Shown here: positions 1 to 64,000 of the stretch, in pieces
Numbering within the stretch: the first letter of the stretch is position 1
Layout: each line of letters opens with the position of its first letter
The notes under the pieces: generated by a model
Seen by the model: only the letters and a program-made list of their open reading frames with translations
Told to the model about the DNA's origin: nothing
Databases searched by the model: none
Translations under genes and position numbers: made by a program
Assembly: GCA_029775855.1 (NCBI GenBank)
Contig: JARVJZ010000001.1
Span: 248,001 to 312,000 of the forward strand
Reading direction: 5' to 3'
DNA from: Nitrososphaeria archaeon
Lineage (GTDB): Archaea; Thermoproteota; Nitrososphaeria; Nitrososphaerales; JAAOZN01
Length of the DNA stretch: 64,000 nt

Positions 1-439
1 TTGTAATCTTTCTAATAGCAAAGGCAGCATCATCGCTGATTCGAAACTCTAAGCCGCTATACAAACCTTCAGTAGCTTCTCTAACGCAGACAAACTCAAC
101 CGGACCTAACGGCCCCTCCGCACTCTTGAATGTCTTGATCGGTCTTATGTTTGCGTAGAGTTTGAACCTCTGCCTTATGCTTACAGCTACGCTTCTAGGC
201 GTATTTGGGTCTGGAGGTGTTGTAGTAGGGCCTTTAAAGCAAGCATCTGAGCTTTCAAGTATAGCCCAAGTTTCTTTAGGTATGAATGAGTCTCCGCCGT
301 GCTTCTGCCACCACTCAAGCCCAGCATCACAAACATTCATCTCAACTTTAGCCTCGACAGCTTTAAGCACCTTTATCATGCAGTCTACTAACTCTGGTCC
401 AATTCCGTCTCCTCTGATTAAAGCGACCTTCTTAACCAT
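1..439 (-). CDS. Isocitrate/isopropylmalate dehydrogenase family protein (C-terminal part beyond left edge)
   Basis: This beta-decarboxylating dehydrogenase oxidises a 2-hydroxy acid with NAD(P). About 146 N-terminal residues lie in the window. The N-terminus shows the family motif IRGDGIGPEL. The substrate-binding stretch reads VSIRQRFKLYANIRPIKTF, which resembles NAD-type isocitrate dehydrogenases more than LeuB, and TEGLYSG follows. The ATG at 437-439 is the clear start. The gene begins 18 nt after the acylphosphatase stop on the same strand, so the two are probably cotranscribed. The exact substrate (isocitrate, isopropylmalate or homoisocitrate) cannot be fixed without the missing C-terminus. 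Confidence 0.85.
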   Translation of the reverse strand, partial: MVKKVALIRGDGIGPELVDCMIKVLKAVEAKVEMNVCDAGLEWWQKHGGDSFIPKETWAILESSDACFKGPTTTPPDPNTPRSVAVSIRQRFKLYANIRPIKTFKSAEGPLGPVEFVCVREATEGLYSGLEFRISDDAAFAIRKIT

Positions 440-457
440 CGACTCTCTTCTACCTTG

Positions 458-736
458 CTAATATCTTATCGCAAACTCTTTAAACTCACCTTTATATTCT
501 TCTCTATTGACTTCTACCGACTCTACTTCAGCCCCTATTGGTCCACGCTTACACCACTCTACAAATTTACTGAGATTCTCCTCTTCCCCCTCAACCACAG
601 CCTCAACACGCCCATCGCTAAGATTTCTTACCCACCCCGTTAAGGAAAGAGACTCAGCGATTCTTTTCGCTGTAGACCTGTAGAAGACGCCTTGAACATA
701 ACCCGAGATGTATATGTGAAGCCTACTTTTTGCCAA
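458..736 (-). CDS. acyP: Acylphosphatase
   Basis: Small cytoplasmic enzyme that hydrolyses the carboxyl-phosphate bond of acylphosphates. At 92 residues it has the normal family length. The phosphate-binding signature GYVQGVFYR supplies the catalytic Arg (about residue 20), and GWVRNLSDGRVEAVVEG contains the catalytic Asn (about residue 38). It ends 18 nt before the isocitrate dehydrogenase-like gene, which suggests a two-gene unit. Confidence is high because both catalytic residues and the whole ferredoxin-like fold length are present. Confidence 0.95.
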   Translation of the reverse strand: MAKSRLHIYISGYVQGVFYRSTAKRIAESLSLTGWVRNLSDGRVEAVVEGEEENLSKFVEWCKRGPIGAEVESVEVNREEYKGEFKEFAIRY

Positions 737-814
737 ACTACTAGCCCTAAAACTGAGGGCAAATTTAAGCAGAGCTGCTTAATCTATAAATAATTTGAAT
801 GTGTCTAAAATAAT

Positions 815-1120
815 ATGGCTTACAATATGGGTGAACAAGTAAGCGTGGAAGATGTAGAAGACGCGCTGGCTACCATTGTTGACCCAGAGATTGGACTTCC
901 TATCCTAGAGTTGAAGATGGTGGATAAAATATTGATAGAAGGGGGCGACGTTTCAATAGACTTTCATCTAACAGCACCCCTCTGCCCACCGTTCTTCGCC
1001 CTTAAGATAGCTACAGACATAAAAGAAGCTGTATCAAAGATAAAAGGTGTAAAATCGGTCAAGGTTAACCTCAAACAACACTACTTAGCTGACATGATAA
1101 ACAAAGAAGTCAACAAATAA
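815..1120 (+). CDS. MIP18/DUF59 family metal-sulfur cluster assembly protein
   Basis: A 101-residue DUF59-domain protein of the SufT/PaaD/MIP18 group, thought to help iron-sulfur cluster assembly or delivery in the cytoplasm. The signature ALATIVDPEIGLPILELKMV opens the domain. LTAPLCPPFFALKIATDIKEAV holds the conserved Cys followed by the amphipathic helix. A TATA-like sequence (tctataaataat, near 782-793) lies about 25-30 nt before the ATG at 815, which fits leaderless translation. A second ATG at residue 5 is possible. The F420 oxidoreductase gene follows closely on the same strand. Confidence 0.88.
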   Translation: MAYNMGEQVSVEDVEDALATIVDPEIGLPILELKMVDKILIEGGDVSIDFHLTAPLCPPFFALKIATDIKEAVSKIKGVKSVKVNLKQHYLADMINKEVNK

Positions 1121-1150
1121 CAATAGGAAAAATTGAAATACGGTAATATT

Positions 1151-1885
1151 ATGTCTAGCACTGTGATTAAAGATATAAAGATAGCTGTAATCGGCGGCGC
1201 TGGGTTAGAAGGTAGAGCAATAGCATCAGAACTTGCAGCATCAGGATATGAAGTCTATATAGGCTCCAGAAACCTCTTTAGAGCACAAGAAGCAGCCCAA
1301 AAGATCGCAAAGACACGAGGTCTAAATGAGGAAAGAGTTATAGGAGCAACAAATGTAGAAGCCGCTAAAGCAGCCGATCTCGTGTTTCTAACAATACCAT
1401 ATGAAGCACTTAAAGACACGCTAGACCAACTTGCACAACATCTTATCGATAAACACATCGTCGATGTTATAGTTCCTTATAAACTCCGCTCACCCATGCT
1501 TCTTAATACAAGGCAGCTCGATAGGTATAGAAGCCACTTTGGCCCAGGGAAGAGCCCCTCAGTCACAGAAGAGATCTATCTATATCTACAAGAGGCTACT
1601 CAGCGTAGACCACACATTACAGCAGCACTTAAGACGCTCTCCTATAAGACGCTTGCTCTAAGCAAGAACATGAAGGAACCTATCCTAACTTGGGGTTACA
1701 ATTCAGAAGACATGCAGATTCTACTAAGCATCTTAAGGCAAGTCTTCCCAAACGCTGAATTAGTTGAAGTGCCTCAGATGTATTGGAGATCAGTAGAAGG
1801 GGTCTGTGAACTCATAAGATTCTTGACGCTGCAAGGCGTGAAGATAGAAGCATTAAACTTCTCGTATAGCCAAAGTAAGCAGTAA
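1151..1885 (+). CDS. NADPH-dependent F420 reductase-like protein (Npd/FNO family)
   Basis: Members of this family transfer hydride between NADPH and coenzyme F420. The N-terminal Rossmann motif is IAVIGGAGLEGRAIASELAASG, followed by VYIGSRN, the NADP-phosphate recognition region. AADLVFLTIPYEALKDTL is the usual second half of the fold. The C-terminal part (from about residue 120) is longer and more divergent than in methanogen FNO enzymes, so the electron carrier is inferred. The ATG at 1151 fits the family start better than a TTG at 1133. Other F420-type enzymes in the window (Mtd, LLM) support the assignment. Confidence 0.75.
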   Translation: MSSTVIKDIKIAVIGGAGLEGRAIASELAASGYEVYIGSRNLFRAQEAAQKIAKTRGLNEERVIGATNVEAAKAADLVFLTIPYEALKDTLDQLAQHLIDKHIVDVIVPYKLRSPMLLNTRQLDRYRSHFGPGKSPSVTEEIYLYLQEATQRRPHITAALKTLSYKTLALSKNMKEPILTWGYNSEDMQILLSILRQVFPNAELVEVPQMYWRSVEGVCELIRFLTLQGVKIEALNFSYSQSKQ

Positions 1886-1890
1886 AATAC

Positions 1891-1897
1891 TTTATAA
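1891..1897 (+). promoter_or_regulatory. TATA-like box for small membrane zinc-ribbon gene
   Basis: TTTATAA lies 26-32 nt before the ATG at 1923, the spacing expected for a leaderless archaeal transcript. It supports ATG 1923 over the upstream TTG at 1911. Confidence 0.45.
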
Positions 1898-1922
1898 CCC
1901 ACGCTTTAAGTTGTATCTGGGG

Positions 1923-2225
1923 ATGCATACAACTAAGAGCACACCATTCACTGGGCTGGTATTAATCATCCTTTCAATAATAACGTTAAAGCTGGATGCA
2001 CCCTTATTTGCAGCGACTTCATTTCTTATGGTTATATTAGGGCTCATCCTTATACTTCTACCAGATCTAAAAGGGGTAAAGATGAAGCCTCGACAATACT
2101 CACTTAGAGAACCTTCAACCTCCACAACTTCAGCAAATGAATGGACAGACAAATGTGTAATCTGCGGTAAGCCTGTGCCGCCTGATGTAGCGTACTGCGA
2201 TGAATGCTCTAAGAAAAGAGGTTAA
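1923..2225 (+). CDS. Small membrane protein with C-terminal zinc ribbon
   Basis: Hypothetical protein of about 100 residues with no recognised enzymatic domain. The N-terminal half holds two hydrophobic segments (roughly residues 9-24 and 29-50), predicted to form a membrane hairpin. A short linker leads to a C-terminal zinc ribbon with CVICGK and CDECSK as the two CxxC knuckles, as in DUF2116-like archaeal proteins. The zinc knuckle would face the cytoplasm if both termini are inside. Start ATG 1923 is preferred because of a correctly spaced TATA box. Function is unknown. Confidence 0.7.
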   Translation: MHTTKSTPFTGLVLIILSIITLKLDAPLFAATSFLMVILGLILILLPDLKGVKMKPRQYSLREPSTSTTSANEWTDKCVICGKPVPPDVAYCDECSKKRG

Positions 2226-2234
2226 AGCGCTCTG

Positions 2235-2360
2235 CTACCACTTTCTTCTATCGCCTTCAAGTAGACCCTTACCAATATGAACTTGGTCAATATGCTTTGA
2301 GAGGGCAGCCTTATCTGGGAAGACAGAGTCACAATATGGACATCTTACACCTTCAACCAT
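2235..2360 (-). CDS. Tiny C2H2 zinc-finger protein
   Basis: A protein of about 41 residues consisting almost entirely of one classical C2H2 finger: CPYCDSVF, then AALSKHIDQVH. Small single-finger proteins like this are common in archaea and are usually assumed to bind nucleic acid. The start MVEGVRCPYC at 2358-2360 is chosen because a TATA-like sequence (2382-2396) lies at leaderless spacing and because a longer start would overlap endA. Specific function is unknown. Confidence 0.7.
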   Translation of the reverse strand: MVEGVRCPYCDSVFPDKAALSKHIDQVHIGKGLLEGDRRKW

Positions 2361-2381
2361 ATGCTCTACACCAACACAAGT

Positions 2382-2396
2382 AGTAAATATATAGTT
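2382..2396 (-). promoter_or_regulatory. TATA-like box for C2H2 zinc-finger gene
   Basis: On the minus strand the sequence reads AACTATATATTTACT. It lies 22-36 nt before the ATG at 2360, the normal place for TBP binding ahead of a leaderless mRNA. Confidence 0.4.
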
Positions 2397-2410
2397 AGAT
2401 AGATAAACAT

Positions 2411-2968
2411 TTAAGCCCTCCACCAATCAAAAGTGATAAACTCAACACGCTTTTGAACCACATCCGCAACAGCCAAGATGAACTGCTTCCTCACAGTAGT
2501 AGCTAACCTACCTGATAGAATAATTCTGGTAGCAGTGAGATCTTGGGAAGGTTTGACGACTTCAACAAGATAAGGTGCGTGGTCTATTCCGGGACCATGC
2601 TCATAGACTGCAAAATCACAACCAAACTTGATTCCAGGGCTTACAACTAACCCCGCATCTCTAAGATTTCTATACACCAGATACTTCTCTGGGAATTCAA
2701 TGTACTCAGACTCACAGATCTTCTTTAACATCTTTATACCAACCTTACTATGTAAAGGAGATCGCCTTATTGTAATCCTACCGCGCTCCAAAAGATAGTA
2801 TCCCTCTATTAAATCGAGAACCAAAGGTGCGTTGAATTCAGCGTTTTTAGGCTTAGGTATACCTAACGGCTTACCGTAGAAGCCTTCTTTAAAAAGGGAC
2901 CTTGCATCCTCAATGCTCCAGATGATTATTCTGTTTCCGACAAGCTCTGCGGGTATAGCAGCGCTCAA
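2411..2968 (-). CDS. endA: tRNA-splicing endonuclease EndA
   Basis: Cuts both exon-intron borders of precursor tRNAs at bulge-helix-bulge motifs. The 185-residue length is that of the single-domain archaeal enzyme. The catalytic triad is visible: Tyr122 in FAVYEHGPG, His130 in IDHAPYLV and Lys161 in TTVRKQFILAV. The family motif KFGCDFAVY precedes Tyr122. The GPG insertion after the tyrosine resembles crenarchaeal EndA subunits, which work with a second subunit and accept relaxed motifs. No second subunit is in this window. Translation starts at TTG 2966-2968, 11 nt after the PhoU-like gene. The enzyme is directly relevant to the three-intron tRNA at 8791-8926. Confidence 0.93.
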   Translation of the reverse strand: MSAAIPAELVGNRIIIWSIEDARSLFKEGFYGKPLGIPKPKNAEFNAPLVLDLIEGYYLLERGRITIRRSPLHSKVGIKMLKKICESEYIEFPEKYLVYRNLRDAGLVVSPGIKFGCDFAVYEHGPGIDHAPYLVEVVKPSQDLTATRIILSGRLATTVRKQFILAVADVVQKRVEFITFDWWRA

Positions 2969-2979
2969 TCTAAATTACC

Positions 2980-3633
2980 TTATAGGCTGAGGGCTATTAC
3001 TGTTACTGAATCAGCAGCTTTGAGGCATTGATCTGCCATGCTCTCGACTCTTTCAATTATGTCCTTCAAGACAAGCACCTCTTTTAACGAGTCTAACTCG
3101 TTCAGCAACCTTAAGGTAAGCGCCCTATATTGGTCATCAACTTGCCTCTCGATCTTCTGAATGCTGTTAGTGAGCTCTAACACCATACTTGGGTTTATAG
3201 TCAATGCTCTCACAACCTCGTTGAGCCGGTGTATCATCTCAACCGCCAAGTCAATCACCGAACCGAGATCCTTCAACATAGTAGTCTTCTTAAAGTCCTT
3301 AAGCTTGAAGCCAGCCAACCTAAAGGCAGCGCTAGATATGTAGCTAGAAATTTCCTCAATATCATAAGCCGCGCGTAAAACATCCTCCCGATTTATTACC
3401 ATAGGTCCGAGTTCCGCAAGCTCCCTAGTCAGCATCCGTCTTAGATTCTCTACATCATCCTCCGCCTTCATAATCTTCTCAACAGATGCGTTAAGCGTTT
3501 GCTGGTCGTTAGAGACAACCGCCGGAAAGGTTTCAGAAAGTTCTCTAGCAGCGTCAAGCACACGCCTAGTCTCATCTTGGAGAATAGAGAGCGTCTTTCT
3601 CCTTGCTTGAAGTTCTGTACCACCGCTGAACAT
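2980..3633 (-). CDS. PhoU/DUF47-like helical protein
   Basis: A 217-residue, almost wholly helical protein of the DUF47 (PhoU-like) family, which is often linked to phosphate transporters of the Pit type. Motifs typical of the family are DDVENLRRMLTREL in the first three-helix bundle and ERVESMADQCLKAADSV near the C-terminus, with the acidic patches that bind metal in PhoU. It is encoded 11 nt upstream of endA on the same strand and is probably cotranscribed. No phosphate transporter gene is adjacent here, so its partner is unknown. Confidence 0.8.
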   Translation of the reverse strand: MFSGGTELQARRKTLSILQDETRRVLDAARELSETFPAVVSNDQQTLNASVEKIMKAEDDVENLRRMLTRELAELGPMVINREDVLRAAYDIEEISSYISSAAFRLAGFKLKDFKKTTMLKDLGSVIDLAVEMIHRLNEVVRALTINPSMVLELTNSIQKIERQVDDQYRALTLRLLNELDSLKEVLVLKDIIERVESMADQCLKAADSVTVIALSL

Positions 3634-3700
3634 AGATTTCCAATAAATGTCGGGACAGTTTATTAATAATTTTTACTATCGCCTTATCTAACCGGCTTCC

Positions 3701-4744
3701 TTAACCTGATGCAAATAAGTGCTCTCTACGCTTTAGCCACTCCATCTGCTCTGGTGTAAGCTTATCTTCTACAACAGGGTTCCTCAAGATGCCTATATTC
3801 TCGATCTCTGCTTCAACAACGTCGCCTGGCTTAAGCCAGTAGGGCGTGGGGTCGGGTGTTCTGAACGCAGCAACACCAGACACGGTTCCTGTGGTGATTA
3901 TGTCGCCAGGCTCAAGGGTCATCACAGACCAGTGTGAAACTATCTCATTTATCTTGACAGATAGGTGGTTGGTGTTTGAAACTTGCCTCGGATCGCCGTT
4001 TACTCTAAGCTCTATTTTGAGGTTGTGCACATCTCCAATAGCCTCTTTAAGTGTTATACACGGCCCCAAGGGTGCAAATGTGTCTAGGTTCTTACCTAGG
4101 TTCAATAGACCGTTCTTCATCTCGTTGCGCTGGATATCTCTTGCAGTAATATCGTTAAAGACGGTGAAGCCTGCTATGTGATCCCAAGCCTTATTCTCAG
4201 TGATATATCTACCGCCCTTTCCTATAACTATAGCCATCTCTATTTCGTGATCAAGCTTCTTTGTCAACTTAGGGTAGATAATAGGCTCATCTGGACCTAT
4301 TATGGCTGAAGGAGCCTTAAGAAAGGATATCCAAGGCGGTATAGGAAACTCCCAGCCAGCCTGACCTCCCTCCTTGGCATGCTCCCTAAAATTGCCAGCT
4401 GTGTGGATAATTTTCCCAGGTCTTATAGGTGCTTTAATCTTAACAGTAGATAAATCAAAGACCATTGGCTCGTCGCAAGGTCCGCATACCTGCTGACCTT
4501 TATTCAGCTTTTCAGCAACATAGCTCCCCGCTTCCTTCACAGCGTTCAGAGAGCGTTCTCCGCCACGTAGCATACTCAGCATACATGGCGGTACAATTGT
4601 CGAAGCTAACAGATATGGTTGTGTTTCACCACGATCTCTTAAAAGCTTTGCATAAGCTAGTGTAAGGTCAACAACTTTATTATCATACAGAAAGCCTATT
4701 CGCTCTTGCTTATAGTATGGTTCTACAAAGGTAACAAGCTTCAT
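3701..4744 (-). CDS. Fumarylacetoacetate hydrolase family protein
   Basis: Metal-dependent enzyme of the FAH superfamily, which cleaves or hydrates 2-oxo acids made in aromatic or sugar acid breakdown. The C-terminal catalytic domain has the metal ligands in LDHEIEMAIVIGKGGRYI (two Glu) and in GFTVFNDITARDIQ (Asp). GDIITTGTVSGV is the family's C-terminal loop. An N-terminal domain of about 110 residues precedes it. ATG 4744 (MKLVTF) is preferred over GTG 4753 because AAGGTG lies 8 nt before it. It is the last of four minus-strand genes (M20-like, SDR, cyclase upstream) that look like a degradation set. Substrate unknown. Confidence 0.88.
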   Translation of the reverse strand: MKLVTFVEPYYKQERIGFLYDNKVVDLTLAYAKLLRDRGETQPYLLASTIVPPCMLSMLRGGERSLNAVKEAGSYVAEKLNKGQQVCGPCDEPMVFDLSTVKIKAPIRPGKIIHTAGNFREHAKEGGQAGWEFPIPPWISFLKAPSAIIGPDEPIIYPKLTKKLDHEIEMAIVIGKGGRYITENKAWDHIAGFTVFNDITARDIQRNEMKNGLLNLGKNLDTFAPLGPCITLKEAIGDVHNLKIELRVNGDPRQVSNTNHLSVKINEIVSHWSVMTLEPGDIITTGTVSGVAAFRTPDPTPYWLKPGDVVEAEIENIGILRNPVVEDKLTPEQMEWLKRREHLFASG

Positions 4745-4807
4745 ACTCCACACACCTTATACCTTCAACAACTATTATTTAATAATCTTTATGTAAAAAG
4801 ATTGTGG

Positions 4808-4828
4808 ATGAGCCTTTGATAGGCTCAT
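4808..4828 (-). terminator. Hairpin terminator overlapping the stop codon of the M20-like gene
   Basis: Perfect 8-bp inverted repeat ATGAGCCT / AGGCTCAT with a 5-nt loop. On the minus strand it is followed by ACAATCTTTTTAC, a U run. It includes the TGA stop of the M20-like gene at 4825-4827. Confidence 0.6.
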
Positions 4829-6138
4829 CTGAATAGGTCTGGTCTCACCTCTTCCCTAGTCTTGCTGCACACATCTAGCGCAACTAGTGTGTAGACTTTT
4901 GTGCAGTCATAGAGGTCTTGTACGCTGATATATTCTCTATCTCGATCTGAGAGTGTAAGCCCCTTGATCTTTCTGCCGCCTGAAGGGCCGTAGTTGACCG
5001 CTCTAGCACCTACTGAGTTCAGTGGTGGGGCGTTGGAGTACCAAAGCTCGTATATTATTTCTGGCTCAGAGCCTAGGACCTTTTTGTGATTCTCTTTTAT
5101 TGACTTCACGATATATTCGTCTTCACTTATCTCTGTGGGTGGATTAGAGCAGAAGGGTGTTAACTCAAGCTTAAGGGTTGGATCCTCTGTGTTCAATTCG
5201 TGTATAACCTTCTCGAGCTGAGCCTTTACGTGGAGAGGGGTCATTCCAGGAGGATACCTAATGTCAAGGTAAATGCTTACTGAGTCGGGTGTCCTAGAGC
5301 TCTTCCAAGGTCTACCACCTTGTATCGAGGCTATGTTGACGATTCCACGATACCCCTTGTAGACGGTCTTCGCTTCAAACTCCTTCTTCCACTGGCTTAG
5401 CCTCTGGATCACTTTGGGTATCTGCTCGATCTTATTAGGCACATCTCTAGACCAAGCGGTGTGCACAACAGTGCCTCCTGTTGCTGTGATCTTAGCCCAA
5501 AATGAGCCGAAGTGTCCAATCATAAGCTTAAGACCTGTAGGTTCACCTAATATGGCGAAGTCTGGTACTATACCGTGTGTGGCTGCGTACGCTGCGCCAT
5601 AGCCGTAGCCTCGGTAGAACTTTCCTGTGTATTCGTCCACCTGTGAAGCCTCTATTTCGCCGACTGTTGCTGTAAGCATGATGTCGCCTTTTAGCTTCAC
5701 TCCAGATTCAACTATGGCTTTCACCGCGCCTAAGTAGGCTGCGTGTGCACCCTTCATGTTAAAGCTTCCTGCTCCAAAGATCCATTCTTCACCTTGGACT
5801 GTTGCTACTCTCCCTATGTCTGCGGTTGTTGCGCCTCTCATCCAAGGCTCTTTGCCTGTGAAGGAGACATCCAAGTGCCCATCAAACTGTAAAGTAGGTC
5901 CTCCGCCGGTACCTCTAAGTATGCCTATAACGTTGGTTCTACCTTCTTCAACTTCCTGCTTGATTACTTGAAGCCCGAGGTCAAGGTATCTGTTTTCCAT
6001 GTAGGCAGCCATCTCAGCTTCTGAGCCTGTTGGGCTCATGATACGCACCATCTCAACGACCCACTTCTTGAGTTCCTCGCGGTCGATCTTACTTAACACC
6101 GCGTTCACATCTATAGTACTCGACAACCTCTTCACCAA
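4825..6138 (-). CDS. M20 family amidohydrolase/peptidase homologue with altered metal site
   Basis: A 437-residue homologue of acetylornithine deacetylase, DapE and carboxypeptidase G2. The first metal ligand motif is normal (FDGHLDVS), and LGEPTGLKLMIGHFG is the usual later motif. The bridging-Asp motif, normally DMKG, reads FNMKGAHAA. The acidic pair motif reads VGEIEAS instead of DEE. The dimerisation domain is present in the middle (ITATGGTVVHT), so the fold looks complete. Either the enzyme uses an unusual metal centre or it has a different role. It lies between the SDR and FAH genes with about 70-100 nt gaps and its own terminator. Confidence 0.8.
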   Translation of the reverse strand: MVKRLSSTIDVNAVLSKIDREELKKWVVEMVRIMSPTGSEAEMAAYMENRYLDLGLQVIKQEVEEGRTNVIGILRGTGGGPTLQFDGHLDVSFTGKEPWMRGATTADIGRVATVQGEEWIFGAGSFNMKGAHAAYLGAVKAIVESGVKLKGDIMLTATVGEIEASQVDEYTGKFYRGYGYGAAYAATHGIVPDFAILGEPTGLKLMIGHFGSFWAKITATGGTVVHTAWSRDVPNKIEQIPKVIQRLSQWKKEFEAKTVYKGYRGIVNIASIQGGRPWKSSRTPDSVSIYLDIRYPPGMTPLHVKAQLEKVIHELNTEDPTLKLELTPFCSNPPTEISEDEYIVKSIKENHKKVLGSEPEIIYELWYSNAPPLNSVGARAVNYGPSGGRKIKGLTLSDRDREYISVQDLYDCTKVYTLVALDVCSKTREEVRPDLFR

Positions 6139-6211
6139 TTGGTTAGCATCACAACTAATATTTAAGACTGTCCGATTTGTGAAAAGCCGTCAAGTGAAAA
6201 ATAAGTGGGAA

Positions 6212-6234
6212 GGCGTGAATACTTTATCCACGCC
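6212..6234 (-). terminator. Hairpin terminator downstream of the SDR gene
   Basis: Arms GGCGTG and CACGCC (6212-6217, 6229-6234) with an 11-nt loop. On the minus strand the hairpin is followed by CACTTATTTTTCAC, a U-rich tract. It lies just after the SDR stop codon and ahead of the M20-like gene. Confidence 0.55.
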
Positions 6235-6240
6235 TATCGT

Positions 6241-7086
6241 TTATGCACCTGGCATGCTGAAGCCGCCGTCACATATTACAAGGTTTCCAGTCATGTGGAA
6301 TGAGTCTTGTGAGGCAAGGAACATAACGATGTGAACTATGTTTTCTGGTTTGCCTATGCTTCTAAGCGGCGTGTGGTCTATTATCCACTTTTTACGTTGT
6401 GGTGTCCAATCCTTTCTAGCTCTAAGTGATTCGGTATCCATATATCCAGGGCCGATTGCGTTTACTCTAACGAAGGGTGCAAGTGCTAGAGCATAGGATT
6501 TTGTGATTCCTAATACACCGTATTTTGCTGCAGCGTATTCGGGAGCTCTTGGACTTCCTGTTACGATTACGTTGGAGCAGACGTTGACTATTGTGCCGCT
6601 TTTTTGTAGATCAAGCATTCGGCTTCCGAATTCGTGTGTGCAGAGTAGTGTTCCTTTGACGTCTAGTCTAAGTGTCTCATCTATAATCTCTTCATTTAGG
6701 TCTCGCCAAGACATCTTAGTAGCCGCTGTTTCTCCAGCGTTGTTTATCAGTACATCGCACCTACCAAATTCCTGCCAAACTTTGTCAGCCATAGCTTTGA
6801 CTTGGTCGTATTTTGACACGTCTGCTTGAACCGCGATTGCTTTTCTGCCTTTCGCCTGAATCTCCTTCACAACGTTATTTGCAGCTTCTGCTGATTTAAC
6901 ATAGTTTACGACAACGTGTGCGCCTTCGTCTGCTGCTGTTAAGGCTATTAATCTGCCGAATCCTCTTGACGCACCTGTGACAACTACTATCTGGTCGTAT
7001 AGTCTCTTTCCGGGTGGTGTTGGTCTTCTTACCCAGTCGATTTCTCCTTCTACTTTAACGCTTCCTGGTGCTGTACCCCAGCTCAT
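6241..7086 (-). CDS. Short-chain dehydrogenase/reductase
   Basis: NAD(P)-dependent oxidoreductase of the classical SDR family, 281 residues. The cofactor motif is VVTGASRGFGRL, followed by NNAGE, and the active-site YAAAK holds the Tyr and Lys, with a Ser upstream in VCSNVIVTGS. VNAIGPGYMDT and GNLVICDGGFSMPGA close the fold. The first 27 residues (to RLYDQ) are an extension ahead of the Rossmann fold, longer than usual. A hairpin terminator follows the stop. Its neighbours are a cyclase and an M20-like hydrolase, so it probably oxidises or reduces an intermediate of the same pathway. Substrate unknown. Confidence 0.9.
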   Translation of the reverse strand: MSWGTAPGSVKVEGEIDWVRRPTPPGKRLYDQIVVVTGASRGFGRLIALTAADEGAHVVVNYVKSAEAANNVVKEIQAKGRKAIAVQADVSKYDQVKAMADKVWQEFGRCDVLINNAGETAATKMSWRDLNEEIIDETLRLDVKGTLLCTHEFGSRMLDLQKSGTIVNVCSNVIVTGSPRAPEYAAAKYGVLGITKSYALALAPFVRVNAIGPGYMDTESLRARKDWTPQRKKWIIDHTPLRSIGKPENIVHIVMFLASQDSFHMTGNLVICDGGFSMPGA

Positions 7087-7181
7087 TTTAGATCGGTAGT
7101 TGATAGGCTTATATGTTATTTAAGTTAATCTACATGTTTGAAAAAGGATTAACTTGGAAAAAATAGAGAAGGGGGTCTTTG

Positions 7182-8018
7182 TTAAGCTAGGGCTATAGGT
7201 CTGATTAGAGAGGCTTCTCCGCCTTTGATCTTTAGGGGTAGTACTATTACTGTTGAGACGTATTGCTTGTCTTTCGCGAGCGCCTCTAGGTTAAGGCTCT
7301 TCATTACATATATGCCGTTGTCTGAGAGGAAGATGTTGTGGCATTCGAAGGGCTTGGGGACACCTATAGCAAGGTTGTCTATGCCGAAGAGCCTAATCTT
7401 CTTGGCTGCCAGCCACCTCGCCCCGTCAGCACCCAAACCAGCGAATTTATGTAGATAGGCGTCAGCATCGGTCTGGAAGTATCTTGAATAGCCTGTTCTA
7501 ACTAGAACGCAGTCGCCTTCTTTGATCTCTACGCCTTCTTTCTTCGCAGCGCCATCCAAGTCCTCGGGTCTTATTTCATACCTCTCGGGCAATATGTCAA
7601 GACCTTTGTATGCTGGTATGTCAAGGAGTACGCCTCTTAAGACGAGTGGTGGAACCTTCTCCATGCTGTGTAATGGCTCAGGCAGATTAACGTAGCCTTT
7701 ATCTTGCTGATAAGGTGTTATGTCGTGCCCCAGAACCTTTAGATTTCTTGACATGTGTATTGGCACATCGAAGTGTGTGCCTGCGTGCATAGATGTGACG
7801 ATGAGGCTTATGGAGTCAGCGAATCCTGGTGCGATCTCTTTGAATAGTTCTTTTGTGTGCTCGTGGTAGCGGTAGAGGAAGAAGAGGAAGGGTGGGTCAG
7901 CTGGGTGAACTGGCATACCCCACCAATATGGCTGACCTAGATCATACACCTTGGCTTTGCTAATCACATCCCATAACGCTTGACCAGACAATTCAAGCAC
8001 CGTATAGTGAAAGTTCAA
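7182..8018 (-). CDS. Cyclase family (kynurenine formamidase-like) hydrolase
   Basis: A 278-residue member of the cyclase/KynB family of metal-dependent hydrolases. The metal signature HAGTHFDVPIHM is intact (HxGTHxDxPxH). GHDITP and VLVRTGYSRYF are other family blocks. Translation begins at TTG 8016-8018. The family opens cyclic amides or hydrolyses formamides, isatin and related compounds. As the first gene of the minus-strand set ending in an FAH-family protein, it may act in aromatic or heterocycle breakdown. That role is inferred from context only. Confidence 0.87.
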   Translation of the reverse strand: MNFHYTVLELSGQALWDVISKAKVYDLGQPYWWGMPVHPADPPFLFFLYRYHEHTKELFKEIAPGFADSISLIVTSMHAGTHFDVPIHMSRNLKVLGHDITPYQQDKGYVNLPEPLHSMEKVPPLVLRGVLLDIPAYKGLDILPERYEIRPEDLDGAAKKEGVEIKEGDCVLVRTGYSRYFQTDADAYLHKFAGLGADGARWLAAKKIRLFGIDNLAIGVPKPFECHNIFLSDNGIYVMKSLNLEALAKDKQYVSTVIVLPLKIKGGEASLIRPIALA

Positions 8019-8252
8019 AATAATATTAAACTCTTCCGCTTTATCGAATATGGTTCTGGTGTGTCTAGGGACTCTAGGAACATCTAATGGTGCAACTTGC
8101 AGTAATTAGTATAGTAATAAGCAGTATCTCTGTAATAACTATGGTAAATGGAGTGATATAAACCACCCTAAAAGTAGGCAAGTTTGACTTACAAATATAA
8201 GAGATAAGGTGATGCCACTAATTAAAGTCTGGAAAAACACGGGTGAACGGAA

Positions 8253-8642
8253 CTAGGCGTATGCGTCCTTGATGATTTCGCCATATTCTCTATTCTTCAA
8301 TCTGAGAATACGTTCTCCTCGTTTCGGCTTCTTCAATAATATAACATGTTTTGGATACACTCTTACTGCTCCTGTGACTGTATGATAAGCTAAAGTCTCA
8401 CCTTTTTTCCTATATCTAGATACAACTATTGCATCACCTACAGCCAACCACGGGACTTCTTCGGCCCACGCAAAGATAAACACGTCTCCCTCTTGCCCTG
8501 GACTTTGGTCATATCGGAAGTTGTCACCGTAGTTTCGCACCCATTCCTTGAAATCCTCAACATTTTTCACTGAGAACTGCATATACTCTCCTTCTTCTTG
8601 TAGATGCTTCGAGTTGAATGGAAATGCACGAATACGAACCAT
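8253..8642 (-). CDS. Hypothetical protein
   Basis: A 129-residue protein that I do not recognise. It is soluble, rich in aromatic and charged residues, and contains a hydrophobic beta-like core (GDVFIFAWAEEVPWLAVGDAIVVSRY) followed by a basic C-terminal tail. The middle resembles small beta-barrel folds such as PUA or EVE domains only loosely. It stands alone between the cyclase gene and the tRNA-Ile gene, transcribed divergently from the latter. The coding frame is long, starts with ATG and ends cleanly, so the gene is probably real. Confidence 0.6.
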   Translation of the reverse strand: MVRIRAFPFNSKHLQEEGEYMQFSVKNVEDFKEWVRNYGDNFRYDQSPGQEGDVFIFAWAEEVPWLAVGDAIVVSRYRKKGETLAYHTVTGAVRVYPKHVILLKKPKRGERILRLKNREYGEIIKDAYA

Positions 8643-8790
8643 GGCTAACCTGAGTTCTCATAAGCTTTATGAAGTTTATAAATACATCGCTGACTTCAGC
8701 GTTAGATGATCCTAAAACCATTTTTAAGCACTCCAGTTTTATTAATACATAGAAAAGTTATTTTAGATGCTCTACAACCTACGATGTCTG

Positions 8791-8926
8791 GGGACCGTAG
8801 CTCAGCTTGGTTAGCAGGCTTGGGCCAAGGAGCGTTCGAGAGCGAAAATGCTCGGCGACGCTGATAACCGAATTGGCGTGCAACATGCCACGGCAGAGGT
8901 CCGCGGTTCAAATCCGCGCGGTCCCA
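8791..8926 (+). tRNA. tRNA-Ile(GAU) with three predicted introns
   Basis: The ends give a complete tRNA: acceptor GGGACCG pairs with CGGTCCC, and the T arm is CGCGG-TTCAAAT-CCGCG. Between them, removing three segments restores a standard cloverleaf. Intron 1 is about 8815-8830 (16 nt) inside the D stem and restores GCTC/GAGC. Intron 2 is about 8839-8859 (21 nt) between positions 30 and 31 and restores TTCGG/CCGAA. Intron 3 is about 8873-8896 (24 nt) near 43/44 and restores a 5-nt variable loop. Each segment can form its own hairpin (CTTG/CAAG, GAGC/GCTC, GGCGTG/CATGCC). The mature molecule is 75 nt with loop CTGATAA, anticodon GAT. Exact intron borders may shift by 1-2 nt. No intron sits at the canonical 37/38 site. 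Confidence 0.85.
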
Positions 8927-8929
8927 CAT

Positions 8930-10054
8930 TCATATATAGGGCATTTTAGCTAGGGTTTCTGCGCTTATGTGAATTGATTCGTCAAGTCTTAAACCTTCTT
9001 CTATCAACTCTAACACGAGTGCCTTTTCCTCTGGAAACTTGTAGCCTTCATAGTCTTGCTTAAATAGGAAGCTGCCGTCTGCTCGACGCCAAGAGTTCAT
9101 AAAGTGGTCGAAGCACACTCTACTAGTTACGTTAAGTTCGCTTATCATCAATTTAAGCTCCTGTAGCCTCTCGTGCGGAGTTGTCAGCTCAAACTCTCCT
9201 CTCAGATATGCTTCATAGAGCGGTGTTCCTCTGCGTGGTGTAAAAGGTCTTGACCTTATGTAGTCTGGGTTTATCTCGTTTAGGACTCTAGCTGTGTTCT
9301 TAGCATGCTGCAACCAAAATCTTCTACCACCAACGCCAGGCATCCAATATTCTGATAACTCAAAGCCAGCCTTCTTTGAGCGATACCCTGCTTCGATCTG
9401 CTCTTCACTTGTTACACCTTTTTTTATGTATGCTAAAACCTCATCGTCTCCGCTCTCTAAGCCAACATGCAGCCTTGTCAATCCAGCTTGCCTTATCTTG
9501 ATTAAGTCGTCCAGAGGCTTGTGGGCCAATGTTTTAGCCCTTGCATATGATGTAATTCTCACAACTGTAGGGAAGCATCTTTTTATGTGCTGTAATATTT
9601 CGACGAGCTCGTTTGTGCGCATTATCGGGGTGTTTGCATCTTGTAAGAAGACGGTGCGGGCTCCAGCTTCTAGCCAGCGGTAAACCAAAGCGATGTTTTC
9701 ATAGTTTCTCATCTCGTCTGCACTTAGCTCCTCAAAACTCTTCCCATAGAGGAATAGTGGGTCAATTATTCTAGCCACCCAATCCATCCCACCTAGTTTG
9801 TTCGAGAGAGTTGTAAGTAGATCGGCTATAGCCTTCGCTGAATCTATATCTCTCTTCACTTCATCGACACTTCTATACACAAACCTTTTTCCCTTATATG
9901 ATGCACAGAATGTGCAAAAGTTCCAGGGGCAATTTACCGTTGCCCTTATTAAGAGTGAGGCGCTTCCGCCTTCAGAAGGAGGCCTAATGGGGCCTAGATC
10001 AAAGGTGTATTTTTTGAGCTCCTCAACCTCTGGTAAGACCATTCTTGCTATCAA
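8930..10054 (-). CDS. Radical SAM protein
   Basis: A 374-residue radical SAM enzyme of the COG1032-like group. The cluster-binding motif reads CPWNFCTFC, a C-x4-C-x2-C spacing shared with the CPHNxCxFC subgroup. TM-barrel motifs follow: RVTSYARAK-like strands, LTRLHVGLESGDDEVLAYIKKGVT (the HVGLESG core) and GYRSKKAGF. The region from 180 to 260 fits the Elp3/MiaB-type fold. No B12-binding or TRAM domain is visible. Its stop lies 3 nt beyond the convergent tRNA-Ile gene. The reaction is unknown; a biosynthetic or modifying role cannot be specified. Confidence 0.85.
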   Translation of the reverse strand: MIARMVLPEVEELKKYTFDLGPIRPPSEGGSASLLIRATVNCPWNFCTFCASYKGKRFVYRSVDEVKRDIDSAKAIADLLTTLSNKLGGMDWVARIIDPLFLYGKSFEELSADEMRNYENIALVYRWLEAGARTVFLQDANTPIMRTNELVEILQHIKRCFPTVVRITSYARAKTLAHKPLDDLIKIRQAGLTRLHVGLESGDDEVLAYIKKGVTSEEQIEAGYRSKKAGFELSEYWMPGVGGRRFWLQHAKNTARVLNEINPDYIRSRPFTPRRGTPLYEAYLRGEFELTTPHERLQELKLMISELNVTSRVCFDHFMNSWRRADGSFLFKQDYEGYKFPEEKALVLELIEEGLRLDESIHISAETLAKMPYI

Positions 10055-10095
10055 AGTTAAGGGTGGTTAAGGCGGCATAAAAAGGTTAGAGTGCT

Positions 10096-10833
10096 TCACG
10101 CTATATAAATCACTTTCCTATACACTTTTTTAAAACCCAATTTTGTGTAGAATCGTATTAGATTCTCGCTTAATAGGGTTTGAAGACATAAATTTCGGTC
10201 TCCCTCCTTATATGCTTCATTAATTAAATGTTTGATTAGCGTGCTTCCTATACCCCTCCCTCTTAGATCAGGTATGGTGCCTAGACAGTAGATCCCGCTT
10301 AGCTTCTCGCTACTAAACCTAGCAGCAACCCCGACAGCCTTGCTCTTATACCGCGCAATATAAAGTGTGCATCCCGGATGCTTTAGCAAGTTAGGTGTTA
10401 TCTCCTTAAGACCATCAACCCACGAGTAAGCTGCAAATGCATCAACAAACACTTTAACCCAGTCTTCTAGGTCATCTTTGCTACAAATTGAAATCTTTAT
10501 GCTAGGATTTGAAGGTGCACAGCTGCGGGTTCCTGTGCTCATAGTGAGCAGCTTATCTAACACTTCAAAATCTGATTCTAAGAGCAGTTCTTGATACTTC
10601 TTTTCAAGTAAGAATAGAGCTGGTCTTACCTTAAGCCGTTCATAAAAGCTTTTTACATATCTAAGATCATCTTGAGTCAAAACCACTTCCATATCTTTTA
10701 AAAGAGCGTGGTTGAATAGTGGATCGTCTGAGAAGATAGGGTTATAAAGTAGGATAAGATTCTCCGTGGTCCACTGCTTCGACCAAAGAGAAAAGAACTG
10801 CAGCTCGTTGCACTCCAGATCTATAATCTCCAA
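10096..10833 (-). CDS. GNAT family N-acetyltransferase
   Basis: A 245-residue protein with a C-terminal GNAT domain (about residues 110-245). The acetyl-CoA-binding motif LRGRGIGSTLIKHLINEAYKEG is complete, preceded by SGIYCLGTIP and followed by LLSENLIRFYTKLGFKKVYR. The N-terminal 110 residues form a separate, unrecognised domain. Translation starts at TTG 10831-10833, overlapping the end of cysS by 13 nt, so it is translationally coupled to CysRS. Substrate unknown. Confidence 0.85.
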   Translation of the reverse strand: MEIIDLECNELQFFSLWSKQWTTENLILLYNPIFSDDPLFNHALLKDMEVVLTQDDLRYVKSFYERLKVRPALFLLEKKYQELLLESDFEVLDKLLTMSTGTRSCAPSNPSIKISICSKDDLEDWVKVFVDAFAAYSWVDGLKEITPNLLKHPGCTLYIARYKSKAVGVAARFSSEKLSGIYCLGTIPDLRGRGIGSTLIKHLINEAYKEGDRNLCLQTLLSENLIRFYTKLGFKKVYRKVIYIA

Positions 10834-12050
10834 CTGTTATCCACAACCAGCCCTATTGTGGAGAGTATGCTCGCTACAGTCTTGTAGGAGTTCTTCAGTA
10901 AGTTTTCGACCTCTGCCACTGTTGCTGTGTTAATGTAGTCTGCTGTGTCAAGGATTGCTTTGATGGCTGCTGGTGTGTTAAAATCTTGGTTCATGTGGCT
11001 TGCAAATCTTCGTGCTAAAATTTTGATCTTTGAATTCACCTCTCCATCTTCATATTTTGATGCGAATTTGCAGCATCTACCCCAAAACTTTTCTATAGAT
11101 TTAACTCTGCTTCTTAACTTAAGCAGCTCATCTTGATTGAAGACCATGCTTCTTCTATATTTTGTTGATAGGAAGTAGATTCTTAGCAGATTCGAGCTAT
11201 ACTTCTCTAAGGCATCTCTTATAGTTATGTAGTTACCAGTTGACTTAGCCATCTTCTCTCCACCTACTTTAAGGAGACCCGTATGTATCCAATATTTCAC
11301 AAAAGGTGTATGGCCGGTATATGCCTCAGCTTGAGCTATTTCAGCCTCATGATGGGGGTAAATGAGCTCAACCGCACCACCGTGCACATCATATGAGTAG
11401 CCAAAATGTGTGATGGATATGGCTGTGTCCTCTATGTGCCAACCCGGTCTACCCCGCCCAAACGGACTATCATACCCTTCCTCTGACTCTGCCACATTAC
11501 GCCAAAGTAGAAAGTCAGCGGGGTTCTTCTTCTCTGGGTCTAGATCTATCTTTCTCAAAGCTAGCTCTGCTCTACTTTGATGTGACAGCGCACCGAAAGC
11601 TGAAAACTTCGATGTATCAAAGAAGATTCCTTTACTTGTTTTATATGCATAATCTTTCTCTAAAAGTGCTTGGATCTGTTGAATCATTTGGGGTAAGTAG
11701 GCTGAAGCTTTTGCGAAGAGCGTTACGGTGTCGACGCCTAAGCGCTTTAAATCCTCTATGCAAGCCTCAGTATATTTAGCAGCGACTTCTTTCCAGCTCT
11801 TCCCCTCCTTTTTAGACTTCTCAAAGATCTTATCATCTATATCTGTAATATTTATGATAAACAAGACCTTATATCCTAATTGTTTTAAGTATCTAGCGAC
11901 CACATCATAAAAGATGTATGTTCTAGCGTGCCCTAGATGCAAGTAGTCATAGACAGTTGGACCGCATACAAACATCTTAACCATACCTTCGGTTATAGGT
12001 GTGAAGACCTCTAATCTGCGGCTGTAGGTGTTGTAAACTTCAAGTGGCAA
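10821..12050 (-). CDS. cysS: Cysteinyl-tRNA synthetase
   Basis: Charges tRNA-Cys. The class I signatures are HLGHARTY (HIGH) and KMAKSTGN (KMSKS). CGPTVYDYLHLGH carries the first zinc Cys, and PHHEAEIAQ the His and Glu ligands. The usual second Cys, in GWHIECSAM of bacterial enzymes, is Asp here (GWHIEDTAI). The protein is 409 residues, shorter than the usual 460 or so, with a reduced C-terminal anticodon region. The start is TTG 12048-12050. It overlaps the GNAT gene downstream. Confidence 0.95.
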   Translation of the reverse strand: MPLEVYNTYSRRLEVFTPITEGMVKMFVCGPTVYDYLHLGHARTYIFYDVVARYLKQLGYKVLFIINITDIDDKIFEKSKKEGKSWKEVAAKYTEACIEDLKRLGVDTVTLFAKASAYLPQMIQQIQALLEKDYAYKTSKGIFFDTSKFSAFGALSHQSRAELALRKIDLDPEKKNPADFLLWRNVAESEEGYDSPFGRGRPGWHIEDTAISITHFGYSYDVHGGAVELIYPHHEAEIAQAEAYTGHTPFVKYWIHTGLLKVGGEKMAKSTGNYITIRDALEKYSSNLLRIYFLSTKYRRSMVFNQDELLKLRSRVKSIEKFWGRCCKFASKYEDGEVNSKIKILARRFASHMNQDFNTPAAIKAILDTADYINTATVAEVENLLKNSYKTVASILSTIGLVVDNSWRL

Positions 12051-12116
12051 CTATCTAAATATGGTAGGTGCAGAAGTATAGTAAATACTTTAAGACACAA
12101 GGAGCATTAGATTAAA

Positions 12117-12425
12117 GTGATGGAAGGGTATAGAGAGAAGGTGTTAAGGACATTCAAGGAGCTTAGAGCTGCGCTTGAACAGCTCGATTCTGATGCCGGC
12201 ATTAGGGTTAAGGGTTCTTTAGCGGAATTTGATGATGGCGGCTTTATTTTCATAAGCAAAGCAGAGGAGGGGTTTATAATCAATATATGTGATAGCACAA
12301 AGGATGATAACGGTGTTCTTATCCCGAGCAGAAAGGAGAAGTGGTTAAACCTTAAAAGCGTAGCAGAGGTTATGGATTTCATCTTGAAGTCTGCCAAACG
12401 CCCTCTTAAAGCATACCTCTATTAA
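12117..12425 (+). CDS. Hypothetical protein
   Basis: A 102-residue soluble protein that I cannot place in a family. It starts with a charged helix (YREKVLRTFKELRAALEQL), then beta-like segments (IRVKGSLAEF, GGFIFISKAEEGFIINIC) and a final helix. Translation may start at GTG 12117 or ATG 12120. AAGGAG lies upstream at about 12099-12104, and a TATA-like tract (agtaaatactttaag) lies near 12080-12093. It converges with the LLM oxidoreductase gene and overlaps its 3' end by 4 nt. Function unknown. Confidence 0.6.
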   Translation: MMEGYREKVLRTFKELRAALEQLDSDAGIRVKGSLAEFDDGGFIFISKAEEGFIINICDSTKDDNGVLIPSRKEKWLNLKSVAEVMDFILKSAKRPLKAYLY

Positions 12426-13366
12426 CCGCTAAACTTTGATATGACGCCTTCATATAATAAGTCTAAGGTTCCTTCATCATAGAAGTCTGGAAGGAAGAAT
12501 ATGAAGCGTTCAAACCCTAGCTCAGCATAAGTGTTTATAGCGGCAACCCAATCTTCGCTGCTCCCACATATATGAGGCTCGACTCCGATGTTAAGCGACT
12601 TAGCCTTAGCAAAAGCTTTCTCTCTTGACTTGTCAAGCACACCTACCCAGTGTAAAGATCTTCTTATGCTCTTAGCATCCCTACCTATGCTTCTACAGTG
12701 CTCATCAAGTATACTATTGAGCTGCTTAACCCTCTCTACGCTACCATTATAATTGCTCCAATCAGCGTATTGAGCCACAACTTTAAGCGTCAGCCTACCA
12801 CTTCCACCAACAGTTATCGGAGGATGAGGATGCTGTATGGGTTTAGGGTAGCAGTAAGCATCCTTTATCGAATAGTATCTTCCTTTAAAGCTAGGTTTTT
12901 CTTCGCACCACATCTTAGTTATTACCTCAAGACTTTCTTTCAGCATCAATATCCGAGTTGAAGCCTTAGGGTAGTCATAGCCGTAGCTTCTATATTCTGC
13001 CTCATACCAGCCGGCACCTATACCAAACTCCAGCCGCCCTTGTGAGATATTATCTAGGGTCGCGGCCATCTTAGCTACCAACGCGGGATTACGGTAAGAG
13101 TTACAAAGCACAAGCATACCAAGCCTAACTTTACGCGTTATAGGTGCAAGGTAGCTTAGCAGCATCCACCCCTCAAAGCACGGTCCGATACTCTCTGCCT
13201 TATATTGAATGAAGTGATCATAGAGCCAGATCGACTCAACCTTAGAGTTCTCACACCACCTCACAAAGTCAAATATCGTTTCTAAATACTTCTCCTTTGG
13301 AAGAGTATTAAGCTCACCATGCCAGCCTTGAGGCACCATCAACCCAAAAAGAACCAACTCTACCAT
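12422..13366 (-). CDS. Luciferase-like (LLM) F420-dependent oxidoreductase
   Basis: A 314-residue member of the bacterial luciferase-like superfamily; archaeal members mostly use F420. Family blocks are IWLYDHFIQY, RKVRLGMLVLCNSYRNPALVAKMAATLDNISQGRLEFGIGAGW (flavin/F420-binding region) and PPITVGGSGRLTLKVVAQYADWSN. It lies 19 nt after folD on the same strand, so the two form an operon. The neighbourhood (FolD, Mtd) makes a link with one-carbon metabolism possible, but the sequence is of the general LLM type rather than clear methylene-H4MPT reductase (Mer). Confidence 0.85.
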   Translation of the reverse strand: MVELVLFGLMVPQGWHGELNTLPKEKYLETIFDFVRWCENSKVESIWLYDHFIQYKAESIGPCFEGWMLLSYLAPITRKVRLGMLVLCNSYRNPALVAKMAATLDNISQGRLEFGIGAGWYEAEYRSYGYDYPKASTRILMLKESLEVITKMWCEEKPSFKGRYYSIKDAYCYPKPIQHPHPPITVGGSGRLTLKVVAQYADWSNYNGSVERVKQLNSILDEHCRSIGRDAKSIRRSLHWVGVLDKSREKAFAKAKSLNIGVEPHICGSSEDWVAAINTYAELGFERFIFFLPDFYDEGTLDLLYEGVISKFSG

Positions 13367-13385
13367 CCATCAACAAACCAGAGAT

Positions 13386-14231
13386 TTAAGAGTTAAGCTG
13401 TTTAGCAGCCTTCACGAGGTTACTTAACAGCATTGTAATCAACATAGGCCCCAAACCACCTGGGACTGGCGTTATGGCTGAAGCTCTCTTCAACATATCG
13501 TCAAAGTCTACGTCGCCTACAACTTTGCCCTCAAGGTAGTTGTTTCCAGCGTCTATTATGACCGCTCCAGGTTTTATATGCACGCTTTTAATCAGCTTTG
13601 GCTTCGCTACATCCACTAAAAGCAGATCTGCTTCAGAGACGCAGCTTGGGACTGATGCTAGATCTTTAGGGTGAAGCCTAACTTTGGCGCCTAGATTCAG
13701 TGAAAGGGCTGCAAACGGTCTGCCTAAGATCACGCTGTCTCCCAAGATGTGTATGGTGTTTCCGTCGAAGTTGAATGATGACTGCTTGGCTAAATCTAGC
13801 GCCGCTAATGCGCCTGCTGAGACAAAACATTCTCTGCCAGCAAGTAGTAGACCGAGGCTTGATGAAGTGATGCCATCTACATCCTTCTCCACTGCGATTT
13901 GATCTATAGCTTTCTGTTCGTTGATATTCTTTGGTAGGGGTAGTTGGATGAGTATGCCGTGCACCTTCGGATCTTCATTTAGAGAGCGTATCATCTCATG
14001 TAATGCGCTCTGCTCTGTCTGCTCTGAAAGTGTAATTACTTTAGCTTCTGCGCCTATCCCTAGGCATGCTTCTGCCTTCCGCTTCACATAGTTTGCTGCG
14101 CCCCCGAGGTCTCCAACATGGATTAAAGCTATGGTGGGCACGATTCCCTTTTCTCTGAGTTTAGCGACTTGTTTAGAAAGCTCGCTTCGAATCTCTTTCG
14201 AACGCTCTCTTCCATCAAGTATCTTAACCAA
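13386..14231 (-). CDS. folD: Methylenetetrahydrofolate dehydrogenase/cyclohydrolase FolD
   Basis: Bifunctional enzyme that interconverts methylene-, methenyl- and formyl-THF with NAD(P). The 281-residue length is normal. The signatures are ANYVKRKAEACLGIGAEAKV with the catalytic Lys, HGILIQLPLPKNI, and TPVPGGLGPMLITMLLSNLVKAA near the C-terminus. DVDGITSSSLGLLLAG is the usual central block. It starts at ATG 14229-14231 and is divergent from mtd, with an 82-nt shared promoter region. The LLM oxidoreductase follows after 19 nt. Confidence 0.95.
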   Translation of the reverse strand: MVKILDGRERSKEIRSELSKQVAKLREKGIVPTIALIHVGDLGGAANYVKRKAEACLGIGAEAKVITLSEQTEQSALHEMIRSLNEDPKVHGILIQLPLPKNINEQKAIDQIAVEKDVDGITSSSLGLLLAGRECFVSAGALAALDLAKQSSFNFDGNTIHILGDSVILGRPFAALSLNLGAKVRLHPKDLASVPSCVSEADLLLVDVAKPKLIKSVHIKPGAVIIDAGNNYLEGKVVGDVDFDDMLKRASAITPVPGGLGPMLITMLLSNLVKAAKQLNS

Positions 14232-14313
14232 AACCCGCTCTCCACTTAGCGGAAGGAAGCTCTATTTTAGCTTTGAAAAACTCTAATAGTGATATGTTGT
14301 AAAGGTAGTTGGT

Positions 14314-15138
14314 TTGCTTAAAGTTGTATTCGCCAAAATAGGCATGATAGGCATAACCCCGATGATCGAAGGCTTGTTCGATGAAAGAGCTGTGCGCACA
14401 GATATTGTTGTTAGGTCGGTCTACTCAGGTTGTAAAATGGAGCCTTTTGACGCTAAAGAAGTGGTTGAAGCGGCTTTAGCTTTTAAACCTAACCTTATAA
14501 TCTTCGTATCCCCTTACTTACAAGGTGAAGGACCTTTAGAAGCGGTTGACCTCCTTTCTAAATGTGGTGTGCCTACTTGTGTTATAACCAATACTGCTTC
14601 AAAGGCAGTCTTAGATAAGTTAGAGATGAACAGTATCGGCTACATAGTTGTAGATGCAGATCCCATGATAGGTGCTAAAAAAGAGTTTCTTGACCCAGTT
14701 GAGATGTGCCTATTCAACAGTGACATAATAAGGGTTCTAGCGCTAACAGGGGTCTACAGAGCCATACAAGTTGAAGTGGATAAGATTATCAACTCCATCA
14801 AAAAAGGTGTTAAACCATATCTTCCTACGCTTATCTTAGATAAAGAGAAAGCTCTCAATTACGCTAACTACCAGAACCCATATGCTGCCGCTAAAGCGAT
14901 GGCTGCTTTCGAAGCCGCTAGGCTCGTCGCTGAACTTTCTACGCGAGGCTGCTACGCTGTCAAAGATGCGGTGAAGGCGCTTTACTATGTCTCAGCTTCA
15001 CACGAAGTTATGCGTTTAGCTTCGCTGCTAGCCGATGAAGCTAGAGAGATAGAAAAGGGCAAAGATAGGGTTGAGAGGCTGATACACTTAGCTGACGGAA
15101 CAGTAATCAGAAGGCTCAAGCTCTTAGATGGGTTATAA
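14314..15138 (+). CDS. mtd: F420-dependent methylene-tetrahydromethanopterin dehydrogenase (Mtd)
   Basis: Oxidises methylene-tetrahydromethanopterin (or a related pterin) with F420. The 274-residue length matches Mtd of methanogens. Recognisable blocks are KIGMIGITPMIEGLFDERAVRTDI at the N-terminus, NLIIFVSPYLQGEGPLEA, ADPMIGAKKEFLDPVEMCLFN and YQNPYAAAKAMAAFEAARLVA. Translation starts at TTG 14314. It is divergent from folD, which uses THF, so this organism probably handles C1 units on two carriers or uses one pterin for both. Confidence 0.93.
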   Translation: MLKVVFAKIGMIGITPMIEGLFDERAVRTDIVVRSVYSGCKMEPFDAKEVVEAALAFKPNLIIFVSPYLQGEGPLEAVDLLSKCGVPTCVITNTASKAVLDKLEMNSIGYIVVDADPMIGAKKEFLDPVEMCLFNSDIIRVLALTGVYRAIQVEVDKIINSIKKGVKPYLPTLILDKEKALNYANYQNPYAAAKAMAAFEAARLVAELSTRGCYAVKDAVKALYYVSASHEVMRLASLLADEAREIEKGKDRVERLIHLADGTVIRRLKLLDGL

Positions 15139-15357
15139 TATGCAAGGCTCTCATTAGAGGCGCTGCGGAAAAGCAAGTTGTTAGCCTTATAGATAAAGAT
15201 GTATATAGATGTAATTCTCTCGCACGAAGCCAGATGAGGTTATAGAGCGCACACAAATTTTTACCCAACCCGATTGCGTAGGTAGAATTATATGGCACAG
15301 CGTTAGATAAGTTGGAGTATGTGCTACCGGTTAAAAGGGGCGCGTGGCGCTAGTCAG

Positions 15358-16293
15358 CTACCACCATTTACAGCTATGTTTTGGAGTTTTCTCATTCTTA
15401 GCTGGCTTTCTGAATACAAATATGTGTTCGTGCATGATCTTATAGAAGTCGTAGTATCTGCCTCGCCATCTCCCTCGATCTGACATGACATTATGCTGTA
15501 ATTTTATTATATCCTCTTTCAAAACAAACCCAGCGTCTAAAAATTGCTGCATTACTCTGAAGGCTATAGGGATGAAGTGTCTTTGCTTCCGTGTATCACC
15601 TATAAGGATGCCGCAATATTTATTCTCCTTTAGCACTCTGTAGGATTCATCAGCTATCTTTCTCATAGCGCGCAAATACTCTATAAGATTAAGATTAGAG
15701 ATGTCTCCTTCTATTCGTTTCTTGCTGTAAGGTATGATATAAGCGTATGGTGGATGAGTGACTATAAGGTCAATACTTTCATCCTTAATCTCACTAAGTT
15801 TTCTTGCGTCACCCACATAGGTTCGTAGGATCGGTTCTTTGTAGTCTGAATTAAGGGGATTATAAGTGAAGTTTAACCTATCAAGTGTAACCATTATTGC
15901 ATCGGGATTTATATCAACACCTATGCCATTTCTTTGTAATAATTTGCATTCGACTAAAGTGGTGCCGCTGCCAACCATCTGGTCTAAGACCCAGTCACCT
16001 TTGTTTGAATACTTCAGAATCAGGTTACGGGGAATAAATGGTGAGAAGTTCCCCCGGTAGTCACCTATGTGAGTAGCCCAATCACCTCTATCTGGGAAAC
16101 TCCACACGGTCGTGCCTTCTAGCATGTAATCTTGCTTCGGTGCATATCGCCCAATCTTCCAAGAACCGTGAAGCTTGACTCTATGCCCCTCTATCAAGAC
16201 TTCTTTGTTATTCTTTAGGAATGTGATGTAATCTTCGTGTGTTATTTCTTTCATATCTGCTACCCTTCTACACCCATCTTCTTTACTAATCAC
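15358..16293 (-). CDS. Orphan DNA methyltransferase (N4-cytosine/N6-adenine type)
   Basis: A 311-residue SAM-dependent amino-methyltransferase. The SAM-binding motif is VLDQMVGSGTTLVECKLL, followed by RNGIGVDINP. The catalytic motif IV reads DLIVTHPPYAYIIPYS. Motif I comes before motif IV, the reverse of the common beta-class order. The stretch TTVWSFPDRGDWATHIGDYRGNFSP at the N-terminus is typical of archaeal DNA modification methylases. No restriction enzyme gene is adjacent, so it is solitary. An RNA substrate cannot be excluded from sequence alone. Confidence 0.8.
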   Translation of the reverse strand: MISKEDGCRRVADMKEITHEDYITFLKNNKEVLIEGHRVKLHGSWKIGRYAPKQDYMLEGTTVWSFPDRGDWATHIGDYRGNFSPFIPRNLILKYSNKGDWVLDQMVGSGTTLVECKLLQRNGIGVDINPDAIMVTLDRLNFTYNPLNSDYKEPILRTYVGDARKLSEIKDESIDLIVTHPPYAYIIPYSKKRIEGDISNLNLIEYLRAMRKIADESYRVLKENKYCGILIGDTRKQRHFIPIAFRVMQQFLDAGFVLKEDIIKLQHNVMSDRGRWRGRYYDFYKIMHEHIFVFRKPAKNEKTPKHSCKWW

Positions 16294-16422
16294 CTTTTTC
16301 TTCTACATATATCTCTCTTTAAGATAGGCAATTAATGTTGCTCTTTGGCTGCTTTAGCAAAATTGTGATAATAATTAGTATATGAATGTTTATTTCATAC
16401 ACATATAATCAATATAATGCAG

Positions 16423-17472
16423 TTAGGCGATCTTAACACCCTTGACTATGACCCCTCTGCCTCTAACAACTTTACCTATAGGTTTTGCGTCAAAACCGTG
16501 TCTTTTAAAGATCTTCCCAACCTCGTCTACACAATCACCTCTGGTTACTACACAGAAGCCTACCCCCATGTTGAATGTGCGATACATTTCTTCATTACTT
16601 AACTCACCTTCTTTTTGAATCAGCTTAAAGATAGGCTGAGGCTCAGGCGGATCGTCGAGATTAAACCCTAGATTTGAGCCTTTGGTTAAACGAGTAAGTT
16701 TAGAGAAAGCACCTCCAGTGATATGCGCTAACCCTGAGACGTAGATCTTCTTTCTTAGGATTTCGAGCACGGGTTTAACATAGATTAATGTAGGCTCGAG
16801 TAGTTCATCCCCTAGACTACGGTTTAACGGTGGAACTGTCTCATCTAAACTGTATTTGTTTAAGAGAAGCTTCCTAGCAAGGGTTAGACCGTTTGAATGT
16901 ATGCCTGAGCTGTTTACACCAACGACCACTTCACCAACATCTATCTTCTCCCCAGTCACCAAATTATCCTTCTCAACCAAGCCTACTACCGCGCCGGCTA
17001 GATCGAAGGTTCTCTCATCTTCAGCCAAAAGGTCTGGTAGAACAGCGGTTTCACCTCCTACAACCGCTACATCAGCCATAGATGCGCCTTTAGCAACGCC
17101 TTCAGCCACCTCTTTAATCAGATGCTCATCAGGCTTCTTTAAGGCGAGGTAGTCTAGCAATGCTAGCGGCTCAGCACCCACACAGATGATGTCGTTGACG
17201 TTCATAGCTACGCAGTCTATGCCTACGGTGTTGTATCTGTTTAGCTTCTGCGCTATAATTACCTTTGTGCCAACCCCGTCTATGTGCAAGGCAAGGAGCC
17301 TACCATCATTCAAATCTATTAGCCCAGCGTAGTGCCCTATGCCATAATAGACTGAGCCGACTTTCCCTCTTCTGAATTTGAAGGTTGATGAGAATATCTT
17401 CGCAAGCTCGTTTTGTCTACGCTTTATCTCATTTACATCCACTCCAGCCTCGGCGTAGGATTTGGGCTTCAT
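16423..17472 (-). CDS. purM: Phosphoribosylformylglycinamidine cyclo-ligase PurM
   Basis: Closes the imidazole ring in purine synthesis (FGAM to AIR, ATP-dependent). At 349 residues it has the normal length. Signatures include YAEAGVDVNE at the N-terminus, LHIDGVGTKVIIAQ, CVAMNVNDIICVGAEPLALLDY, VVGGETAVLPDL, VGVNSSGIHSNGLTLAR and GLAHITGGAFSKL. It is the last gene of a purE-purC-purM run on the minus strand, 39 nt after purC. Confidence 0.96.
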   Translation of the reverse strand: MKPKSYAEAGVDVNEIKRRQNELAKIFSSTFKFRRGKVGSVYYGIGHYAGLIDLNDGRLLALHIDGVGTKVIIAQKLNRYNTVGIDCVAMNVNDIICVGAEPLALLDYLALKKPDEHLIKEVAEGVAKGASMADVAVVGGETAVLPDLLAEDERTFDLAGAVVGLVEKDNLVTGEKIDVGEVVVGVNSSGIHSNGLTLARKLLLNKYSLDETVPPLNRSLGDELLEPTLIYVKPVLEILRKKIYVSGLAHITGGAFSKLTRLTKGSNLGFNLDDPPEPQPIFKLIQKEGELSNEEMYRTFNMGVGFCVVTRGDCVDEVGKIFKRHGFDAKPIGKVVRGRGVIVKGVKIA

Positions 17473-17511
17473 CCCTCTGTTGGTATGCTGCCCTCTTATT
17501 TTACTACTCCG

Positions 17512-18360
17512 CTAAAGGCGTCTTCCAGATATGAGTTCGTAGGCTGTTATGTATCTTCTTAAGGTTTCTTCTACAAGGTCTGGAGGCAGATTTGGTGGTG
17601 TAGGTGGCTGCAGACCAGCCTTCCTAGCCTCCTCTAACTTATCTCTAAATGAAACCTTAATCAGCCAGTCTCTAACGATCTGTTTATCGTAGCTCTTCTG
17701 CTCCTCTCCAACTTTATACTCTGACTTTAGCCAAAGTCTAAATTCGTCTGGACCGAGTGAGTCTGCGAGTATGATCTTGCCTTCTTTATCTCTTCCGAAC
17801 TCAAACTTTACATCAGCGATTATAAAGCCAGCTCTTTCGGCTTGCTTCTTCATCTCAGTGTAGAGTTTGATTGAGTTTTCTTCGAGTTGGTTGTATTCCT
17901 CTGCTGTTAGAAGGCCTTGTGCAACCGCATCTACTTTAGTTATGGGTAGGTCTTTGGTTTCAGACTTTGTCGTTGGGTCGAAGACTGGTTCGGGTAGTTC
18001 TTCTGCAAGCTTCAGATCTTTATCTACCCTAATCAGACCCTTTTTTATTCGCTCGTAGTAGCTTCCGTAATTGTATCCTCTAACCACACACTCTAAAGGT
18101 ATCATATCTAGCTTCTTAGTAATCATTTTGTTTGGATGGATTATTTCGAGCATGTGGTTAGGGTAAGGTAGCACTCTGAACCAAAATTCGCTGAATCTGC
18201 ATAGCACCTCACCCTTTCTGGGTATGGGTGTGGGAAGCACCACATCAAACGCTGAAACTCTATCTGAGAAGACGAACATCAACCTATCTTCGCCATATTG
18301 GTAGACATCCTTAACTTTACCACTTTTTATGAACCTTAAGTTTGATGATGGTGCAGCCAT
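17512..18360 (-). CDS. purC: Phosphoribosylaminoimidazole-succinocarboxamide synthase PurC
   Basis: Joins aspartate to CAIR with ATP in purine synthesis. The 282-residue protein starts with SGKVKDVYQYGEDRLMFVFSDRVSAFDVVLP. Other blocks are PLECVVRGYNYGSYYERIKKG and ILADSLGPDEFRLWLKS. Its ATG overlaps the purE stop as TAATG, so the two are translationally coupled. The C-terminus (KAGLQPPTPPNLPPDLVEETLRRY) is the usual one for the family. Confidence 0.96.
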   Translation of the reverse strand: MAAPSSNLRFIKSGKVKDVYQYGEDRLMFVFSDRVSAFDVVLPTPIPRKGEVLCRFSEFWFRVLPYPNHMLEIIHPNKMITKKLDMIPLECVVRGYNYGSYYERIKKGLIRVDKDLKLAEELPEPVFDPTTKSETKDLPITKVDAVAQGLLTAEEYNQLEENSIKLYTEMKKQAERAGFIIADVKFEFGRDKEGKIILADSLGPDEFRLWLKSEYKVGEEQKSYDKQIVRDWLIKVSFRDKLEEARKAGLQPPTPPNLPPDLVEETLRRYITAYELISGRRL

Positions 18361-18800
18361 TAAAGCTTCCCTCTTCTGTAAAGCATAACCTTCTCCTGTA
18401 TGCTTGGATCCTTTAACCCTAAGATCTCAGCTGCAAGCAGAGCCCCATTCTCTGGGTTATCAACCCCTACACATGCTACTGGCACTCCTCTGGGCATCTG
18501 AACGATGGAGAGCAGTGAATCAAGACCAGCAAGTGCTTTATTAATTGGGACACCTATTACAGGCTTAACGGTTCTTGATGCTATGTAGCCTGGCAAGTGA
18601 GCTGATAATCCAGCGATGGCTACGAACACCTCAGCCTTAGAGTTTGAGATGTATATGTCTAAATCCTCGGGGTTTCTGTGCGCTGATAAATAGGCTACAT
18701 CATACTTTAGGTTTAGCTTACTTAGAACATCCTCTGCTCTCTTGACATATTCAGCATCACTTTTAGAGCCTGCGATGATGCAGATGGGTGCTTCACCCAT
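18360..18800 (-). CDS. purE: N5-carboxyaminoimidazole ribonucleotide mutase / AIR carboxylase PurE
   Basis: Produces CAIR in purine synthesis. The 146-residue length fits a class I/II PurE core. Signatures are IIAGSKSDAEYVKRA, AYLSAHRNPEDLD with the active-site His, VFVAIAGLSAHLPGYIAS and VIGVPI. It is the first gene of the purECM run and overlaps purC by 1 nt. No purK is in the window, so the gene may act as AIR carboxylase directly or purK is elsewhere. Confidence 0.95.
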   Translation of the reverse strand: MGEAPICIIAGSKSDAEYVKRAEDVLSKLNLKYDVAYLSAHRNPEDLDIYISNSKAEVFVAIAGLSAHLPGYIASRTVKPVIGVPINKALAGLDSLLSIVQMPRGVPVACVGVDNPENGALLAAEILGLKDPSIQEKVMLYRRGKL

Positions 18801-18873
18801 ACAAGGAATGTCTTAGACTCTGTTTAAAAAATGTTTGCAATCCTTAAATTGCACTTTCTAACCTAAATTCAGT

Positions 18874-19338
18874 ATGCAATCTATAGGTCCTGAGGTTTAC
18901 AGATGTGAAGCATCTATAAGCTGGGACGGAAAGACTGGGGGTTCTGTTAAGAGTAGGAGGTTTGAGTTGCTCTTTGATATGCCTGAGGAGTTTGGGGGCT
19001 TGGGCAGAAGTTTCTGCCCAGATGAGCTCTTTTTATCTGCTGTTGGCTGCTGCTTGATAACCACCTTCCTAAGTTTTAAGAGACGATTTAACCTTACTAT
19101 AAATAGGTTGAACGCGAAGGTAGAAGGCGAAATTAAGCTCTTGGGCAGCGAAGGCTACCGTATAAAATCCATAAAAGTCAAGTTGGAAGCATCGGCATCT
19201 GAAGATGAGGTTAATAGGGTTAGAAGATACCTTGAGCTCGCAAAAGAATACTGCCACATCACACGCTCAATAGAAGGATGCATACCGATAGATGTCCAGA
19301 TAGAAGTCTCAAGCGAACAGACGCCTAAGAAAGATTAA
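18874..19338 (+). CDS. OsmC/Ohr family peroxidase-like protein
   Basis: A 154-residue OsmC-like protein, a thiol-based peroxidase fold. The first conserved Cys region reads FCPDELFLSAVGCCLITTFLSF. The second Cys lies in AKEYCHITRSIEGCIPID, where OsmC proteins have CPVSKA. IKSIKVKLEASASEDEVNR is the linking strand-helix. It converges with the sugar isomerase gene and overlaps its 3' end by 30 nt. The likely role is organic hydroperoxide removal. Confidence 0.88.
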   Translation: MQSIGPEVYRCEASISWDGKTGGSVKSRRFELLFDMPEEFGGLGRSFCPDELFLSAVGCCLITTFLSFKRRFNLTINRLNAKVEGEIKLLGSEGYRIKSIKVKLEASASEDEVNRVRRYLELAKEYCHITRSIEGCIPIDVQIEVSSEQTPKKD

Positions 19339-20163
19339 TCCAGCCTCAGCCAACCGATCTTGTGAATCAGACTTAGGAGACCAAATACGCATAGCAGCTG
19401 CGAAAGCCTGATCCTTTGGAGTAAACGATTCTATCACACACATCCCATTGTAGCCTATGCCCTTTACAGCATCAGCAACCTCCCTCCAGTTTACTGTACC
19501 TGTGCCCGGTGCACCTCGATTTGACTCTGAGGTGTGTAAGTGGTATAATTTTTTACCAGCAGATCTTATGGCTTCGCCTAGACTTCTCTCCTCTATATTC
19601 ATGTGGAACGTGTCAAGTAGTAGCCCCACGTTTTCTTCTCCTATCTTATTCACAAGGTTTAGCCCGTCTGATGCTGTGTTAATCAGAGTTATATCGTATC
19701 TGTTGAGGGGTTCAAGTGCCACTTTCACTCCTAAATCTTTAGCCTTCTTCACAACCGGCTTTAACGCTTCAGTGGCAGATGCGATAAGCTCAATCTTCTC
19801 TTCATTGGTTAAGAATCTTAGATCGCCTACAGCTGCATAAATAGGGCCTGCGACCACCTCAGCTCCAAGTTTTGAAGCGGCTTCAACAACATACTCAAGA
19901 TACCTTAAAGCGTTGACCTTTACACTTTGATCTACACTCAGAGGGTTTGTATGTGGGAAGCAACCTGCTGTTACAGCAACACTTAGATTGGTTGTAGTTA
20001 GGTGTTGCTTAACACATTCGATTGGGAAGTTGGTGTCTAAGATTGGTAGTTCAACAGCATCGAAACCCATCTTGCTTATCTTCTCTATTAGGCTTGCATT
20101 CTCTACAGATACTGCTGGTTCCCATATCCAGAAGTGTGCGCCTATCCTCATATCCAAAAGCAT
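19309..20163 (-). CDS. Sugar phosphate isomerase/epimerase (xylose isomerase-like TIM barrel)
   Basis: A 284-residue TIM-barrel protein resembling D-psicose/D-tagatose 3-epimerases. The metal ligands expected for this group are present: Glu in VALEPLNRYD, Asp in LLLDTFHMNIEE, a His in LHTSESNRGAPGTG and Glu in CVIESFTP. GAHFWIWEP and FDAVELPILDT form the first strands. It is divergent from the bd oxidase operon. The substrate sugar is unknown. Confidence 0.87.
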   Translation of the reverse strand: MLLDMRIGAHFWIWEPAVSVENASLIEKISKMGFDAVELPILDTNFPIECVKQHLTTTNLSVAVTAGCFPHTNPLSVDQSVKVNALRYLEYVVEAASKLGAEVVAGPIYAAVGDLRFLTNEEKIELIASATEALKPVVKKAKDLGVKVALEPLNRYDITLINTASDGLNLVNKIGEENVGLLLDTFHMNIEERSLGEAIRSAGKKLYHLHTSESNRGAPGTGTVNWREVADAVKGIGYNGMCVIESFTPKDQAFAAAMRIWSPKSDSQDRLAEAGLIFLRRLFA

Positions 20164-20285
20164 TTACCATATGTTCTAAATAAGCATTTTATAACTTACT
20201 AAACATATATATCGTAAGATTTATATCTGAAATCTGCCTACTTATACCCAAGCTTCCAGTATAAATATTATATTATGAAGGTGGG

Positions 20286-21782
20286 TTGGGTTTGAATGGC
20301 GTCGAGTACATAAATAGAGCTTTAAACCTTTCATCACTTGGAATATATATTCACGCAATCACGATAGCTATAGTGTTAGGCTTCTCCTTAGCACTACTCA
20401 TATTAGAGTTAATAGGTATAAGGCGAAAAGACGCCCTTCTCTTAAAAGCCGCTAAAACAATATCCTTGGTTATTCTCATCGTCTTCGTCTACGGAGCAGC
20501 CACTGGCACACTTGTCGAATTTGGGCTACTACAAGTTTGGAGTGGTGTGCTTTTGGTGGCTGGGAGCTTTGCCTTCATACCCTTCTACCTCGAGCTCATA
20601 GCATTCGTTTTAGAGGCTGCTACACTTATAGCCCTCTACTACACCTGGGGTAAGTTTCGCAACCCTTGGTCCCATTGGATGTTAACACTCACATACACCT
20701 TCGCAGCCTTCCTCTCAGGAGCTCTTATAACATCTGTTAACTCTTGGATGCAAGCACCTTGGGGTGTTGGAGATGTTGTTAAAATGATCTATCCTTGGGC
20801 ACCTACTTATGGTCCTCTGGTTGTTAATGTCGATTTCCTCATAAGTTTGAAGGATGCTTTAGTTTCAGCAAGTGGTAGTGTAGGCGGAGGAGTTGCGTTG
20901 GTAAATCCAGAGATTCTAAGCACATTATCCGCTAAATTCGGTGAGCTACTTAACGACCCTTGGATAGCTTTGAAGAGCCCCTACTCTAATCAAAGCATAC
21001 TTCACCAGCTTTTAGCATCATCTTCAGTAGGCGTATTCTGGGCTGCTTCAGGCTTCGCTCTTCTAATACTTAGAAAAAAGGGAGAGAGCGAATACTACTT
21101 CAAGGCTGTAAAGACGCTTGCTGCCATAGGTGCGGTTCTGGTCTTGGCTCAAGGAGCAACAGCCCATTGGATGGGTGCCGTTGTGTATGAATATCAACCA
21201 ACAAAATTTGCTTTAATAGCTGGCTTAGATGTCTCAAAACCAGATCCAATAGTTGGGCTTACAATGTTTGGTGACCCAAATTACATCTTTGACGGCTTTG
21301 ATAAATTAGTTGAAGCGGCTAAGAATCATCCTAACCCTAATCTTATTATAGGCGGTGTTTCTGCTGCTGAAATCGCAGTAGCTGATACTGTTGCAGCATC
21401 TAAAAACATGAATCTTGTTTACCCGATGTATACGACTAAGGTTGCTGTAGCTGGTTTAAGCCTACTTATTTCCCTTGCAATCCTTTCAATCTTCGTCTTC
21501 AGGAGATTCTGGGAGGGGAGAAGAAGTCTTCTAGTTTATCTGGCTTTGACTATGGGGTTGTTCACGCCGCTTATGTCTGGTTTAGGTTGGGCTGTAAGAG
21601 AGATCGGGAGAAAGCCTTGGACAGTATATGGACTCGTCTATCCTCATGAGATCATTACACCACTAGGAGGCTCAACATGGGTTGCTACCGTTGTCATAGG
21701 AGGCTTAGTTGTTGGCTTCATATTGATGTGCTTAACGATCTACCTAGCCTTAACTAGGAGGTTAAAGATAGGAGGTAAATAA
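20286..21782 (+). CDS. cydA: Cytochrome bd oxidase subunit I (CydA family)
   Basis: Membrane subunit of the bd-type quinol oxidase, which reduces oxygen to water. At 498 residues it has about nine hydrophobic segments. A helix-I His is at residue 23 (GIYIHAITIAIV). Two Glu of the haem d/b595 site lie in FYLELIAFVLEA. SVNSWMQAP, HQLLASSSVGVFWAASGFALL (haem b558 His) and GWAVREIGRKPWTVYG match CydA blocks; a QPTK quinol-loop motif is also present. The Met ligand of haem b558 is not obvious. The start is TTG 20286 or TTG 20292. A second CydA-like gene follows after 1 nt, as in archaeal CydA-CydA' pairs, with no CydB. Confidence 0.85.
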   Translation: MGLNGVEYINRALNLSSLGIYIHAITIAIVLGFSLALLILELIGIRRKDALLLKAAKTISLVILIVFVYGAATGTLVEFGLLQVWSGVLLVAGSFAFIPFYLELIAFVLEAATLIALYYTWGKFRNPWSHWMLTLTYTFAAFLSGALITSVNSWMQAPWGVGDVVKMIYPWAPTYGPLVVNVDFLISLKDALVSASGSVGGGVALVNPEILSTLSAKFGELLNDPWIALKSPYSNQSILHQLLASSSVGVFWAASGFALLILRKKGESEYYFKAVKTLAAIGAVLVLAQGATAHWMGAVVYEYQPTKFALIAGLDVSKPDPIVGLTMFGDPNYIFDGFDKLVEAAKNHPNPNLIIGGVSAAEIAVADTVAASKNMNLVYPMYTTKVAVAGLSLLISLAILSIFVFRRFWEGRRSLLVYLALTMGLFTPLMSGLGWAVREIGRKPWTVYGLVYPHEIITPLGGSTWVATVVIGGLVVGFILMCLTIYLALTRRLKIGGK

Positions 21783-21783
21783 G

Positions 21784-22893
21784 ATGGACCCGCTACCCGC
21801 GCTACTGGTTTTAGCTTTCGTGTTGTTGGTGCACCTAACATTTGTAAACATAAACATAGGCTTAGGCTTCCTTAGCGTTGCAGCAAGATGGAGATCTAAA
21901 AGCGACCCAAAGGCTGAAGAATTATCAAAGCACTCGGTTAAATTTGTCGCAGCGAACGAAGTGGTCTCAGGAGTCTACGGCACACTCATCACTGTAATCC
22001 TATTCGGATTCTGGACAGGTTTTGTCAACGTTGTGGTGCAGGTACTCTTCTTCGCTTTACTTATCAGCGTGATAGCTATAATCATTAGGTTGACATCCAT
22101 CGCGGCATACTGGTATACTTGGGGCAGAATCGGGGTTAATGCACACCTTATTATAGGCTTGATCATGGCTATTTCTGGTCTCTTCATACCAGCAGGCTTC
22201 AGATACATCTTCGCATTCATGAATAACCCTGCTGGACTTATGCGTATATCTCCTTTGGAGGGGGATGTGGCTGCTGCTCTCTCTAACCCCCTTTATCCGC
22301 CACTGCTACTACATACTTGGGTCGGCGCTCTGTCAATAGGCTTCTTAGCTGCTGCCACTGGATTCGCTTGGGCTTCTAAGCGCAGCGAGTATCTCAGAGG
22401 CTGGGCTGCTAAAACAGCTCTAGTCGGGGCGCTTCTAATAATTCCACAGGGAATTGTGGGCTTCTGGTATTGGTCAAGCCTCAGCAGCCACTCACCAATC
22501 TTGTTCAACGCGCTCAACATTGGGTTGATAAGCGGAGTTTCTGCGCAGACGAATGTCTCACACTCTTTTCTCGCGATGGTTTTGATCGGCCTTTACTTAC
22601 TAACAGCTGGTCTCATCTACTATGCTGAGCCAAGTAGGATACGGTTAGCCTACACACTAGCACCTTTATCCATACTATCACTATACTTCGGTGAAATAAC
22701 TCAAAACTGGGGTAGGATGCCCTATCTCATATTGCAAGGAGACACAGGTTTAGATGTGAATCTTTTCGTGAATAAGTTGGTGTATATAGATGCAGCGACT
22801 ATAATGATAGCCATAGCACCTATTGCTGTGATAACTATAGGGTTTGTTGCTCTCCTCTACCACTACCTAGTTAAAGGCTTCATGGAGAGTTAA
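21784..22893 (+). CDS. Second, divergent CydA-like subunit (CydA')
   Basis: A 369-residue membrane protein with eight or so hydrophobic segments, placed 1 nt after cydA. It keeps features of CydA: His17 in FVLLVHLTFVNINIG, a later His in LLLHTWVGALSIGFLAAATGFAWA, and an ending (FGEITQNWGRMPYLI) that mirrors the GW.REIGR.PW block of true CydA. The two-Glu motif and the quinol-loop motif are not visible, so it is probably a structural partner. This two-CydA arrangement is known from archaea and replaces CydB. Distinguishing it from a divergent CydB needs a structural comparison. Confidence 0.78.
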   Translation: MDPLPALLVLAFVLLVHLTFVNINIGLGFLSVAARWRSKSDPKAEELSKHSVKFVAANEVVSGVYGTLITVILFGFWTGFVNVVVQVLFFALLISVIAIIIRLTSIAAYWYTWGRIGVNAHLIIGLIMAISGLFIPAGFRYIFAFMNNPAGLMRISPLEGDVAAALSNPLYPPLLLHTWVGALSIGFLAAATGFAWASKRSEYLRGWAAKTALVGALLIIPQGIVGFWYWSSLSSHSPILFNALNIGLISGVSAQTNVSHSFLAMVLIGLYLLTAGLIYYAEPSRIRLAYTLAPLSILSLYFGEITQNWGRMPYLILQGDTGLDVNLFVNKLVYIDAATIMIAIAPIAVITIGFVALLYHYLVKGFMES

Positions 22894-22896
22894 AGT

Positions 22897-23658
22897 GTGT
22901 ATTTAGCTGAGAGTCTGCTACTAGGTTTCATCCAAGGCTTAACCGAGTGGCTACCTATATCGAGCTCAGGACACTTAGCAGTTGTGGAGACCATATTTGG
23001 TGTTGAGGAGCCGCTGCTCTTTAATGTTGCTTTACACACAGCTACATTGATAGTTCTAATTGTATACTTTAGAAGAGATCTTGTTCAGTTGGCTTTAGCC
23101 GCTATTTCACTCGATTTTAGTTCAAAGCAGGGGAAGCTCATACCGAGTCTAGTAGCAGGAACTATACCAACAGCTATAGTAGGTCTGATACTCTATGAGC
23201 ACTACACCACACTATTTAACTTTGAACTTTTAGGGTTTAGCTTCTCTGCATCTGGGATGCTCGTTTTAGCCTCAAAAATTAGAGAAGGATACAATCCTGT
23301 ATCAACTAAAACAGCTTTGTTGATAGGTTTAGCTCAAGCGTTATCAATAGCCCCTGGGTTTTCAAGAAGTGGGTTAACGATAAGTATAGCGCTCTTGGCT
23401 GGTGTTGAGCGTGATGAAGCCTTTAGGTTCTCTTTTCTACTATCTATACCGGCTGTGCTAGGCGCATTAACAATCACTTTAATGAAGAGCGCATTTGACT
23501 CAACTATTCTCCCCCATATTTTATTAGGCGTGGTTTCTGCTGCATTAGTTGGGTATCTATCGCTTGCCACGCTACGAAAGCTGCTGATGAGAGGCTTCTT
23601 TCACTGGCTAGGAATATACACTATAGCCCTAGGGTTGACATTACTTTTCGTCTTCTAG
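22897..23658 (+). CDS. uppP: Undecaprenyl-diphosphatase UppP/BacA family
   Basis: Integral membrane phosphatase that recycles polyprenyl diphosphate (dolichyl-type lipid in archaea). At 253 residues the length is normal. The two catalytic motifs are intact: GFIQGLTEWLPISSSGHLAV near the N-terminus and PGFSRSGLTIS in the middle. Translation starts at GTG 22897, 3 nt after the CydA' stop, so it is cotranscribed with the oxidase. It overlaps the convergent Rieske ferredoxin gene by 18 nt. Confidence 0.92.
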   Translation: MYLAESLLLGFIQGLTEWLPISSSGHLAVVETIFGVEEPLLFNVALHTATLIVLIVYFRRDLVQLALAAISLDFSSKQGKLIPSLVAGTIPTAIVGLILYEHYTTLFNFELLGFSFSASGMLVLASKIREGYNPVSTKTALLIGLAQALSIAPGFSRSGLTISIALLAGVERDEAFRFSFLLSIPAVLGALTITLMKSAFDSTILPHILLGVVSAALVGYLSLATLRKLLMRGFFHWLGIYTIALGLTLLFVF

Positions 23659-23970
23659 TTGAACAAAGATTATACCTTCTTCAACTTTAACCGGATACCT
23701 CTTTAAACCTCGTGTATCTGAGTCAACAGGCTTCGCTAACACGCTACCATCTTCGATGTTGAATTCTGCGTAATGGAAGCCGCAGCGTAAGACCTTACCT
23801 GAAAGAGAGCCGAATCTAAGAGGGTAGCCCATATGAGGGCAGCTGGCTTCAAGAGCGTAAAGCTGGTCTTGAGTGTTAATTAAGAGAATCTTGTCCCTCT
23901 CTACCTGAAACTCCTTTATTGAATTAGGTTGAATATCTTTAAACTCAGCGACCTTACACCAACGGCACAT
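23641..23970 (-). CDS. Rieske-type [2Fe-2S] ferredoxin
   Basis: A 109-residue soluble Rieske domain. The cluster motif is CPHMGYPLRF then CGFHYAEFN (CxH and CxxH), the pattern of Rieske ferredoxins of oxygenase systems and nitrite reductase NirD-like proteins. There is no signal peptide or membrane anchor, so it is cytoplasmic. It is expected to pass single electrons; its partner is unknown. It converges with uppP and overlaps it by 18 nt. Confidence 0.9.
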   Translation of the reverse strand: MCRWCKVAEFKDIQPNSIKEFQVERDKILLINTQDQLYALEASCPHMGYPLRFGSLSGKVLRCGFHYAEFNIEDGSVLAKPVDSDTRGLKRYPVKVEEGIIFVQLEDEK

Positions 23971-24002
23971 ACCAAAAAATAGAGAGGAGGGTTTAAAAAG
24001 AT

Positions 24003-24587
24003 CTACTCAATATGCCTGAATCTCTGTGTATATGGGCCTTCTCCAGGCTTTCTTCTTCTGAAGTGGCCTGATGGGCGCCCCTCTAGTATCTCTTGGAACC
24101 AAGCTTCGTGCTCGACTTCCTCGTGTAGTATTGCTAGTGATATGTCATAGGTTCGGTGATCCTTACCGTATGTCATGTTGCATATTTCAGTGTAAACTCT
24201 TACTGCGCATCTTTCTGCTTCAAGTAGAACTTTAAGTATCTCGGTTAGGTCTGAGGGGTCGCTGGGTAGGTAGGCTGCTGCGCACGCTGCATCGTCGTGC
24301 AGTTCCTTTAGATCTCGGTAGAGTTCTCCGCCTAGCTCATATATTCTGGGCACTAATGTCTCAAAGTGTAATCGATCTTCTAACCTAGCATCTTCAACTA
24401 TCTCTTTTATTCCCTCGCCTTCTAAACCTGAGCAGTGCATCCTCAATATTGTGTAATAGTAGTAGGTTGTAAACTCAGCTGCAGCAGCCCTCTTTAACTT
24501 CGTTATAAGAAGGTTTACATCTACACCAGCCTTCTCCACCATCTCTCTACCGACATTATTAGTAGTCTGAAATTTAGATATCTTCAT
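24003..24587 (-). CDS. Dps-like ferritin (DPSL/thioferritin type)
   Basis: A 194-residue four-helix-bundle protein of the ferritin-like superfamily. Candidate di-iron ligands are Glu38 ([11 protein letters not shown]), Glu70 and His74 ([10 protein letters not shown]), Glu125, and the acidic stretch HEEVEHE near residue 155-161. Cys102 and Cys127 lie 25 residues apart, the same spacing as the Cys pair of the Sulfolobus DPSL protein, which couples peroxide reduction to iron oxidation. The protein probably removes peroxide and stores iron in the cytoplasm. Confidence 0.8.
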
Positions 24588-24643
24588 TTAATTAAATATT
24601 CGATTAAGCTCCTTATATGTCTTTTCGAATTACAAACACGTTA

Positions 24644-25300
24644 TTATGGTTGCTCTATGCTTGCTGACCAAATTTTACTAAACTCTTCTTCATAGAGTGA
24701 AGCCAACTTAGGGTCTCGGAGCACAATAAGGTTCTCACGATTGCTCTCCTCAGCAGCTCTAGACCAGTTGTAGCTTCCAGTAACCAAAACTAACCTATCA
24801 ATTATAGCAACTTTGTTATGCATTAGAGATGAGCGGGCATCCACTCTAACCTCTACACCAGCATCCTTCAACTTAACATATTCACTACCAGAAACATCTA
24901 CCTGCTGGTCGTCAAACACAACCTTCACATCCACACCCCTCTGCTTAGCCGTTATTAACGCAGCCGAGATAGCATCGCTTGTGAAGCTGTAAATCAAGAC
25001 GTGTATACTCTCATTCGCTCTATCTATCCAGGAAATCAGCAAAGAGGCGGCGCCACCTTTAGGTGAGAACCTTACATCCCAAGGTATGGTTGCGTTTACT
25101 GTGGATATTGTGGTTAAGGTTTCTGTTTTGGTTATAGTTGAAGTTATGGTTTCAGCTTTGGTTACTACTAAGGTGACTGGTTGGGTCAAGGTTATAGTAG
25201 AGGTTAAATCACTTACACTCCACACACAACCCACTACCACACCCCCAAGAAAAGCAACAAACAGCACTGAAGCCAGCTTAACCCTCAGCGGAATAGTCAT
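24644..25300 (-). CDS. Exported phospholipase D-like nuclease
   Basis: A single-HKD PLD-superfamily protein like the bacterial Nuc endonuclease. The catalytic motif is MHNKVAIIDRLVLVTGSYNWSRAAEESNREN (HxKx4D plus the GS/N residues). After an N-terminal hydrophobic segment (LASVLFVAFLGGVVVGCV) comes a long Thr/Val/Glu-rich linker, as in proteins tethered outside the cell. ATG 25300 is chosen over an upstream TTG because the hydrophobic segment then sits at the N-terminus. Nuclease or phospholipase activity cannot be told apart here. Confidence 0.82.
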   Translation of the reverse strand: MTIPLRVKLASVLFVAFLGGVVVGCVWSVSDLTSTITLTQPVTLVVTKAETITSTITKTETLTTISTVNATIPWDVRFSPKGGAASLLISWIDRANESIHVLIYSFTSDAISAALITAKQRGVDVKVVFDDQQVDVSGSEYVKLKDAGVEVRVDARSSLMHNKVAIIDRLVLVTGSYNWSRAAEESNRENLIVLRDPKLASLYEEEFSKIWSASIEQP

Positions 25301-25382
25301 ATAAAACAAGAAAAGCCCTTTTTGAGATTTAAGCTTATCCTGGGAGTGCACCGCTATACAGCAAAGCAAGCTTTAAACCACT

Positions 25383-26456
25383 GTGGGTGAGAGTGGTTTA
25401 TGCTTGGACCTCGAAGAGCGCATCAGCTTGGTGTTAAAAGAGCCGACACAAGAAGTGGTGACCAAAGGTGAACTAAAGCAGCTGCTTCAAACAGTTGAGC
25501 ACCCTAAGCATTACATAGGGCTTGAAATATCGGGTCCACTACACATAGGCAGCCTTGTGGTTGTAGGATATAAGATTAGAGACTTCTTGAAAGCGGGAAT
25601 AAGATGCCTCGTCTTCTTAGCGGATTGGCACAGCTACCTTAACAACAAGTTTAATGGAGACTGGAGTAAAATACGCGCAGCATCCAAATACTACGATGAG
25701 GCATTCAAGTTCTTCTGCCCAGGTGTTAACACGCTACTAGGCTCTGACCTCTACAAGAATACACCAGACTACTGGGAGAATTATGTTCGTTTCAGCAAGC
25801 AGATAACCTTAGCAAGAAATATAAGGTGTCTAACCATCATGGGTAGGAGCAAGAAAGAGAAACTTGACTTCGGGCAGTACCTATACCCACCTATGCAGGC
25901 TGTAGACATTAAAGCAATGGATCTAGATATTGTGCACGCGGGGATGGATCAACGTAAAGTTCACATGCTTGTAAGAGAAGTCTTCCCTAAACTAGGTTGG
26001 AAGAAGCCTGTGGCTGTGCACCACACAATATTATCCAGCTTATCTGGTCCTGAGATGAAGATGAGTAAGTCTAAGCCTTGGACAGCAATATTCATCCACG
26101 ATAATGAAGATGAAATTAAGGAGAAGTTGATGAAGGCTTGGTGTCCGCCTAAAGTTGCTACACAGAACCCAGTGCTCGACATAGTTAGATACATAATATT
26201 CCACGAAGCCGATACCTTTGAGATAGATAGGCCTGCTAAATATGGTGGAAGGATAACCTTCAGCAGCTACAGCGAATTAGAGGAAGCCTATGTTAAAGGT
26301 GAGGTGCATCCAGCAGATCTAAAATTAGCGGTGGCAGAGGCGTTGAACAAAGTAATCGAGCCCATAAGAAGACACTTTGAAGATAAACAAGAACTGCTTG
26401 AAGTGTTTAAAGAGGAAAAGATAGATGATTCCAATAAACAGACCTATACTCGATAA
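25383..26456 (+). CDS. tyrS: Tyrosyl-tRNA synthetase (archaeal type)
   Basis: Charges tRNA-Tyr. At 357 residues it resembles the short archaeal TyrRS. The class I signatures are GPLHIGSLVV (HIGH) and EMKMSKSKPW (KMSKS). DLDIVHAGMDQRKVHMLVREVFP is the Tyr-binding region that separates it from TrpRS. The start is GTG 25383. It overlaps the aminotransferase gene by 32 nt. Confidence 0.93.
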   Translation: MGESGLCLDLEERISLVLKEPTQEVVTKGELKQLLQTVEHPKHYIGLEISGPLHIGSLVVVGYKIRDFLKAGIRCLVFLADWHSYLNNKFNGDWSKIRAASKYYDEAFKFFCPGVNTLLGSDLYKNTPDYWENYVRFSKQITLARNIRCLTIMGRSKKEKLDFGQYLYPPMQAVDIKAMDLDIVHAGMDQRKVHMLVREVFPKLGWKKPVAVHHTILSSLSGPEMKMSKSKPWTAIFIHDNEDEIKEKLMKAWCPPKVATQNPVLDIVRYIIFHEADTFEIDRPAKYGGRITFSSYSELEEAYVKGEVHPADLKLAVAEALNKVIEPIRRHFEDKQELLEVFKEEKIDDSNKQTYTR

Positions 26457-27519
26457 AAAAGAAGAGGAAGCGGTCCTAAATACTCTAAGAAGCGGCGAAC
26501 TAACAAACCCAACATACCAAGGAGGGAAGAATGTAGCGTTTGCTGAAAGAGCCCTAGCTGAGTATCTTGGCGTCAAGCACGTCGTCCTTGTGAACTCAGG
26601 GACTGCGGCGCTACAAGCCGCGCTTTTAGCGCTTGATATAGGCGAAGGGGATGAGGTGCTCTTACCCTCGTTTACCTTTGTAGCTACTGCAAACGCCGTT
26701 CTTTCGGTAAACGCTAAACCTATATTTGTTGACATTCGGTTAGATGACTACTGTATAGATCCAGAGGATTTAGAGCGTAAGATTACCAAAAGATGTAAGG
26801 CTGTTATACCTGTCCACCTTTACGGCTACCCTGCAAACATGCAAAGGATCTTGGAGGTGGCGAGTAAGCACAACCTTTTCATAATAGAGGACGCTGCTCA
26901 GTCTCTTGGCGCGACCTACAGATCTAAACAGACTGGTTCATTTGGAGATTTGGGGTGCTTTAGCTTCTACCCCTCTAAGGTTATAACGTGCGGTGAAGGG
27001 GGCGCAGTAGCAACAAACAGTGATGAGTTGGCTAATAGACTTAGAATGCTTAGAAACCACGGTTTTGATGCAGGAGGATTGGTTAAGAGGATGGGGTTAA
27101 ATCTGAGGCTAAATGAGGTTTCAGCAGCAATCTTGTCTTCACAGCTTAAAAAACTCAACTACTTCCTTGAACAGAGAAGGAAGAATGCTGAAGAGCTGAG
27201 CAGAATGCTTGATGGCTGTGGAGCTGTATTGCCTTCAGAGCTTGAGGGAAGAAGGTCTAACTGGTATCTTTACACGATAAGAGTTATGAGTAGAGATAAA
27301 GTGTTAGAGCGTCTACATAAATCTGAGGTTGGCGCAGCAATATACTATAAGACACCTATACACCTATACCCCCACTATCATAGTCTATTAGGTGATGTAA
27401 AGCTACCAAACACAGAGCAAGCAGCCGCTGAAGTGCTCTCTCTACCCGTACACCCAGCGCTCACAAAAGCTGAGTTGAGGCATATCGCAGCAGCTGTGAA
27501 GTCAGCCCTTTCCAAGTAA
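26425..27519 (+). CDS. DegT/DnrJ/EryC1/StrS family sugar aminotransferase
   Basis: PLP-dependent aminotransferase acting on nucleotide-linked keto sugars, 364 residues. The family blocks are NSGTAALQAALLAL, EDAAQSLGATY and the PLP-Lys region FSFYPSKVITCGEGGAVATN. The C-terminal part carries the sugar-binding strands (YYKTPIHLYPHY). It overlaps tyrS by 32 nt and converges with the glycosyltransferase gene with an 18-nt overlap. It probably takes part in surface glycan or N-glycan sugar synthesis together with that neighbour. Confidence 0.9.
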   Translation: MIPINRPILDKKEEEAVLNTLRSGELTNPTYQGGKNVAFAERALAEYLGVKHVVLVNSGTAALQAALLALDIGEGDEVLLPSFTFVATANAVLSVNAKPIFVDIRLDDYCIDPEDLERKITKRCKAVIPVHLYGYPANMQRILEVASKHNLFIIEDAAQSLGATYRSKQTGSFGDLGCFSFYPSKVITCGEGGAVATNSDELANRLRMLRNHGFDAGGLVKRMGLNLRLNEVSAAILSSQLKKLNYFLEQRRKNAEELSRMLDGCGAVLPSELEGRRSNWYLYTIRVMSRDKVLERLHKSEVGAAIYYKTPIHLYPHYHSLLGDVKLPNTEQAAAEVLSLPVHPALTKAELRHIAAAVKSALSK

Positions 27520-28197
27520 GTCCTTTAGAAGCCTAAGGTAGTTTAAGATCTCCTTCTGTCCAAGCTTACTCTCACCTCTTAGCCTACGCCTAAAGATCAT
27601 AGGCACCTCTTTGACAACAGTTAACTTTGCTTTCGCTAAGATCGAGAGGAGGATCTTATATCCCATATTAGAATCCAGATGCAATCCTTCAAGAACACTT
27701 CGCTTCAAAGCAAAGTATCCAGACATAGGATCCTTAACAACTCTTGACCTGGGGATTAGAAGATGCGCTAAAATTGTAGCACACCTTGAGATAAAATATC
27801 TGAAGATGGACCATCCAACAACTCCTCCGCCACGCACATACCTACTCGCTACTACAAGGTCAGCACCAGAGTCAAGAAGGTTAACCATAGACGGAAGGAG
27901 ATTGGGTGGATGTTGAAGGTCTGCATCCATAACCGCCACATAAGGTGCTGAAGCCTTCTGAAGCCCGTCTAAGACTGCTGAGGCAAGCCCTAACTTTTTG
28001 GGTCTGTGAACGACTTTAATCAAGGGATCTGTTGATGCTAATCTCTCTGCAAGTTCACCTGTGCCGTCTGGGCTGTTATCATCCACAACTACACATTCAA
28101 CCTCTATGGGTAGTTGTCTGATTTGCTTAATTATCACGGGTAGGTTGGCACGCTCGTTATATGTTGGTAGTATCACAGAGATCCTTGCCTTAACCAA
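27502..28197 (-). CDS. Dolichyl-phosphate mannosyltransferase-like family 2 glycosyltransferase
   Basis: A 231-residue GT2 enzyme of the DPM1 type. Typical blocks are VILPTYNERANLPVI, VVVDDNSPDGTGELAE, AVMDADLQHPPNLLPSMV (the DAD/DxD sugar-nucleotide site), VVKDPMSGYFALKRSV, and GYKILLSILAKAKL. There is no C-terminal membrane domain, as in soluble DPM1. It would load a hexose on dolichyl phosphate for N-glycosylation. It lies next to a sugar aminotransferase gene on the opposite strand. Confidence 0.88.
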   Translation of the reverse strand: MVKARISVILPTYNERANLPVIIKQIRQLPIEVECVVVDDNSPDGTGELAERLASTDPLIKVVHRPKKLGLASAVLDGLQKASAPYVAVMDADLQHPPNLLPSMVNLLDSGADLVVASRYVRGGGVVGWSIFRYFISRCATILAHLLIPRSRVVKDPMSGYFALKRSVLEGLHLDSNMGYKILLSILAKAKLTVVKEVPMIFRRRLRGESKLGQKEILNYLRLLKDLLGKG

Positions 28198-28256
28198 GAT
28201 GATGATAAGAGAAGCAAAGCGGCATATAAGGATTCAACCGTTTAGAGCAAAACATT

Positions 28257-28264
28257 CATATATT
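28257..28264 (+). promoter_or_regulatory. TATA-like box for rpoP
   Basis: CATATATT lies 24-31 nt before the rpoP ATG at 28288, consistent with a leaderless transcript. Confidence 0.45.
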
Positions 28265-28287
28265 GTTAATCTAACCGACTATAATCT

Positions 28288-28458
28288 ATGGGGCAGAGTG
28301 AAACTAAATTCGGCGGAGTCGTATATGAATGTGTCCGATGTGGAACCAAGGTGACTGCAGAAGAGCTAGCTACGCTACCCGAAATTAAATGCATATGTGG
28401 CTATAGGGTGCTTAGAAAGGCTAGACCACCTGTCGTTAAGCAGCTTAAAGCGCTTTAG
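28288..28458 (+). CDS. rpoP: DNA-directed RNA polymerase subunit P
   Basis: Zinc-binding 56-residue subunit of archaeal RNA polymerase (Rpb12 homologue). The zinc motif is YECVRCGTKV followed by IKCICGYRVLRKARPPVVKQLKAL, matching the CxxC and CxCG pattern and the basic C-terminal tail of RpoP. The start ATG has a TATA-like box about 27 nt upstream. It lies just upstream of the HMG-CoA synthase operon, divergent from the glycosyltransferase gene. Confidence 0.93.
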   Translation: MGQSETKFGGVVYECVRCGTKVTAEELATLPEIKCICGYRVLRKARPPVVKQLKAL

Positions 28459-28550
28459 TTTCTTCCGTTTCAACATTTGACGAATAAATACCTAAACACT
28501 TGCCATTAAACAATAGTTTAATACCCTTTAAGGGCTGGGTCAACTTCGGA

Positions 28551-29588
28551 TTGAAGACACCAAAGAATGCTGCAATAGCCGGATATGGGGTTTACATACC
28601 ACGATATAGGCTTCCAAGTGTAGAGGTTGCTAGAATTTGGAGAGGCGGAGAAGAAGCACCTTTAATAAAGAAGGCGGTAGCCTCATTAGATGAAGACATA
28701 ACGACGATGGCTGTAGAAGCTGCCAGAAGAGCGATAAAGATGGCAGAGACCAAAGAGCTAGGGGCAATCTTTGTAGGCACAGAAACTAAACCCTATGCAG
28801 TCAAACCAACAAGCACCATAGTAGCCCAAGCACTAAATCAGCATAAGGTTCTCGCCTCAGACCTTGAATTCGCCTGCAAGGCTGGTACAGAAGCCCTCCA
28901 GCTTATCTTAGCGCTTATAGGCTCTGGGATGATAGAGAGCGGGCTTGCTATAGGTGTTGACACCGCCCAAGGCAGACCCGGCGACGACTTGGAGTTCACA
29001 GCAGCGAGCGCTGCAGCCGCGTACATCCTATCTAAGAGGGATGTTGGTTCAATAGCGGTTGTAGAAGGAGCCTCATCATATGTTTCTGATACCACAGACT
29101 TCTGGAGGCGGGCTGGGCAGCAGTATCCGAGGCACCTTTCGAGGTTCACTGGTGAGCCTGCATATTTCTACCATATTCAGCACGCTGTAAAGAACTTGTT
29201 TGATGAGTTCGGCTATAAGCCCTCTGACTTTAAGTACGCTGTGTTTCATCAACCTAACCCGAGGTTTCCAGTTGAGGTGGCTTTGAGGCTTGGATTTAAC
29301 TTAGAGCAGATCAAGCCTAGTCTACTTAATCCATATATTGGTAATCCCTACGCTGCTAACTCGCTCCTTGGGCTAGCGGTGGTCTTGGATGAAGCTTCGC
29401 CGAACGATTTGATCTTGGTCTGCTCTTTTGGCTCAGGTGCTGGAAGCGATGCGTTGAGCATCAGAGTTTTAGATGGTGTTGAAGAGAAGCGTAGGAAAGC
29501 GCAGAATAAGGTTAGGGATATGATTGAGGCTTCGGTTGAAATAGACTACGCCACATACGCTAAGCTGAGGGGGAAGATCGTAGCGTAA
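28551..29588 (+). CDS. Hydroxymethylglutaryl-CoA synthase
   Basis: Condenses acetoacetyl-CoA and acetyl-CoA to HMG-CoA for the mevalonate pathway. Archaeal type, about 345 residues. The signatures are AIAGYGVYIPRYRLPS, LASDLEFACKAGTEALQ (catalytic Cys) and a central region with FHQPNPRFP (catalytic His). NPYIGNPYAANSLLGLA near the end is typical. TTG 28551 is preferred to TTG 28500 because TTTAATAC (28516-28524) lies at leaderless spacing and the homologous region begins there. Thiolase and DUF35 genes follow, as in the known three-protein complex. Confidence 0.93.
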   Translation: MKTPKNAAIAGYGVYIPRYRLPSVEVARIWRGGEEAPLIKKAVASLDEDITTMAVEAARRAIKMAETKELGAIFVGTETKPYAVKPTSTIVAQALNQHKVLASDLEFACKAGTEALQLILALIGSGMIESGLAIGVDTAQGRPGDDLEFTAASAAAAYILSKRDVGSIAVVEGASSYVSDTTDFWRRAGQQYPRHLSRFTGEPAYFYHIQHAVKNLFDEFGYKPSDFKYAVFHQPNPRFPVEVALRLGFNLEQIKPSLLNPYIGNPYAANSLLGLAVVLDEASPNDLILVCSFGSGAGSDALSIRVLDGVEEKRRKAQNKVRDMIEASVEIDYATYAKLRGKIVA

Positions 29589-29611
29589 AGATAAGTGAGT
29601 TGAAGGCGTAA

Positions 29612-30763
29612 ATGGCTAAGGTTATAGTTGCTTCAGTAGGATACACAAGAGTAGGTGACCACTGGGATAAATCAATCTTAGACCTAGCTGTTGAAGCGTC
29701 GAAAAAGGCGCTTAAACCATACCCTAACATAAGACCAGAGGTAATAATAGTAGGAAACATGTTTTCAAGCCAATCCTCAAGACAAGAGCACTTAGGAGCA
29801 CTGTTAGCTAGCGCATTAAACCTAACAAGGACACCAGCTTTCAAAGTCGAAGCGGCATGCGCTTCAGGCGGCGTAGCATTCAACATAGCCTACAACAAAA
29901 TACGCTCAGGCGAAGTCTCATCAGCCTTAGTCGTTGGTGTTGAAAAGATGCGCGACCTAGACACACCAGAGGCATCCTTAGCGCTCAGCATGGCTGAATC
30001 AGCAGAATATACTCAATTTATTGGTGCATCATTTCTATCGTTAAATGCTATGTTAGCCAGACTCTACAGTGAAACATATAATGTGTCAAGAGACGAATTA
30101 TCAGCCTTCCCAGTCATAGCGCACAGCAATGCTGCTACAGCTGAGCACGCACAGTTCAGAAAGGCGATAAGTGTAGAAGATGTTTCTAGGTCACCTCTTG
30201 TTTCAGACCCTCTTAGACTATTAGATTGCGCTCCAGTTGGCGATGGAGCTGCGGCTGTGCTTCTAGCCTCTGATGCTTTTGACGAAGATGATGGGGCGAG
30301 AGTTGATGTGCTCTCTTCTAAGATCTCTACAAACATCTTCAGCGTCTATGAAAGGGACGATATGCTCAAGTTCGATGCAACAAGAGATGCTGCAAGTAAA
30401 GCGTTTTCTGAAGCTGGTATAAGTGTAGAGGATGTGGATGTGCTTGAAGTACACGATGCATTTTCAGTTACAGCAGCTTTGAGCGTTGAGGCTATGGGTT
30501 TCTCTAGAGAAGGCGAGGGTGCTAAAGATGCTGCAAAAGGGATCTATGCTTTAAGAGGAAGATACCCCGCTCTAACCTTCGGCGGGCTTAAGGGAAGAGG
30601 ACATCCTGTTGGTGCAACTGGAATCTACCAGATCATTGAGCTGTGGCTTCAGCTAAAAGGAAGGGGTAATGCAAACCAAGTAAAAGGGTGCAGAATAGGT
30701 GTAGCGCAAAACATAGGTGGAGTAGATACAACAAGCGTTGTAAGCGTTTTGGCGAGGCGATGA
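29612..30763 (+). CDS. Acetyl-CoA C-acetyltransferase (SCP-x type thiolase)
   Basis: Makes acetoacetyl-CoA and feeds HMG-CoA synthase. The 383-residue protein has the active-site Cys in KVEAACASGGVAFN, the His in VLEVHDAFSVTAAL, and GRGHPVGATGIYQI near the C-terminus. It lies 23 nt after HMG-CoA synthase and 3 nt before the DUF35 gene. In archaea these proteins form a complex that channels acetoacetyl-CoA (established for methanogens). Confidence 0.94.
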   Translation: MAKVIVASVGYTRVGDHWDKSILDLAVEASKKALKPYPNIRPEVIIVGNMFSSQSSRQEHLGALLASALNLTRTPAFKVEAACASGGVAFNIAYNKIRSGEVSSALVVGVEKMRDLDTPEASLALSMAESAEYTQFIGASFLSLNAMLARLYSETYNVSRDELSAFPVIAHSNAATAEHAQFRKAISVEDVSRSPLVSDPLRLLDCAPVGDGAAAVLLASDAFDEDDGARVDVLSSKISTNIFSVYERDDMLKFDATRDAASKAFSEAGISVEDVDVLEVHDAFSVTAALSVEAMGFSREGEGAKDAAKGIYALRGRYPALTFGGLKGRGHPVGATGIYQIIELWLQLKGRGNANQVKGCRIGVAQNIGGVDTTSVVSVLARR

Positions 30764-30766
30764 TAA

Positions 30767-31156
30767 TTGGCTATATCTTACTGGCGGCGGCGTGACAGAT
30801 ACTATAGGCTTTTAGGCAATAAATGCACCAGATGCAACGCAGAATATTACCCACCAGTCTACATATGTAGGAGATGCGGCTCTGAATCTCTTATAGATGC
30901 GGAAATGCCGGGCACAGGTAAAATATTAACCTACACTATTCTGCGTGAAGTCATGTCTGGCTTTGAAGGACAACAGCCTATAATAATAGGCATAGTTCAG
31001 TTAGATAACGGAGTGAAGGTCTTAGGGCAGATAGTCGACACACCAATCGATGCCCTCAAAATAGGGTGCAAGGTAAGAACGGTCTTCCGTAAAATAAGAG
31101 AGGAAAGCAGCGCCGGACAGATCTATTACGGATACAAATTTACAGTCCTCTGCTGA
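30767..31156 (+). CDS. DUF35 OB-fold zinc-ribbon protein (thiolase/HMG-CoA synthase partner)
   Basis: A 129-residue scaffold that joins thiolase and HMG-CoA synthase and binds the CoA substrate. The N-terminal rubredoxin-like zinc ribbon is GNKCTRCNAEYYPPVYICRRCGSES. The rest is an OB-fold (GTGKILTYTILREV, GIVQLDNGVKVLGQIVD). The start is TTG 30767, 3 nt after the thiolase stop. It completes the mevalonate entry module. Confidence 0.92.
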   Translation: MAISYWRRRDRYYRLLGNKCTRCNAEYYPPVYICRRCGSESLIDAEMPGTGKILTYTILREVMSGFEGQQPIIIGIVQLDNGVKVLGQIVDTPIDALKIGCKVRTVFRKIREESSAGQIYYGYKFTVLC

Positions 31157-31248
31157 AAAACGACATTAAACCATATGACATCAGAACTGTACTTTCAGTT
31201 GAACAAACTAATCTAAAAATATATTGCATACCCTTAGAAATGCCAGAA

Positions 31249-31298
31249 GTGCTGGGGGAGAAAAATAGAAGAACCGGGTCCTCCTTCTCTCCCAGCAC
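31249..31298. other. Strong 14-bp hairpin, possible terminator or small RNA
   Basis: The arms 31249-31262 (starting GTGCTGGG) and 31285-31298 (ending CCCAGCAC) pair over 14 positions with a single G-T pair, enclosing a 22-nt loop. A TATA-like tract (ctaaaaatata, 31213-31223) lies about 25-35 nt ahead of the hairpin on the plus strand. It sits between two convergent genes, so it may be a terminator for either, or an independent RNA. Confidence 0.5.
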
Positions 31299-31333
31299 AT
31301 TATTCTACTTCTAAATCATAATAAATAGGGGTA

Positions 31334-31352
31334 GGCTTGGCTTAACCAAGCC
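31334..31352. terminator. Hairpin between convergent genes
   Basis: Perfect arms GGCTTGG and CCAAGCC with a 5-nt loop. It lies 40 nt after the TRAM gene stop on the minus strand and is the second hairpin in the 235-nt gap between the DUF35 and TRAM genes. No long T run follows on either strand, so its role is uncertain. Confidence 0.4.
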
Positions 31353-31391
31353 CTATCAAAAGAAGAGATGTGATGATTTGGGGCGTCTTAC

Positions 31392-31658
31392 TTATTCATT
31401 ACCCTTTTCAGACACGCCTTCAACTATCTGAGCCTTCGCGAATCTGTTCGCTACCTCAATAACCTTTATCCGCACCTTTTGACCAGTTTTAGTCCCTGGT
31501 ACGAATATTATGAAGCCTTCGATCTTTGCTATGCCGTCGCCGCGTCTGCTTATGTCTGATATGTTCACATCGTATTCTTCTCCTACAGTGACAGGCTTAG
31601 GGCCTGCTGGTGTTCGGCTGCCGTAGCTTCTGTAGCCGTGTCCTTTTTTATAGCTCGT
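31392..31658 (-). CDS. TRAM domain protein, apparently with ACG start codon
   Basis: A small protein of about 88 residues: a Gly/Tyr/Ser-rich basic N-terminus (SYKKGHGYRSYGSR) and a TRAM domain (VGEEYDVNISDISRRGDGIAKIEGF, IIFVPGTKTGQKVRIKVIEV). TRAM proteins of this size bind RNA and act as cold-shock-like chaperones in archaea. No in-frame ATG, GTG or TTG lies between the preceding stop (31698-31700) and the domain. The sequence at 31656-31658 is ACG, followed by AGC TAT AAA, and GGAGG lies about 10 nt before it. Either ACG is the start codon or the ATG has mutated. The call is strong for the domain, less so for the start. Confidence 0.75.
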   Translation of the reverse strand, partial: TSYKKGHGYRSYGSRTPAGPKPVTVGEEYDVNISDISRRGDGIAKIEGFIIFVPGTKTGQKVRIKVIEVANRFAKAQIVEGVSEKGNE

Positions 31659-31792
31659 ATCCTTTTTCCCTCCTAGCGTTGCTAAACGCTGCTCTCCTCA
31701 CAGATGCCCACTATTTAACAGTATGGGTTACTTGCTAACATTTATTTGAATGGTAGACAAAATTATATAGGTTTGATTAGGAGTGTTAGGTA

Positions 31793-32167
31793 ATGAATCT
31801 ATGCGAGGAAATATTAAATCTGGATAGAGGAATAAGGTTCGTAGCAATTTTAAGTAAGGCTGGCAAGGTTCTCGACTCAAAAGTTAGGTCCGATGTAAAG
31901 GGGCAGGAGCTTATGCCTCTAAATGTCCTCGAGGCTGTTGGTGCAACGATGTCGCGAACAGTTTGGAGTGTAGCTAAATCTTTCAGCAAATACTTCGGAG
32001 AGAATCTTCGAGTAGTGTTTCACCACGAGAAGCTAGACTTTGTTGTAATGGAGATCAAAGGAAACATAATTGCTTTCACCACAGACAAGGATGTTGCCAC
32101 AGATAGCATAGCTAGGAGAATTAGAGAACTCTACAAGAAGAATTCAGAATTACTGCAGAAGGGCTAA
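31793..32167 (+). CDS. DUF6659-like (roadblock-like fold) protein
   Basis: A 124-residue protein resembling the DUF6659 family, which is frequent in Nitrososphaeria. Recognisable are CEEILNLDRGIRFVAILSKAGKVLDSKV at the N-terminus, which reads like the family opening, and LDFVVMEIKGNIIAFTTDKDV, a pair of strands as in roadblock/profilin-like folds. The function of the family is unknown. It converges with the UPF0016 gene and overlaps it by 18 nt. The assignment to DUF6659 rests on motif similarity only. Confidence 0.65.
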   Translation: MNLCEEILNLDRGIRFVAILSKAGKVLDSKVRSDVKGQELMPLNVLEAVGATMSRTVWSVAKSFSKYFGENLRVVFHHEKLDFVVMEIKGNIIAFTTDKDVATDSIARRIRELYKKNSELLQKG

Positions 32168-32743
32168 CTCTAAACCACTAATCCCTTCGAAGAGCAAGAT
32201 CAAGCCTCCAAAGACATACGCTGCTACAGTTAACCGCCTCACCATATGTAGGGGGAGATGTTCAATGATCTTCTTACCGATGGTAATCGTCAAACCTACT
32301 ATGAGCATGAGGGCTAAAAGAACTCCAACTATCACAGATAAACCGTCGCCGAACCTTGCTGAAAGTAGAGCTGTTGTTAGCTGGGTCTTATCGCCAAGCT
32401 CAAGCAGCATTATTGTGAGCATAGATGTTAGAACTGGAGTAAAAATGCCTCTCTCCTTAACATTGACCTTGGCTTCAGCTTTTTGTGACGCAATAACGAA
32501 CGCTAACACAAAAAAGATAGCGGAAGATATGAACCTTAAAATCCTACGATCTAAAATATAGTAGAGTACTTCCCCTAGATACGCTGAAAAACCGTCTACG
32601 ACTAGGAAGCCTAAAAAGCATCCAGCGAGCACCATTATGGGTTGCTTAAAGTGTGCCACTAAAGCTAGTGAGGCAAATTGGGTCTTATCGCCTAGTTCTG
32701 AGATGGCTGTAAGTGCCAGAGCTAGGATGAAAGCTTCATGCAA
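32150..32743 (-). CDS. UPF0016/GDT1 family cation transporter
   Basis: A 197-residue membrane protein with six hydrophobic segments and the two signature ExGDKT motifs: ISELGDKTQFASLALVA and LLELGDKTQLTTALLSARFG. Members (Gdt1, TMEM165, MneA) export or exchange Mn2+ or Ca2+ with protons. The two homologous three-helix halves are separated by a loop of about 25 residues. Ion preference is not evident. It is divergent from the Lrp-like gene. Confidence 0.9.
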   Translation of the reverse strand: MHEAFILALALTAISELGDKTQFASLALVAHFKQPIMVLAGCFLGFLVVDGFSAYLGEVLYYILDRRILRFISSAIFFVLAFVIASQKAEAKVNVKERGIFTPVLTSMLTIMLLELGDKTQLTTALLSARFGDGLSVIVGVLLALMLIVGLTITIGKKIIEHLPLHMVRRLTVAAYVFGGLILLFEGISGLELALLQ

Positions 32744-32855
32744 CAGAGTCAGCTCTATTGGTTAAAATATTAATATTTTTTGTTCTAAACATCTTCTTTG
32801 CTTACAGTTAGGTTTAATTAAGGGTTAGAAGATTAGTGATGAGGGTAGATGGTGT

Positions 32856-33086
32856 ATGCCGAGGGCGTTTGTCCTCATAAATGCCAACTTGGGTAGTGAA
32901 TCTAATCTAGTTAGTAAGTTGAAGAAGATGCCTAATGTTAAGCAAGCCTACTTTGTGTACGGAGTGTATGATGTTATCGCTGAAGTTGAAGCAGATACTA
33001 TGGAGCAGCTAAAGGAATGCATCGCAGGAAACATACGTGGTCTAGATGAAGTCAGATCTACTTTGACGATGGTCGTCATAGAATAA
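32856..33086 (+). CDS. Stand-alone Lrp/AsnC ligand-binding (RAM) domain protein
   Basis: A 76-residue protein that is only the C-terminal effector domain of Lrp/AsnC regulators, without the DNA-binding helix-turn-helix. The conserved pattern FVLINANLGSESNLVSKLKKMPNVKQAYFVYGVYDVIAEVEADTME is intact. Such proteins oligomerise and may modulate full-length regulators by binding amino acids. It lies just upstream of the molybdoenzyme operon, separated by a 130-nt promoter region. Confidence 0.88.
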   Translation: MPRAFVLINANLGSESNLVSKLKKMPNVKQAYFVYGVYDVIAEVEADTMEQLKECIAGNIRGLDEVRSTLTMVVIE

Positions 33087-33184
33087 TCTCAGATAAACAA
33101 TGCTTTTTTAACTGATTAATCTGTAAGGGTTTCTAAATATTATTTTAACTAAACTATTTATCAATATTTAGAGTATTGTCAATC

Positions 33185-33195
33185 AACATAAATAG
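33185..33195 (+). promoter_or_regulatory. TATA-like box of the TtrBCA-like operon
   Basis: AACATAAATAG lies 22-32 nt before the ATG at 33217, leaderless spacing. An 8-bp inverted repeat (CTATTTAT at 33154-33161, ATAAATAG at 33188-33195) includes it; as the arms are AT-rich this may be chance. Confidence 0.4.
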
Positions 33196-33216
33196 AATAG
33201 TCGAATAAAAGTTTGT

Positions 33217-33849
33217 ATGCGGCGTAGAGACCTTCTTAAACTAACCTTTACAGCCGCTCCCATATTACTTCTACCAGCATCATCTGCACTACCCCAGCGG
33301 AAACGCTACGCTATGTTGATTGACGTCGAAAGATGCTATGGTTGTATGGCTTGTGTTGCTGCATGCGCAGCTGAGAATAATGTGCCTATTGGCGTCTTTA
33401 GAACTTGGGTTGAAAGGTACGTTAGAAAGGATGGAAATGTAGTATTTGTACCTAAGCAGTGTAATCACTGCGAGAATCCTCCTTGTGTTAAACCTTGTCC
33501 TACTGGCGCCACTTTCAAGAGGGAAGACGGTCTTGTGCTCATTAACGACGAAATATGTATAGGTTGTGGAGCCTGCATCCAAGCTTGCCCTTATGGTGCC
33601 AGATTCCCGAACCCTGTAAAGGGTGTTGCTGATAAATGCACTTTTTGCGAACATAGGTTGGCAAACGGGTTGTTACCAGCTTGCGTAGAAGCTTGCCCAA
33701 CGACCGCCAGAATCTTTGGAGACCTTAATGACTCAGAAAGTGAGATAAGTAAGATAGTTGAGTCATCTAATGTGCAAGTTTTGAAGGTATGGGCTCACAC
33801 TGAGCCTAAGATCTACTACAAGAGTCTACCTACGGAGGCTGATCTCTGA
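33217..33849 (+). CDS. Tat-exported iron-sulfur subunit of molybdoenzyme (TtrB/PsrB-like)
   Basis: Electron-transfer subunit with four [4Fe-4S] clusters, 210 residues. A Tat-like signal (RRRDLLKLTFTAAPILLLPAS) precedes the domain. Cys groups are CYGCMACVAACAAE, CNHCENPPCVKPCPTGA, CIGCGACIQACPYGA and CTFCEHR...CVEACP. All four clusters have four ligands. It is the first gene of an iron-sulfur, NrfD-type, catalytic subunit order, as in ttrBCA of Salmonella. The next gene overlaps by 1 nt. Confidence 0.87.
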   Translation: MRRRDLLKLTFTAAPILLLPASSALPQRKRYAMLIDVERCYGCMACVAACAAENNVPIGVFRTWVERYVRKDGNVVFVPKQCNHCENPPCVKPCPTGATFKREDGLVLINDEICIGCGACIQACPYGARFPNPVKGVADKCTFCEHRLANGLLPACVEACPTTARIFGDLNDSESEISKIVESSNVQVLKVWAHTEPKIYYKSLPTEADL

Positions 33850-34964
33850 TGAGCCTGAGTGCACCTCTATTTCCCAACGAGCTCGCTGAACCTATCCTTT
33901 GGCACCCAGTCATTTTTGCATATGCCCTCGTCATCTCCGGTGCTGATCTAATCATACTAGCTTCGCTGGCATACATCTCAAGAAGGATGATGAAGGCGAT
34001 ACCTTTACTCCTTGTGCTCGGAGTCTCATTCTTTTCAGCGGCGCTGTTAGGTCCTCTTGCAGACCTGCGACAACCTTCACGTGCCTCGCTAATATACTCG
34101 TTAGCGCACCTATTCCCAACAGCGACAAATCCTGGATTCTCATTTATAGCATTGTACGCCAACCTTTGGCTGCTACTGTTAATCCTAAGTATAGCCTTTC
34201 TGCTCATTTACCAGTCGTATCCCATGCACCTCAAGTCGTTGGAGGGTGGTAGGTTGAAAAGCCTCTACAAGGTGTTTTCTCTCGGTGTTAGTGATGGGGA
34301 GAGATACAGGAGGCTCGCTTCCCTCATCACTGTAATCGCTATCTTAACGATCATACCAGCTGTGCTGTGGGGAGTTTATCCATCTGTGTTACTGGTCTTT
34401 CAGACTTGGATCTTCCTTTGGCGAAGCTGGGTTATTTTACCAGTGATCTTCTTTGCCGACACCTTCGTTGCATCTACAGCTGCAGCTCTTCTAGTCTACT
34501 TCATCATCAAGTTGGGTAAGCTGGATCAAGAGGTGGTAAGCCCTCTACTTAAGATACACTCTGCTGGCTGCGTTTCGGTCACAGGGCTGTTAGGTGTGCA
34601 GCTTCTGCTCTGGAACCAGTGGTTTGAAGAATCAGCATTATACCCAGCATTCAATGTCGTTGTACCTATAATCTACTTTGTTATAGCGACTCTACTACTC
34701 TCATTCCTTTTGGCTTTAGCTTCATTGAAAGTTCCTAGGTTAAGTATAATAGTTTCAATAGTTGCTCTGGTAGGCGTCGTAATGAATAAGTGGAACACGT
34801 TAGTGAATGGTCAGCTCATTTCAAGAACAGGCATGGGTTTGTTTGATCTACATCTGCCAACAGACTGGCTTCTGACAACAATTTCACCTATAGCTGCGGC
34901 TATATTGATCTTCGTTATTCTCTCATCACTCTTCCCATTGGAGGTGAAAGAAGTTGGTAAGTAG
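33849..34964 (+). CDS. NrfD/PsrC-like membrane subunit
   Basis: A 371-residue protein with about nine hydrophobic segments, an NrfD/PsrC/TtrC-like quinone-interacting anchor. The N-terminus (NELAEPILWHPVIFAYALVISGADLIILASLAYI) and the fourth segment (ATNPGFSFIALYANLWLLLLILSIAFLLI) are typical. No haem-binding His pairs stand out, as expected for NrfD-type subunits. It overlaps the iron-sulfur subunit gene by 1 nt and the catalytic subunit gene by 11 nt, so coupling is tight. It probably carries electrons from quinol to the exported catalytic unit. Confidence 0.86.
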   Translation: MSLSAPLFPNELAEPILWHPVIFAYALVISGADLIILASLAYISRRMMKAIPLLLVLGVSFFSAALLGPLADLRQPSRASLIYSLAHLFPTATNPGFSFIALYANLWLLLLILSIAFLLIYQSYPMHLKSLEGGRLKSLYKVFSLGVSDGERYRRLASLITVIAILTIIPAVLWGVYPSVLLVFQTWIFLWRSWVILPVIFFADTFVASTAAALLVYFIIKLGKLDQEVVSPLLKIHSAGCVSVTGLLGVQLLLWNQWFEESALYPAFNVVVPIIYFVIATLLLSFLLALASLKVPRLSIIVSIVALVGVVMNKWNTLVNGQLISRTGMGLFDLHLPTDWLLTTISPIAAAILIFVILSSLFPLEVKEVGK

Positions 34965-37900
34965 AAGAGGGTTCGTTAAAGGTATTATTGGCTTAGCCGC
35001 TGCAGGCACATTCGCGGCTGGCTACGCTCGAATAGTGGAGGAGATGGTAAAACCCACATACACACCCATACAGCCAGACCCAACTATCGGTGATAAGGTG
35101 AAATACGTTTACAGCTCTTGCCTCGGATGCAATGTGAGGTGTGGCATAAGAGCGAAGGTTGTTGAGCGAGAGGGTGTTAGTGTTGTTGAGCGAATAGAGG
35201 GGAACCCCTATCACCCATATAATAGGCTTGTAAACCCGTCTTCACAGTACACCAGATTTGACCCACTACCATACAGCACACCCGCTGTTAAGAGCTTAAA
35301 ATACGCTGGCACACTATGCGCAAGGGGGCAAGACGGCATACACTACCTTTATGACCCTTATCGTATTAAATCGCCTTTAAAGAGGGCTGGAGCAAGAGGA
35401 AGTGGTAAGTGGAAAAAGATAAGCTGGAGCCAACTTATCAAGGAGGTAGTTGGAGGCGGTGTAGTGGAGGAGACGGGTGAGAGAATACCAGGCCTAAAAG
35501 AGATCTTTGTATACGGCATACTTAGAGACGCTGGCATACAAGATCCTAACAAGATATTAAGCGAAATTAAAAAGGACATAGACTCAATAGTTCAGAACGC
35601 ACCAAAGCTTACAGCAGACGAGTTAAAAGACGAAATACAAAAGTTCAAAGACAAGTGGTCAAAGCAGCTGAGCGAAAATAGTGTAAAACTAGAGCAGATA
35701 CTCATCAACCCAGACATGCCAGATTTGGGATTTAAATCAAACCAACTAGTTTTCGTCAGAGGTAGGGGGCAAGCCCACGCGGACGACTTCTATCAACGCT
35801 GGACCTACGCCTTTGGAAGTGTAAACTGGCTTAGGCACACTTCAGCCTGCCAACTAGGCTTCTACTGCGGAAACAGAATATGGGCTGGCACAACAGACCT
35901 GAGCCCAGATGTCAGAGGAGCTAAGGTCTTGATTATGGCTGGAGCTCAAATAGGTAGACTACACCCTGGCGCTACTGGCCAAGGTTTGATTATTGAGCGT
36001 GCAGCAAAAGGCGAGTTGAAGGTCTTCTATGTTAATCCAGTGTCGCCACGTGGGGATTGTGGCGGCAATTTCGAGTGGGTGCCTATAAAGCCGGGTAGTG
36101 ATGCAGCCTTAGCCTTGGCTATAGTGAGGTGGATCTTTGATAATAAGAGGTTCAATAAAGCCTTTCTTGAATCTCCAAACGAGGAGGCTGCAAAATCTAA
36201 AGGTGAGGTAGTATATACTAATGCTACTTGGCTTGTGGTAACAGAGCCTAACCATGCTAAAGAAGGTGTATTCCTTAGGGCAAGCGACTTGGGCATAGGT
36301 GATAGCAGTAAGTACGTTGTATATGCTGATGGTTTTAAGGCGCATACAGATGTGAAGGCAGCTGAGATACTCTATAAGGGTAGAGTAAAGCTCGCCTCAG
36401 GCGAAGAGGTTGAAGTTAAGACAGCCCTTCAGATACTCAACGATGAAGCTGCAAGCAGGAGCCTGGATGAATGGAGCGCAATATGTGGCGTGCCTGTTCA
36501 AACCATCATACGTATGGCAGAGGCTTTCACAAGTGTAGGTAGAGCAGCCTCAACATACATACACCGAGGCATAGCGATGCACCCTCAAGCAGAATATAGT
36601 GTGTGGGCATATAGAGCGCTAGATCTGCTTATCGGAAACTACTTCGCTAAAGGAGGTGTCATGGGAAGAGCGTCAACAACCAACTTCAACGGATACCTTT
36701 ACAACGTCGGCACGTCTAGCTTCGGTGAGCCTGTTAGATTTGGCCCATATATAGATCGCCACGGCGTGGTTTATGAAAGTACGTTAGAGTATTGGTTAAA
36801 GAGCAAGTCTGGTTTATCACCATATCCAGCTAAAAGGCCCTGGTATCCTCTTACCCCAGAAGAGAGCTATACCGAGTTGTTTGCAGGAATCAGCGAGGAA
36901 TATCCATACCCTATACGAGCACTATTCCTCTACTATGCGAACCCAGTTATATCAGCCAACTATGGGTTAAAGTTCATCGAAGTTCTTAAGGATACACAGA
37001 AGCTGCCCCTCTTTGTTGCTATAACTACATCCATAAATGAGACATACTTGTACGCTGACTACATTGTGCCAGACACAACCTATCTTGAGACTGGAACATT
37101 AGGCTGCCAATACCTTTACGCATCTAGCGGTGGGGTATCTTTAGCTGAGAGCTGGAGGACAATGGTCATACCACCTCTAACCGATGAAATTGGCAGAGAC
37201 CCTGCTGGCAGAGTCAGATACGCTTCAATGTGGGAGTTTCTAATCGACATAGCCAAGGCTTTAGGTATGCCTGGGTTTGGTGAAAACGGGATTAAAGGCG
37301 CTACCGGAGGTAAATACGAAGGGAAGAGCTTTCCGCTAAACAGCCTCTGGGACTACATTATGCGTGTGTACGCTAATGGAGCTATGGATGCGGTGCGCAG
37401 AAAGATCGTGCCTAGCGAAGTGCCTAAGGAAGATGTAGAGTTTGTAGAAAGTAATTATCCCATAGCGGAATATAGAGACATAATACCAGACGAGTGGCCT
37501 TATGTAGCCTATGTCCTAGCAAGAGGAGGAGTATTCACAAGCTACAAAGACTCTTACGATGAAAAAGGCTTCGTAAAACGAACCCCCCCTCGAACTTTAT
37601 TAGAATTCTGGGATGAAAGGCTTGCACAAACAAGAAACAGCATCACAGGTAAACGCTTCTACGGTGGGCCAAAATACTTCGAACCCTCAACCTACGCACC
37701 TATAGCTGAAGAGGCTGGTGAGAGATGGCAGCCAGGCACTCCGCTGAGGAGGATATGGAGTGAAGCAGAGTATCCGATGCTTATAGTGCCTAATGGTAGC
37801 CCACTCTTCACTAAGCATCGCAGCCAATTCTACTATTGGCTTAAGCAGATCATGCCCAGAAACTTCGCTGTTATACATCCAGACGACGCATCAAAGATAA

Positions 37901-38388
37901 ATGTAGCCACTGGAGACATCATTAAGATAGAGACGCCAAATGGCTCTCTTGAAACACCAGTGTTGGTGGAGCCTACAGTAGCTAGAGGTGTTATAGCTAT
38001 TCCAGTGGGAATGGGCAGGTGGGTTGAAAATGTTGTAAGCAAGCCTAAGTACTTCCAAAGTTCAAATCTGCAGAAGCACATTGATGAGTTGCCTAATACT
38101 GTGGTGATACCGGAGGAAGCTGTGAATCCTGTTAAGAAGCTGCCTAAGGTTGTTAAGAAGCTACTCTTTACAAAGTCGCAAGCATCTTATTATGATAATG
38201 GGCTTTCATACGATGAGTGGAGGTTTAATGGTATCACACCAACACCAATCTCTTCAAACGATCCTTCACTAGGTGGTTGGCCTCTGCTGTCTTGGCTAGG
38301 TGCTTCACAAGTCTACTTCTATACTCCAGCTAGAATATCTAAGACTGGTAGATCTGAGAAGATCTGGTTTACAGAAGCAGTTTGGTAG
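34954..38388 (+). CDS. Tat-exported molybdopterin oxidoreductase, tetrathionate reductase TtrA-like
   Basis: Large catalytic subunit, 1144 residues. The Tat signal is VSRRGFVKGIIGLAAAGTF. The [4Fe-4S] site is SCLGCNVRCGIRAKV plus a later GTLCARG. HTSACQLGFYCGN is the likely molybdenum ligand region (Cys). YDPYRIKSPLKRAGARGSGKWKKISW and a large insert (about 150-260) match the TtrA branch. The C-terminal domain (DIIKIETPNGSLETPVLVEPTVARGV) is the usual fold. The best match by pattern is tetrathionate reductase; arsenate or selenate reductases are alternatives. A TorD-type chaperone follows, and TtrB/TtrC-like partners precede. Confidence 0.88.
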   Translation: MVSRRGFVKGIIGLAAAGTFAAGYARIVEEMVKPTYTPIQPDPTIGDKVKYVYSSCLGCNVRCGIRAKVVEREGVSVVERIEGNPYHPYNRLVNPSSQYTRFDPLPYSTPAVKSLKYAGTLCARGQDGIHYLYDPYRIKSPLKRAGARGSGKWKKISWSQLIKEVVGGGVVEETGERIPGLKEIFVYGILRDAGIQDPNKILSEIKKDIDSIVQNAPKLTADELKDEIQKFKDKWSKQLSENSVKLEQILINPDMPDLGFKSNQLVFVRGRGQAHADDFYQRWTYAFGSVNWLRHTSACQLGFYCGNRIWAGTTDLSPDVRGAKVLIMAGAQIGRLHPGATGQGLIIERAAKGELKVFYVNPVSPRGDCGGNFEWVPIKPGSDAALALAIVRWIFDNKRFNKAFLESPNEEAAKSKGEVVYTNATWLVVTEPNHAKEGVFLRASDLGIGDSSKYVVYADGFKAHTDVKAAEILYKGRVKLASGEEVEVKTALQILNDEAASRSLDEWSAICGVPVQTIIRMAEAFTSVGRAASTYIHRGIAMHPQAEYSVWAYRALDLLIGNYFAKGGVMGRASTTNFNGYLYNVGTSSFGEPVRFGPYIDRHGVVYESTLEYWLKSKSGLSPYPAKRPWYPLTPEESYTELFAGISEEYPYPIRALFLYYANPVISANYGLKFIEVLKDTQKLPLFVAITTSINETYLYADYIVPDTTYLETGTLGCQYLYASSGGVSLAESWRTMVIPPLTDEIGRDPAGRVRYASMWEFLIDIAKALGMPGFGENGIKGATGGKYEGKSFPLNSLWDYIMRVYANGAMDAVRRKIVPSEVPKEDVEFVESNYPIAEYRDIIPDEWPYVAYVLARGGVFTSYKDSYDEKGFVKRTPPRTLLEFWDERLAQTRNSITGKRFYGGPKYFEPSTYAPIAEEAGERWQPGTPLRRIWSEAEYPMLIVPNGSPLFTKHRSQFYYWLKQIMPRNFAVIHPDDASKINVATGDIIKIETPNGSLETPVLVEPTVARGVIAIPVGMGRWVENVVSKPKYFQSSNLQKHIDELPNTVVIPEEAVNPVKKLPKVVKKLLFTKSQASYYDNGLSYDEWRFNGITPTPISSNDPSLGGWPLLSWLGASQVYFYTPARISKTGRSEKIWFTEAVW

Positions 38389-38391
38389 GAG

Positions 38392-38931
38392 ATGCTGAGA
38401 GAGGCTGCGGTTGGTAGGTTCAAGTTTTATTCAGCTCTTTCATATGTGCTTTGGGCCAAGGAGAATGGTCAGAGTGAGAGCTTAATAGATGTTGAGAGAG
38501 ACCTAGCCGCAGTTGAGATAACTTCCCAAAGTATAAAGGAGTTCCTAGTCAAGGATAGAAAGATACCTCTGGTTAGAGAATGCGTTAGCCGCTTTCCTGA
38601 AGACTATGCTAAGATGCTCACCAACTTCTATTCAGAGAACGGTTTTGAAGCGTCAACAATACAACCCGACCATCCCGCTGCGATGTTAGCCTTCACCGCC
38701 AGCCTAATATTTAAGGAGGTTGAGGACTCAAAAAATGTTGTGAAGTATTGGCGGGTTGAGCATAGGTTCATAAAGACATATTTGATGGAGGCGCTTCTCT
38801 GCTTGAGAAGTCGGATACCCTCTACTTTCACACAAGCTATAGTGGAGGCTGTTAGTATAGATCTCTCTCTCCTTTACGAGGCTTTGAAGAATGTTTCAAG
38901 CGATTCCGATGATGCCTCTATGGTACATTAA
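38392..38931 (+). CDS. TorD/DmsD family molybdoenzyme chaperone
   Basis: A 179-residue helical protein that fits the TorD chaperone family, which binds the Tat signal of molybdoenzymes and helps cofactor insertion. The motif region IQPDHPAAMLAFTASLI corresponds to the conserved PDH-x-x-x-E/L loop. YWRVEHRFIKTYLMEALLC continues the family pattern. Located 3 nt after the catalytic subunit gene, its job is very likely to mature that enzyme. It overlaps the convergent rps30e gene by 14 nt. Confidence 0.8.
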   Translation: MLREAAVGRFKFYSALSYVLWAKENGQSESLIDVERDLAAVEITSQSIKEFLVKDRKIPLVRECVSRFPEDYAKMLTNFYSENGFEASTIQPDHPAAMLAFTASLIFKEVEDSKNVVKYWRVEHRFIKTYLMEALLCLRSRIPSTFTQAIVEAVSIDLSLLYEALKNVSSDSDDASMVH

Positions 38932-39088
38932 GCCAATTCTGTCCCGGCTGCCTCTTTAGCATATATCTCTTGATGTATGTCCTTCTATTTCGATACTTTG
39001 GTATAGGTGATGTTCTCGGCCTGGCTTCTAGCTTGGGTGTCTGAGACCTAACCTTCCCAGCTTTTGTGAGAGAGCCGTGTGTTGGCAT
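38918..39088 (-). CDS. rps30e: 30S ribosomal protein S30e
   Basis: A 56-residue basic ribosomal protein of the eukaryote-archaeal type. The N-terminus MPTHGSLTKAGKVRSQTPK and the C-terminal RYMLKRQPGQNWLNVP match S30e. The reading frame is ATG 39086-39088 to TAG 38918-38920. It overlaps the 3' end of the convergent TorD-type chaperone gene by 14 nt. S30e is found in TACK archaea and eukaryotes, which supports the taxonomic inference. Confidence 0.93.
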   Translation of the reverse strand: MPTHGSLTKAGKVRSQTPKLEARPRTSPIPKYRNRRTYIKRYMLKRQPGQNWLNVP

Positions 39089-39136
39089 ACTACATCCGGG
39101 GTTAAGCTACTCTTTGGTTCATTAAATACCTTGCGG

Positions 39137-39958
39137 TTAAACTATCTTCTTTAAAAGACCAGAGGGTGCTCTTTTAAATCTACCTAACTCCTCTTTAACT
39201 TCCTTCAACATAGTGGTATCGAACACAGGGCCGTCTCTGCATACAAGGTATCTACCTATCACACAGGAGCCACAGAGGTTTATGCCGCACTTTATATAAC
39301 GCTCCAGACTCGCTTGGATAGGTATATTGTATGCTGATGCTATGTCGTAGACCTTCTTTATCATCAACTCAGGTCCGCACGTGTAGATTTGGTCAAATCG
39401 GCGTTCTTTTAATAGATGATTTAGAAGGTCTGTTGCTACACCTTTGAAACCTAAGGTTCCGTCTTCAGTCGCATAAACCACTTTAACACCAACTTTCTTT
39501 AAATTTTTAGCTCTTGTGAGTAGGGGTATTGAATCTGATGAATCCCCGGCTAGGAGAAGCGTAACATCTCTACCGCTTAAAGCGCTTTTTTCTGCCAAGG
39601 GTATTAGAGGGGCTATCCCGGTTCCTCCGCCTACAAGTAAGTTTGTGTTTCCTTGAATGGTGAAGCCTCTGCCGTAAGGGCCTCTAATCCATATCTTTTC
39701 ACCAGCTTTCATGCTGCATAGCTTTTTGGTGCCTCTTCCTACTGCTCTGACAGTTACTGCTGCGTAGCGTCGGCTGATTTCTGATAGGCTCATTGGGCAT
39801 TCGTTTTCAGATGGGACCCAGAGCATTATGAACTGTCCAGGCTCGGCTCTTGAGCATGCTTTGTCTCTGAACCTTAGGGTGTATGTTATCTTCGAGTCTT
39901 TTTGCTTCGATACTATCTCTACTGCTCTTAGAATGTCAAGGTTTATGCGCGAGTCCAA
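39137..39958 (-). CDS. pyrK: Dihydroorotate dehydrogenase electron-transfer subunit PyrK
   Basis: FAD and [2Fe-2S] subunit of class 1B dihydroorotate dehydrogenase, which passes electrons to NAD. At 273 residues the domains are an FAD-binding barrel (to about residue 95), an NAD-binding fold (NLLVGGGTGIAPLIPL) and the C-terminal [2Fe-2S] site CGINLCGSCVIGRYLVCRDGPVF. It overlaps pyrD by 23 nt and is translated after it. Confidence 0.95.
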   Translation of the reverse strand: MDSRINLDILRAVEIVSKQKDSKITYTLRFRDKACSRAEPGQFIMLWVPSENECPMSLSEISRRYAAVTVRAVGRGTKKLCSMKAGEKIWIRGPYGRGFTIQGNTNLLVGGGTGIAPLIPLAEKSALSGRDVTLLLAGDSSDSIPLLTRAKNLKKVGVKVVYATEDGTLGFKGVATDLLNHLLKERRFDQIYTCGPELMIKKVYDIASAYNIPIQASLERYIKCGINLCGSCVIGRYLVCRDGPVFDTTMLKEVKEELGRFKRAPSGLLKKIV

Positions 39959-40859
39959 CTATTTCACCCACACTCTTATATCCTCTTGCCTTAAGGTAAG
40001 ATGTTAAGCCTTCTGATATCTTTTTGAATACCTCTAATCCTTCGTATGCTATTGCTGAGCCTATCTGTAGGGCTGAGGCGCCGGCTAAAAGGTATTCTAC
40101 AGCGTCTCGCCAAGTAGCTATGCCGCCTGAGCCTATGAGAGGTATCTTAACATATTCGAAGATTTCATACACACATCTTAGAGATATTGGCTTCAGAGCC
40201 TTCCCTGATAGACCACCTACTTTATTTGAAAGGATGGGTTTTGCTGCATCAACATCTATAGCCATCGCTCTGATTGTGTTGGTTGCGGTTATAGCGTCTG
40301 CACCGGCCTTCTCAGCGGCCACTGCTACTTCAACGATGTTAGGTAGGTTTGGTGAAAGCTTAACATATACGGGTTTCTTGGAGACCTCTTTTACCCGCTT
40401 AACTATCTTCTTAACCAACTTAGGGTCATGCCCAACCTCTAAACCTACACCTTTAACGTGTGGGCATGATAAGTTCAGCTCATAGGCTTTTACGTGGCTG
40501 TGCTCAAAGATTTGAGCGAGTTTTGCAAATTCTTCTTCATTCTCAGCGAATAAGCTTACAACTATAGGTGTGCTCTGCTCTTTGATTCTCTTTAACTCTT
40601 TTAGAAACGCTCTAGCGCCTTGGTTCGCCAAGCCTATTGCGTTAATATATCCGCATTCAACAGCTACTATAGTTGGGTTTCGATAGCCTTCTCTAGGTTT
40701 TAGGCTTATCGACTTCGTCACAACCGCTCCGGCGCCAGCCTCTAGAGCCTTCATAATCAGCTCAGCCGATACGCCAAGTATTCCAGATGCGAGCATCAAA
40801 GGGTTCTTTATCTTTAACCCCCTTAGATTTACTGTTATGTCAACCTCTACACTATTCAA
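39936..40859 (-). CDS. pyrD: Dihydroorotate dehydrogenase catalytic subunit PyrD (class 1B)
   Basis: FMN enzyme of pyrimidine synthesis, 307 residues. The signatures are LMLASGILGVS, GYINAIGLANQGARAFL, and YELNLSCPHVKG with the catalytic Cys of class 1B. IGSGGIATWRDAVEYLLAGASALQIGSAI is the FMN phosphate site. It is transcribed before pyrK with overlapping ends; the two proteins form the NAD-linked enzyme. It is divergent from the nop5 gene. Confidence 0.96.
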   Translation of the reverse strand: MNSVEVDITVNLRGLKIKNPLMLASGILGVSAELIMKALEAGAGAVVTKSISLKPREGYRNPTIVAVECGYINAIGLANQGARAFLKELKRIKEQSTPIVVSLFAENEEEFAKLAQIFEHSHVKAYELNLSCPHVKGVGLEVGHDPKLVKKIVKRVKEVSKKPVYVKLSPNLPNIVEVAVAAEKAGADAITATNTIRAMAIDVDAAKPILSNKVGGLSGKALKPISLRCVYEIFEYVKIPLIGSGGIATWRDAVEYLLAGASALQIGSAIAYEGLEVFKKISEGLTSYLKARGYKSVGEIVGLAHKP

Positions 40860-40901
40860 ATAGGTTCACCGTAGGTTTTTAACTACACATGTATAAGGAT
40901 T

Positions 40902-42113
40902 GTGTGCAAGTGGTTGGATGTGGAGTCAACAATATTAGTAAGCGAAGCTGGATTGGTGCTGCTTGACGATAAGTTAAACCCCATATTTGCCAAACCCTAC
41001 AAAGAGGAGCCTCTTAACGCGTATAGGATGCTTCTCTTAGGGGAGACAAGCCCCACTCTAGAAGAGTTTTTGAAGGAGGCTACTGGTATCGGTGTGAGCA
41101 AGTTTAAGGTGGGAGAAGAAGGGTTAAGGGCCGCAATCGAATCATTAGGATACTCCTGTGTTGCATTAGATGAGTATGTAGCTGCCGAGCTCAAGGAGAA
41201 GAGACTCGAGCTGATGGTTAGCGCGGGGCTTGTGGAGAATGTTGCGAAGGCTGAGGAGCTTGTGCGCCAAGCAGCTATATATTTGGCTGAAGCGAAGATC
41301 AGAGAAGCCTCGGCTAAACCAGATCTACAGATAATTCAATCTATACAGACGCTAGATGAAGTGGATAAGGCAGTGAACATATTCACATCACGCCTAAAGG
41401 AGTGGTTTGGTCTACACTTTCCAGAGTTATCAGATATCTTAACCGAACCTGAAAGCTACATAGACTACATACTAACGGTAGGCTATAGACATCTAACAAA
41501 AGAGTTGGCTAGGAACCTAAAGTTGGCTGAAAAGAAGATTGAGATTATATTAGAAGCCTCAGAAAAGTCGAAAGGCGCAGACATTAGAGAAGAAGACTTG
41601 AATAGAATAAAGATGCTAGCCAAAGAAGTCAAAGACCTATACGCCCTAAGAAAATCCCTACAACGACACATAGAAGTAACTATGACAAGAATAGCACCAA
41701 ACCTAACAGCTTTAGCAGGCGCTACAATAGCAGCAAGGCTCATAGCGAAAGCAGGCGGCTTAGAGAAGTTAGCTAGGCTTCCAGCCAGCACCATTCAAGT
41801 TTTAGGGGCTGAAAAAGCACTTTTCAGAGCGCTGCGCACAGGCGCACCCCCACCTAAACACGGGCTCTTATTTCAGCATAAGCTAGTTCACTCAGCTCCA
41901 GCGTGGCAAAGAGGAAAGGTTGCTAGATCTCTTGCAGCAAAGATAGCGTTAGCAGCTAGAGTCGATGTTTATAGAGGGGAGAGGGATAAGAGGATCGACA
42001 CACACCTTGAAAAAAGGATAGAAGAGATCAAAGCAAAGTATCCAAAGGCTCCTAAATTCTCTAAACCAAAGGGAGCAAAGTATGGAGAGAAAAAGCATAG
42101 GAGAAGGAAGTAG
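40902..42113 (+). CDS. Nop5/Nop56/58-related rRNA 2'-O-methylation protein
   Basis: Scaffold of the C/D box sRNP that guides ribose methylation of rRNA and tRNA. The 403-residue protein has an N-terminal domain that docks fibrillarin, a coiled-coil, and a C-terminal Nop domain (TALAGATIAARLIAKAGGLEKLARLPASTIQVLGAEKALF, GLLFQHKLVHSAPAWQRGKVARSLAAKIALAARVD). A Lys/Arg-rich tail ends it. The start is GTG 40902. It overlaps the fibrillarin gene by 32 nt, the standard archaeal pair. Confidence 0.95.
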   Translation: MCKWLDVESTILVSEAGLVLLDDKLNPIFAKPYKEEPLNAYRMLLLGETSPTLEEFLKEATGIGVSKFKVGEEGLRAAIESLGYSCVALDEYVAAELKEKRLELMVSAGLVENVAKAEELVRQAAIYLAEAKIREASAKPDLQIIQSIQTLDEVDKAVNIFTSRLKEWFGLHFPELSDILTEPESYIDYILTVGYRHLTKELARNLKLAEKKIEIILEASEKSKGADIREEDLNRIKMLAKEVKDLYALRKSLQRHIEVTMTRIAPNLTALAGATIAARLIAKAGGLEKLARLPASTIQVLGAEKALFRALRTGAPPPKHGLLFQHKLVHSAPAWQRGKVARSLAAKIALAARVDVYRGERDKRIDTHLEKRIEEIKAKYPKAPKFSKPKGAKYGEKKHRRRK

Positions 42114-42765
42114 AATCATAAGATTAGAAGTCGATGGGCAGATTAGACTAGCAACCCAAAACTTAGCCCCAAACATAAGCGTCTACGGAGAGAAGCTCAT
42201 AGTGGTTGATGGGCAAGAATATAGAGTCTGGGACCCCTTTAGAAGCAAGTTGGCAGCAGCCATACTTAAGGGCCTTAAGGATATCGGCTTAAAAGAAGGG
42301 TACCGCGTCCTCTACCTAGGTGCGTCAACAGGCACAACCCTAAGCCACATATCAGACATAGTAGGTGAAAGAGGAGTAGTTTTTGGTGTTGAATTCTCAG
42401 CTAGAGTAGCACGAGAGCTTATAGAGCATGTAGCTAAATATAGGAAAAATGTTGTGCCTATAGTGGCTGATGCTAGGCACCCAAGATCATATCCTTCAAT
42501 ATATGGTAAAGTCGACTTAGTATATTGTGATATAGCTCAGCCAGACCAGACAAATATAGCGGTTGAAAACTGCAGAGTTCACCTCAAAAAGGAGGGAAGC
42601 CTTATGCTGATAGTAAAGTGTAGAAGCATAGATGTAGCCATGGAGCCTTCGCTCATAGTGAAGCAAGAGGTAGCCAAACTTAAGGAAAACGGATTTAAGA
42701 TCAACCAAGTCATTGAGCTAGAGCCTTTCGACAAAGATCACGCATTGATACACGCAACTCAATAA
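42082..42765 (+). CDS. flpA: Fibrillarin-like rRNA/tRNA 2'-O-methyltransferase
   Basis: SAM-dependent methyltransferase of the C/D box sRNP, 227 residues. Motifs are YRVLYLGASTGTTLSHISDIVG (SAM site), VVFGVEFSARVARELIEHV, VPIVADARHPRSYPS and YCDIAQPDQTNIAVENC. SLMLIVKCRSIDVA contains the catalytic Lys. It follows Nop5 with overlapping codons and would receive guide RNAs that are not identified here. Confidence 0.95.
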   Translation: MERKSIGEGSRIIRLEVDGQIRLATQNLAPNISVYGEKLIVVDGQEYRVWDPFRSKLAAAILKGLKDIGLKEGYRVLYLGASTGTTLSHISDIVGERGVVFGVEFSARVARELIEHVAKYRKNVVPIVADARHPRSYPSIYGKVDLVYCDIAQPDQTNIAVENCRVHLKKEGSLMLIVKCRSIDVAMEPSLIVKQEVAKLKENGFKINQVIELEPFDKDHALIHATQ

Positions 42766-42784
42766 ACAAAGAAAAAGTCTTAAG

Positions 42785-43207
42785 GTGAGTGAATATACTC
42801 TCTTAGGAGATAGGAATTTGATTAAAGTTAGAGAAATTATGGTCTCACCCGTAATAACAATCGACTCAGAGGCGACCGTTGAAGAAGCTTGCAGAATAAT
42901 GGGTGAAAAACACATAGGCAGCGTAATCATAACAGAAGCCGGAAAGCCATCTGGAATCTTCACTGAAAGAGACCTCTTAACAAAGATCCTACTAAACGAC
43001 CACAGCCTAATGAAGGAGAAAGTTAAGAAATTCATGAGCAGCCCACTAACAGTCATCACACCAGACTTCGACTTAAGAGAGGCTGCTAGGATTATGACAC
43101 AGCTCAAGATAAGAAGGCTGCCGGTTGTGCACATGGATCAGCTCGTCGGTATAATAACCTCAGCAGACATAACCCGCGCAATAGGAGAGAACCCCTTAAA
43201 CATATAG
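42785..43207 (+). CDS. CBS domain pair protein
   Basis: A 140-residue protein of two CBS domains, which usually bind adenosine nucleotides and sense energy state. The repeats are visible in VREIMVSPVITIDSEATVEEACRIMGEKHIGSVIITE and VKKFMSSPLTVITPDFDLREAARIMTQLKIRRLPVV. No further domain is attached. The start is GTG 42785. It lies between fibrillarin and a small zinc protein and may be cotranscribed with both. Confidence 0.92.
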   Translation: MSEYTLLGDRNLIKVREIMVSPVITIDSEATVEEACRIMGEKHIGSVIITEAGKPSGIFTERDLLTKILLNDHSLMKEKVKKFMSSPLTVITPDFDLREAARIMTQLKIRRLPVVHMDQLVGIITSADITRAIGENPLNI

Positions 43208-43219
43208 GGAGAGTCAACA

Positions 43220-43417
43220 TTGAGCAAAGAATTAAAGATTGCTAGATGTGTCGAATGCGGACGCATTATACCAAGTGATGAAGCATCTTGGAGAGTCTGC
43301 TCTATGTGCGGAGACAGCATATGCCTCGAACACACATATTATATGCGTGTAAAGCGCACGGGGCTCTACGACATCTATTATGATGTTGTTAGGGTCTGCA
43401 AGAAGTGTAAGATCTAA
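43220..43417 (+). CDS. Small double zinc-knuckle protein
   Basis: A 65-residue protein with three CxxC pairs: CVECGR, CSMCGDSICLEH and CKKC at the end. The pattern resembles small treble-clef or AN1-like fingers and indicates one or two bound zinc ions. It follows the CBS gene after 12 nt. Its end overlaps the convergent enoyl-CoA hydratase gene by 4 nt. Function unknown; a nucleic acid or protein adaptor role would be typical. Confidence 0.75.
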   Translation: MSKELKIARCVECGRIIPSDEASWRVCSMCGDSICLEHTYYMRVKRTGLYDIYYDVVRVCKKCKI

Positions 43418-44175
43418 GGCTTCTTAGATAAGAATGCTCTTAAACCCTCTTGAGCCTCTGGGCTACTTACCACTAAGTTAAAGGCAGCCCGCTCTAAAGT
43501 TTGAAGTGTTTCCCTATCAGAGTCCATGGATTGGTTTACAACCTGCTTTATTAGGCGAAGTGCAAAGCCGCTCTTTGTAGCGATCTTCTGAGCCAACCCC
43601 ATAGCTGCTTCTTCAAGCTTCTCAGGCGGCACAACGGTATTCACAAGCCCAGCTTCAAGAGCACGCTTAGCATCCCACCTATCTCCAGTATACAGAAGCT
43701 CCTTAGCACGCCTCAACCCAATAACACGAGGCAGCCTCATAGTGGAGCCGCCACCAGGCATAAGACCACGGTTGATATGCTCATCACCAAAGATAGCCTG
43801 CTCCGAAGCGACTACAAGGTCACAACATAGCGTCAATTCAAGCCCGCCAGCAAGAGCATAGCCATTCACAGCAGCAATAACAGGTTTATCGCAACACTCA
43901 AGCCTAAACAAAAACTCATCTAAGCTTTGAATGTAATCATATAGATCTTTTTGACTCGCTTGAGCCATAAACTTTAGGTCAGCACCAGCGCAAAAGGCTC
44001 TACCGGAACCAGTCAAAACAAGAACCTTGATCTGCGGATCCTGCTCTATATCTTTTAATGCTTGCCTCAATTCGTTGATTAATGTTGGGCTTAGAGCATT
44101 CAATGCTTCAGGTCTATTCAGCGTGATCTTAGCAACTGGAGGCTTCTTCTCTAGAATTATCTGTGTAAATGACAT
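43414..44175 (-). CDS. Enoyl-CoA hydratase/isomerase family protein
   Basis: A 253-residue crotonase-fold enzyme acting on enoyl-CoA in fatty acid or related breakdown. The CoA and oxyanion blocks are GSGRAFCAGADLKFMAQA and AAVNGYALAGGLELTLCCDLVVASEQAIFG, which contains a catalytic Glu. INRGLMPGGGSTMRLPRVIGLRRAKELLYTGDRWDA carries the second. It is monofunctional. No other beta-oxidation genes are adjacent; the thiolase at 29612 belongs to the mevalonate set. Confidence 0.92.
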   Translation of the reverse strand: MSFTQIILEKKPPVAKITLNRPEALNALSPTLINELRQALKDIEQDPQIKVLVLTGSGRAFCAGADLKFMAQASQKDLYDYIQSLDEFLFRLECCDKPVIAAVNGYALAGGLELTLCCDLVVASEQAIFGDEHINRGLMPGGGSTMRLPRVIGLRRAKELLYTGDRWDAKRALEAGLVNTVVPPEKLEEAAMGLAQKIATKSGFALRLIKQVVNQSMDSDRETLQTLERAAFNLVVSSPEAQEGLRAFLSKKP

Positions 44176-44258
44176 AATTATCTGCTTCGCTTAACGCTCT
44201 CTTAAGGTTTTTGTAAACCACTCTTTTAATATATCTGAAGATAAACCATAGGTGAGCG

Positions 44259-45356
44259 TTGCCTGAGCGGGTAATAATGCAAGTTGACTTAGATTACTTT
44301 TATGCCCAATGTGAAGAAGTTAGGGATCCTTCTCTTAAGAACAAACCTGTAGTCGTCTGCATCTACTCTGGAAGAGGAGAAGACAGCGGCGCAGTCTCAA
44401 CATCTAACTATGTAGCGAGAAGATACGGGGTTCGCTCAGGCATGCCTATTACGAAGGCTAAGCAGCTACTCAAAAACGCTGAAGCGGTCTTCTTAAAAGC
44501 AGACTTAGACTACTACGACGAAGTTTCCAGAAGAGTGATGAATATACTCAGAAAATACGCTGACAAATTCGAAGAAGTAAGTGTAGACGAAGCATACCTA
44601 GATGTAACGGAGAGGGCAAAAGGGGACTATGAAGCCGCAAGAGAGTTAGCGTCAAAGATAAAAAATGAGATAAAAGAAACTGAAAATCTAACATGCTCAA
44701 TAGGCATAGGGCCAAACAAGGTTATAGCAAAGATGGCTTCAGACTACCAGAAGCCAAACGGGCTTACAGTAGTCAAACCTACTGAAGCTTTTGAATTCAT
44801 ATCTAAGATGGCTGTCGACAAACTCCCTGGGGTAGGCGCTAAAACTAGGAAGATACTTGAGGAGATGGGTGTAAAGACGATAGGAGAACTCGCTAAGCAA
44901 GACCCTCAGAAACTTGTCTCAAGATTCGGCAGAAAACTTGGAAACTACCTTTACAACGCTGCAAACGGTAGGGATGATGAGCCAGTGAAAGAGAGGCTTG
45001 AACCCACCCAATTCAGCAGAATCGTAACCTTAAAGCAAGACCTCCAGAAGGTTGATGAAATCGAGAAGTATATTGATGAGATCTGCCGAGACCTTTACAC
45101 TCGAGTTTCATCCCAAGGATACATCTTTAAGAGTGTTGGGGTAATGTGTGTCAGTGACACACTTGCGGCATATACGCGCAGCGAAACATACGAGCATCCT
45201 TTAGACAGCTACGAAGCACTAAGATCGGCATCCACTACACTCTTATCTAGATTACTTGAAGAAGAAAAGATAAAGATAAGGAGGGTTGGGGTTAAGGTTT
45301 CAGATCTTGTGAAGAAGAGTGGTCAGAAGACACTTTACGACTTCATAACACCTTAG
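44259..45356 (+). CDS. dbh: DNA polymerase IV (Dbh/Dpo4-type Y-family polymerase)
   Basis: Translesion DNA polymerase, 365 residues. The metal and nucleotide sites are IMQVDLDYFYAQCE and EVSVDEAYLDVT; SNYVARRYGVRSGMP follows. The thumb helix-hairpin-helix region is DKLPGVGAKTRKILEEMGVKTIGEL, and the little finger domain follows from about residue 240. The C-terminus (QKTLYDFITP) resembles a PIP box for PCNA binding. The start is TTG 44259. It converges with the ferredoxin gene, overlapping by 4 nt. Confidence 0.95.
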   Translation: MPERVIMQVDLDYFYAQCEEVRDPSLKNKPVVVCIYSGRGEDSGAVSTSNYVARRYGVRSGMPITKAKQLLKNAEAVFLKADLDYYDEVSRRVMNILRKYADKFEEVSVDEAYLDVTERAKGDYEAARELASKIKNEIKETENLTCSIGIGPNKVIAKMASDYQKPNGLTVVKPTEAFEFISKMAVDKLPGVGAKTRKILEEMGVKTIGELAKQDPQKLVSRFGRKLGNYLYNAANGRDDEPVKERLEPTQFSRIVTLKQDLQKVDEIEKYIDEICRDLYTRVSSQGYIFKSVGVMCVSDTLAAYTRSETYEHPLDSYEALRSASTTLLSRLLEEEKIKIRRVGVKVSDLVKKSGQKTLYDFITP

Positions 45357-45778
45357 GGCTGAGTAATCTTTATCGCTTGAACTGGGCACTGCACTTCACA
45401 AGCCATGCAGAAGATGCAGTCTTGCTCTCTCACCGGGTCGGACTTATCTGTCCTAAATTTTGCATGAAGTTCACCTTCTAGAGGCCATTTATCTTTTCCT
45501 GTACCAGCTTGCCCTTCGTTTAGAGCCCATTCGAAGACGTTGACTGGGCAAACATCCATACATATACCATCTGCGATGCAGCAGTCCCAGTCTACTGCTA
45601 CTTGTGTGCCGTGTATTCCGAGCTTTGTCGGGTAGGGGTTGCCGTCTCCATCTACTCTCTGTTTACCTTCAGCCCTAACCTTATGCCCTTTATGCTCGCC
45701 AGTAATGGGATACTCGTCACTCTTCTTGAGGAAGTCAGCATCTATTGGCTTGGGTTTGAAGTCAACTTCTCTTACCAT
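45353..45778 (-). CDS. Zinc-containing 7Fe ferredoxin
   Basis: A 141-residue ferredoxin of the archaeal zinc-containing type, the main soluble electron carrier in many aerobic archaea. The N-terminal extension supplies zinc ligands (His in EHKGHKV and GIHGTQV). Cluster I reads CIADGICMDVCP, with Asp where a Cys would be, giving a [3Fe-4S] site. Cluster II reads CIFCMACEVQCP for [4Fe-4S]. ATG 45776-45778 (MVREVDF) is the natural start. A longer upstream reading frame lacks similarity. Confidence 0.92.
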   Translation of the reverse strand: MVREVDFKPKPIDADFLKKSDEYPITGEHKGHKVRAEGKQRVDGDGNPYPTKLGIHGTQVAVDWDCCIADGICMDVCPVNVFEWALNEGQAGTGKDKWPLEGELHAKFRTDKSDPVREQDCIFCMACEVQCPVQAIKITQP

Positions 45779-45901
45779 TCCTATCTCGAATAAAGATTCA
45801 ACGAAGATGTGTAAATATTTTTCTGCTAATCTGTTAGAGAAAATGCATAAACAGAAGGAGACTATGCATCTCAACGAGCACGAACTTAAGCGGTAAACGC
45901 T

Positions 45902-45910
45902 TATACTAAA
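45902..45910 (+). promoter_or_regulatory. TATA-like box for nfo
   Basis: TATACTAAA lies 20-28 nt before the GTG start at 45930, consistent with a leaderless transcript. Confidence 0.4.
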
Positions 45911-45929
45911 TCCCTCATATGCTAAGGGT

Positions 45930-46778
45930 GTGCAGAGCCTTAAAATAGGTTTCCACGTCTCAATATCCGGCTCAATAGATCTGGCTGTGGATAGGGCTAA
46001 GGAGGCGGGATGCACAGCCTTCCAGATCTTCTTAAAGAATCCAAGAGGATGGTCTTACAAACCGCTTCGCGAAGAAGAAGCGGCGCTTTTCGTAAAGAAG
46101 TGTGAAAAGTTTGGATACAGCGAGCTTTTGGCTCATATGCCTTATCTGCCTAACTTAGCATCACCTAATGATGGGATATACAAAAAATCTTTTAACTGTT
46201 TAGTTGAGGATCTTGTGAGGGCGGGTAGGCTTAGAATTCCATATCTTGTGCTGCATCTTGGAAGCCACATGGGTTCAGGAGAAGAGGCTGGTGTAAAGAG
46301 GATTGTAGAGGCTTGTAGAACCGCTCTTAATACCGTGGGTAACAAGGTTATGTTGCTGCTTGAGAACACAGCTGGGCAAAAGAATAGCATAGGTTCAAGG
46401 TTTAAGGATCTTAGAAGGATAATGGATGAGATAGGTGAGTATAGTAGGGTAGGGATATGCTTCGACACTTGCCACGCTTATGCTGCTGGTTATGACCTTA
46501 GAACAGAGAAAGCTGTGTCTGAGACATTACATCAACTTGACAAAGAGGTAGGCTTCGAACACGTAAAAAGCATACACTTAAACGACTCTGTAGGCGAACT
46601 CGGCTCACATCTAGATAGGCACGAGCATATAGGCTTAGGCAAGATAGGGGAGAATGGGATGAAAGCCATACTACACACACCAGAAATCAGAAAACTACCA
46701 ATAGTGATGGAGACACCAGTCGATAAAAGAAGAGACGATAGAGGAAACCTAATGAAAGCACTTGAACTAGCAACTTAA
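45930..46778 (+). CDS. nfo: Deoxyribonuclease IV / AP endonuclease
   Basis: Zinc TIM-barrel endonuclease that cuts DNA 5' of abasic sites. At 282 residues it has the normal length. Metal-ligand blocks are GFHVSISGSID, YLVLHLGSHMG, VMLLLENTAGQ, GICFDTCHAYAAGYD, IHLNDS, RHEHIGLGKIG and PIVMETP. Translation starts at GTG 45930 with a TATA-like box at the right spacing. Confidence 0.95.
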   Translation: MQSLKIGFHVSISGSIDLAVDRAKEAGCTAFQIFLKNPRGWSYKPLREEEAALFVKKCEKFGYSELLAHMPYLPNLASPNDGIYKKSFNCLVEDLVRAGRLRIPYLVLHLGSHMGSGEEAGVKRIVEACRTALNTVGNKVMLLLENTAGQKNSIGSRFKDLRRIMDEIGEYSRVGICFDTCHAYAAGYDLRTEKAVSETLHQLDKEVGFEHVKSIHLNDSVGELGSHLDRHEHIGLGKIGENGMKAILHTPEIRKLPIVMETPVDKRRDDRGNLMKALELAT

Positions 46779-46781
46779 AAA

Positions 46782-46818
46782 CTACACTTATGTATCCCTC
46801 AGATAAACCTAAGTGTAG
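46782..46818. repeat. 9-bp inverted repeat ahead of tRNA-Leu
   Basis: CTACACTTA (46782-46790) and TAAGTGTAG (46810-46818) are perfect reverse complements with a 19-nt spacer. They lie 3 nt after the nfo stop and 5 nt before the tRNA-Leu gene. It could terminate nfo or overlap the tRNA promoter. Confidence 0.5.
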
Positions 46819-46823
46819 AGCGC

Positions 46824-46908
46824 GCGGGGGTTGCCAAGCCAGGTCAAAGGCGCGAGGCTTAGAACCTCGTCCCATAGGGGTTCGTGGGTTCAAATCCCAC
46901 CCCCCGCA
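46824..46908 (+). tRNA. tRNA-Leu(UAG)
   Basis: An intronless class II tRNA of 85 nt. The acceptor GCGGGGG pairs with CCCCCGC, followed by A73. The anticodon stem is CGAGG/CCTCG around the loop CTTAGAA, anticodon TAG. A long variable arm (CCCATAGGG) identifies leucine. The T arm is GTGGG-TTCAAAT-CCCAC. Confidence 0.96.
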
Positions 46909-47048
46909 CTTTACAAGTAGTTTTAGTAGTAGAGGCTAATGCTACTATCCAGCAGAAAATCTGATAATGTAAACCCATCTTAACATCATAGTTAATGCTG
47001 GATAAATGCTTATATTCTGTCTTAAGGTTGGTCTGTCAAGGGAAATCG

Positions 47049-48428
47049 GTGCCGAAAGAGAAGTATGATGTAATCATCGTTGGTGCGAGCCCAGCTGGCA
47101 TATTTGCAGCACTCGAGTTAACAAGAAAGTCAGATCTAAGTGTGCTTATAATCGATAAGGGCAGAGATATCTCTCAACGCCAACACCAAGGCGAAGCGCT
47201 GATATCAGGTTGGGGCGGCGCAGGCGCATTCAGCGACGGTAAACTTAACTTCTCCACAACTTCAGGAGGCTGGCTTAGAGAATATGTTGGGGTTGAGCGG
47301 CTGAAGGCTCTTATGAATGAAGTGGACAAGATCTATCTTGAATTCGGCGCATCAAACCAAGTATATGGCTTGGATATGGATGAGATAGGGCATATTGCGA
47401 GAAAAGCAGCTTTCGCAGGCTTAAAGCTACTCCCGTTCAAGATACGCCACTTAGGCTCAGATATGGCGCCACTTATACTGCAGAGGATGAAGAAGGCTTT
47501 AGAGGAGAGAGCCGACATAATGCTTGAAACTGAAGTAACCAAGATTCTGACTTCAAACAGCGTTGTAAGCGGTGTCGAGTTAAAAAGCGGCGAAAAGATC
47601 TACGCTGACTATGTTATCGTAGCCGCTGGGAGGGCTGGTGCAAGCTGGCTTAGGCAAGAAGCAGCTAGGCTTGGGATAAAGTTGATGGCTAACCCAGTAG
47701 ATATAGGGGTGAGGGTCGAGGTTCCAGCAGCGATCATGCAGGAGATTACAGATGTTCTCTACGAACCTAAGTTCCTCTTCTACTCAAAGTCTTTTGATGA
47801 TCGAGTTAGGACTTTCTGCGTCTGCCCAAACGGCTTCGTCGTCCCAGAGTATACCGATGATCTTATAACTGTAAACGGGCATAGCTATCTAAATAAGAAG
47901 AGCGACAACACAAACTTCGCCCTTCTCGTAAGCACCAAGTTCACAGAACCATTCAACGACCCAATAGCGTATGGCAAATACATAGCGAAGCTCGCCAACC
48001 TCCTAGTAGGAGGCGTTATGGTTCAGAGGTTAGCAGACCTAGATGAAGGTCGAAGATCGACCGCTGAAAGGCTGGCGAAGAGCATAGTAGAACCAACATA
48101 CAAGGACGCGAAGCCAGGAGATTTGAGCTTCGTCTTACCAGCAAGATACCTAATAGGCATAAAGGAGATGCTCCAAGCCCTAGACAAAGTTACGCCCGGA
48201 GTGTATAGTAAGCACACACTATTGTATGGTGTTGAGGTGAAGTTCTACTCCTCAAGGCTTGAGTTGAGCAGCTGCTTAGAAACGAAGATAAAGAACTTCT
48301 TTGCGATAGGAGACGGCGCCGGCATCACACGCGGCTTGGTTCAATCTTCAGCCTCTGGCTTAATAGCTGCAAGAGAAGTTCTTGCTAGACACGGAATAGA
48401 TGCTGAGGGCAAGGGCTTAGGTATTTAA
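47049..48428 (+). CDS. FAD-dependent dehydrogenase (COG2509-like)
   Basis: A FAD-binding protein of the COG2509 group, of uncertain substrate. The dinucleotide motif is YDVIIVGASPAGIFAALELTRKS. SGWGGAGAFSDGKLNFS is the characteristic block of this group. The C-terminal FAD motif is FFAIGDGAGITRGLVQSSASGLIAAREVL. GTG 47049 is chosen because the FAD motif begins there and a TATA-like tract (cttatatt, near 47010-47017) lies upstream; ATG 46995 is an alternative giving 18 more residues. Confidence 0.88.
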   Translation: MPKEKYDVIIVGASPAGIFAALELTRKSDLSVLIIDKGRDISQRQHQGEALISGWGGAGAFSDGKLNFSTTSGGWLREYVGVERLKALMNEVDKIYLEFGASNQVYGLDMDEIGHIARKAAFAGLKLLPFKIRHLGSDMAPLILQRMKKALEERADIMLETEVTKILTSNSVVSGVELKSGEKIYADYVIVAAGRAGASWLRQEAARLGIKLMANPVDIGVRVEVPAAIMQEITDVLYEPKFLFYSKSFDDRVRTFCVCPNGFVVPEYTDDLITVNGHSYLNKKSDNTNFALLVSTKFTEPFNDPIAYGKYIAKLANLLVGGVMVQRLADLDEGRRSTAERLAKSIVEPTYKDAKPGDLSFVLPARYLIGIKEMLQALDKVTPGVYSKHTLLYGVEVKFYSSRLELSSCLETKIKNFFAIGDGAGITRGLVQSSASGLIAAREVLARHGIDAEGKGLGI

Positions 48429-48457
48429 ACTCCAAATCTCTACACCTTCAGCTATTG

Positions 48458-49330
48458 ATGCCAGAAGAACTTAGCGTAATAGAAACATCCGATGAAGTAG
48501 TTTACTCAGCATACAGAGCGCGACGCAGAGATTCGAGGAAAGGTGAGAATGGACGAGTTCTTGTAGTAGGCGGGAGCTACCTATACCACGGGGCTCCTCT
48601 ACTCTCAGCATTAGGTGCATCTAAAGTAGGAGTAGATTTAGTCTACCTTGCTGTGCCGAAGGTAATATCTACACCTATAAGAGCGTACTCACCTACATTC
48701 ATAGTCTTACCTCTACCAGACTCAAAGCTCACCGTAGGGTGCGTAAACAAGCTTCTAAAGTGGCTTCCCGAAGTAGATGCTGCAGTAATAGGCCCAGGTT
48801 TAGGTAAGCAGAAGGTCGATGGCGCACAGAAGCTCGTAAGAGAACTTGCCTTCAAGGGTGTAAAGGTTGTGCTAGATGCTGACGCTCTTAGAAGCGAAGT
48901 AACCCAAGAAGTGTCTGGTAGGCTTAGTGTTCTTACACCACACCAAGGAGAATTCAAAAGAATCTTCAACAAAGATTTAGAACAAGAATTGGAGAAGAGA
49001 GCTTTAACCCTAAAAGAAGCTGCGTCGCAATCTAAGACAACCATCCTCCTAAAAGGGGCGGTAGATGTGATCTCAGACGGATCTAAAGTCGCCTTCAACA
49101 AAACAGGCACACCAGCCATGACCGTAGGAGGCACAGGAGATGTATTAGCTGGTGTGGTAGCGGCGTTCCTTGCTTTAGGAGCAGAGCCTTTTGCTGCTGC
49201 TGCAGCCGGAGCGTATATCAATGGTTTAGCTGGTGAACTTGCGGCTCAAGAACTTGGTCTTCATATCTCAGCTATTGATGTTGCTGAGAAGATACCGTAT
49301 GTGCTTAAACGCTTCGACCGAGTAAGATGA
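48458..49330 (+). CDS. nnrD: ADP-dependent NAD(P)H-hydrate dehydratase
   Basis: Repairs hydrated NAD(P)H using ADP. The ribokinase-like fold has VLVVGGSYLYHGAPLLSALGASKVGVDLVYLAVP at the N-terminus and the signature AMTVGGTGDVLAGVVAAFLALG with the catalytic Asp. VLTPHQGEFKRIF is the other family block. At 290 residues it lacks the N-terminal epimerase (NnrE) domain found in bacterial fusions. The methyltransferase gene follows after 6 nt. Confidence 0.93.
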   Translation: MPEELSVIETSDEVVYSAYRARRRDSRKGENGRVLVVGGSYLYHGAPLLSALGASKVGVDLVYLAVPKVISTPIRAYSPTFIVLPLPDSKLTVGCVNKLLKWLPEVDAAVIGPGLGKQKVDGAQKLVRELAFKGVKVVLDADALRSEVTQEVSGRLSVLTPHQGEFKRIFNKDLEQELEKRALTLKEAASQSKTTILLKGAVDVISDGSKVAFNKTGTPAMTVGGTGDVLAGVVAAFLALGAEPFAAAAAGAYINGLAGELAAQELGLHISAIDVAEKIPYVLKRFDRVR

Positions 49331-49336
49331 TTTGGT

Positions 49337-50044
49337 TTGCCCAGATATGGGCTAGGCTTATTTTGGCATAAAATAGAGGATGCACTTAAGAGTCTGATAC
49401 CAGTTTACGATAAGGTGAATAGAGTAATCTCCTTAGGGCAGGATATTAGGTTTAGGCGCTTGGGTGTAATTAAGGCAATACGCGGTGAGGATCTTATAGT
49501 GCTTGACGCTGGCTGTGGACCCGGCACACTGACTGACCTTATCCTTAAGCAAACCGATTATATAAAGCAGATTATACTTCTTGACCCTATTAGAGCGATG
49601 CTTAATCAGTCAAAGCGTAGGCTAAATGATGAGAGAACATACTTTGTGCAAGCGGTCTTTGAATACCTTCCCTTCAAAAACGAAGTTTTCGATGCGGTTG
49701 TTAGCGCCTTTGCATTAAGAGATGCCTTCGACCTCTCTTCAGCCATCTCTGAGATTAGCCGTGTTGTTAAAACTGTTGGCGGTAGGCTGCTCATAGTGGA
49801 TCTAGGTAAACCCGAAAATATGCTGCTTCAGGCTGCCATAGGTGTTTATTGGAGAATATTTGCACCACTTTTGGCTTTAGCGTACATCGGCAGATACGGG
49901 AGCATTTACCGTCTCCTCTATTTAACATATGTTAAGCTGCCTACTAACCCAGCTTTGAAGAGGATGATTAAAAGATTCTTTAAATATGTTGACCTAGAAG
50001 AGAAGTTAGTAGGCGGAGTAGTCATTCTTATAGCAAAGAATTAA
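49337..50044 (+). CDS. Class I SAM-dependent methyltransferase (UbiE/MenG-like)
   Basis: A 235-residue methyltransferase. The SAM motif is IVLDAGCGPGTLTDLILKQ, followed by ILLDPIRAMLNQSKRRL and YLPFKNEVFDAVVSAFALRDAFDLS, patterns seen in UbiE/MenG-type enzymes that methylate quinones. RLLIVDLGKPEN then ends the core. A role in menaquinone or other quinone methylation would fit the respiratory genes in this window, but the substrate is inferred only. Confidence 0.85.
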   Translation: MPRYGLGLFWHKIEDALKSLIPVYDKVNRVISLGQDIRFRRLGVIKAIRGEDLIVLDAGCGPGTLTDLILKQTDYIKQIILLDPIRAMLNQSKRRLNDERTYFVQAVFEYLPFKNEVFDAVVSAFALRDAFDLSSAISEISRVVKTVGGRLLIVDLGKPENMLLQAAIGVYWRIFAPLLALAYIGRYGSIYRLLYLTYVKLPTNPALKRMIKRFFKYVDLEEKLVGGVVILIAKN

Positions 50045-50081
50045 CCTCAACCTCTAATGAGGATACAAGAAAACTAAAAGA

Positions 50082-51578
50082 ATGGTAGTTAACTACACTA
50101 CCATTCTTCTAAAACTTATTAGTAGGTTCACTGGTAGTAATCTTGGATTGAGCAAAACAGCTTCAGCGGCGGCTGTAATTTCAGTCATAGCTTTAGTTTT
50201 CGCAGCTTTAAGCGGCTATTCAACCTTCACCACTATCCAAGAGCCTAAATCTGAAGCAATCACTGCTGATATAGCTGGGTTAAGAGAGGCGCTGAGTCAG
50301 CTGAATACGAAGATAGTTGGAGTAGAGTCTGAGATTCAAGCATTATCACGGAATGCCTCACAACTATCCAATCAAGTAACTCAGCTTAAGGCTGAAAGCC
50401 TGAGTATGCTGAAAAGCCTCTCTAACCTAAACCAAAGTATATCAACACCAACTATTCTGGAAGCTATCTTAACTCTCAACCAAACACTTACCTCGAAGCT
50501 AACAACCTTAGATCAGAGCCTATCCAGCCTAAAAAAGAGGGTCGACGAGAGTGAGTCAAAGGTTGCTGCGATAAATTCAACCCTGCAGAGCCTAAACTCA
50601 ACTATAACAACATTAAGCAAAGAGTTAGCAGCAGTAAGTAAGCAAACCCCTGGCAGAGTATACGAAAAGGTCTACAAGTCAGTTGTACTCATAAGAACAT
50701 CAATCGGACAAGGCTCAGGCTTCATATACGATGATAACTTGGTCTTAACCAACTGGCATGTGGTAGAAGGTGTTAACAGCGCTGATGTTCAATTCTATGA
50801 CCAAACACGAACCTCCGCTTCAGTGCTAGCTACAGACGCCTATTCTGATGTCGCTGTGCTTAAGATCGATCGCAGACCGCCTGACTCTCTACCTTTGAAG
50901 CTTGCGAACTCCTCTGAAATATGGATAGGTGAAACTGTAGTGGCCATAGGTAATCCGTTAGGGTTAACTGGAAGCCTCTCAGTAGGTGTGATAAGCCAAG
51001 TAAACAGACTTCTAAACTTAGATCCAATTATAGTCCCAGTGCTTCAACTAGACATAACCATAGCCCCAGGCAGCTCGGGAGGACCCCTATTGAACTTGGT
51101 TGGTGAAGTCGTTGGGATAACTAACGCAGGCACAACAGTAGGGTTTAGCTTCGCCATACCCTCGAATATAGTCAAAAGAGTAGCATCAGATTTAGTGTCA
51201 AAAGGCTACTATCAGCACCCCTACTTCGGCTTCTCTGCGATAGCCCTAACACCAGAAAGCGTCAGAGCATATAACATCATGGATGTTGACCCATTCCAAA
51301 ATGGATTACTGGTTACAAGAGTTCTGCCAAATACGCCAGCCGATAACGCAGGATTAAGGGCTGCGACGCAAGTAAGAACAGCTTCAGGCATAGCCTATAG
51401 ACCTGGAGATATCATTTTGGCTGTTGATGGTAAGCAGACCTATACATTTGAGGAGTGGTCTGCGTATGTTTCCCAGAATGTCTCACCTAACCAGAAGGTG
51501 GTGTTGACTATACTTAGAGAGGGGAAGGTCATTTCGCTGCAAATCATACCTACAGCAAGACCGCCTTACCAAGGCTGA
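50082..51578 (+). CDS. HtrA/DegP-like serine protease with coiled coil and PDZ domain
   Basis: A 498-residue membrane-anchored protease for extracytoplasmic protein quality control. It has an N-terminal membrane segment (about residues 23-45), a long Ser/Leu/Asn-rich coiled coil (about 55-185), a trypsin-like domain and a C-terminal PDZ domain. The triad is His226 (LTNWHVVEG), Asp256 (AYSDVAVLKID) and Ser332 (PGSSGGPL). NTPADNAGLR and GDIILAVDGKQ are PDZ motifs. The coiled coil likely trimerises or extends the protease from the membrane. Confidence 0.93.
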   Translation: MVVNYTTILLKLISRFTGSNLGLSKTASAAAVISVIALVFAALSGYSTFTTIQEPKSEAITADIAGLREALSQLNTKIVGVESEIQALSRNASQLSNQVTQLKAESLSMLKSLSNLNQSISTPTILEAILTLNQTLTSKLTTLDQSLSSLKKRVDESESKVAAINSTLQSLNSTITTLSKELAAVSKQTPGRVYEKVYKSVVLIRTSIGQGSGFIYDDNLVLTNWHVVEGVNSADVQFYDQTRTSASVLATDAYSDVAVLKIDRRPPDSLPLKLANSSEIWIGETVVAIGNPLGLTGSLSVGVISQVNRLLNLDPIIVPVLQLDITIAPGSSGGPLLNLVGEVVGITNAGTTVGFSFAIPSNIVKRVASDLVSKGYYQHPYFGFSAIALTPESVRAYNIMDVDPFQNGLLVTRVLPNTPADNAGLRAATQVRTASGIAYRPGDIILAVDGKQTYTFEEWSAYVSQNVSPNQKVVLTILREGKVISLQIIPTARPPYQG

Positions 51579-51645
51579 GTTTAAGGTAACCTACTGCTTA
51601 AATACTTAATCTGATAAACATCCTAGATTGTAGAGGTCATAGGAC

Positions 51646-51789
51646 TTGCCTCAAGCATACTGTGTGAAGTGCAGGAAGAAGGTTGAAATCAAGAACCCTA
51701 CGCAGACCACTTTAAAGAATAAGAAGCCAGCAGTAGTTGGTGTCTGCCCTAACTGTGGAACAAAAGTCTTCAGAATAGGTAAAGCTTAG
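51646..51789 (+). CDS. Small zinc-ribbon protein (DUF5679-like)
   Basis: A 47-residue protein with two CxxC knuckles, AYCVKCRKKVEIKNP and GVCPNCGTKVFRIGKA. The pattern matches DUF5679, also found as a C-terminal module of some archaeal proteins. The start is TTG 51646, with GAGGT about 8 nt upstream. Function unknown; a nucleic-acid-binding role is plausible. Confidence 0.8.
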   Translation: MPQAYCVKCRKKVEIKNPTQTTLKNKKPAVVGVCPNCGTKVFRIGKA

Positions 51790-51903
51790 GGTTACTTACC
51801 ACCCACCCCTTTTTTCTTAAGAATCGCATGATAACCAAATGATGAGCTGTTCATTGTTTACCCAAAAAGATAAAAAACGCTAATGCAACTATACTTATAG
51901 TAG

Positions 51904-52386
51904 ATGCGAAATAAAAATCCTAGCAGCATAAAAAAGAGTCGTAGAAACGCCATCAAGAGTATACTAATCTTAGCTGGAGTGGCTGTTTTCAGCGCGCTCA
52001 TCTTTAACAGCTTCTTTGCAAAAGAAAGAAGTGTTGAGCTCAAAAAGCTACGAATCACCAATATAAAAGATGTTCCGAAGGGTACAGCTTACACATTTAA
52101 CGGCAGTTTATTAGATCAAAATCTTAAAGAAATATCTGGGCCTTTCATATTGATTCATCTACATAATGGGGAAATAAAGGCATTCTCCGCTGTATGCACA
52201 CACCTTGGGTGCACGACAAAATATAGTCAAGATACGAATATGATTGAGTGCCCTTGTCATGGTGGAAGATTTAACCCTCAGACTGGTGCTGTCGTCTCAG
52301 GTCCGCCGAATAAACCTCTACCAGAGGTTAATTTGACAGTAGATTCTAATGGTGATGTATATGCCATAGGTGTGAGAACACAATAG
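51904..52386 (+). CDS. Rieske iron-sulfur protein, membrane-anchored (paralogue 1)
   Basis: A 160-residue Rieske protein of the bc/b6f type. A twin-arginine motif (KSRRNAIKSIL) is followed by one membrane helix, then the Rieske domain. The cluster boxes are canonical: CTHLGCTTKY and CPCHGGRFNPQTG. GPPNKPLPEV is the proline loop. No cytochrome b gene is adjacent; the paralogue at 57734 sits next to one. It has its own promoter-like sequence (aaaaagataaaaaacgc, about 51867-51883). Confidence 0.93.
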   Translation: MRNKNPSSIKKSRRNAIKSILILAGVAVFSALIFNSFFAKERSVELKKLRITNIKDVPKGTAYTFNGSLLDQNLKEISGPFILIHLHNGEIKAFSAVCTHLGCTTKYSQDTNMIECPCHGGRFNPQTGAVVSGPPNKPLPEVNLTVDSNGDVYAIGVRTQ

Positions 52387-52434
52387 TGAGATTTATTAAT
52401 TATATGCAGAGCGCTTAAACTCTTTTGTGGAGTG

Positions 52435-53439
52435 TTAGTCTTCAAATCGTTCAAGTATTCTTTGCTTTTTTAAAGCGAATATATCTGTGTAAAGCGGCGT
52501 TCCTCCCCTTTTACGCTGCAAGTGGTTGTATGCGCTTAACGCTGCTCTAGCACCATCTCCAGCCGAGATTACTATCTGTTTATATCTGCTGTCTGTTATA
52601 TCGCCGGCTGCGAAAACTCCTGCTCTGCTCGTGCAGCAGTCTCGATCTGTCTTTACTTTACCATTTTCGTCGAGTTCAACAAATCCTTTAAGGAAATCTG
52701 TCTTGGCTTCAAAGCCTAGCTCAATAAAGAGATAGTCAACCTTGATTTCACGTTGAGCTTCTCCAAATGGTCCTTGGACGATGATGGATTCTAGTCTATC
52801 TGAGCCTTTAACCTCTGATACAGATGAGAGAGTTATTAATTCAACGTTTTTCTTATCTTCTAAGAATCTTGTCAGATCTATTGGCTCACCTATTCCACCC
52901 CACCAATAAATCAAATATACCTTTTCAGCAACTCTAGAAAGTAATGATGTAGATAGGAGAACCCTTTCTCCGAAGCCTACTACAGCAACAACTTTACCTT
53001 TGCATTCCTCGAGATCACAATAGGCACAGTAAGATATACCTCTACCTTCATATTTCTCCTCATCTTTAACCTCTAAGCGCTTAGGAGTTTCGCCGAATGC
53101 CAATATGAGTGTATAGCTCTCTATTTCCCCACGTGTAGTCAGTATGTGGAAAATGCTGTTTCCATCCTCCCATACTTTAAGCACTTCTGCAAACACAAAA
53201 TTAGCACCATAGCTTCTAGCCTGCTGCTCAAATCTGCTCATTAGCTCTAACCCTGTTATCGATAGAAAACCAGGGTAGTTTTCGATGCTTCTACGTGAAT
53301 AAGGTGAGTTGATTAGCGCTCTCCCTCCTATCTCTCTTGTTATTATAATTGTGCTTAATCCGAGCCTTGAGGTGAAGATTGCTGCAGAGAGCCCAGCGCT
53401 ACCTCCGCCTACCACCGCAACATCATATATCTCCACCAT
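52435..53439 (-). CDS. Thioredoxin reductase-like flavoprotein
   Basis: A 334-residue FAD/NAD(P) oxidoreductase of the thioredoxin reductase family. The FAD motif is DVAVVGGGSAGLSAAIFTSRLG, and the redox-active pair is present as YCAYCDLEE (CxxC). VVAVVGFGERVLLSTSLLS is the NAD(P)-binding fold, here with a weakened GxGxxG motif. GVFAAGDITDSRYKQIVISAGDGARAALSAY closes the FAD site. It is divergent from the molybdoenzyme gene. The partner may be thioredoxin or another disulfide protein. Confidence 0.88.
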   Translation of the reverse strand: MVEIYDVAVVGGGSAGLSAAIFTSRLGLSTIIITREIGGRALINSPYSRRSIENYPGFLSITGLELMSRFEQQARSYGANFVFAEVLKVWEDGNSIFHILTTRGEIESYTLILAFGETPKRLEVKDEEKYEGRGISYCAYCDLEECKGKVVAVVGFGERVLLSTSLLSRVAEKVYLIYWWGGIGEPIDLTRFLEDKKNVELITLSSVSEVKGSDRLESIIVQGPFGEAQREIKVDYLFIELGFEAKTDFLKGFVELDENGKVKTDRDCCTSRAGVFAAGDITDSRYKQIVISAGDGARAALSAYNHLQRKRGGTPLYTDIFALKKQRILERFED

Positions 53440-53526
53440 TTTCTATACCCAACTAATCAGAAATAAAAAAAGTAAAAAGGTTACTATTAAACTTTATATT
53501 AAAAATTCAATGAAATATAGTTAACA

Positions 53527-53534
53527 TTAAATAC
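53527..53534 (+). promoter_or_regulatory. TATA-like box for the second molybdoenzyme gene
   Basis: TTAAATAC lies about 30-37 nt before the ATG at 53564 in the AT-rich divergent region shared with the thioredoxin reductase-like gene. Confidence 0.4.
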
Positions 53535-53563
53535 TCCTCAAGCAAAGAGAATAATAGATATCT

Positions 53564-56146
53564 ATGCACACACTTGAAAAGATCAAAAAAGATGAGATAT
53601 GGCAAGACGAATGGATACCAACCGTATGCAGCATGTGTCTACATCATTGCGGAGTGCTTGTACACGTTGTAAATGGTGTCGCTATCAAAGTTGACCCAGA
53701 CCCAGATTGCCCAGATAACGAAGGGCATAACTGCGCAAAAGCACAAGGTCTTTTACTTAAGCAGTATGATCCGCATAGGATTACGAAGCCTCTTATGCGC
53801 ACAAACTCTGAAAAGGGTGTCGGTGTAGATCCGAAGTGGAAGGAGATAACTTGGGATGAAGCTTGGTCGATAATAGTTGAGAAGTTCAAGAGGATCTTAA
53901 AGGAGGATCCACGTAAACTACTATATGCGGGTACAGACTTCAGAAGAAGCTGGATTTGGGCTTGGGGCGGCGCGGTCTTCGGCACACCTAACGGCTTCTT
54001 TAGCGATGTAGGAACTACTTGTGGTGGAGGCTACCATCCAGTGAACGGGATAATGTTCGGCTCCTTCGCAACACAGCCAGACTGGTACCGCTGCAACTAT
54101 CTTCTTCAGATTGGGGGTGGTGATGGGTTTGAGTCGCATCTACATTTAGCGGGTAATGCGAAGAGGTGTGCTGACGCTAGAATGAGGGGTATGAAGGTTG
54201 TCTCAGTAGATCCGAGGATGGCTACCGTATCCGTGAAGGCTGATGAGTGGATACCGATAAGGCCTGGAACAGACGGATGCTTTGTTCTATCACTCATGTA
54301 CGTGATGGTGCACGAGCTTGGAAAGTATGATAAGGAGTTTCTTAAGAAGCGTACAAATGCGCCATACCTCATAGGAGCAGATGGCTATTACGTCAGAGAT
54401 AGGGATAGTAAGAAGCCTCTAATATGGGATCCAATAGATCAGAAGCCTAAGCCCTTCAACGACAAGTCGATAAAAGACTTCGCACTCCTAGGAACATATT
54501 TTGTTGATGGCGTAGAATGCAAACCAGCCTTCCAACTTCTATTTGATAAACTCAAAGAATACCCACCTGAAAAGGCTGAGAAGATAACCACAGTACCAGC
54601 GTCCACAATAAGGAGAATCGCAAAAGAGTTTGTTGAAGCGGCGAGAATAGGTGAAACCATAGTCATAGATGGGGTGGAATACCCGTATAGACCAGCTTGT
54701 CTACAGTGGTATCGAGGAGCACACGCACACGAGCACTCATGGCTCGACAACCTCGCGTTCAAAACCTTGAACCTACTCGTAGGAAACACAGATATGCCAG
54801 GTGGGCACCTAAACATACCCCTAGGTTGGGACCCACATATAGATGCTTGGAGCTTGAAGTATCTTGGTAGACCGGGTCCGTCTTGGAACTTTGTCGAGCC
54901 TGATGAGGATGGTGTAACTAAGCCTTGGCTCTACGAGCTTAGACCACCTGTGCCATTCAAGTATCCTCCAGATCATCTGGATCTGCTTGAATATCTGCCT
55001 GTTGCTGTTGAGCCAGGGCACATATACCCTGAGGCTATTCTTAACCCCGATAGGTTTGGCATCACATATAGGCCTGAGGCTGCGCTCTTCATACACGCTA
55101 ATCCCGTGTGGAACATACCCGAGTCGTTCAAGACCATAGAAGCCATCAAAAAGCTCGACTTAGTGGTTGCTATGGATGTTCAAGCTGTGAGCGAAACAAC
55201 CTCTTTAGCCGATATCGTGCTACCAGACTACACCTACCTCGAAGCCTGGGGCATAGAGCACTGTGAAACACCCTTCATATGGGGACACATACTCAGACGC
55301 CCAGTGCTTAAACCTCCAGAAACATGCATGGACGCTACGGACTTTCTAACAGAACTCTCAGATAGGCTCGGAATCTTAGATAAGTGGAATGGATTCTTGA
55401 ACTGGCGCTTCATAGCGCCGTTCGGTAAGAATGAGTATCTGCTTGAACCTAATAGGAAGTATAGGGTTGAGGAGTTTCTTGATAGGTGGATGAGGGCGCA
55501 GCACGGCGTCGGCTTAGACTGGTTCATCGAGCATAAGTGGAATATGAGGAAGAAGACCCCTAAGGAGCTCTACTGGCCTTATGGTGATACGAGGATACCT
55601 CTATACGTTATGTGTGTGAAGCAGTATGGTGATGAGCTTAGGAAGCAGTTTGCGGAGCTAGGCTACCCGAAGGATTGGATGAAGAATTGGTGCGACGACT
55701 ACCTACCGCTACCAGAGTGGAAGCCCTCCAAGATACACAACCCAGATTCAGAATACGACCTATACATGATATACTACAAGCTCCCGCATATAACATTCAG
55801 CGACTTGGCTACAGGCGCTTGGATCTCGGAGGTGCTGCAGAAGAGAGCAGACATAGTCAGAGTTCAGATAAACACTCAAACCGCTAGGAAGAAGGGGCTC
55901 AAAGACGGAGACAAAGTGATAATAAGATCCAAAACGGCGCAGATGAAGGCTATAGTGCACGTCACTGAAGGTGTCCATCCAGATGTGGTAGCAGTAAGCA
56001 ACGCAGGCAAATGGGTCAAACACCCTTGGGCGATAAACTATGCACCAACCTCAAGCGCCCTACTACAAGGAGGCGTAGACTTTACATGCAAGGTCTCAGG
56101 ATGCCCAGAAACCGCGACTAGAGTTACAATTGAGAAGGAGGCTTAA
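53564..56146 (+). CDS. Molybdopterin oxidoreductase without export signal
   Basis: An 860-residue catalytic subunit of the DMSO reductase superfamily. There is no Tat signal; the protein begins directly with charged residues and the [4Fe-4S] site CSMCLHHCGVLVHVV plus a later NCAKAQG. GTTCGGGYHPVNG supplies a probable molybdenum ligand Cys. PGTDGCFVLSLMYVMV, MPGGHLNIPLGW and ADIVLPDYTYLEAWGIEHCETP are family blocks. It is followed by a NarH-like iron-sulfur subunit gene 3 nt downstream and a NarI-like cytochrome b on the opposite strand. This suggests a cytoplasm-facing enzyme. Its substrate is unknown. Confidence 0.87.
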   Translation: MHTLEKIKKDEIWQDEWIPTVCSMCLHHCGVLVHVVNGVAIKVDPDPDCPDNEGHNCAKAQGLLLKQYDPHRITKPLMRTNSEKGVGVDPKWKEITWDEAWSIIVEKFKRILKEDPRKLLYAGTDFRRSWIWAWGGAVFGTPNGFFSDVGTTCGGGYHPVNGIMFGSFATQPDWYRCNYLLQIGGGDGFESHLHLAGNAKRCADARMRGMKVVSVDPRMATVSVKADEWIPIRPGTDGCFVLSLMYVMVHELGKYDKEFLKKRTNAPYLIGADGYYVRDRDSKKPLIWDPIDQKPKPFNDKSIKDFALLGTYFVDGVECKPAFQLLFDKLKEYPPEKAEKITTVPASTIRRIAKEFVEAARIGETIVIDGVEYPYRPACLQWYRGAHAHEHSWLDNLAFKTLNLLVGNTDMPGGHLNIPLGWDPHIDAWSLKYLGRPGPSWNFVEPDEDGVTKPWLYELRPPVPFKYPPDHLDLLEYLPVAVEPGHIYPEAILNPDRFGITYRPEAALFIHANPVWNIPESFKTIEAIKKLDLVVAMDVQAVSETTSLADIVLPDYTYLEAWGIEHCETPFIWGHILRRPVLKPPETCMDATDFLTELSDRLGILDKWNGFLNWRFIAPFGKNEYLLEPNRKYRVEEFLDRWMRAQHGVGLDWFIEHKWNMRKKTPKELYWPYGDTRIPLYVMCVKQYGDELRKQFAELGYPKDWMKNWCDDYLPLPEWKPSKIHNPDSEYDLYMIYYKLPHITFSDLATGAWISEVLQKRADIVRVQINTQTARKKGLKDGDKVIIRSKTAQMKAIVHVTEGVHPDVVAVSNAGKWVKHPWAINYAPTSSALLQGGVDFTCKVSGCPETATRVTIEKEA

Positions 56147-56149
56147 ACC

Positions 56150-56761
56150 TTGGTTAGGCTTGGGATGATAATCGACCTAAAGAGGTGCATAGGCTGCGAC
56201 AGCTGCACACTAGCCTGCAAAGCAGAGCAAGGCACACCAAAAGGTGTACTCTTTTCACGTGTCTACCGTAAACTTTACGGCGAGTACCCTAGGGTGAAGG
56301 GATTCTTTCTACCAGTGCTATGTAACCATTGTGAGAACCCCTCATGCGAGAAAGCTTGTCCAACAAGAGCGATCTACCGAACAAAGGATGGTGTAGTGCT
56401 CATAGATGAGGAAAAGTGCTCTGGTGTTAGAGCTTGCGTTTCAGCCTGCCCATATGGCGCCATATTCTTCCCTCTTGAAGATGGGTACTTCCCAAATAAG
56501 ATGACAGTATACGAGGAGTTTCATAACAAGTATAGGAAGAAGGATATAGCGTTAAAGTGTAACCTATGCTACCATAGGCTTAAGGAGGGGAAGGAGCCTG
56601 CTTGTGTCGTAGCCTGCCCCACAGAATGCAGAATCTTTGGAGACTTGGATGACCCGAACAGCAAACCCAACAGATATATACGTGAAAGGAAGCCGCAAGT
56701 TAAACCCTTACCTCTCAGACCTGAAACTGGAAATAAACCTAAGGTACTCTACCTACCCTAA
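56150..56761 (+). CDS. Iron-sulfur subunit with one altered cluster (NarH-like)
   Basis: A 203-residue four-cluster ferredoxin, partner of the preceding molybdoenzyme. Cys groups are CIGCDSCTLACKAEQ, CNHCENPSCEKACPTRA, CSGVRACVSACPYGA and CNLCYHR...CVVACP. In the third group the second Cys is Val (CSGV), so this cluster is probably [3Fe-4S], as with the Trp variant in NarH. There is no signal peptide. It starts with TTG about 3 nt after the upstream stop. Confidence 0.88.
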   Translation: MVRLGMIIDLKRCIGCDSCTLACKAEQGTPKGVLFSRVYRKLYGEYPRVKGFFLPVLCNHCENPSCEKACPTRAIYRTKDGVVLIDEEKCSGVRACVSACPYGAIFFPLEDGYFPNKMTVYEEFHNKYRKKDIALKCNLCYHRLKEGKEPACVVACPTECRIFGDLDDPNSKPNRYIRERKPQVKPLPLRPETGNKPKVLYLP

Positions 56762-56770
56762 GACCCTCTT

Positions 56771-57544
56771 TTATTCTAATCCTTCTTTAGGTCGAGTTGA
56801 AGCGATCTTCGCTGAGCTAAGGTAAAACGATTCAAGAGCATAATCTGTAAGCTCTTCGCCTTTAAAGTCAATTAATATGTTTCTCTTTTCGAGCTCAACC
56901 CTAAATCTTTCAAAGAACTTTGCGTAAGGCGCGACCGCAACATGCATAAACTTTGTAAAGGGCATCGCTAAGAGCGAAGCCGCTACAGCAATAAGATGCA
57001 GCACATAAATAGTAAAGTCCATAGAGAAGGCTGGCTCCACAGCACCGTAATACTTCATTAGAAAACCTGTTCCAACAGCTGCACATAATAAAGCTAGGAA
57101 TGGGCCGTCAGCGTAAGGGCTTGTCGTCTCACGCTTACCTTGTAGAAAACGTATTAACGCCAGAAGCCCACCTACAAGCACAGCAACTACACCCATAGTA
57201 TTTAGAGACCAAAGAAGGTCTGTAGGTGGTGTTGTGCTGACCTCAGGTCCAAATCCATACATAATTAATGCCGCTATGAAGATTGCTACTGAACCCCAGA
57301 ATATGAGCATATGCTTAAGCCATCTAAGTTTATGGGTTGAGAAGAGAGGCGTTAAAAGGAAGACGTCGAGCACCAATGTTTGGAAGAAGACTTTCACTTT
57401 TAGGCTGAAGCTTAGTTTTTCTATTTCATCCATCATACGTTCAGGAATAGCGTTTCTATGCAACCTATCTATTCTGTAAATCAACCATAAACCAATTATG
57501 ATTGTTAAGAACACGCCTTCCCTGCAGACCAAGCCATTCATCAC
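56771..57544 (-). CDS. NarI/DsrM-like membrane cytochrome b subunit
   Basis: A 257-residue membrane protein with five or six hydrophobic segments, resembling gamma subunits of nitrate reductase and DsrM/HmeC/TmcC proteins. Candidate haem ligands are His in FSTHKLRWLKHMLIFWGS and the His pair in IYVLHLIAVAASLLAMPFTKFMHVA, where the PF-K-H block is typical of NarI. It ends with a soluble cytoplasmic tail. Its gene converges with that of the iron-sulfur subunit, 9 nt apart. Being on the opposite strand it may still serve the same complex. Confidence 0.78.
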   Translation of the reverse strand: MMNGLVCREGVFLTIIIGLWLIYRIDRLHRNAIPERMMDEIEKLSFSLKVKVFFQTLVLDVFLLTPLFSTHKLRWLKHMLIFWGSVAIFIAALIMYGFGPEVSTTPPTDLLWSLNTMGVVAVLVGGLLALIRFLQGKRETTSPYADGPFLALLCAAVGTGFLMKYYGAVEPAFSMDFTIYVLHLIAVAASLLAMPFTKFMHVAVAPYAKFFERFRVELEKRNILIDFKGEELTDYALESFYLSSAKIASTRPKEGLE

Positions 57545-57733
57545 AGCTTAAATCTCCTATAAAAGAGTTTTGGCTTAGTAAAAATTGATACATAATATTC
57601 TTCGTAGATTGTATTGGTTATATTGGTGTGTATATTGTAGTATTTTTGAATGTTCTGATATGAATTGACATCCAAGACTAAAAGCAAAAATGTTATATGC
57701 AGAATTTGTAAGAGTAATAAGTTCGGATAGAAT

Positions 57734-58222
57734 ATGTCAGATAGAAACGATGCTTCTGAAGATTTTAAAACTTCACGCAGAAATGCTATAAAAGGTATGC
57801 TAACCATCTCAGGTTTATCCCTACTTAGCGTACTTAGCTTCGGAAGCTATATAGCAAAAGAAAGAAAAGTTGTTTATGAAAAGATCAGAATCGCAAACAT
57901 AAAAGATGTCCCTAAAGGCACAGCTTACACATTCAACTATCCGTTCAGCGACCTAAATCAAGTAGATATATCAGGGCCTTGCATGTTAATTCACCTACCT
58001 AATGGTGAGTTGAAGGCATATTCATCAATATGCACACATCTCCGTTGCATAGTAAGATATAGTGAAGAAAATAATATCATACAATGCTTATGCCACGGTG
58101 GGAAATTTGATCCCCAGACTGGCTCAGTCCTCTCAGGTCCTCCAAAAAGACCTTTGCCAGAGGTTAACTTGATTGTGGATTCTAACGGCGACGTATATGC
58201 TACTGGTGTAAAAATATTGTAG
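57734..58222 (+). CDS. Rieske iron-sulfur protein linked to cytochrome b (paralogue 2)
   Basis: A 162-residue Rieske protein with a twin-arginine motif (TSRRNAIKGML), one membrane segment and the Rieske domain. The boxes are CTHLRCIVRY and CLCHGGKFDPQTG: the ligands Cys/His are all present, but the usual Gly and Pro are Arg and Leu. Most of the rest is close to paralogue 1 at 51904 (AYTFN, GPP, PLPEV, VDSNGDVYA). It lies 13 nt before the cytochrome b gene, and together they form the quinol-oxidising complex. Confidence 0.93.
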   Translation: MSDRNDASEDFKTSRRNAIKGMLTISGLSLLSVLSFGSYIAKERKVVYEKIRIANIKDVPKGTAYTFNYPFSDLNQVDISGPCMLIHLPNGELKAYSSICTHLRCIVRYSEENNIIQCLCHGGKFDPQTGSVLSGPPKRPLPEVNLIVDSNGDVYATGVKIL

Positions 58223-58235
58223 AAGGTGTGTTGGA

Positions 58236-59624
58236 TTGAGTGAAGAGGAGAAGGGTGTTAAAGGGTGGTTTGATCTTCGTCTCCGTCTTAGAAACTTCTT
58301 AGACCGTGATACGCCTAAGTATTCTACTAACCCACTTTACGGCTTAGGCGGCTTAGCCTTAGCTTGTGGAATAATAGTGATAATCACAGGTTGGCTCTTA
58401 TCAATCTATTATGAGCCGTCTCTAGAACACGCTTTCGAGAGTGTCAGAAGAATATCAGAAGAGATTCCTTATGGTAGTGTTATACGCTCTATACATAGAT
58501 ATGGAGCTGATCTTATCATCATATTTGCTATAATGCACTTCCTACGCGTCTTCTTCACAGCCTCCTATAGAAAGCCTAGGGACTTAACCTACATCATAGG
58601 GATCTTAGCCGGTATAGCTATTGTGTTAACATCTTATGCTGGGTACTCTCTTCCATTGAACGAAGTTTCAGTTGCTGCAACATATATAGGTGTAGGTCTA
58701 ATACTGTCTATACCATTTATCGGTAATTGGCTTACGTCAGTCCTTCTTGGAGGTGGCGGATTAAATGACATATTAAGTAGATACTACACCTACCACCTGG
58801 CGGTACTCCCAGCGGTAATTGTGCTCTTGCTTCTAATACACTTCTACCTAGTAAGAACACATCGAGTCTCTGAACCGTATAGCAGCAAACAAGACACAAC
58901 ACCAGTACCGTTCTACCCTAATTTACTCCTAACCGAGATTTCAGCAATATTTCTACTTGTAGGCATATTGATTGTGGTAAGCAGCATCTTCCCAGTACCA
59001 GTAGGAGAAAGGTTTGACCCAACAAAGCCTACAGGTATAATAGAGCCAGAATGGTATCTACTAGCTACTTATGCGCTGATAAAGACTGGACTACCAGTAT
59101 TTGAGTCAGGAATTTTATTCACAGCAGCTATATTACTCATCCTCATCTGCATCCCGTTTATAGATATCGGAGGAAATAGGCATCCTAAGTACAGACCTTT
59201 CTACACAGCATTAGGTATAACTCTAGCTCTTGAGTTCCTAATATTTACAATCTGGGGGTATGTTACGCCGGGTCAAACAATACCGTTAAGCGGCGCAATA
59301 ACAGTAGGCGTCGGGGTGGCTGCAGCAGTTTTCATAGCGTCTCTTATCTTAAGATATAGGGTACCTATGAGCAGCGTTGAGGCAGAGGTAACTCTACCCA
59401 TAACCTCTTCAAGCAGCAATTCTACACCAAGTTGGATTACACCCACAGCCGCTTTGCTAACCGCTGTAAGCATAATACTAGCTGCGGCGGCAGTCTATTA
59501 CCACGTGTCTGGACTTTGGTTGAATACAGCGCTGCTAGTGGGCTTAGATTTCATAGTCTTCTCAGCTTTCCTCTACATCTATAGAGCAGCCTACTACCCC
59601 TACGTAAGCAGAAGAATTGGCTGA
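58236..59624 (+). CDS. Cytochrome b (bc1/b6f-type)
   Basis: A 462-residue membrane subunit of the Rieske/cytochrome b complex. The four haem-ligand His are in IHRYGADLIIIF, IMHFLRVFF, YHLAVLPAV and LIHFYLVRTH. The Qo site motif PEWYLLATYALI is present. The N-terminal four-helix domain and the C-terminal (subunit IV-like) domain are joined in one chain. The C-terminus is extended by two or three extra hydrophobic segments. It follows the Rieske gene (paralogue 2) after 13 nt. No cytochrome c gene is nearby. Confidence 0.94.
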   Translation: MSEEEKGVKGWFDLRLRLRNFLDRDTPKYSTNPLYGLGGLALACGIIVIITGWLLSIYYEPSLEHAFESVRRISEEIPYGSVIRSIHRYGADLIIIFAIMHFLRVFFTASYRKPRDLTYIIGILAGIAIVLTSYAGYSLPLNEVSVAATYIGVGLILSIPFIGNWLTSVLLGGGGLNDILSRYYTYHLAVLPAVIVLLLLIHFYLVRTHRVSEPYSSKQDTTPVPFYPNLLLTEISAIFLLVGILIVVSSIFPVPVGERFDPTKPTGIIEPEWYLLATYALIKTGLPVFESGILFTAAILLILICIPFIDIGGNRHPKYRPFYTALGITLALEFLIFTIWGYVTPGQTIPLSGAITVGVGVAAAVFIASLILRYRVPMSSVEAEVTLPITSSSSNSTPSWITPTAALLTAVSIILAAAAVYYHVSGLWLNTALLVGLDFIVFSAFLYIYRAAYYPYVSRRIG

Positions 59625-61199
59625 CTATATCTCACCCTTCTTTACATCCTCTAATATAACCTTTACAGCGTTGTGCCCAGGTGCTCCGCTTACACCTCCT
59701 CCTGGATGGGTTGAAGCGCTGCACATGTAGAGACCTTTGATGGGTGTGCGGTAGTTTGACCATCCTGGGAAGGGGCGTAGAGCCATAGATTGATCAAGAG
59801 TTGCGCTTCCTATGCATGGGTCGCCGAGGATTATGTTTGGGGCTATGTTCTGAATGTCTTCTGGTGAGTGAACTACTCTCTTTAGTATGATGTTTTTGAT
59901 GTTTGGTGCGTATTCTGAGATTACATCTATGGCCCTATCTGCAAACCTTTCTTTTACTTCGCTCCACTCGCCTCGAGCTAGTTTCGCTGGCGCTCTCACG
60001 AAAGCCCAAAGAATGTGCTTCCCTTGAGGTGCCCTTGACGGATCATATACGGTTGTGTTATCTATAGTTATAAATGGGCGCTTAGGCGGAATACCGTTAC
60101 TACATTGATTATATGCCTCTGAAATGTAGCGAAGCGATGGCCCTAACTGAACTATTCCAGCCTTCTGTAAATCTTTTGGCTTGTAATCGAGCCAAGCATC
60201 TAGCGCTGCGTGCACCATAACCTCTGTAACTCTAGCGTATCTAAAGCGCTCAACTTTTTTAATAAAGCTCGGTTCAAGATGCTCTTTACCTACTAAGTTA
60301 AAGAATAGGGTCTTAGGTTCAACGTTAGATAAGATGCCACGTTTAGCCTCGATCTCCTGTCCGTTCCTTAGCTTTACACCTTTAGCCGCGGCGTCTTTAA
60401 CCACTATCTCAATGACTTCAGCGTTCTTAGCGATAATACCACCATGAGCTTGGAAGCATAGAGCTAACGCATCTGCTAAAGTTTTGATTCCGCCAACAGG
60501 TATGCCGCAACCCTTTTCTTGTAGAAGCCCATAGAAGACCAAGATTATAGGCACACTACCACTGTCTTCAGGAGCGTAAGGCACGTGATTGCAAGCCCAT
60601 AGAGCTAGAAAAGCCTTAACTTCTTCAGACTCAAAATTCTCATCCAGATAATCTCTTGCAGACATGAACATGAGCCTTATGAATTCTCTTCCCTCTTCAC
60701 TTTCTTCTAGAAGCGTCATAAGCGTGCCTAAAGGCAAAGGAGGGCCATAGAGACCACTAAGGAGCGTGTCCTTGCTATTCAAGTAGAAGTTATAAAGATC
60801 CTCAAGCGCTTTTGCATCCTTCTTAGAATAGCGTTCAACTGTTTTGTAAGTCAGCTTTGGATCCTTATAGATCATTATGGCTGAGCCGCCCTTAAAAGGT
60901 GTTCCAGCAACAGGCTCAGGGTTCAACTCTCTGTAGCCAAATCTTTCGAGCTCGAGTTCCTGCTGTATAGGTCCCGCCTTAAAGATGTTGATAGAGGTTG
61001 CTAAAACGTCGTGCTTGAAACCTGGTAGTGTAATTTCTTCAGTTATTGCGCCTCCTCCAACCGCATCCTTCTTCTCCAAAAGTAGTGTTTTAAAGCCAGC
61101 CTTAGCCAAGTAGCAAGCCGCTGTTAAACCGTTAATGCCTCCTCCTATTACTATGAAGTCAAATAAAGCTGCAGAAGCCATAAACTTCAACACCTTCAA
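59625..61199 (-). CDS. Phytoene desaturase-like FAD-dependent oxidoreductase
   Basis: A 524-residue FAD protein of the CrtI/amine oxidase superfamily. The N-terminal motif is FIVIGGGINGLTAACYLAKAGFKTLLLEKKDAVGGGA and the C-terminal block is LYMCSASTHPGGGVSGAPGHNAVKVILED. The middle fits the carotenoid isomerase-like group, often annotated as NAD(P)/FAD-dependent oxidoreductase. The gene follows the LivK-like gene at 94 nt, and converges with cytochrome b with no gap. It need not make carotenoids: no phytoene synthase gene is present here. Confidence 0.88.
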   Translation of the reverse strand: MKVLKFMASAALFDFIVIGGGINGLTAACYLAKAGFKTLLLEKKDAVGGGAITEEITLPGFKHDVLATSINIFKAGPIQQELELERFGYRELNPEPVAGTPFKGGSAIMIYKDPKLTYKTVERYSKKDAKALEDLYNFYLNSKDTLLSGLYGPPLPLGTLMTLLEESEEGREFIRLMFMSARDYLDENFESEEVKAFLALWACNHVPYAPEDSGSVPIILVFYGLLQEKGCGIPVGGIKTLADALALCFQAHGGIIAKNAEVIEIVVKDAAAKGVKLRNGQEIEAKRGILSNVEPKTLFFNLVGKEHLEPSFIKKVERFRYARVTEVMVHAALDAWLDYKPKDLQKAGIVQLGPSLRYISEAYNQCSNGIPPKRPFITIDNTTVYDPSRAPQGKHILWAFVRAPAKLARGEWSEVKERFADRAIDVISEYAPNIKNIILKRVVHSPEDIQNIAPNIILGDPCIGSATLDQSMALRPFPGWSNYRTPIKGLYMCSASTHPGGGVSGAPGHNAVKVILEDVKKGEI

Positions 61200-61293
61200 A
61201 TTACTATATTAATTTTACGAGTCTCAATTAAGCTCTAAACTACATAAGGAACAAAAAGAGAAAAGGTGGAGAGAGACTCCACCGCTGAGTAAT

Positions 61294-62745
61294 CTACTCA
61301 AAAGGCGCTGGATAGACGTGCCTACCCGTCCTTATCTCAGGAGGCCAGAGTATGACCCGTTTACCATTCTGCCACTGCACAGGGAAGGCCCTTATCAACC
61401 CAGCACCAACAGCTTTGTATTGTGGATCGTCAAGGAACCATGGGCCTGGTTCGTGCCAAGCTCTATGTGGACCTGCGATAGTCAGTATATGCATCTCGTC
61501 AAGCGCCTTCCTTATCTTCTCCTTGTCAAGTGAGCCAGCTATTTCAATAGCCTTAGCAGCCATCTCCAAGCCGAAGAAAGCGATAGTAACCCAGGGCCAG
61601 TCAAAGTCTGTGTACCCCGCCTCTTTTTGAACCTGCTCGTAGAACCGTTTACTCCAGACTCCTTGATACGGTAGCTCTTCGTGCCAATAGAGGTCTGCTG
61701 TTATCCAGTTTTCAAGCCCACCCATAGCTTTAGCTACAGGTCCTAAGGCTCCAAAGCAGGGATGGAAGTCTTTGGGTTTGAATCCTAATGCTCTAGCTTG
61801 CTTCCAGAATGTAGCTTGAAGTATCCCTGTTGGGTCGCACATCGAGACAACATCTGGGTTCCACTCTTTTAGTTTGGTTATTATTGGTGTGAAGTCTGTT
61901 GTTTCAAAGGTGTACTTTAGCTGCCCGAGTACATTGAAGCCCATTCTCGAGGCTATCTCCATTCCACCGCCATTAACTTCGTTTCCGAATGGTTCGTCGC
62001 TGTTTATGAAAGCAATGCTCTTTGCTTTTCCTTCATCCTTTAACATCTCAAGGTAGTTGAGAAGCCATTTAGGCATTATATCAAGAGAACCAAAGACCCA
62101 TTTCTTATTGAATATAGGTACCTCGGCAGCCTGTAAGTCTATTTCAGGCACACCGTATCTTTCACAGATCGTTGCAGCTGGGAAGGCGTTTACAGCAGTC
62201 ATCGGCCCCATGGCTATATCTATCTTATCTTCGGTGCATAGCTTAGTGTAATATTTCTCGACCGTGGGTGGATCACTCTTGTCGTCGTACCATATCACTT
62301 GCACAGGTAGATGCCTACCATACTCCTCTACATATATGCCACCATATTTTTCGTTAACCAACTTGGCCCAAGCATCATACATCTTACCCTGTACACCAGT
62401 AGAAGATGAGAAGATTCCTGTGACACAGACCGTACCACCTATCTTTATCACTCTTGGCGCTGCTTCTATGCGCGCAGCAGTAACTGTTTGTGTGACTGTG
62501 GTTGCTGGTGCGGTTACTGTGGTGGTTACGGTTTGAGGTGCCGCTGTGGCTGCTGTAACTGTTGTTGTTTTTGTTTCTGTAACGGTGGCTGGTGGTGCAG
62601 CTGATTGACCAGCCAGATATCCTCCTACTGCGCCAACTACAAGTCCTCCTACTATGCCTCCCGCTGCAGCCGCTGTTGAGACGCCGAGAAACTTTCTGCG
62701 TGAGATCTTGTGTTTTTCCTCAAGCTCATCTTTCTTGCTAGGCAT
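61294..62745 (-). CDS. Tat-exported LivK-like ABC transporter substrate-binding protein
   Basis: A type I periplasmic binding protein of the branched-chain amino acid family, 483 residues. It starts with a Tat signal (SRRKFLGVSTAAAAGG), a hydrophobic segment and a Thr/Val-rich linker of about 45 residues, typical of archaeal binding proteins tethered to the membrane. The binding domain begins at IKIGGTVCVTGIFSSSTGVQGK. Permease and ATPase genes (LivHMGF) are not adjacent. The ligand could be amino acid, amide or aromatic acid. The gene has the strongest promoter-like sequence of the window. Confidence 0.9.
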   Translation of the reverse strand: MPSKKDELEEKHKISRRKFLGVSTAAAAGGIVGGLVVGAVGGYLAGQSAAPPATVTETKTTTVTAATAAPQTVTTTVTAPATTVTQTVTAARIEAAPRVIKIGGTVCVTGIFSSSTGVQGKMYDAWAKLVNEKYGGIYVEEYGRHLPVQVIWYDDKSDPPTVEKYYTKLCTEDKIDIAMGPMTAVNAFPAATICERYGVPEIDLQAAEVPIFNKKWVFGSLDIMPKWLLNYLEMLKDEGKAKSIAFINSDEPFGNEVNGGGMEIASRMGFNVLGQLKYTFETTDFTPIITKLKEWNPDVVSMCDPTGILQATFWKQARALGFKPKDFHPCFGALGPVAKAMGGLENWITADLYWHEELPYQGVWSKRFYEQVQKEAGYTDFDWPWVTIAFFGLEMAAKAIEIAGSLDKEKIRKALDEMHILTIAGPHRAWHEPGPWFLDDPQYKAVGAGLIRAFPVQWQNGKRVILWPPEIRTGRHVYPAPFE

Positions 62746-62747
62746 AC

Positions 62748-62799
62748 CTTTATTCGTATCTTGATACTATATATAAACTTACCGTCAAATCGAATAAAG
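62748..62799. promoter_or_regulatory. Promoter of the LivK-like gene with nested inverted repeats
   Basis: On the minus strand GTTTATATATAGT (62766-62778) is a strong TATA box 21-33 nt before the ATG. Around it, CTTTATTCG (62748-62756) and CGAATAAAG (62791-62799) are perfect 9-bp inverted repeats. A 12-bp palindrome GTATCTTGATAC (62756-62767) covers the expected transcription start. The set looks like operator sites for a dimeric or tetrameric regulator. Confidence 0.55.
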
Positions 62800-62937
62800 T
62801 TAATGAAAGTTAAGATAACAACCGATTTTCCGTAAATAAATTAAGCGCGAATGCATAAATTTGTTAAATATGTAAAGCGTCGCAGAGCATCAGTTTTTAA
62901 AGAGCCTTTTAACCATACTGTATAGGTTTGGTTAAAG

Positions 62938-64000
62938 AGTTCTACGGATTACGTAGGTTTGCTGCATATTTGCTCTACATAGGGTTTGGAGCTTTTTCAA
63001 CACTCTTCGTTCTAAGTATAATCGCCGCTCTCGCAAACATTCCAAACTATGGAGCAAAGCTAGCGGGACAGAACTGTGCTTGTAGAGTTCCTAATGAGCT
63101 TATTGTGTATATTGATGTTGGAGGGTTGATGCTTGGAGTAGGGTTACTTGTGCCAACACTCCTTTTCTCAGGCGCTACAATCTACCTTTTTGCTAGCCGA
63201 AGGCTCGAGTTGAGTAAGGAGTTCAAAAGATTTTTATCTGTAGGGGTACTCTTAGCCGCTCTAATTGCAGCCACACTGCTACTTACGACTTCTCCTCTAC
63301 CTGAGAAGGGTGAAGCAACGTTCAACTCTATAAACCCTTATCCGTTAACAGTAAGGCTGCTTAATGGCTCTACCCTTACTACAAACGCTTTAACTGGCAA
63401 GGTTGTTGTAGCTCAATTCTTTTTACCTGACTGTCCTATCTGCGAACTGCAGCTGCAGGAATTAAAGAAGATTGTTAATCAGAAAAGTGTGAATGCTGTG
63501 TTTATGCTTGTTGTACCTTCGTGGAGCCACGTTAGTTTGGATGAGTTGAAGATGTTCGCTCAAAATGTACCTGATAAAATTTTAGTTGGTTTTGATGTAG
63601 GTACATCTACAAAAGAATATGAAGTGGATGTTGTGCCTATTATGGTGGTTTTAAGCTCCGATAGGTCGATTGCCTTTATACATATAGGTCTTGCTAAAGA
63701 TGATGAATTGATGGATATGTTGTCAAAATTGGGCGCATTAAGGACCGATGTAAAAGAAGATTTGTTAGAAGAGGTTAAAGAAGGAGTGGTATATGTTTAT
63801 GTTGAAGATCATCTAGAGGTGCCGCTAATTCAACGTTTAGCAGAAGGCTTTAGACAAAAGTATCCTAATATAAGTGTAGTCATACTTTGGCCAAACTGCT
63901 GCGGCTCAGGTAAAACCTTGTGGCCGGTCGACATTATAACAGGTTCAAATATGAGCCTCTTGACGGAGTTAAAAACTATGGGTAAGCTGAGAGTGATCAA
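62938..64000 (+). CDS. Membrane protein with thioredoxin-like (TlpA-type) domain, cut by right edge
   Basis: The reading frame is open to the window end (more than 350 residues) and starts at TTG 62938. Three hydrophobic segments lie in the first 140 residues (about 12-36, 70-92 and 106-126). A thioredoxin-fold domain follows with the redox motif CPIC in QFFLPDCPICELQLQEL and a cis-Pro-like stretch VDVVPIMVV. A further region after residue 290 (EGVVYVYVEDHLEVPLI) may be a second similar domain, with a PNCCGSGKT stretch. The first loop also has a CxC (NCACRV). Probable role: extracytoplasmic thiol-disulfide exchange, for example for cytochrome or Rieske assembly. The C-terminus lies outside the window. 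Confidence 0.78.

Follow-up and report, generated by a model that had tools for sequence, protein, structure and literature searches.

The question raised by this locus is whether a tRNA-Ile(GAU) gene interrupted at three places, none of them the canonical one, is a working gene, and how such a gene compares with those of its relatives. The gene occupies positions 8791-8926 (+) of the window, by which we mean the whole 64,000-nucleotide stretch of DNA that was analysed, and comprises four exons and three introns within a precursor of 136 nt. With a probability of about 95%, in our estimate, this is a functional tRNA-Ile(GAU) gene, the three noncanonical introns of which, all of the bulge-helix-bulge kind, would be removed by a two-subunit splicing endonuclease and a ligase.

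The introns measure 16, 21 and 24 nt and lie at tRNA positions 21/22, 30/31 and 43/44. Exon 1 (8791-8813; tRNA positions 1-21) contains the 5' strands of the acceptor and D stems along with the D loop, and is followed by intron 1 (GCAGGCTTGGGCCAAG, 8814-8829); exon 2 (GAGCGTTCG, 8830-8838) runs from the 3' strand of the D stem through position 30, and is followed by intron 2 (AGAGCGAAAATGCTCGGCGAC, 8839-8859); exon 3 (GCTGATAACCGAA, 8860-8872) covers positions 31-43 including the anticodon GAU, and is followed by intron 3 (TTGGCGTGCAACATGCCACGGCAG, 8873-8896); exon 4 (8897-8926) supplies the variable loop, the T arm, the 3' strand of the acceptor stem and the discriminator A, whereas CCA is not encoded. 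These borders, all on the forward strand, are those found by our solver and supported by relatives. As is characteristic of archaeal pre-tRNA introns, taking out the three segments restores a consensus tRNA: the 75-nt product has a 7-bp acceptor stem (GGGACCG/CGGTCCC), the T arm CGCGG TTCAAAT CCGCG, the D stem GCTC/GAGC, the anticodon stem TTCGG/CCGAA with the loop CTGATAA, and the 5-nt variable loop AGGTC, that is, every element that the initial annotation had ascribed to it. A TATA-like promoter element, TTATTTTA (8758-8765, +), is predicted from the sequence about 25 nt 5' of the mature end and would act in transcription of the gene; the f1 and f4 relatives have an A/T block containing AAAGTTA at a similar upstream distance. 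On the other side, a protein gene (8930-10054, -) stands tail to tail with the tRNA gene, only a few bases separating the two ends; its cysteine motif suggests a radical SAM protein, its relatives include Bathyarchaeota and Deltaproteobacteria MAGs, and domain searches returned no match for it.

The three-intron structure was recovered by a search blind to the answer, which tried every combination of at most three removals and scored each by the cloverleaf together with a bulge-helix-bulge at every border. The best solution, with a score of 30.1, consisted of the same three introns that had been proposed initially, and lies well above the controls, namely, shuffled middles (n=200; mean 13.4, maximum 21.2) and random window segments placed between the same ends (n=200; mean 12.0, maximum 19.0). 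The runner-up, at 28.3, combines a 13-nt third intron with a long variable loop and is at odds with the orthologous genes. Group I or group II self-splicing introns were also considered and rejected, given that the segments are only 16-24 nt long and that no such Rfam family is found in the window at gathering thresholds.

With default settings, neither ARAGORN nor Rfam cmscan detects the gene, as the initial annotation had anticipated for standard gene finders. Such a failure is what one would expect if the locus were a decaying tRNA-Ile pseudogene with random insertions while another copy does the work; however, the exons are intact and identical in the three congeners, where the introns vary in length and in their loops, two families have the insertions at the same sites, and a second intact tRNA-Ile(GAU), which had been named beforehand as grounds for abandoning the three-intron reading, was not found elsewhere in the 98%-complete genome. 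We consider decay very improbable, and take the locus to be a functional interrupted gene.

Comparison with relatives fixes the borders. A search of 100 related genomes with the 136-nt sequence showed the gene with 90-91% identity in two congeners and with 74-75% identity in four genomes of another family, f4. Seven genomes (G000-G002 and G005, G031, G039, G047) have all three introns, at positions that are identical and, as originally claimed, outside 37/38; the mature tRNA is 75 nt in each of the seven, and the introns range in length over 14-21 nt at 21/22, 20-30 nt at 30/31 and 19-24 nt at 43/44. Elsewhere in the order, the same gene is found in other intron states. The 21/22 intron occurs alone, with introns 2 and 3 absent, in G008; a 24-nt 30/31 intron alone in G013; the 43/44 intron alone in G003 and G004; and a 37/38 intron alone in G018, G014, G044 and G050. 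G022 combines a 21/22 intron with a 13-nt insert best read as lying at 37/38, and G006 has a D-arm intron of ambiguous position together with introns at 37/38 and 43/44. The gene is free of introns in G007, G046, G009, G025 and G035, and inserts at the 21/22 and 30/31 junctions are absent from G014, G036, G044, G052, G059, G066 and G007. The exon junctions match the intronless orthologues, and through these and the single-intron forms each junction of the window gene is fixed by comparison; the range of intron states across the order shows, moreover, that each of the three introns is a unit of its own.

The borders were judged against the bulge-helix-bulge motif, with a 4-bp central helix and 3-nt bulges that are each cut between the second and third bases. 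At intron 2 the motif is strict (central helix CGUU/GGCG, 4/4; inner helix GAGCG/UGCUC); it remains so in all seven genomes, with U-A in place of U-G in two relatives. At intron 1, the central helix UGGU/GCCA pairs 4/4, with the outer helix GCU/AGC and a weak inner helix; the central helix is 4/4 in f1 and f7 and 3/4 in f4, with a U-U mismatch, and the inner helix is weak in f1 and 5-6 bp long in f4. Intron 3 has a 3/4 central helix with an A-C mismatch (A-U, hence 4/4, in G002) and an inner helix of 7 bp. At both 21/22 and 30/31, pairing in the central helices is kept through base changes (U-A/U-G). Introns 1 and 3 would be classed as relaxed bulge-helix-bulge types, forms that are tolerated by two-subunit endonucleases (PMC4090602). 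Of the three segments, each of which had earlier been suggested to fold as its own hairpin, introns 2 and 3 do so (5 and 7 bp, respectively), but intron 1 has only about 1-2 inner base pairs in the genus. Central helices can also be paired, with different sequences, at the other 30/31 introns of the genome (tRNA-Met, tRNA-Tyr and tRNA-Pro). As for the exact cut at intron 1, a repeated G in f1 makes cleavage at 21/22 and 22/23 yield the same product; in f4 and f7, the intron starts with A or T, which forces the 21/22 cut there and excludes 22/23. Inspection by hand found no central helix for a 22/23 cut in the window.

Folding of the precursor, proposed in the initial annotation as a check, bore out the motifs in part: that of intron 3 appears in the minimum-energy structure, whereas introns 1 and 2 favour other pairings. 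Without constraint, the whole precursor reaches -62.0 kcal/mol, compared with -43.8 kcal/mol when the proposed motifs are imposed; locally, the minimum is -12.9 versus -2.9 kcal/mol for the motif of intron 1, and -13.5 versus -4.1 kcal/mol for that of intron 2. In G013, the rival pairing around intron 2 contains a mismatch and the proposed motif is intact. These folds bear on another possibility, namely, that only two introns are removed and that the first segment is kept as an enlarged D arm of the mature tRNA, in line with the weakness of its inner helix (the intron is 14-16 nt long within the genus) and with its pairing to the D-arm exon in the minimum-energy structure. Yet orthologues that lack the insert read GGTTAGAGC exactly at the junction, the insert varies between genera not only in length (14-21 nt) but also in sequence, and the inner helix attains 5-6 bp in f4, so that retention of the segment seems hardly credible compared with removal of all three introns.

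The genome also encodes the enzyme that removal of three such introns would call for. The product of 2411-2968 (-) is a tRNA splicing endonuclease, the catalytic alpha-type subunit of 185 aa (PF01974, E=6.9e-28), with the crenarchaeal splicing endonucleases 3p1z, 2cv8 and 3ajv as its closest solved relatives and full-length alignment with 3p1z and 2cv8. Judged by sequence, this protein keeps the Tyr, His and Lys of the active-site motifs, and a second, related PF01974 protein, encoded on contig C1 near 5132, is devoid of the His and Lys motifs. Both subunits of a two-subunit endonuclease are thus present in the genome, a pair that would fit an alpha2beta2 enzyme. About 6 kb separate the gene for the catalytic subunit from the interrupted tRNA gene, a proximity that is probably a coincidence. 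Splicing of the precursor we infer as follows: the locus would be transcribed as the 136-nt precursor, the two-subunit endonuclease would cut each exon-intron border, and a ligase would join the four exons into the 75-nt tRNA. Trans-joined and permuted tRNA genes both occur in archaea with two-subunit endonucleases (PMC3218864), but here all four exons follow one another directly in their normal order over 136 nt, which excludes such an arrangement for practical purposes.

The window gene is one of many interrupted tRNA genes in this genome. The census combined 36 tRNA-like Rfam hits (G000, loci L097-L132), solved in the same way, with the window gene, for a total of 37; the counts, which come from our own solver with manual adjustment where class II variable arms or the unsolved tRNA-Lys(UUU) called for it, derive from an Rfam-based search that misses genes with T-arm introns. 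Introns, at least 35 in all (about 0.95 per gene), interrupt about 19 of the 37 genes; eight genes have two introns and four have three, namely, those for tRNA-Ile(GAU), Ala(GGC), Ser(GGA) and Ser(UGA). Introns lie most often at the canonical 37/38 (11 cases), and next most often at 30/31 (4). The initial view of a multi-intron tRNA of the archaeal kind stands, but three introns can hardly be called uncommon where three further genes of the same genome have them, and the genome itself groups with Nitrososphaerales, not with Thermoproteales. Among 34 introns of the genome, a single pair, in tRNA-Ala(UGC) and tRNA-Arg(CCG), has 9-mers in common, so that nothing indicates that the tRNA-Ile introns were recently copied from one gene to another. 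The tRNA-Lys(UUU) gene (L128, G000:C3:198757), which seems to contain both a 30/31 intron and a T-loop insertion, yielded no solution, as the solver assumes an intact T arm. A second tRNA-Thr(CGU) (L120, G000:C3:77974-78031), in which position 8 is C and the acceptor stem is mismatched, is possibly a decaying copy.

Archaeal tRNAs with multiple introns, up to three, have already been published, and the present gene is a clean example of them, not a new phenomenon. The red alga Cyanidioschyzon merolae has a three-intron tRNA-Ile that is, to our knowledge, unrelated by descent, and Candidatus Caldiarchaeum subterraneum is an archaeon that we take to belong to the same broad class as the present genome. 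In the latter, 13 of 45 tRNA genes contain introns, compared with about 19 of 37 here, and three are multi-intron genes, a feature in common with the present genome, with introns in the D, variable and T arms (PMC3293823). The algal gene, for tRNA-Ile(UAU), likewise specifies an isoleucine tRNA and, with three introns, likewise departs from the usual scheme of a single one, but in a eukaryote, with a different anticodon and with introns in the D, anticodon and T arms (PMC9602550). Closer in kind are the three-intron pre-tRNAs of Pyrobaculum, tRNA-Glu(UUC) of P. calidifontis and tRNA-Pro(UGG) of P. islandicum, which share with the present case three introns in one archaeal gene, borders of the bulge-helix-bulge type and a splicing endonuclease, but are other tRNA species from the Thermoproteales lineage (PMC4390854). 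According to the text of the tRNAscan-SE 2.0 paper, that program models noncanonical introns with iterative intron removal, and 107 such introns are given for Thaumarchaeota, the same phylum-level group; its main text contains no mention that we found of the 21/22, 30/31 and 43/44 set in tRNA-Ile(GAU) (PMC8450103). The highest figures cited there are three introns in one archaeal tRNA gene and, for P. calidifontis, 71 introns in 46 genes, and the intron density of the present genome, about 0.95 per tRNA gene, is close to the 0.84 given in the same text for Thermoproteales (PMC8450103).

The added interest lies in the mosaic of intron states that a single tRNA displays across an order, and in the intron-rich genome around it. 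On balance, we lean towards the view that tRNA introns have undergone a second large expansion in this order, one comparable with that in Thermoproteales, in which the introns of tRNA-Ile(GAU) at 21/22, 30/31, 37/38 and 43/44 form a mosaic of elements that come and go; if so, gain, loss and homology of tRNA introns could be traced within a single gene. The 3' end of the 43/44 intron has the motif CACGG-N-A-A/G in f1 and f4, ACGG-T-AG in G002 and CACGGGAA in f3, which hints that this intron may be old. In the RpoB tree, a sister relationship between f1 and f4 is not clear-cut (supports 85-86), so that common gain with subsequent losses looks the same as independent gain at favoured sites. The series from zero to three introns in related families offers a natural test bed for the gain, retention and loss of tRNA introns, and bears on the tolerance of two-subunit endonucleases for relaxed substrates. 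To simple gene finders, the tRNA set of this uncultured lineage would seem badly incomplete, and genome-quality estimates as well as claims on codon decoding for such genomes must allow for interrupted tRNAs. In G008, an isolated 3' half of tRNA-Ile (positions 30-75; L198, G008:C5:95296-95341) lies about 5 kb from the complete gene and looks like the remnant of an integration site.

Follow-up and report, generated by a model that had tools for sequence, protein, structure and literature searches.

A CydAA' cytochrome bd with lysine at the haem b558 methionine position in a Nitrososphaeria archaeon

Main finding

The two adjacent cydA-family genes described here are best explained as encoding a lysine-type CydAA' cytochrome bd that scavenges oxygen, with Lys385 of CydA as the likeliest ligand of haem b558; judged from the encoded proteins and their relatives, we put the probability of this reading at roughly 0.8. 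Archaeal pairs of this kind are already known. What we did not find reported elsewhere is a lysine at the position of the "missing" methionine, together with matched changes in CydA and CydA'. The b558 ligand pair governs electron entry into bd oxidases, and a natural, recurrent exchange of Met for Lys with covarying partners is a ready test of how this entry is tuned and of the donor used by archaea.

Gene order at the cydA-cydA' locus

The window (the whole 64,000-nucleotide stretch analysed) belongs to a genome of 1.51 Mb in six contigs, 98.4% complete. The genes and codons considered below are as follows.

20286..21782, + strand: cydA, predicted catalytic subunit of a Lys-type CydAA' oxygen reductase of the archaeal bd family; TTG start, 498 aa
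21003..21005, + strand: codon of CydA H240, equivalent to the haem b558 ligand H186 of E. coli (alignment with E. coli CydA)
21438..21440, + strand: codon (AAG) of CydA K385, aligned with M393 of E. coli, which is the other b558 ligand there
21612..21614, + strand: codon (AAG) of CydA K443 in GRKPW, equivalent to E. coli Q449; accompanies K385 in all cases
21784..22893, + strand: cydA', second CydA-family subunit standing where CydB would; 369 aa (PF01654 and predicted structure)
22312..22314, + strand: codon of CydA' H177, equivalent to E. coli H186 (phmmer to 5doq, hhalign)
22576..22578, + strand: codon of CydA' M265, equivalent to E. coli M393 (phmmer to 5doq/9r2g, as weak second stretches; hhalign)
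22897..23658, + strand: uppP/bacA, undecaprenyl-diphosphatase family (PF02673); GTG start, 253 aa
23641..23970, - strand: Rieske-type ferredoxin, convergent with uppP
24003..24587, - strand: archaeal Dps, a DNA protection protein (NF040955, 308.2 bits, cut-off 250)

The preliminary description had placed the two subunit genes 1 nt apart and uppP 3 nt further on, and we confirmed these spacings and the order, all on the + strand. No other PF01654 genes than this pair were found in the window genome. Genes for OsmC, the Rieske protein and Dps lie at most about 1.5 kb from the ends of the cydA-cydA'-uppP run. In G002, a genome of the same genus, a Rieske gene also lies beside uppP (locus L117), and both the cydA and cydA' frames are open and about 80% identical to those of the window.

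CydA' is a paralogue of CydA

Both subunits had been read as CydA-like from their translations, and family searches, profile comparison and structure matches agree with that reading. CydA matched PF01654 with 193.5 bits and CydA' with 73.7 bits (cut-off 26.2), and neither matched any other family. Comparison of the CydA' profile with the CydA profile by hhalign gave 99.8% (E 1.4e-29). The model of CydA (pLDDT 88.6) matched 7ose_A with Z 37.6 (rmsd 2.7, 431 residues aligned). For the AlphaFold model of CydA' (pLDDT 92.2), the best matches, with one best chain given per entry, were CydA chains of solved bd oxidases at Z of about 38 to 42, including 7ose_A (Z 41.6, rmsd 2.4, 366 aligned) and 5doq_A (Z 40.0, rmsd 2.3, 362 aligned). 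The CydB family gave no match at E<=0.001 for either subunit or for the other proteins scanned around the locus, as had been noted before. The structural modelling that had been proposed as a check agrees with the sequence and profile comparisons in identifying the second subunit as a paralogue of CydA. It resembled CydA chains best, and we rejected its assignment to CydB (PF02322), the second subunit of canonical CydAB enzymes.

A lysine occupies the position of the b558 methionine in CydA

In E. coli, the ligands of haem b558 are His186 and Met393 (PMC6853902, in the part available). This pair is not found in the window CydA: H240 is present, and Lys385 replaces the methionine. The preliminary description had found no obvious Met ligand; the position turned out to hold a conserved lysine. 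Alignments by phmmer to 5doq and 9r2g set K385 against the Met of those CydA proteins. A methionine displaced to a nearby position was excluded, since the register is fixed by Y382, three residues before K385 and conserved in at least 90% of alignment A3, and by the rows with YYxM against those with YYxK.

The di-haem site is retained, with H23, E103, E110 and E439 corresponding to H19, E99, E107 and E445 of E. coli, and the b558 ligand position H240 is retained as well. The claim that CydA keeps its haem and quinol blocks holds for these residues and for K307 (E. coli K252), which with Q304 represents the QPxK part of the quinol site. The quinol block is not whole, as the equivalent of E. coli E257, a residue formerly indicated for the quinol site (PMC13189123, in the part available), is Ala312 in the window and Ala or Ser in 8/8 members of its clade.

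Lysine and methionine types among archaeal CydAA' pairs

Of 398 genomes examined in the phylum, 74 matched the CydA' profile; in seven of these genomes only CydA was matched, at E near 1e-10 and in open frames some 480 to 505 aa long. Loci were retrieved for 70 places in the phylum and for G002, G005 and G010. With the window counted, the analysed set had 74 CydA' rows, and for 72 of these the CydA could be read too. Left out before counting were L012-L016 (same contigs as L047-L051), L118 (a cydA fragment of G002), L121 (a 100-base stretch), and L103 and L110, which lack a readable CydA partner. The partial CydA sequences of L117 and L066 were retained in the ligand counts, and L117 was omitted from the CydA tree. 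Fragment or weak places (for example G419, G431, G434, G170 and G133) lie outside the retrieved loci, and the structure-model alignments A3 and A4 hold a subset of 56 and 52 rows. In the readable loci both genes share a strand with cydA first, and in most of them the two overlap or are separated by a few nt; L110 is the exception, its cydA being broken and 1066 nt distant from cydA'.

Of the 72 archaeal CydA sequences, 38 have Lys in the column of E. coli M393 and 34 have Met, with no third residue. At the x of GRxP (E. coli Q449), Lys was present in 38/38 Lys types and 0/34 Met types, the latter having Q, Y, L, V, N or H. When all well-filled columns were scanned, M393 and Q449 alone shared no residue between the two types while also being single-letter in the Lys type; column 453 was likewise disjoint but with more than one letter. 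The H186 equivalent was invariant in CydA of both types. Because Lys and Met both occur within CydAA' pairs, Lys385 marks a variant of CydAA' and does not exclude the window pair from that group.

The CydA tree, built with both Lys columns removed, required three Lys/Met changes, and so did the CydA' tree. A single Lys clade was rejected by the AU test on both (p 2.9e-4 for CydA and 2.2e-61 for CydA'; these trees were built quickly and have long branches), and with it one origin of the Lys type. On these phylogenies the Lys type does not form a single clade, and at least three switches appear to be needed. Three switches are too few for a sign test: on the three independent pairs p was 0.25, and significance is out of reach with that number.

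A matching change in CydA'

The two glutamates of the active site are missing from the window CydA' (S95 and R102 instead), as are the b595 glutamate (N308 instead) and QPTK. The loss of the two Glu and of QPTK had been recognized before, together with the view that only traces of the fold persist; this second part did not stand, as H17, H177 and M265 are kept. The retention of both H177 and M265, in particular, makes CydA' more than a remnant of the fold. Over 74 CydA' rows H17, H121 and E304 were invariant, and R140 was found in 73 (the other has an X).

Position 265 of CydA', whose register is anchored by the nearby Phe262, follows the type of CydA. It was Lys (30) or Met (8) in all 38 Lys-type pairs; Met-type pairs had neither residue there (0/34) but A, D, N, I, H, S, G or F. 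Among the 38 Lys-type pairs, 23 have His at the H186 equivalent of CydA', accompanied at 265 by Lys in 15 and by Met in 8; no Met-type CydA' (0/34) combined His with Met or Lys. In the other 15 Lys-type pairs Lys265 has no His partner. Lysine at this place may therefore serve a purpose other than ligation. The clade of the window has eight members (the window, G002 and six relatives including three Geocrenenecus, one Terraquivivens and KUA_Bin06), all with His/Lys in CydA and His/Met in CydA'.

The role of Lys385

Lys385 would most likely be the sixth ligand of b558 (His/Lys), partnered by Lys443 in GRKPW. The chief competitor, less probable but to be taken seriously, is that Lys385 does not bind the haem but forms with Lys443 and Asp339 a charged cluster at the quinol pocket or the haem propionates, b558 being five-coordinate or otherwise bound. 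The constant company of K443, the Asp found at the D339 position in 37/38 Lys types and the 15 CydA' proteins with an unpartnered Lys265 would all fit such a cluster, and in E. coli the lining of the aurachin pocket beside b558 includes Arg391 and Val394 (PMC13189123, in the part available). Against it, Lys385 sits at the exact ligand position, where Met and Lys, both possible ligands, are the sole residues in 72 rows, and H186 is invariant in both types.

We also considered an extra low-spin haem in CydA', bound at the b558-equivalent site by His177/Met265 (His/Lys in 15 other pairs), which would give the enzyme more haems than CydAB. The association of His plus Met or Lys with Lys-type pairs (23/38 against 0/34) would be in keeping with such a haem, but 15 Lys-type pairs have lysine in both subunits (K/K), and the Q-loop and di-haem ligands are missing from CydA'; in E. 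coli, moreover, all three haems are in CydA according to the available part of PMC13189123. We consider an extra haem unlikely.

uppP as a neighbour

The uppP product matched PF02673 with 206.7 bits, above the cut-off, and resembles UppP/BacA by this family; its score against TIGR00753 (171.5 bits) is below the cut-off of 217.5. It is the single copy found in the window genome. The arrangement noted earlier is real, but the proposed link between respiration and lipid-carrier recycling found no support: uppP adjoins cydA' in 2/74 loci, the window and L117 of G002, both of one genus. Order-wide, UppP was matched in 19/61 genomes and the CydA family in 5/61, with both genes side by side in the two genus members only. 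Within the order, some genomes have UppP without a PF01654 match, and G005 and G010 have CydAA' without UppP.

No run of five or more T was present in 20150-23700, so a shared cydA-cydA'-uppP transcript is plausible, although co-transcription would say little. Cooperation of the oxidase with UppP, coupling respiration to lipid-carrier recycling, could be read from the common strand, the 3-nt gap, the order kept in G002 and the single genomic uppP, yet with a pairing confined to one genus and either gene occurring without the other in the same order we consider it very improbable and rejected it as a functional claim. Most likely uppP is a mere neighbour, outside the enzyme. The least credible reading of all makes CydA' a CydB or takes the pair for a decayed relic. 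The low CydA' score and the lost active-site Glu might speak for it; against it stand the top matches to CydA chains, the absence of a CydB family match at the locus, the residues invariant over 74 rows and the open, conserved frames in G002.

Probable oxygen scavenging, haem and quinone supply

In this reading, CydA would oxidise quinol, or a donor like it, at the outer face; electrons would go on through b558 to the di-haem site formed by H23, E103, E110 and E439, where O2 would be reduced to water; CydA' would be the pseudo-symmetric partner in the place of CydB. A His/Lys haem is expected at a lower potential than a His/Met haem. A His/Lys b558 might accordingly suit a low-potential donor.

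No haem-copper oxidase (PF00115) was matched in the window genome, which leaves CydAA' as the sole oxygen reductase found. The genome encodes the alpha subunit of CODH/ACS (TIGR00314, 1075 bits), beside genes for proteins resembling NuoB, a fused NuoC-D and NuoI. Together with the nearby Dps, OsmC and Rieske genes, these features point to O2 scavenging rather than aerobic growth; the pair most likely serves as a quinol oxidase with which an archaeon that is otherwise anaerobic scavenges oxygen. In six Caldarchaeales-type loci the gene directly 5' of cydA was read by eye as peroxiredoxin, which would also fit the removal of O2 by anaerobes.

The genus probably imports haem, since ALAD (PF00490) was not found in its three genomes (72, 98 and 99% complete); of 28 further genomes in the order, 21 had it, including G005 and G010. 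A haem O synthase is encoded in the window genome (TIGR01473, 279.3 bits, cut-off 210.3), without a haem-copper oxidase. In the phylum set of 398, genomes lacking PF00115 had a CtaB match (E<1e-40) in 31 of 32 cases when CydAA' was present and in 16 of 210 when it was not. Seven CydA-only matches were removed for this count, fragments were taken as positives, and 5 of the 32 depend on a place without a retrieved locus; the count is confounded by kinship, so that the link to haem O is only a lead. PF00115 may take in NO reductases as well. The bolder combination, in which a recurrent switch between His/Met and His/Lys at b558, with the second Lys in GRxPW and its matched CydA' site, is joined in the window clade by a His/Met haem in CydA' (more than three haems) and haem scavenged by a genus unable to make it is perhaps converted to haem O, seems to us more doubtful still than the extra haem by itself.

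In the search for quinone genes of the window genome MqnA was not found; just a MenA-like prenyltransferase appeared, below its cut-off.

Comparison with known systems

Two paralogous subunit I genes, TTX_0142/TTX_0143, were described in the 2011 genome paper of Thermoproteus tenax, whose authors state that many anaerobic Archaea have this combination (PMC3189178, in the part available). The window shares this paralogous subunit I pair with T. tenax, which is described as anaerobic. PMC12542729, in the part available, cites Murali et al. 2021 for archaeal CydAA' and proposes O2 protection by CydAA in Tardisphaeraceae. Some Conexivisphaeraceae were judged anaerobic since cydB is missing (PMC10833072, in the part available). 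Calling archaea anaerobic on that ground may overlook CydAA'. In the portions of the literature searched, which lay outside the primary CydAA' paper, we found no mention of a Lys ligand in bd oxidases.

Compared to E. coli cytochrome bd-I (CydAB with CydX and CydH), the window enzyme shares the CydA fold and the di-haem ligands but has Lys385, Lys443 and CydA' where E. coli has Met393, Gln449 and CydB. With archaeal CydAA' it shares adjacent CydA paralogues, no CydB beside them, and the di-haem ligands. Archaeal CydAA' cytochrome bd was reportedly described by Murali, Gennis and Hemp in 2021 (ISME J), with the Caldivirga maquilingensis enzyme tested. Locus L106, which we take to be from C. maquilingensis, the source of that enzyme, has Met with GRVPF, whereas the window has Lys with GRKPW and no counterpart of E257.

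Haem supply and haem O synthase

A haem O synthase gene, with a score above the curated cut-off, was found in the genome that contains the window:
contig 1, 74486-75412 (L135, a stretch of this genome, 487-1413), haem O synthase

No match to a haem-copper oxidase was obtained in the same genome. Among genomes without PF00115 across the phylum, haem O synthase was present in 31 of 32 with CydAA' but in only 16 of 210 without it, a count confounded by kinship. All three genomes from the genus (G000, G001 and G002) gave no match to ALAD (PF00490), whereas it was found in 21 of 28 other genomes of the same order; the genus is therefore probably a haem auxotroph with a haem oxidase.

CydAA' pairs and neighboring genes

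Several genomes (G119, G069, G153, G140, G171, G177 and others) carry two different CydAA' pairs from distinct clades, and some of these combine a Lys-type with a Met-type pair, as in G119 (loci L066 and L070, respectively). Some Nitrososphaeria have been judged probable anaerobes on the basis of missing cydB (PMC10833072); this rule would overlook CydAA' pairs.

Convergent with uppP lies a gene pair:
window, 23641-24587, Rieske ferredoxin and Dps

The Rieske ferredoxin/Dps/uppP cluster is retained in the genus-mate G002 (L117).

Close to the CODH/ACS alpha gene, we recognized a further set:
contig 1, 66679-69566 (L134, another stretch of this genome, 12680-15567), NuoB, fused NuoC-D and a NuoI-like protein

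By eye, no additional Nuo genes were recognized within the 36 kb read; the set possibly encodes a CO- or ferredoxin-linked complex.

In Caldarchaeales-type loci (L047-L052), a gene read by eye as a putative peroxiredoxin lies immediately upstream of cydA, in most cases opposite an Lrp/AsnC-like regulator.
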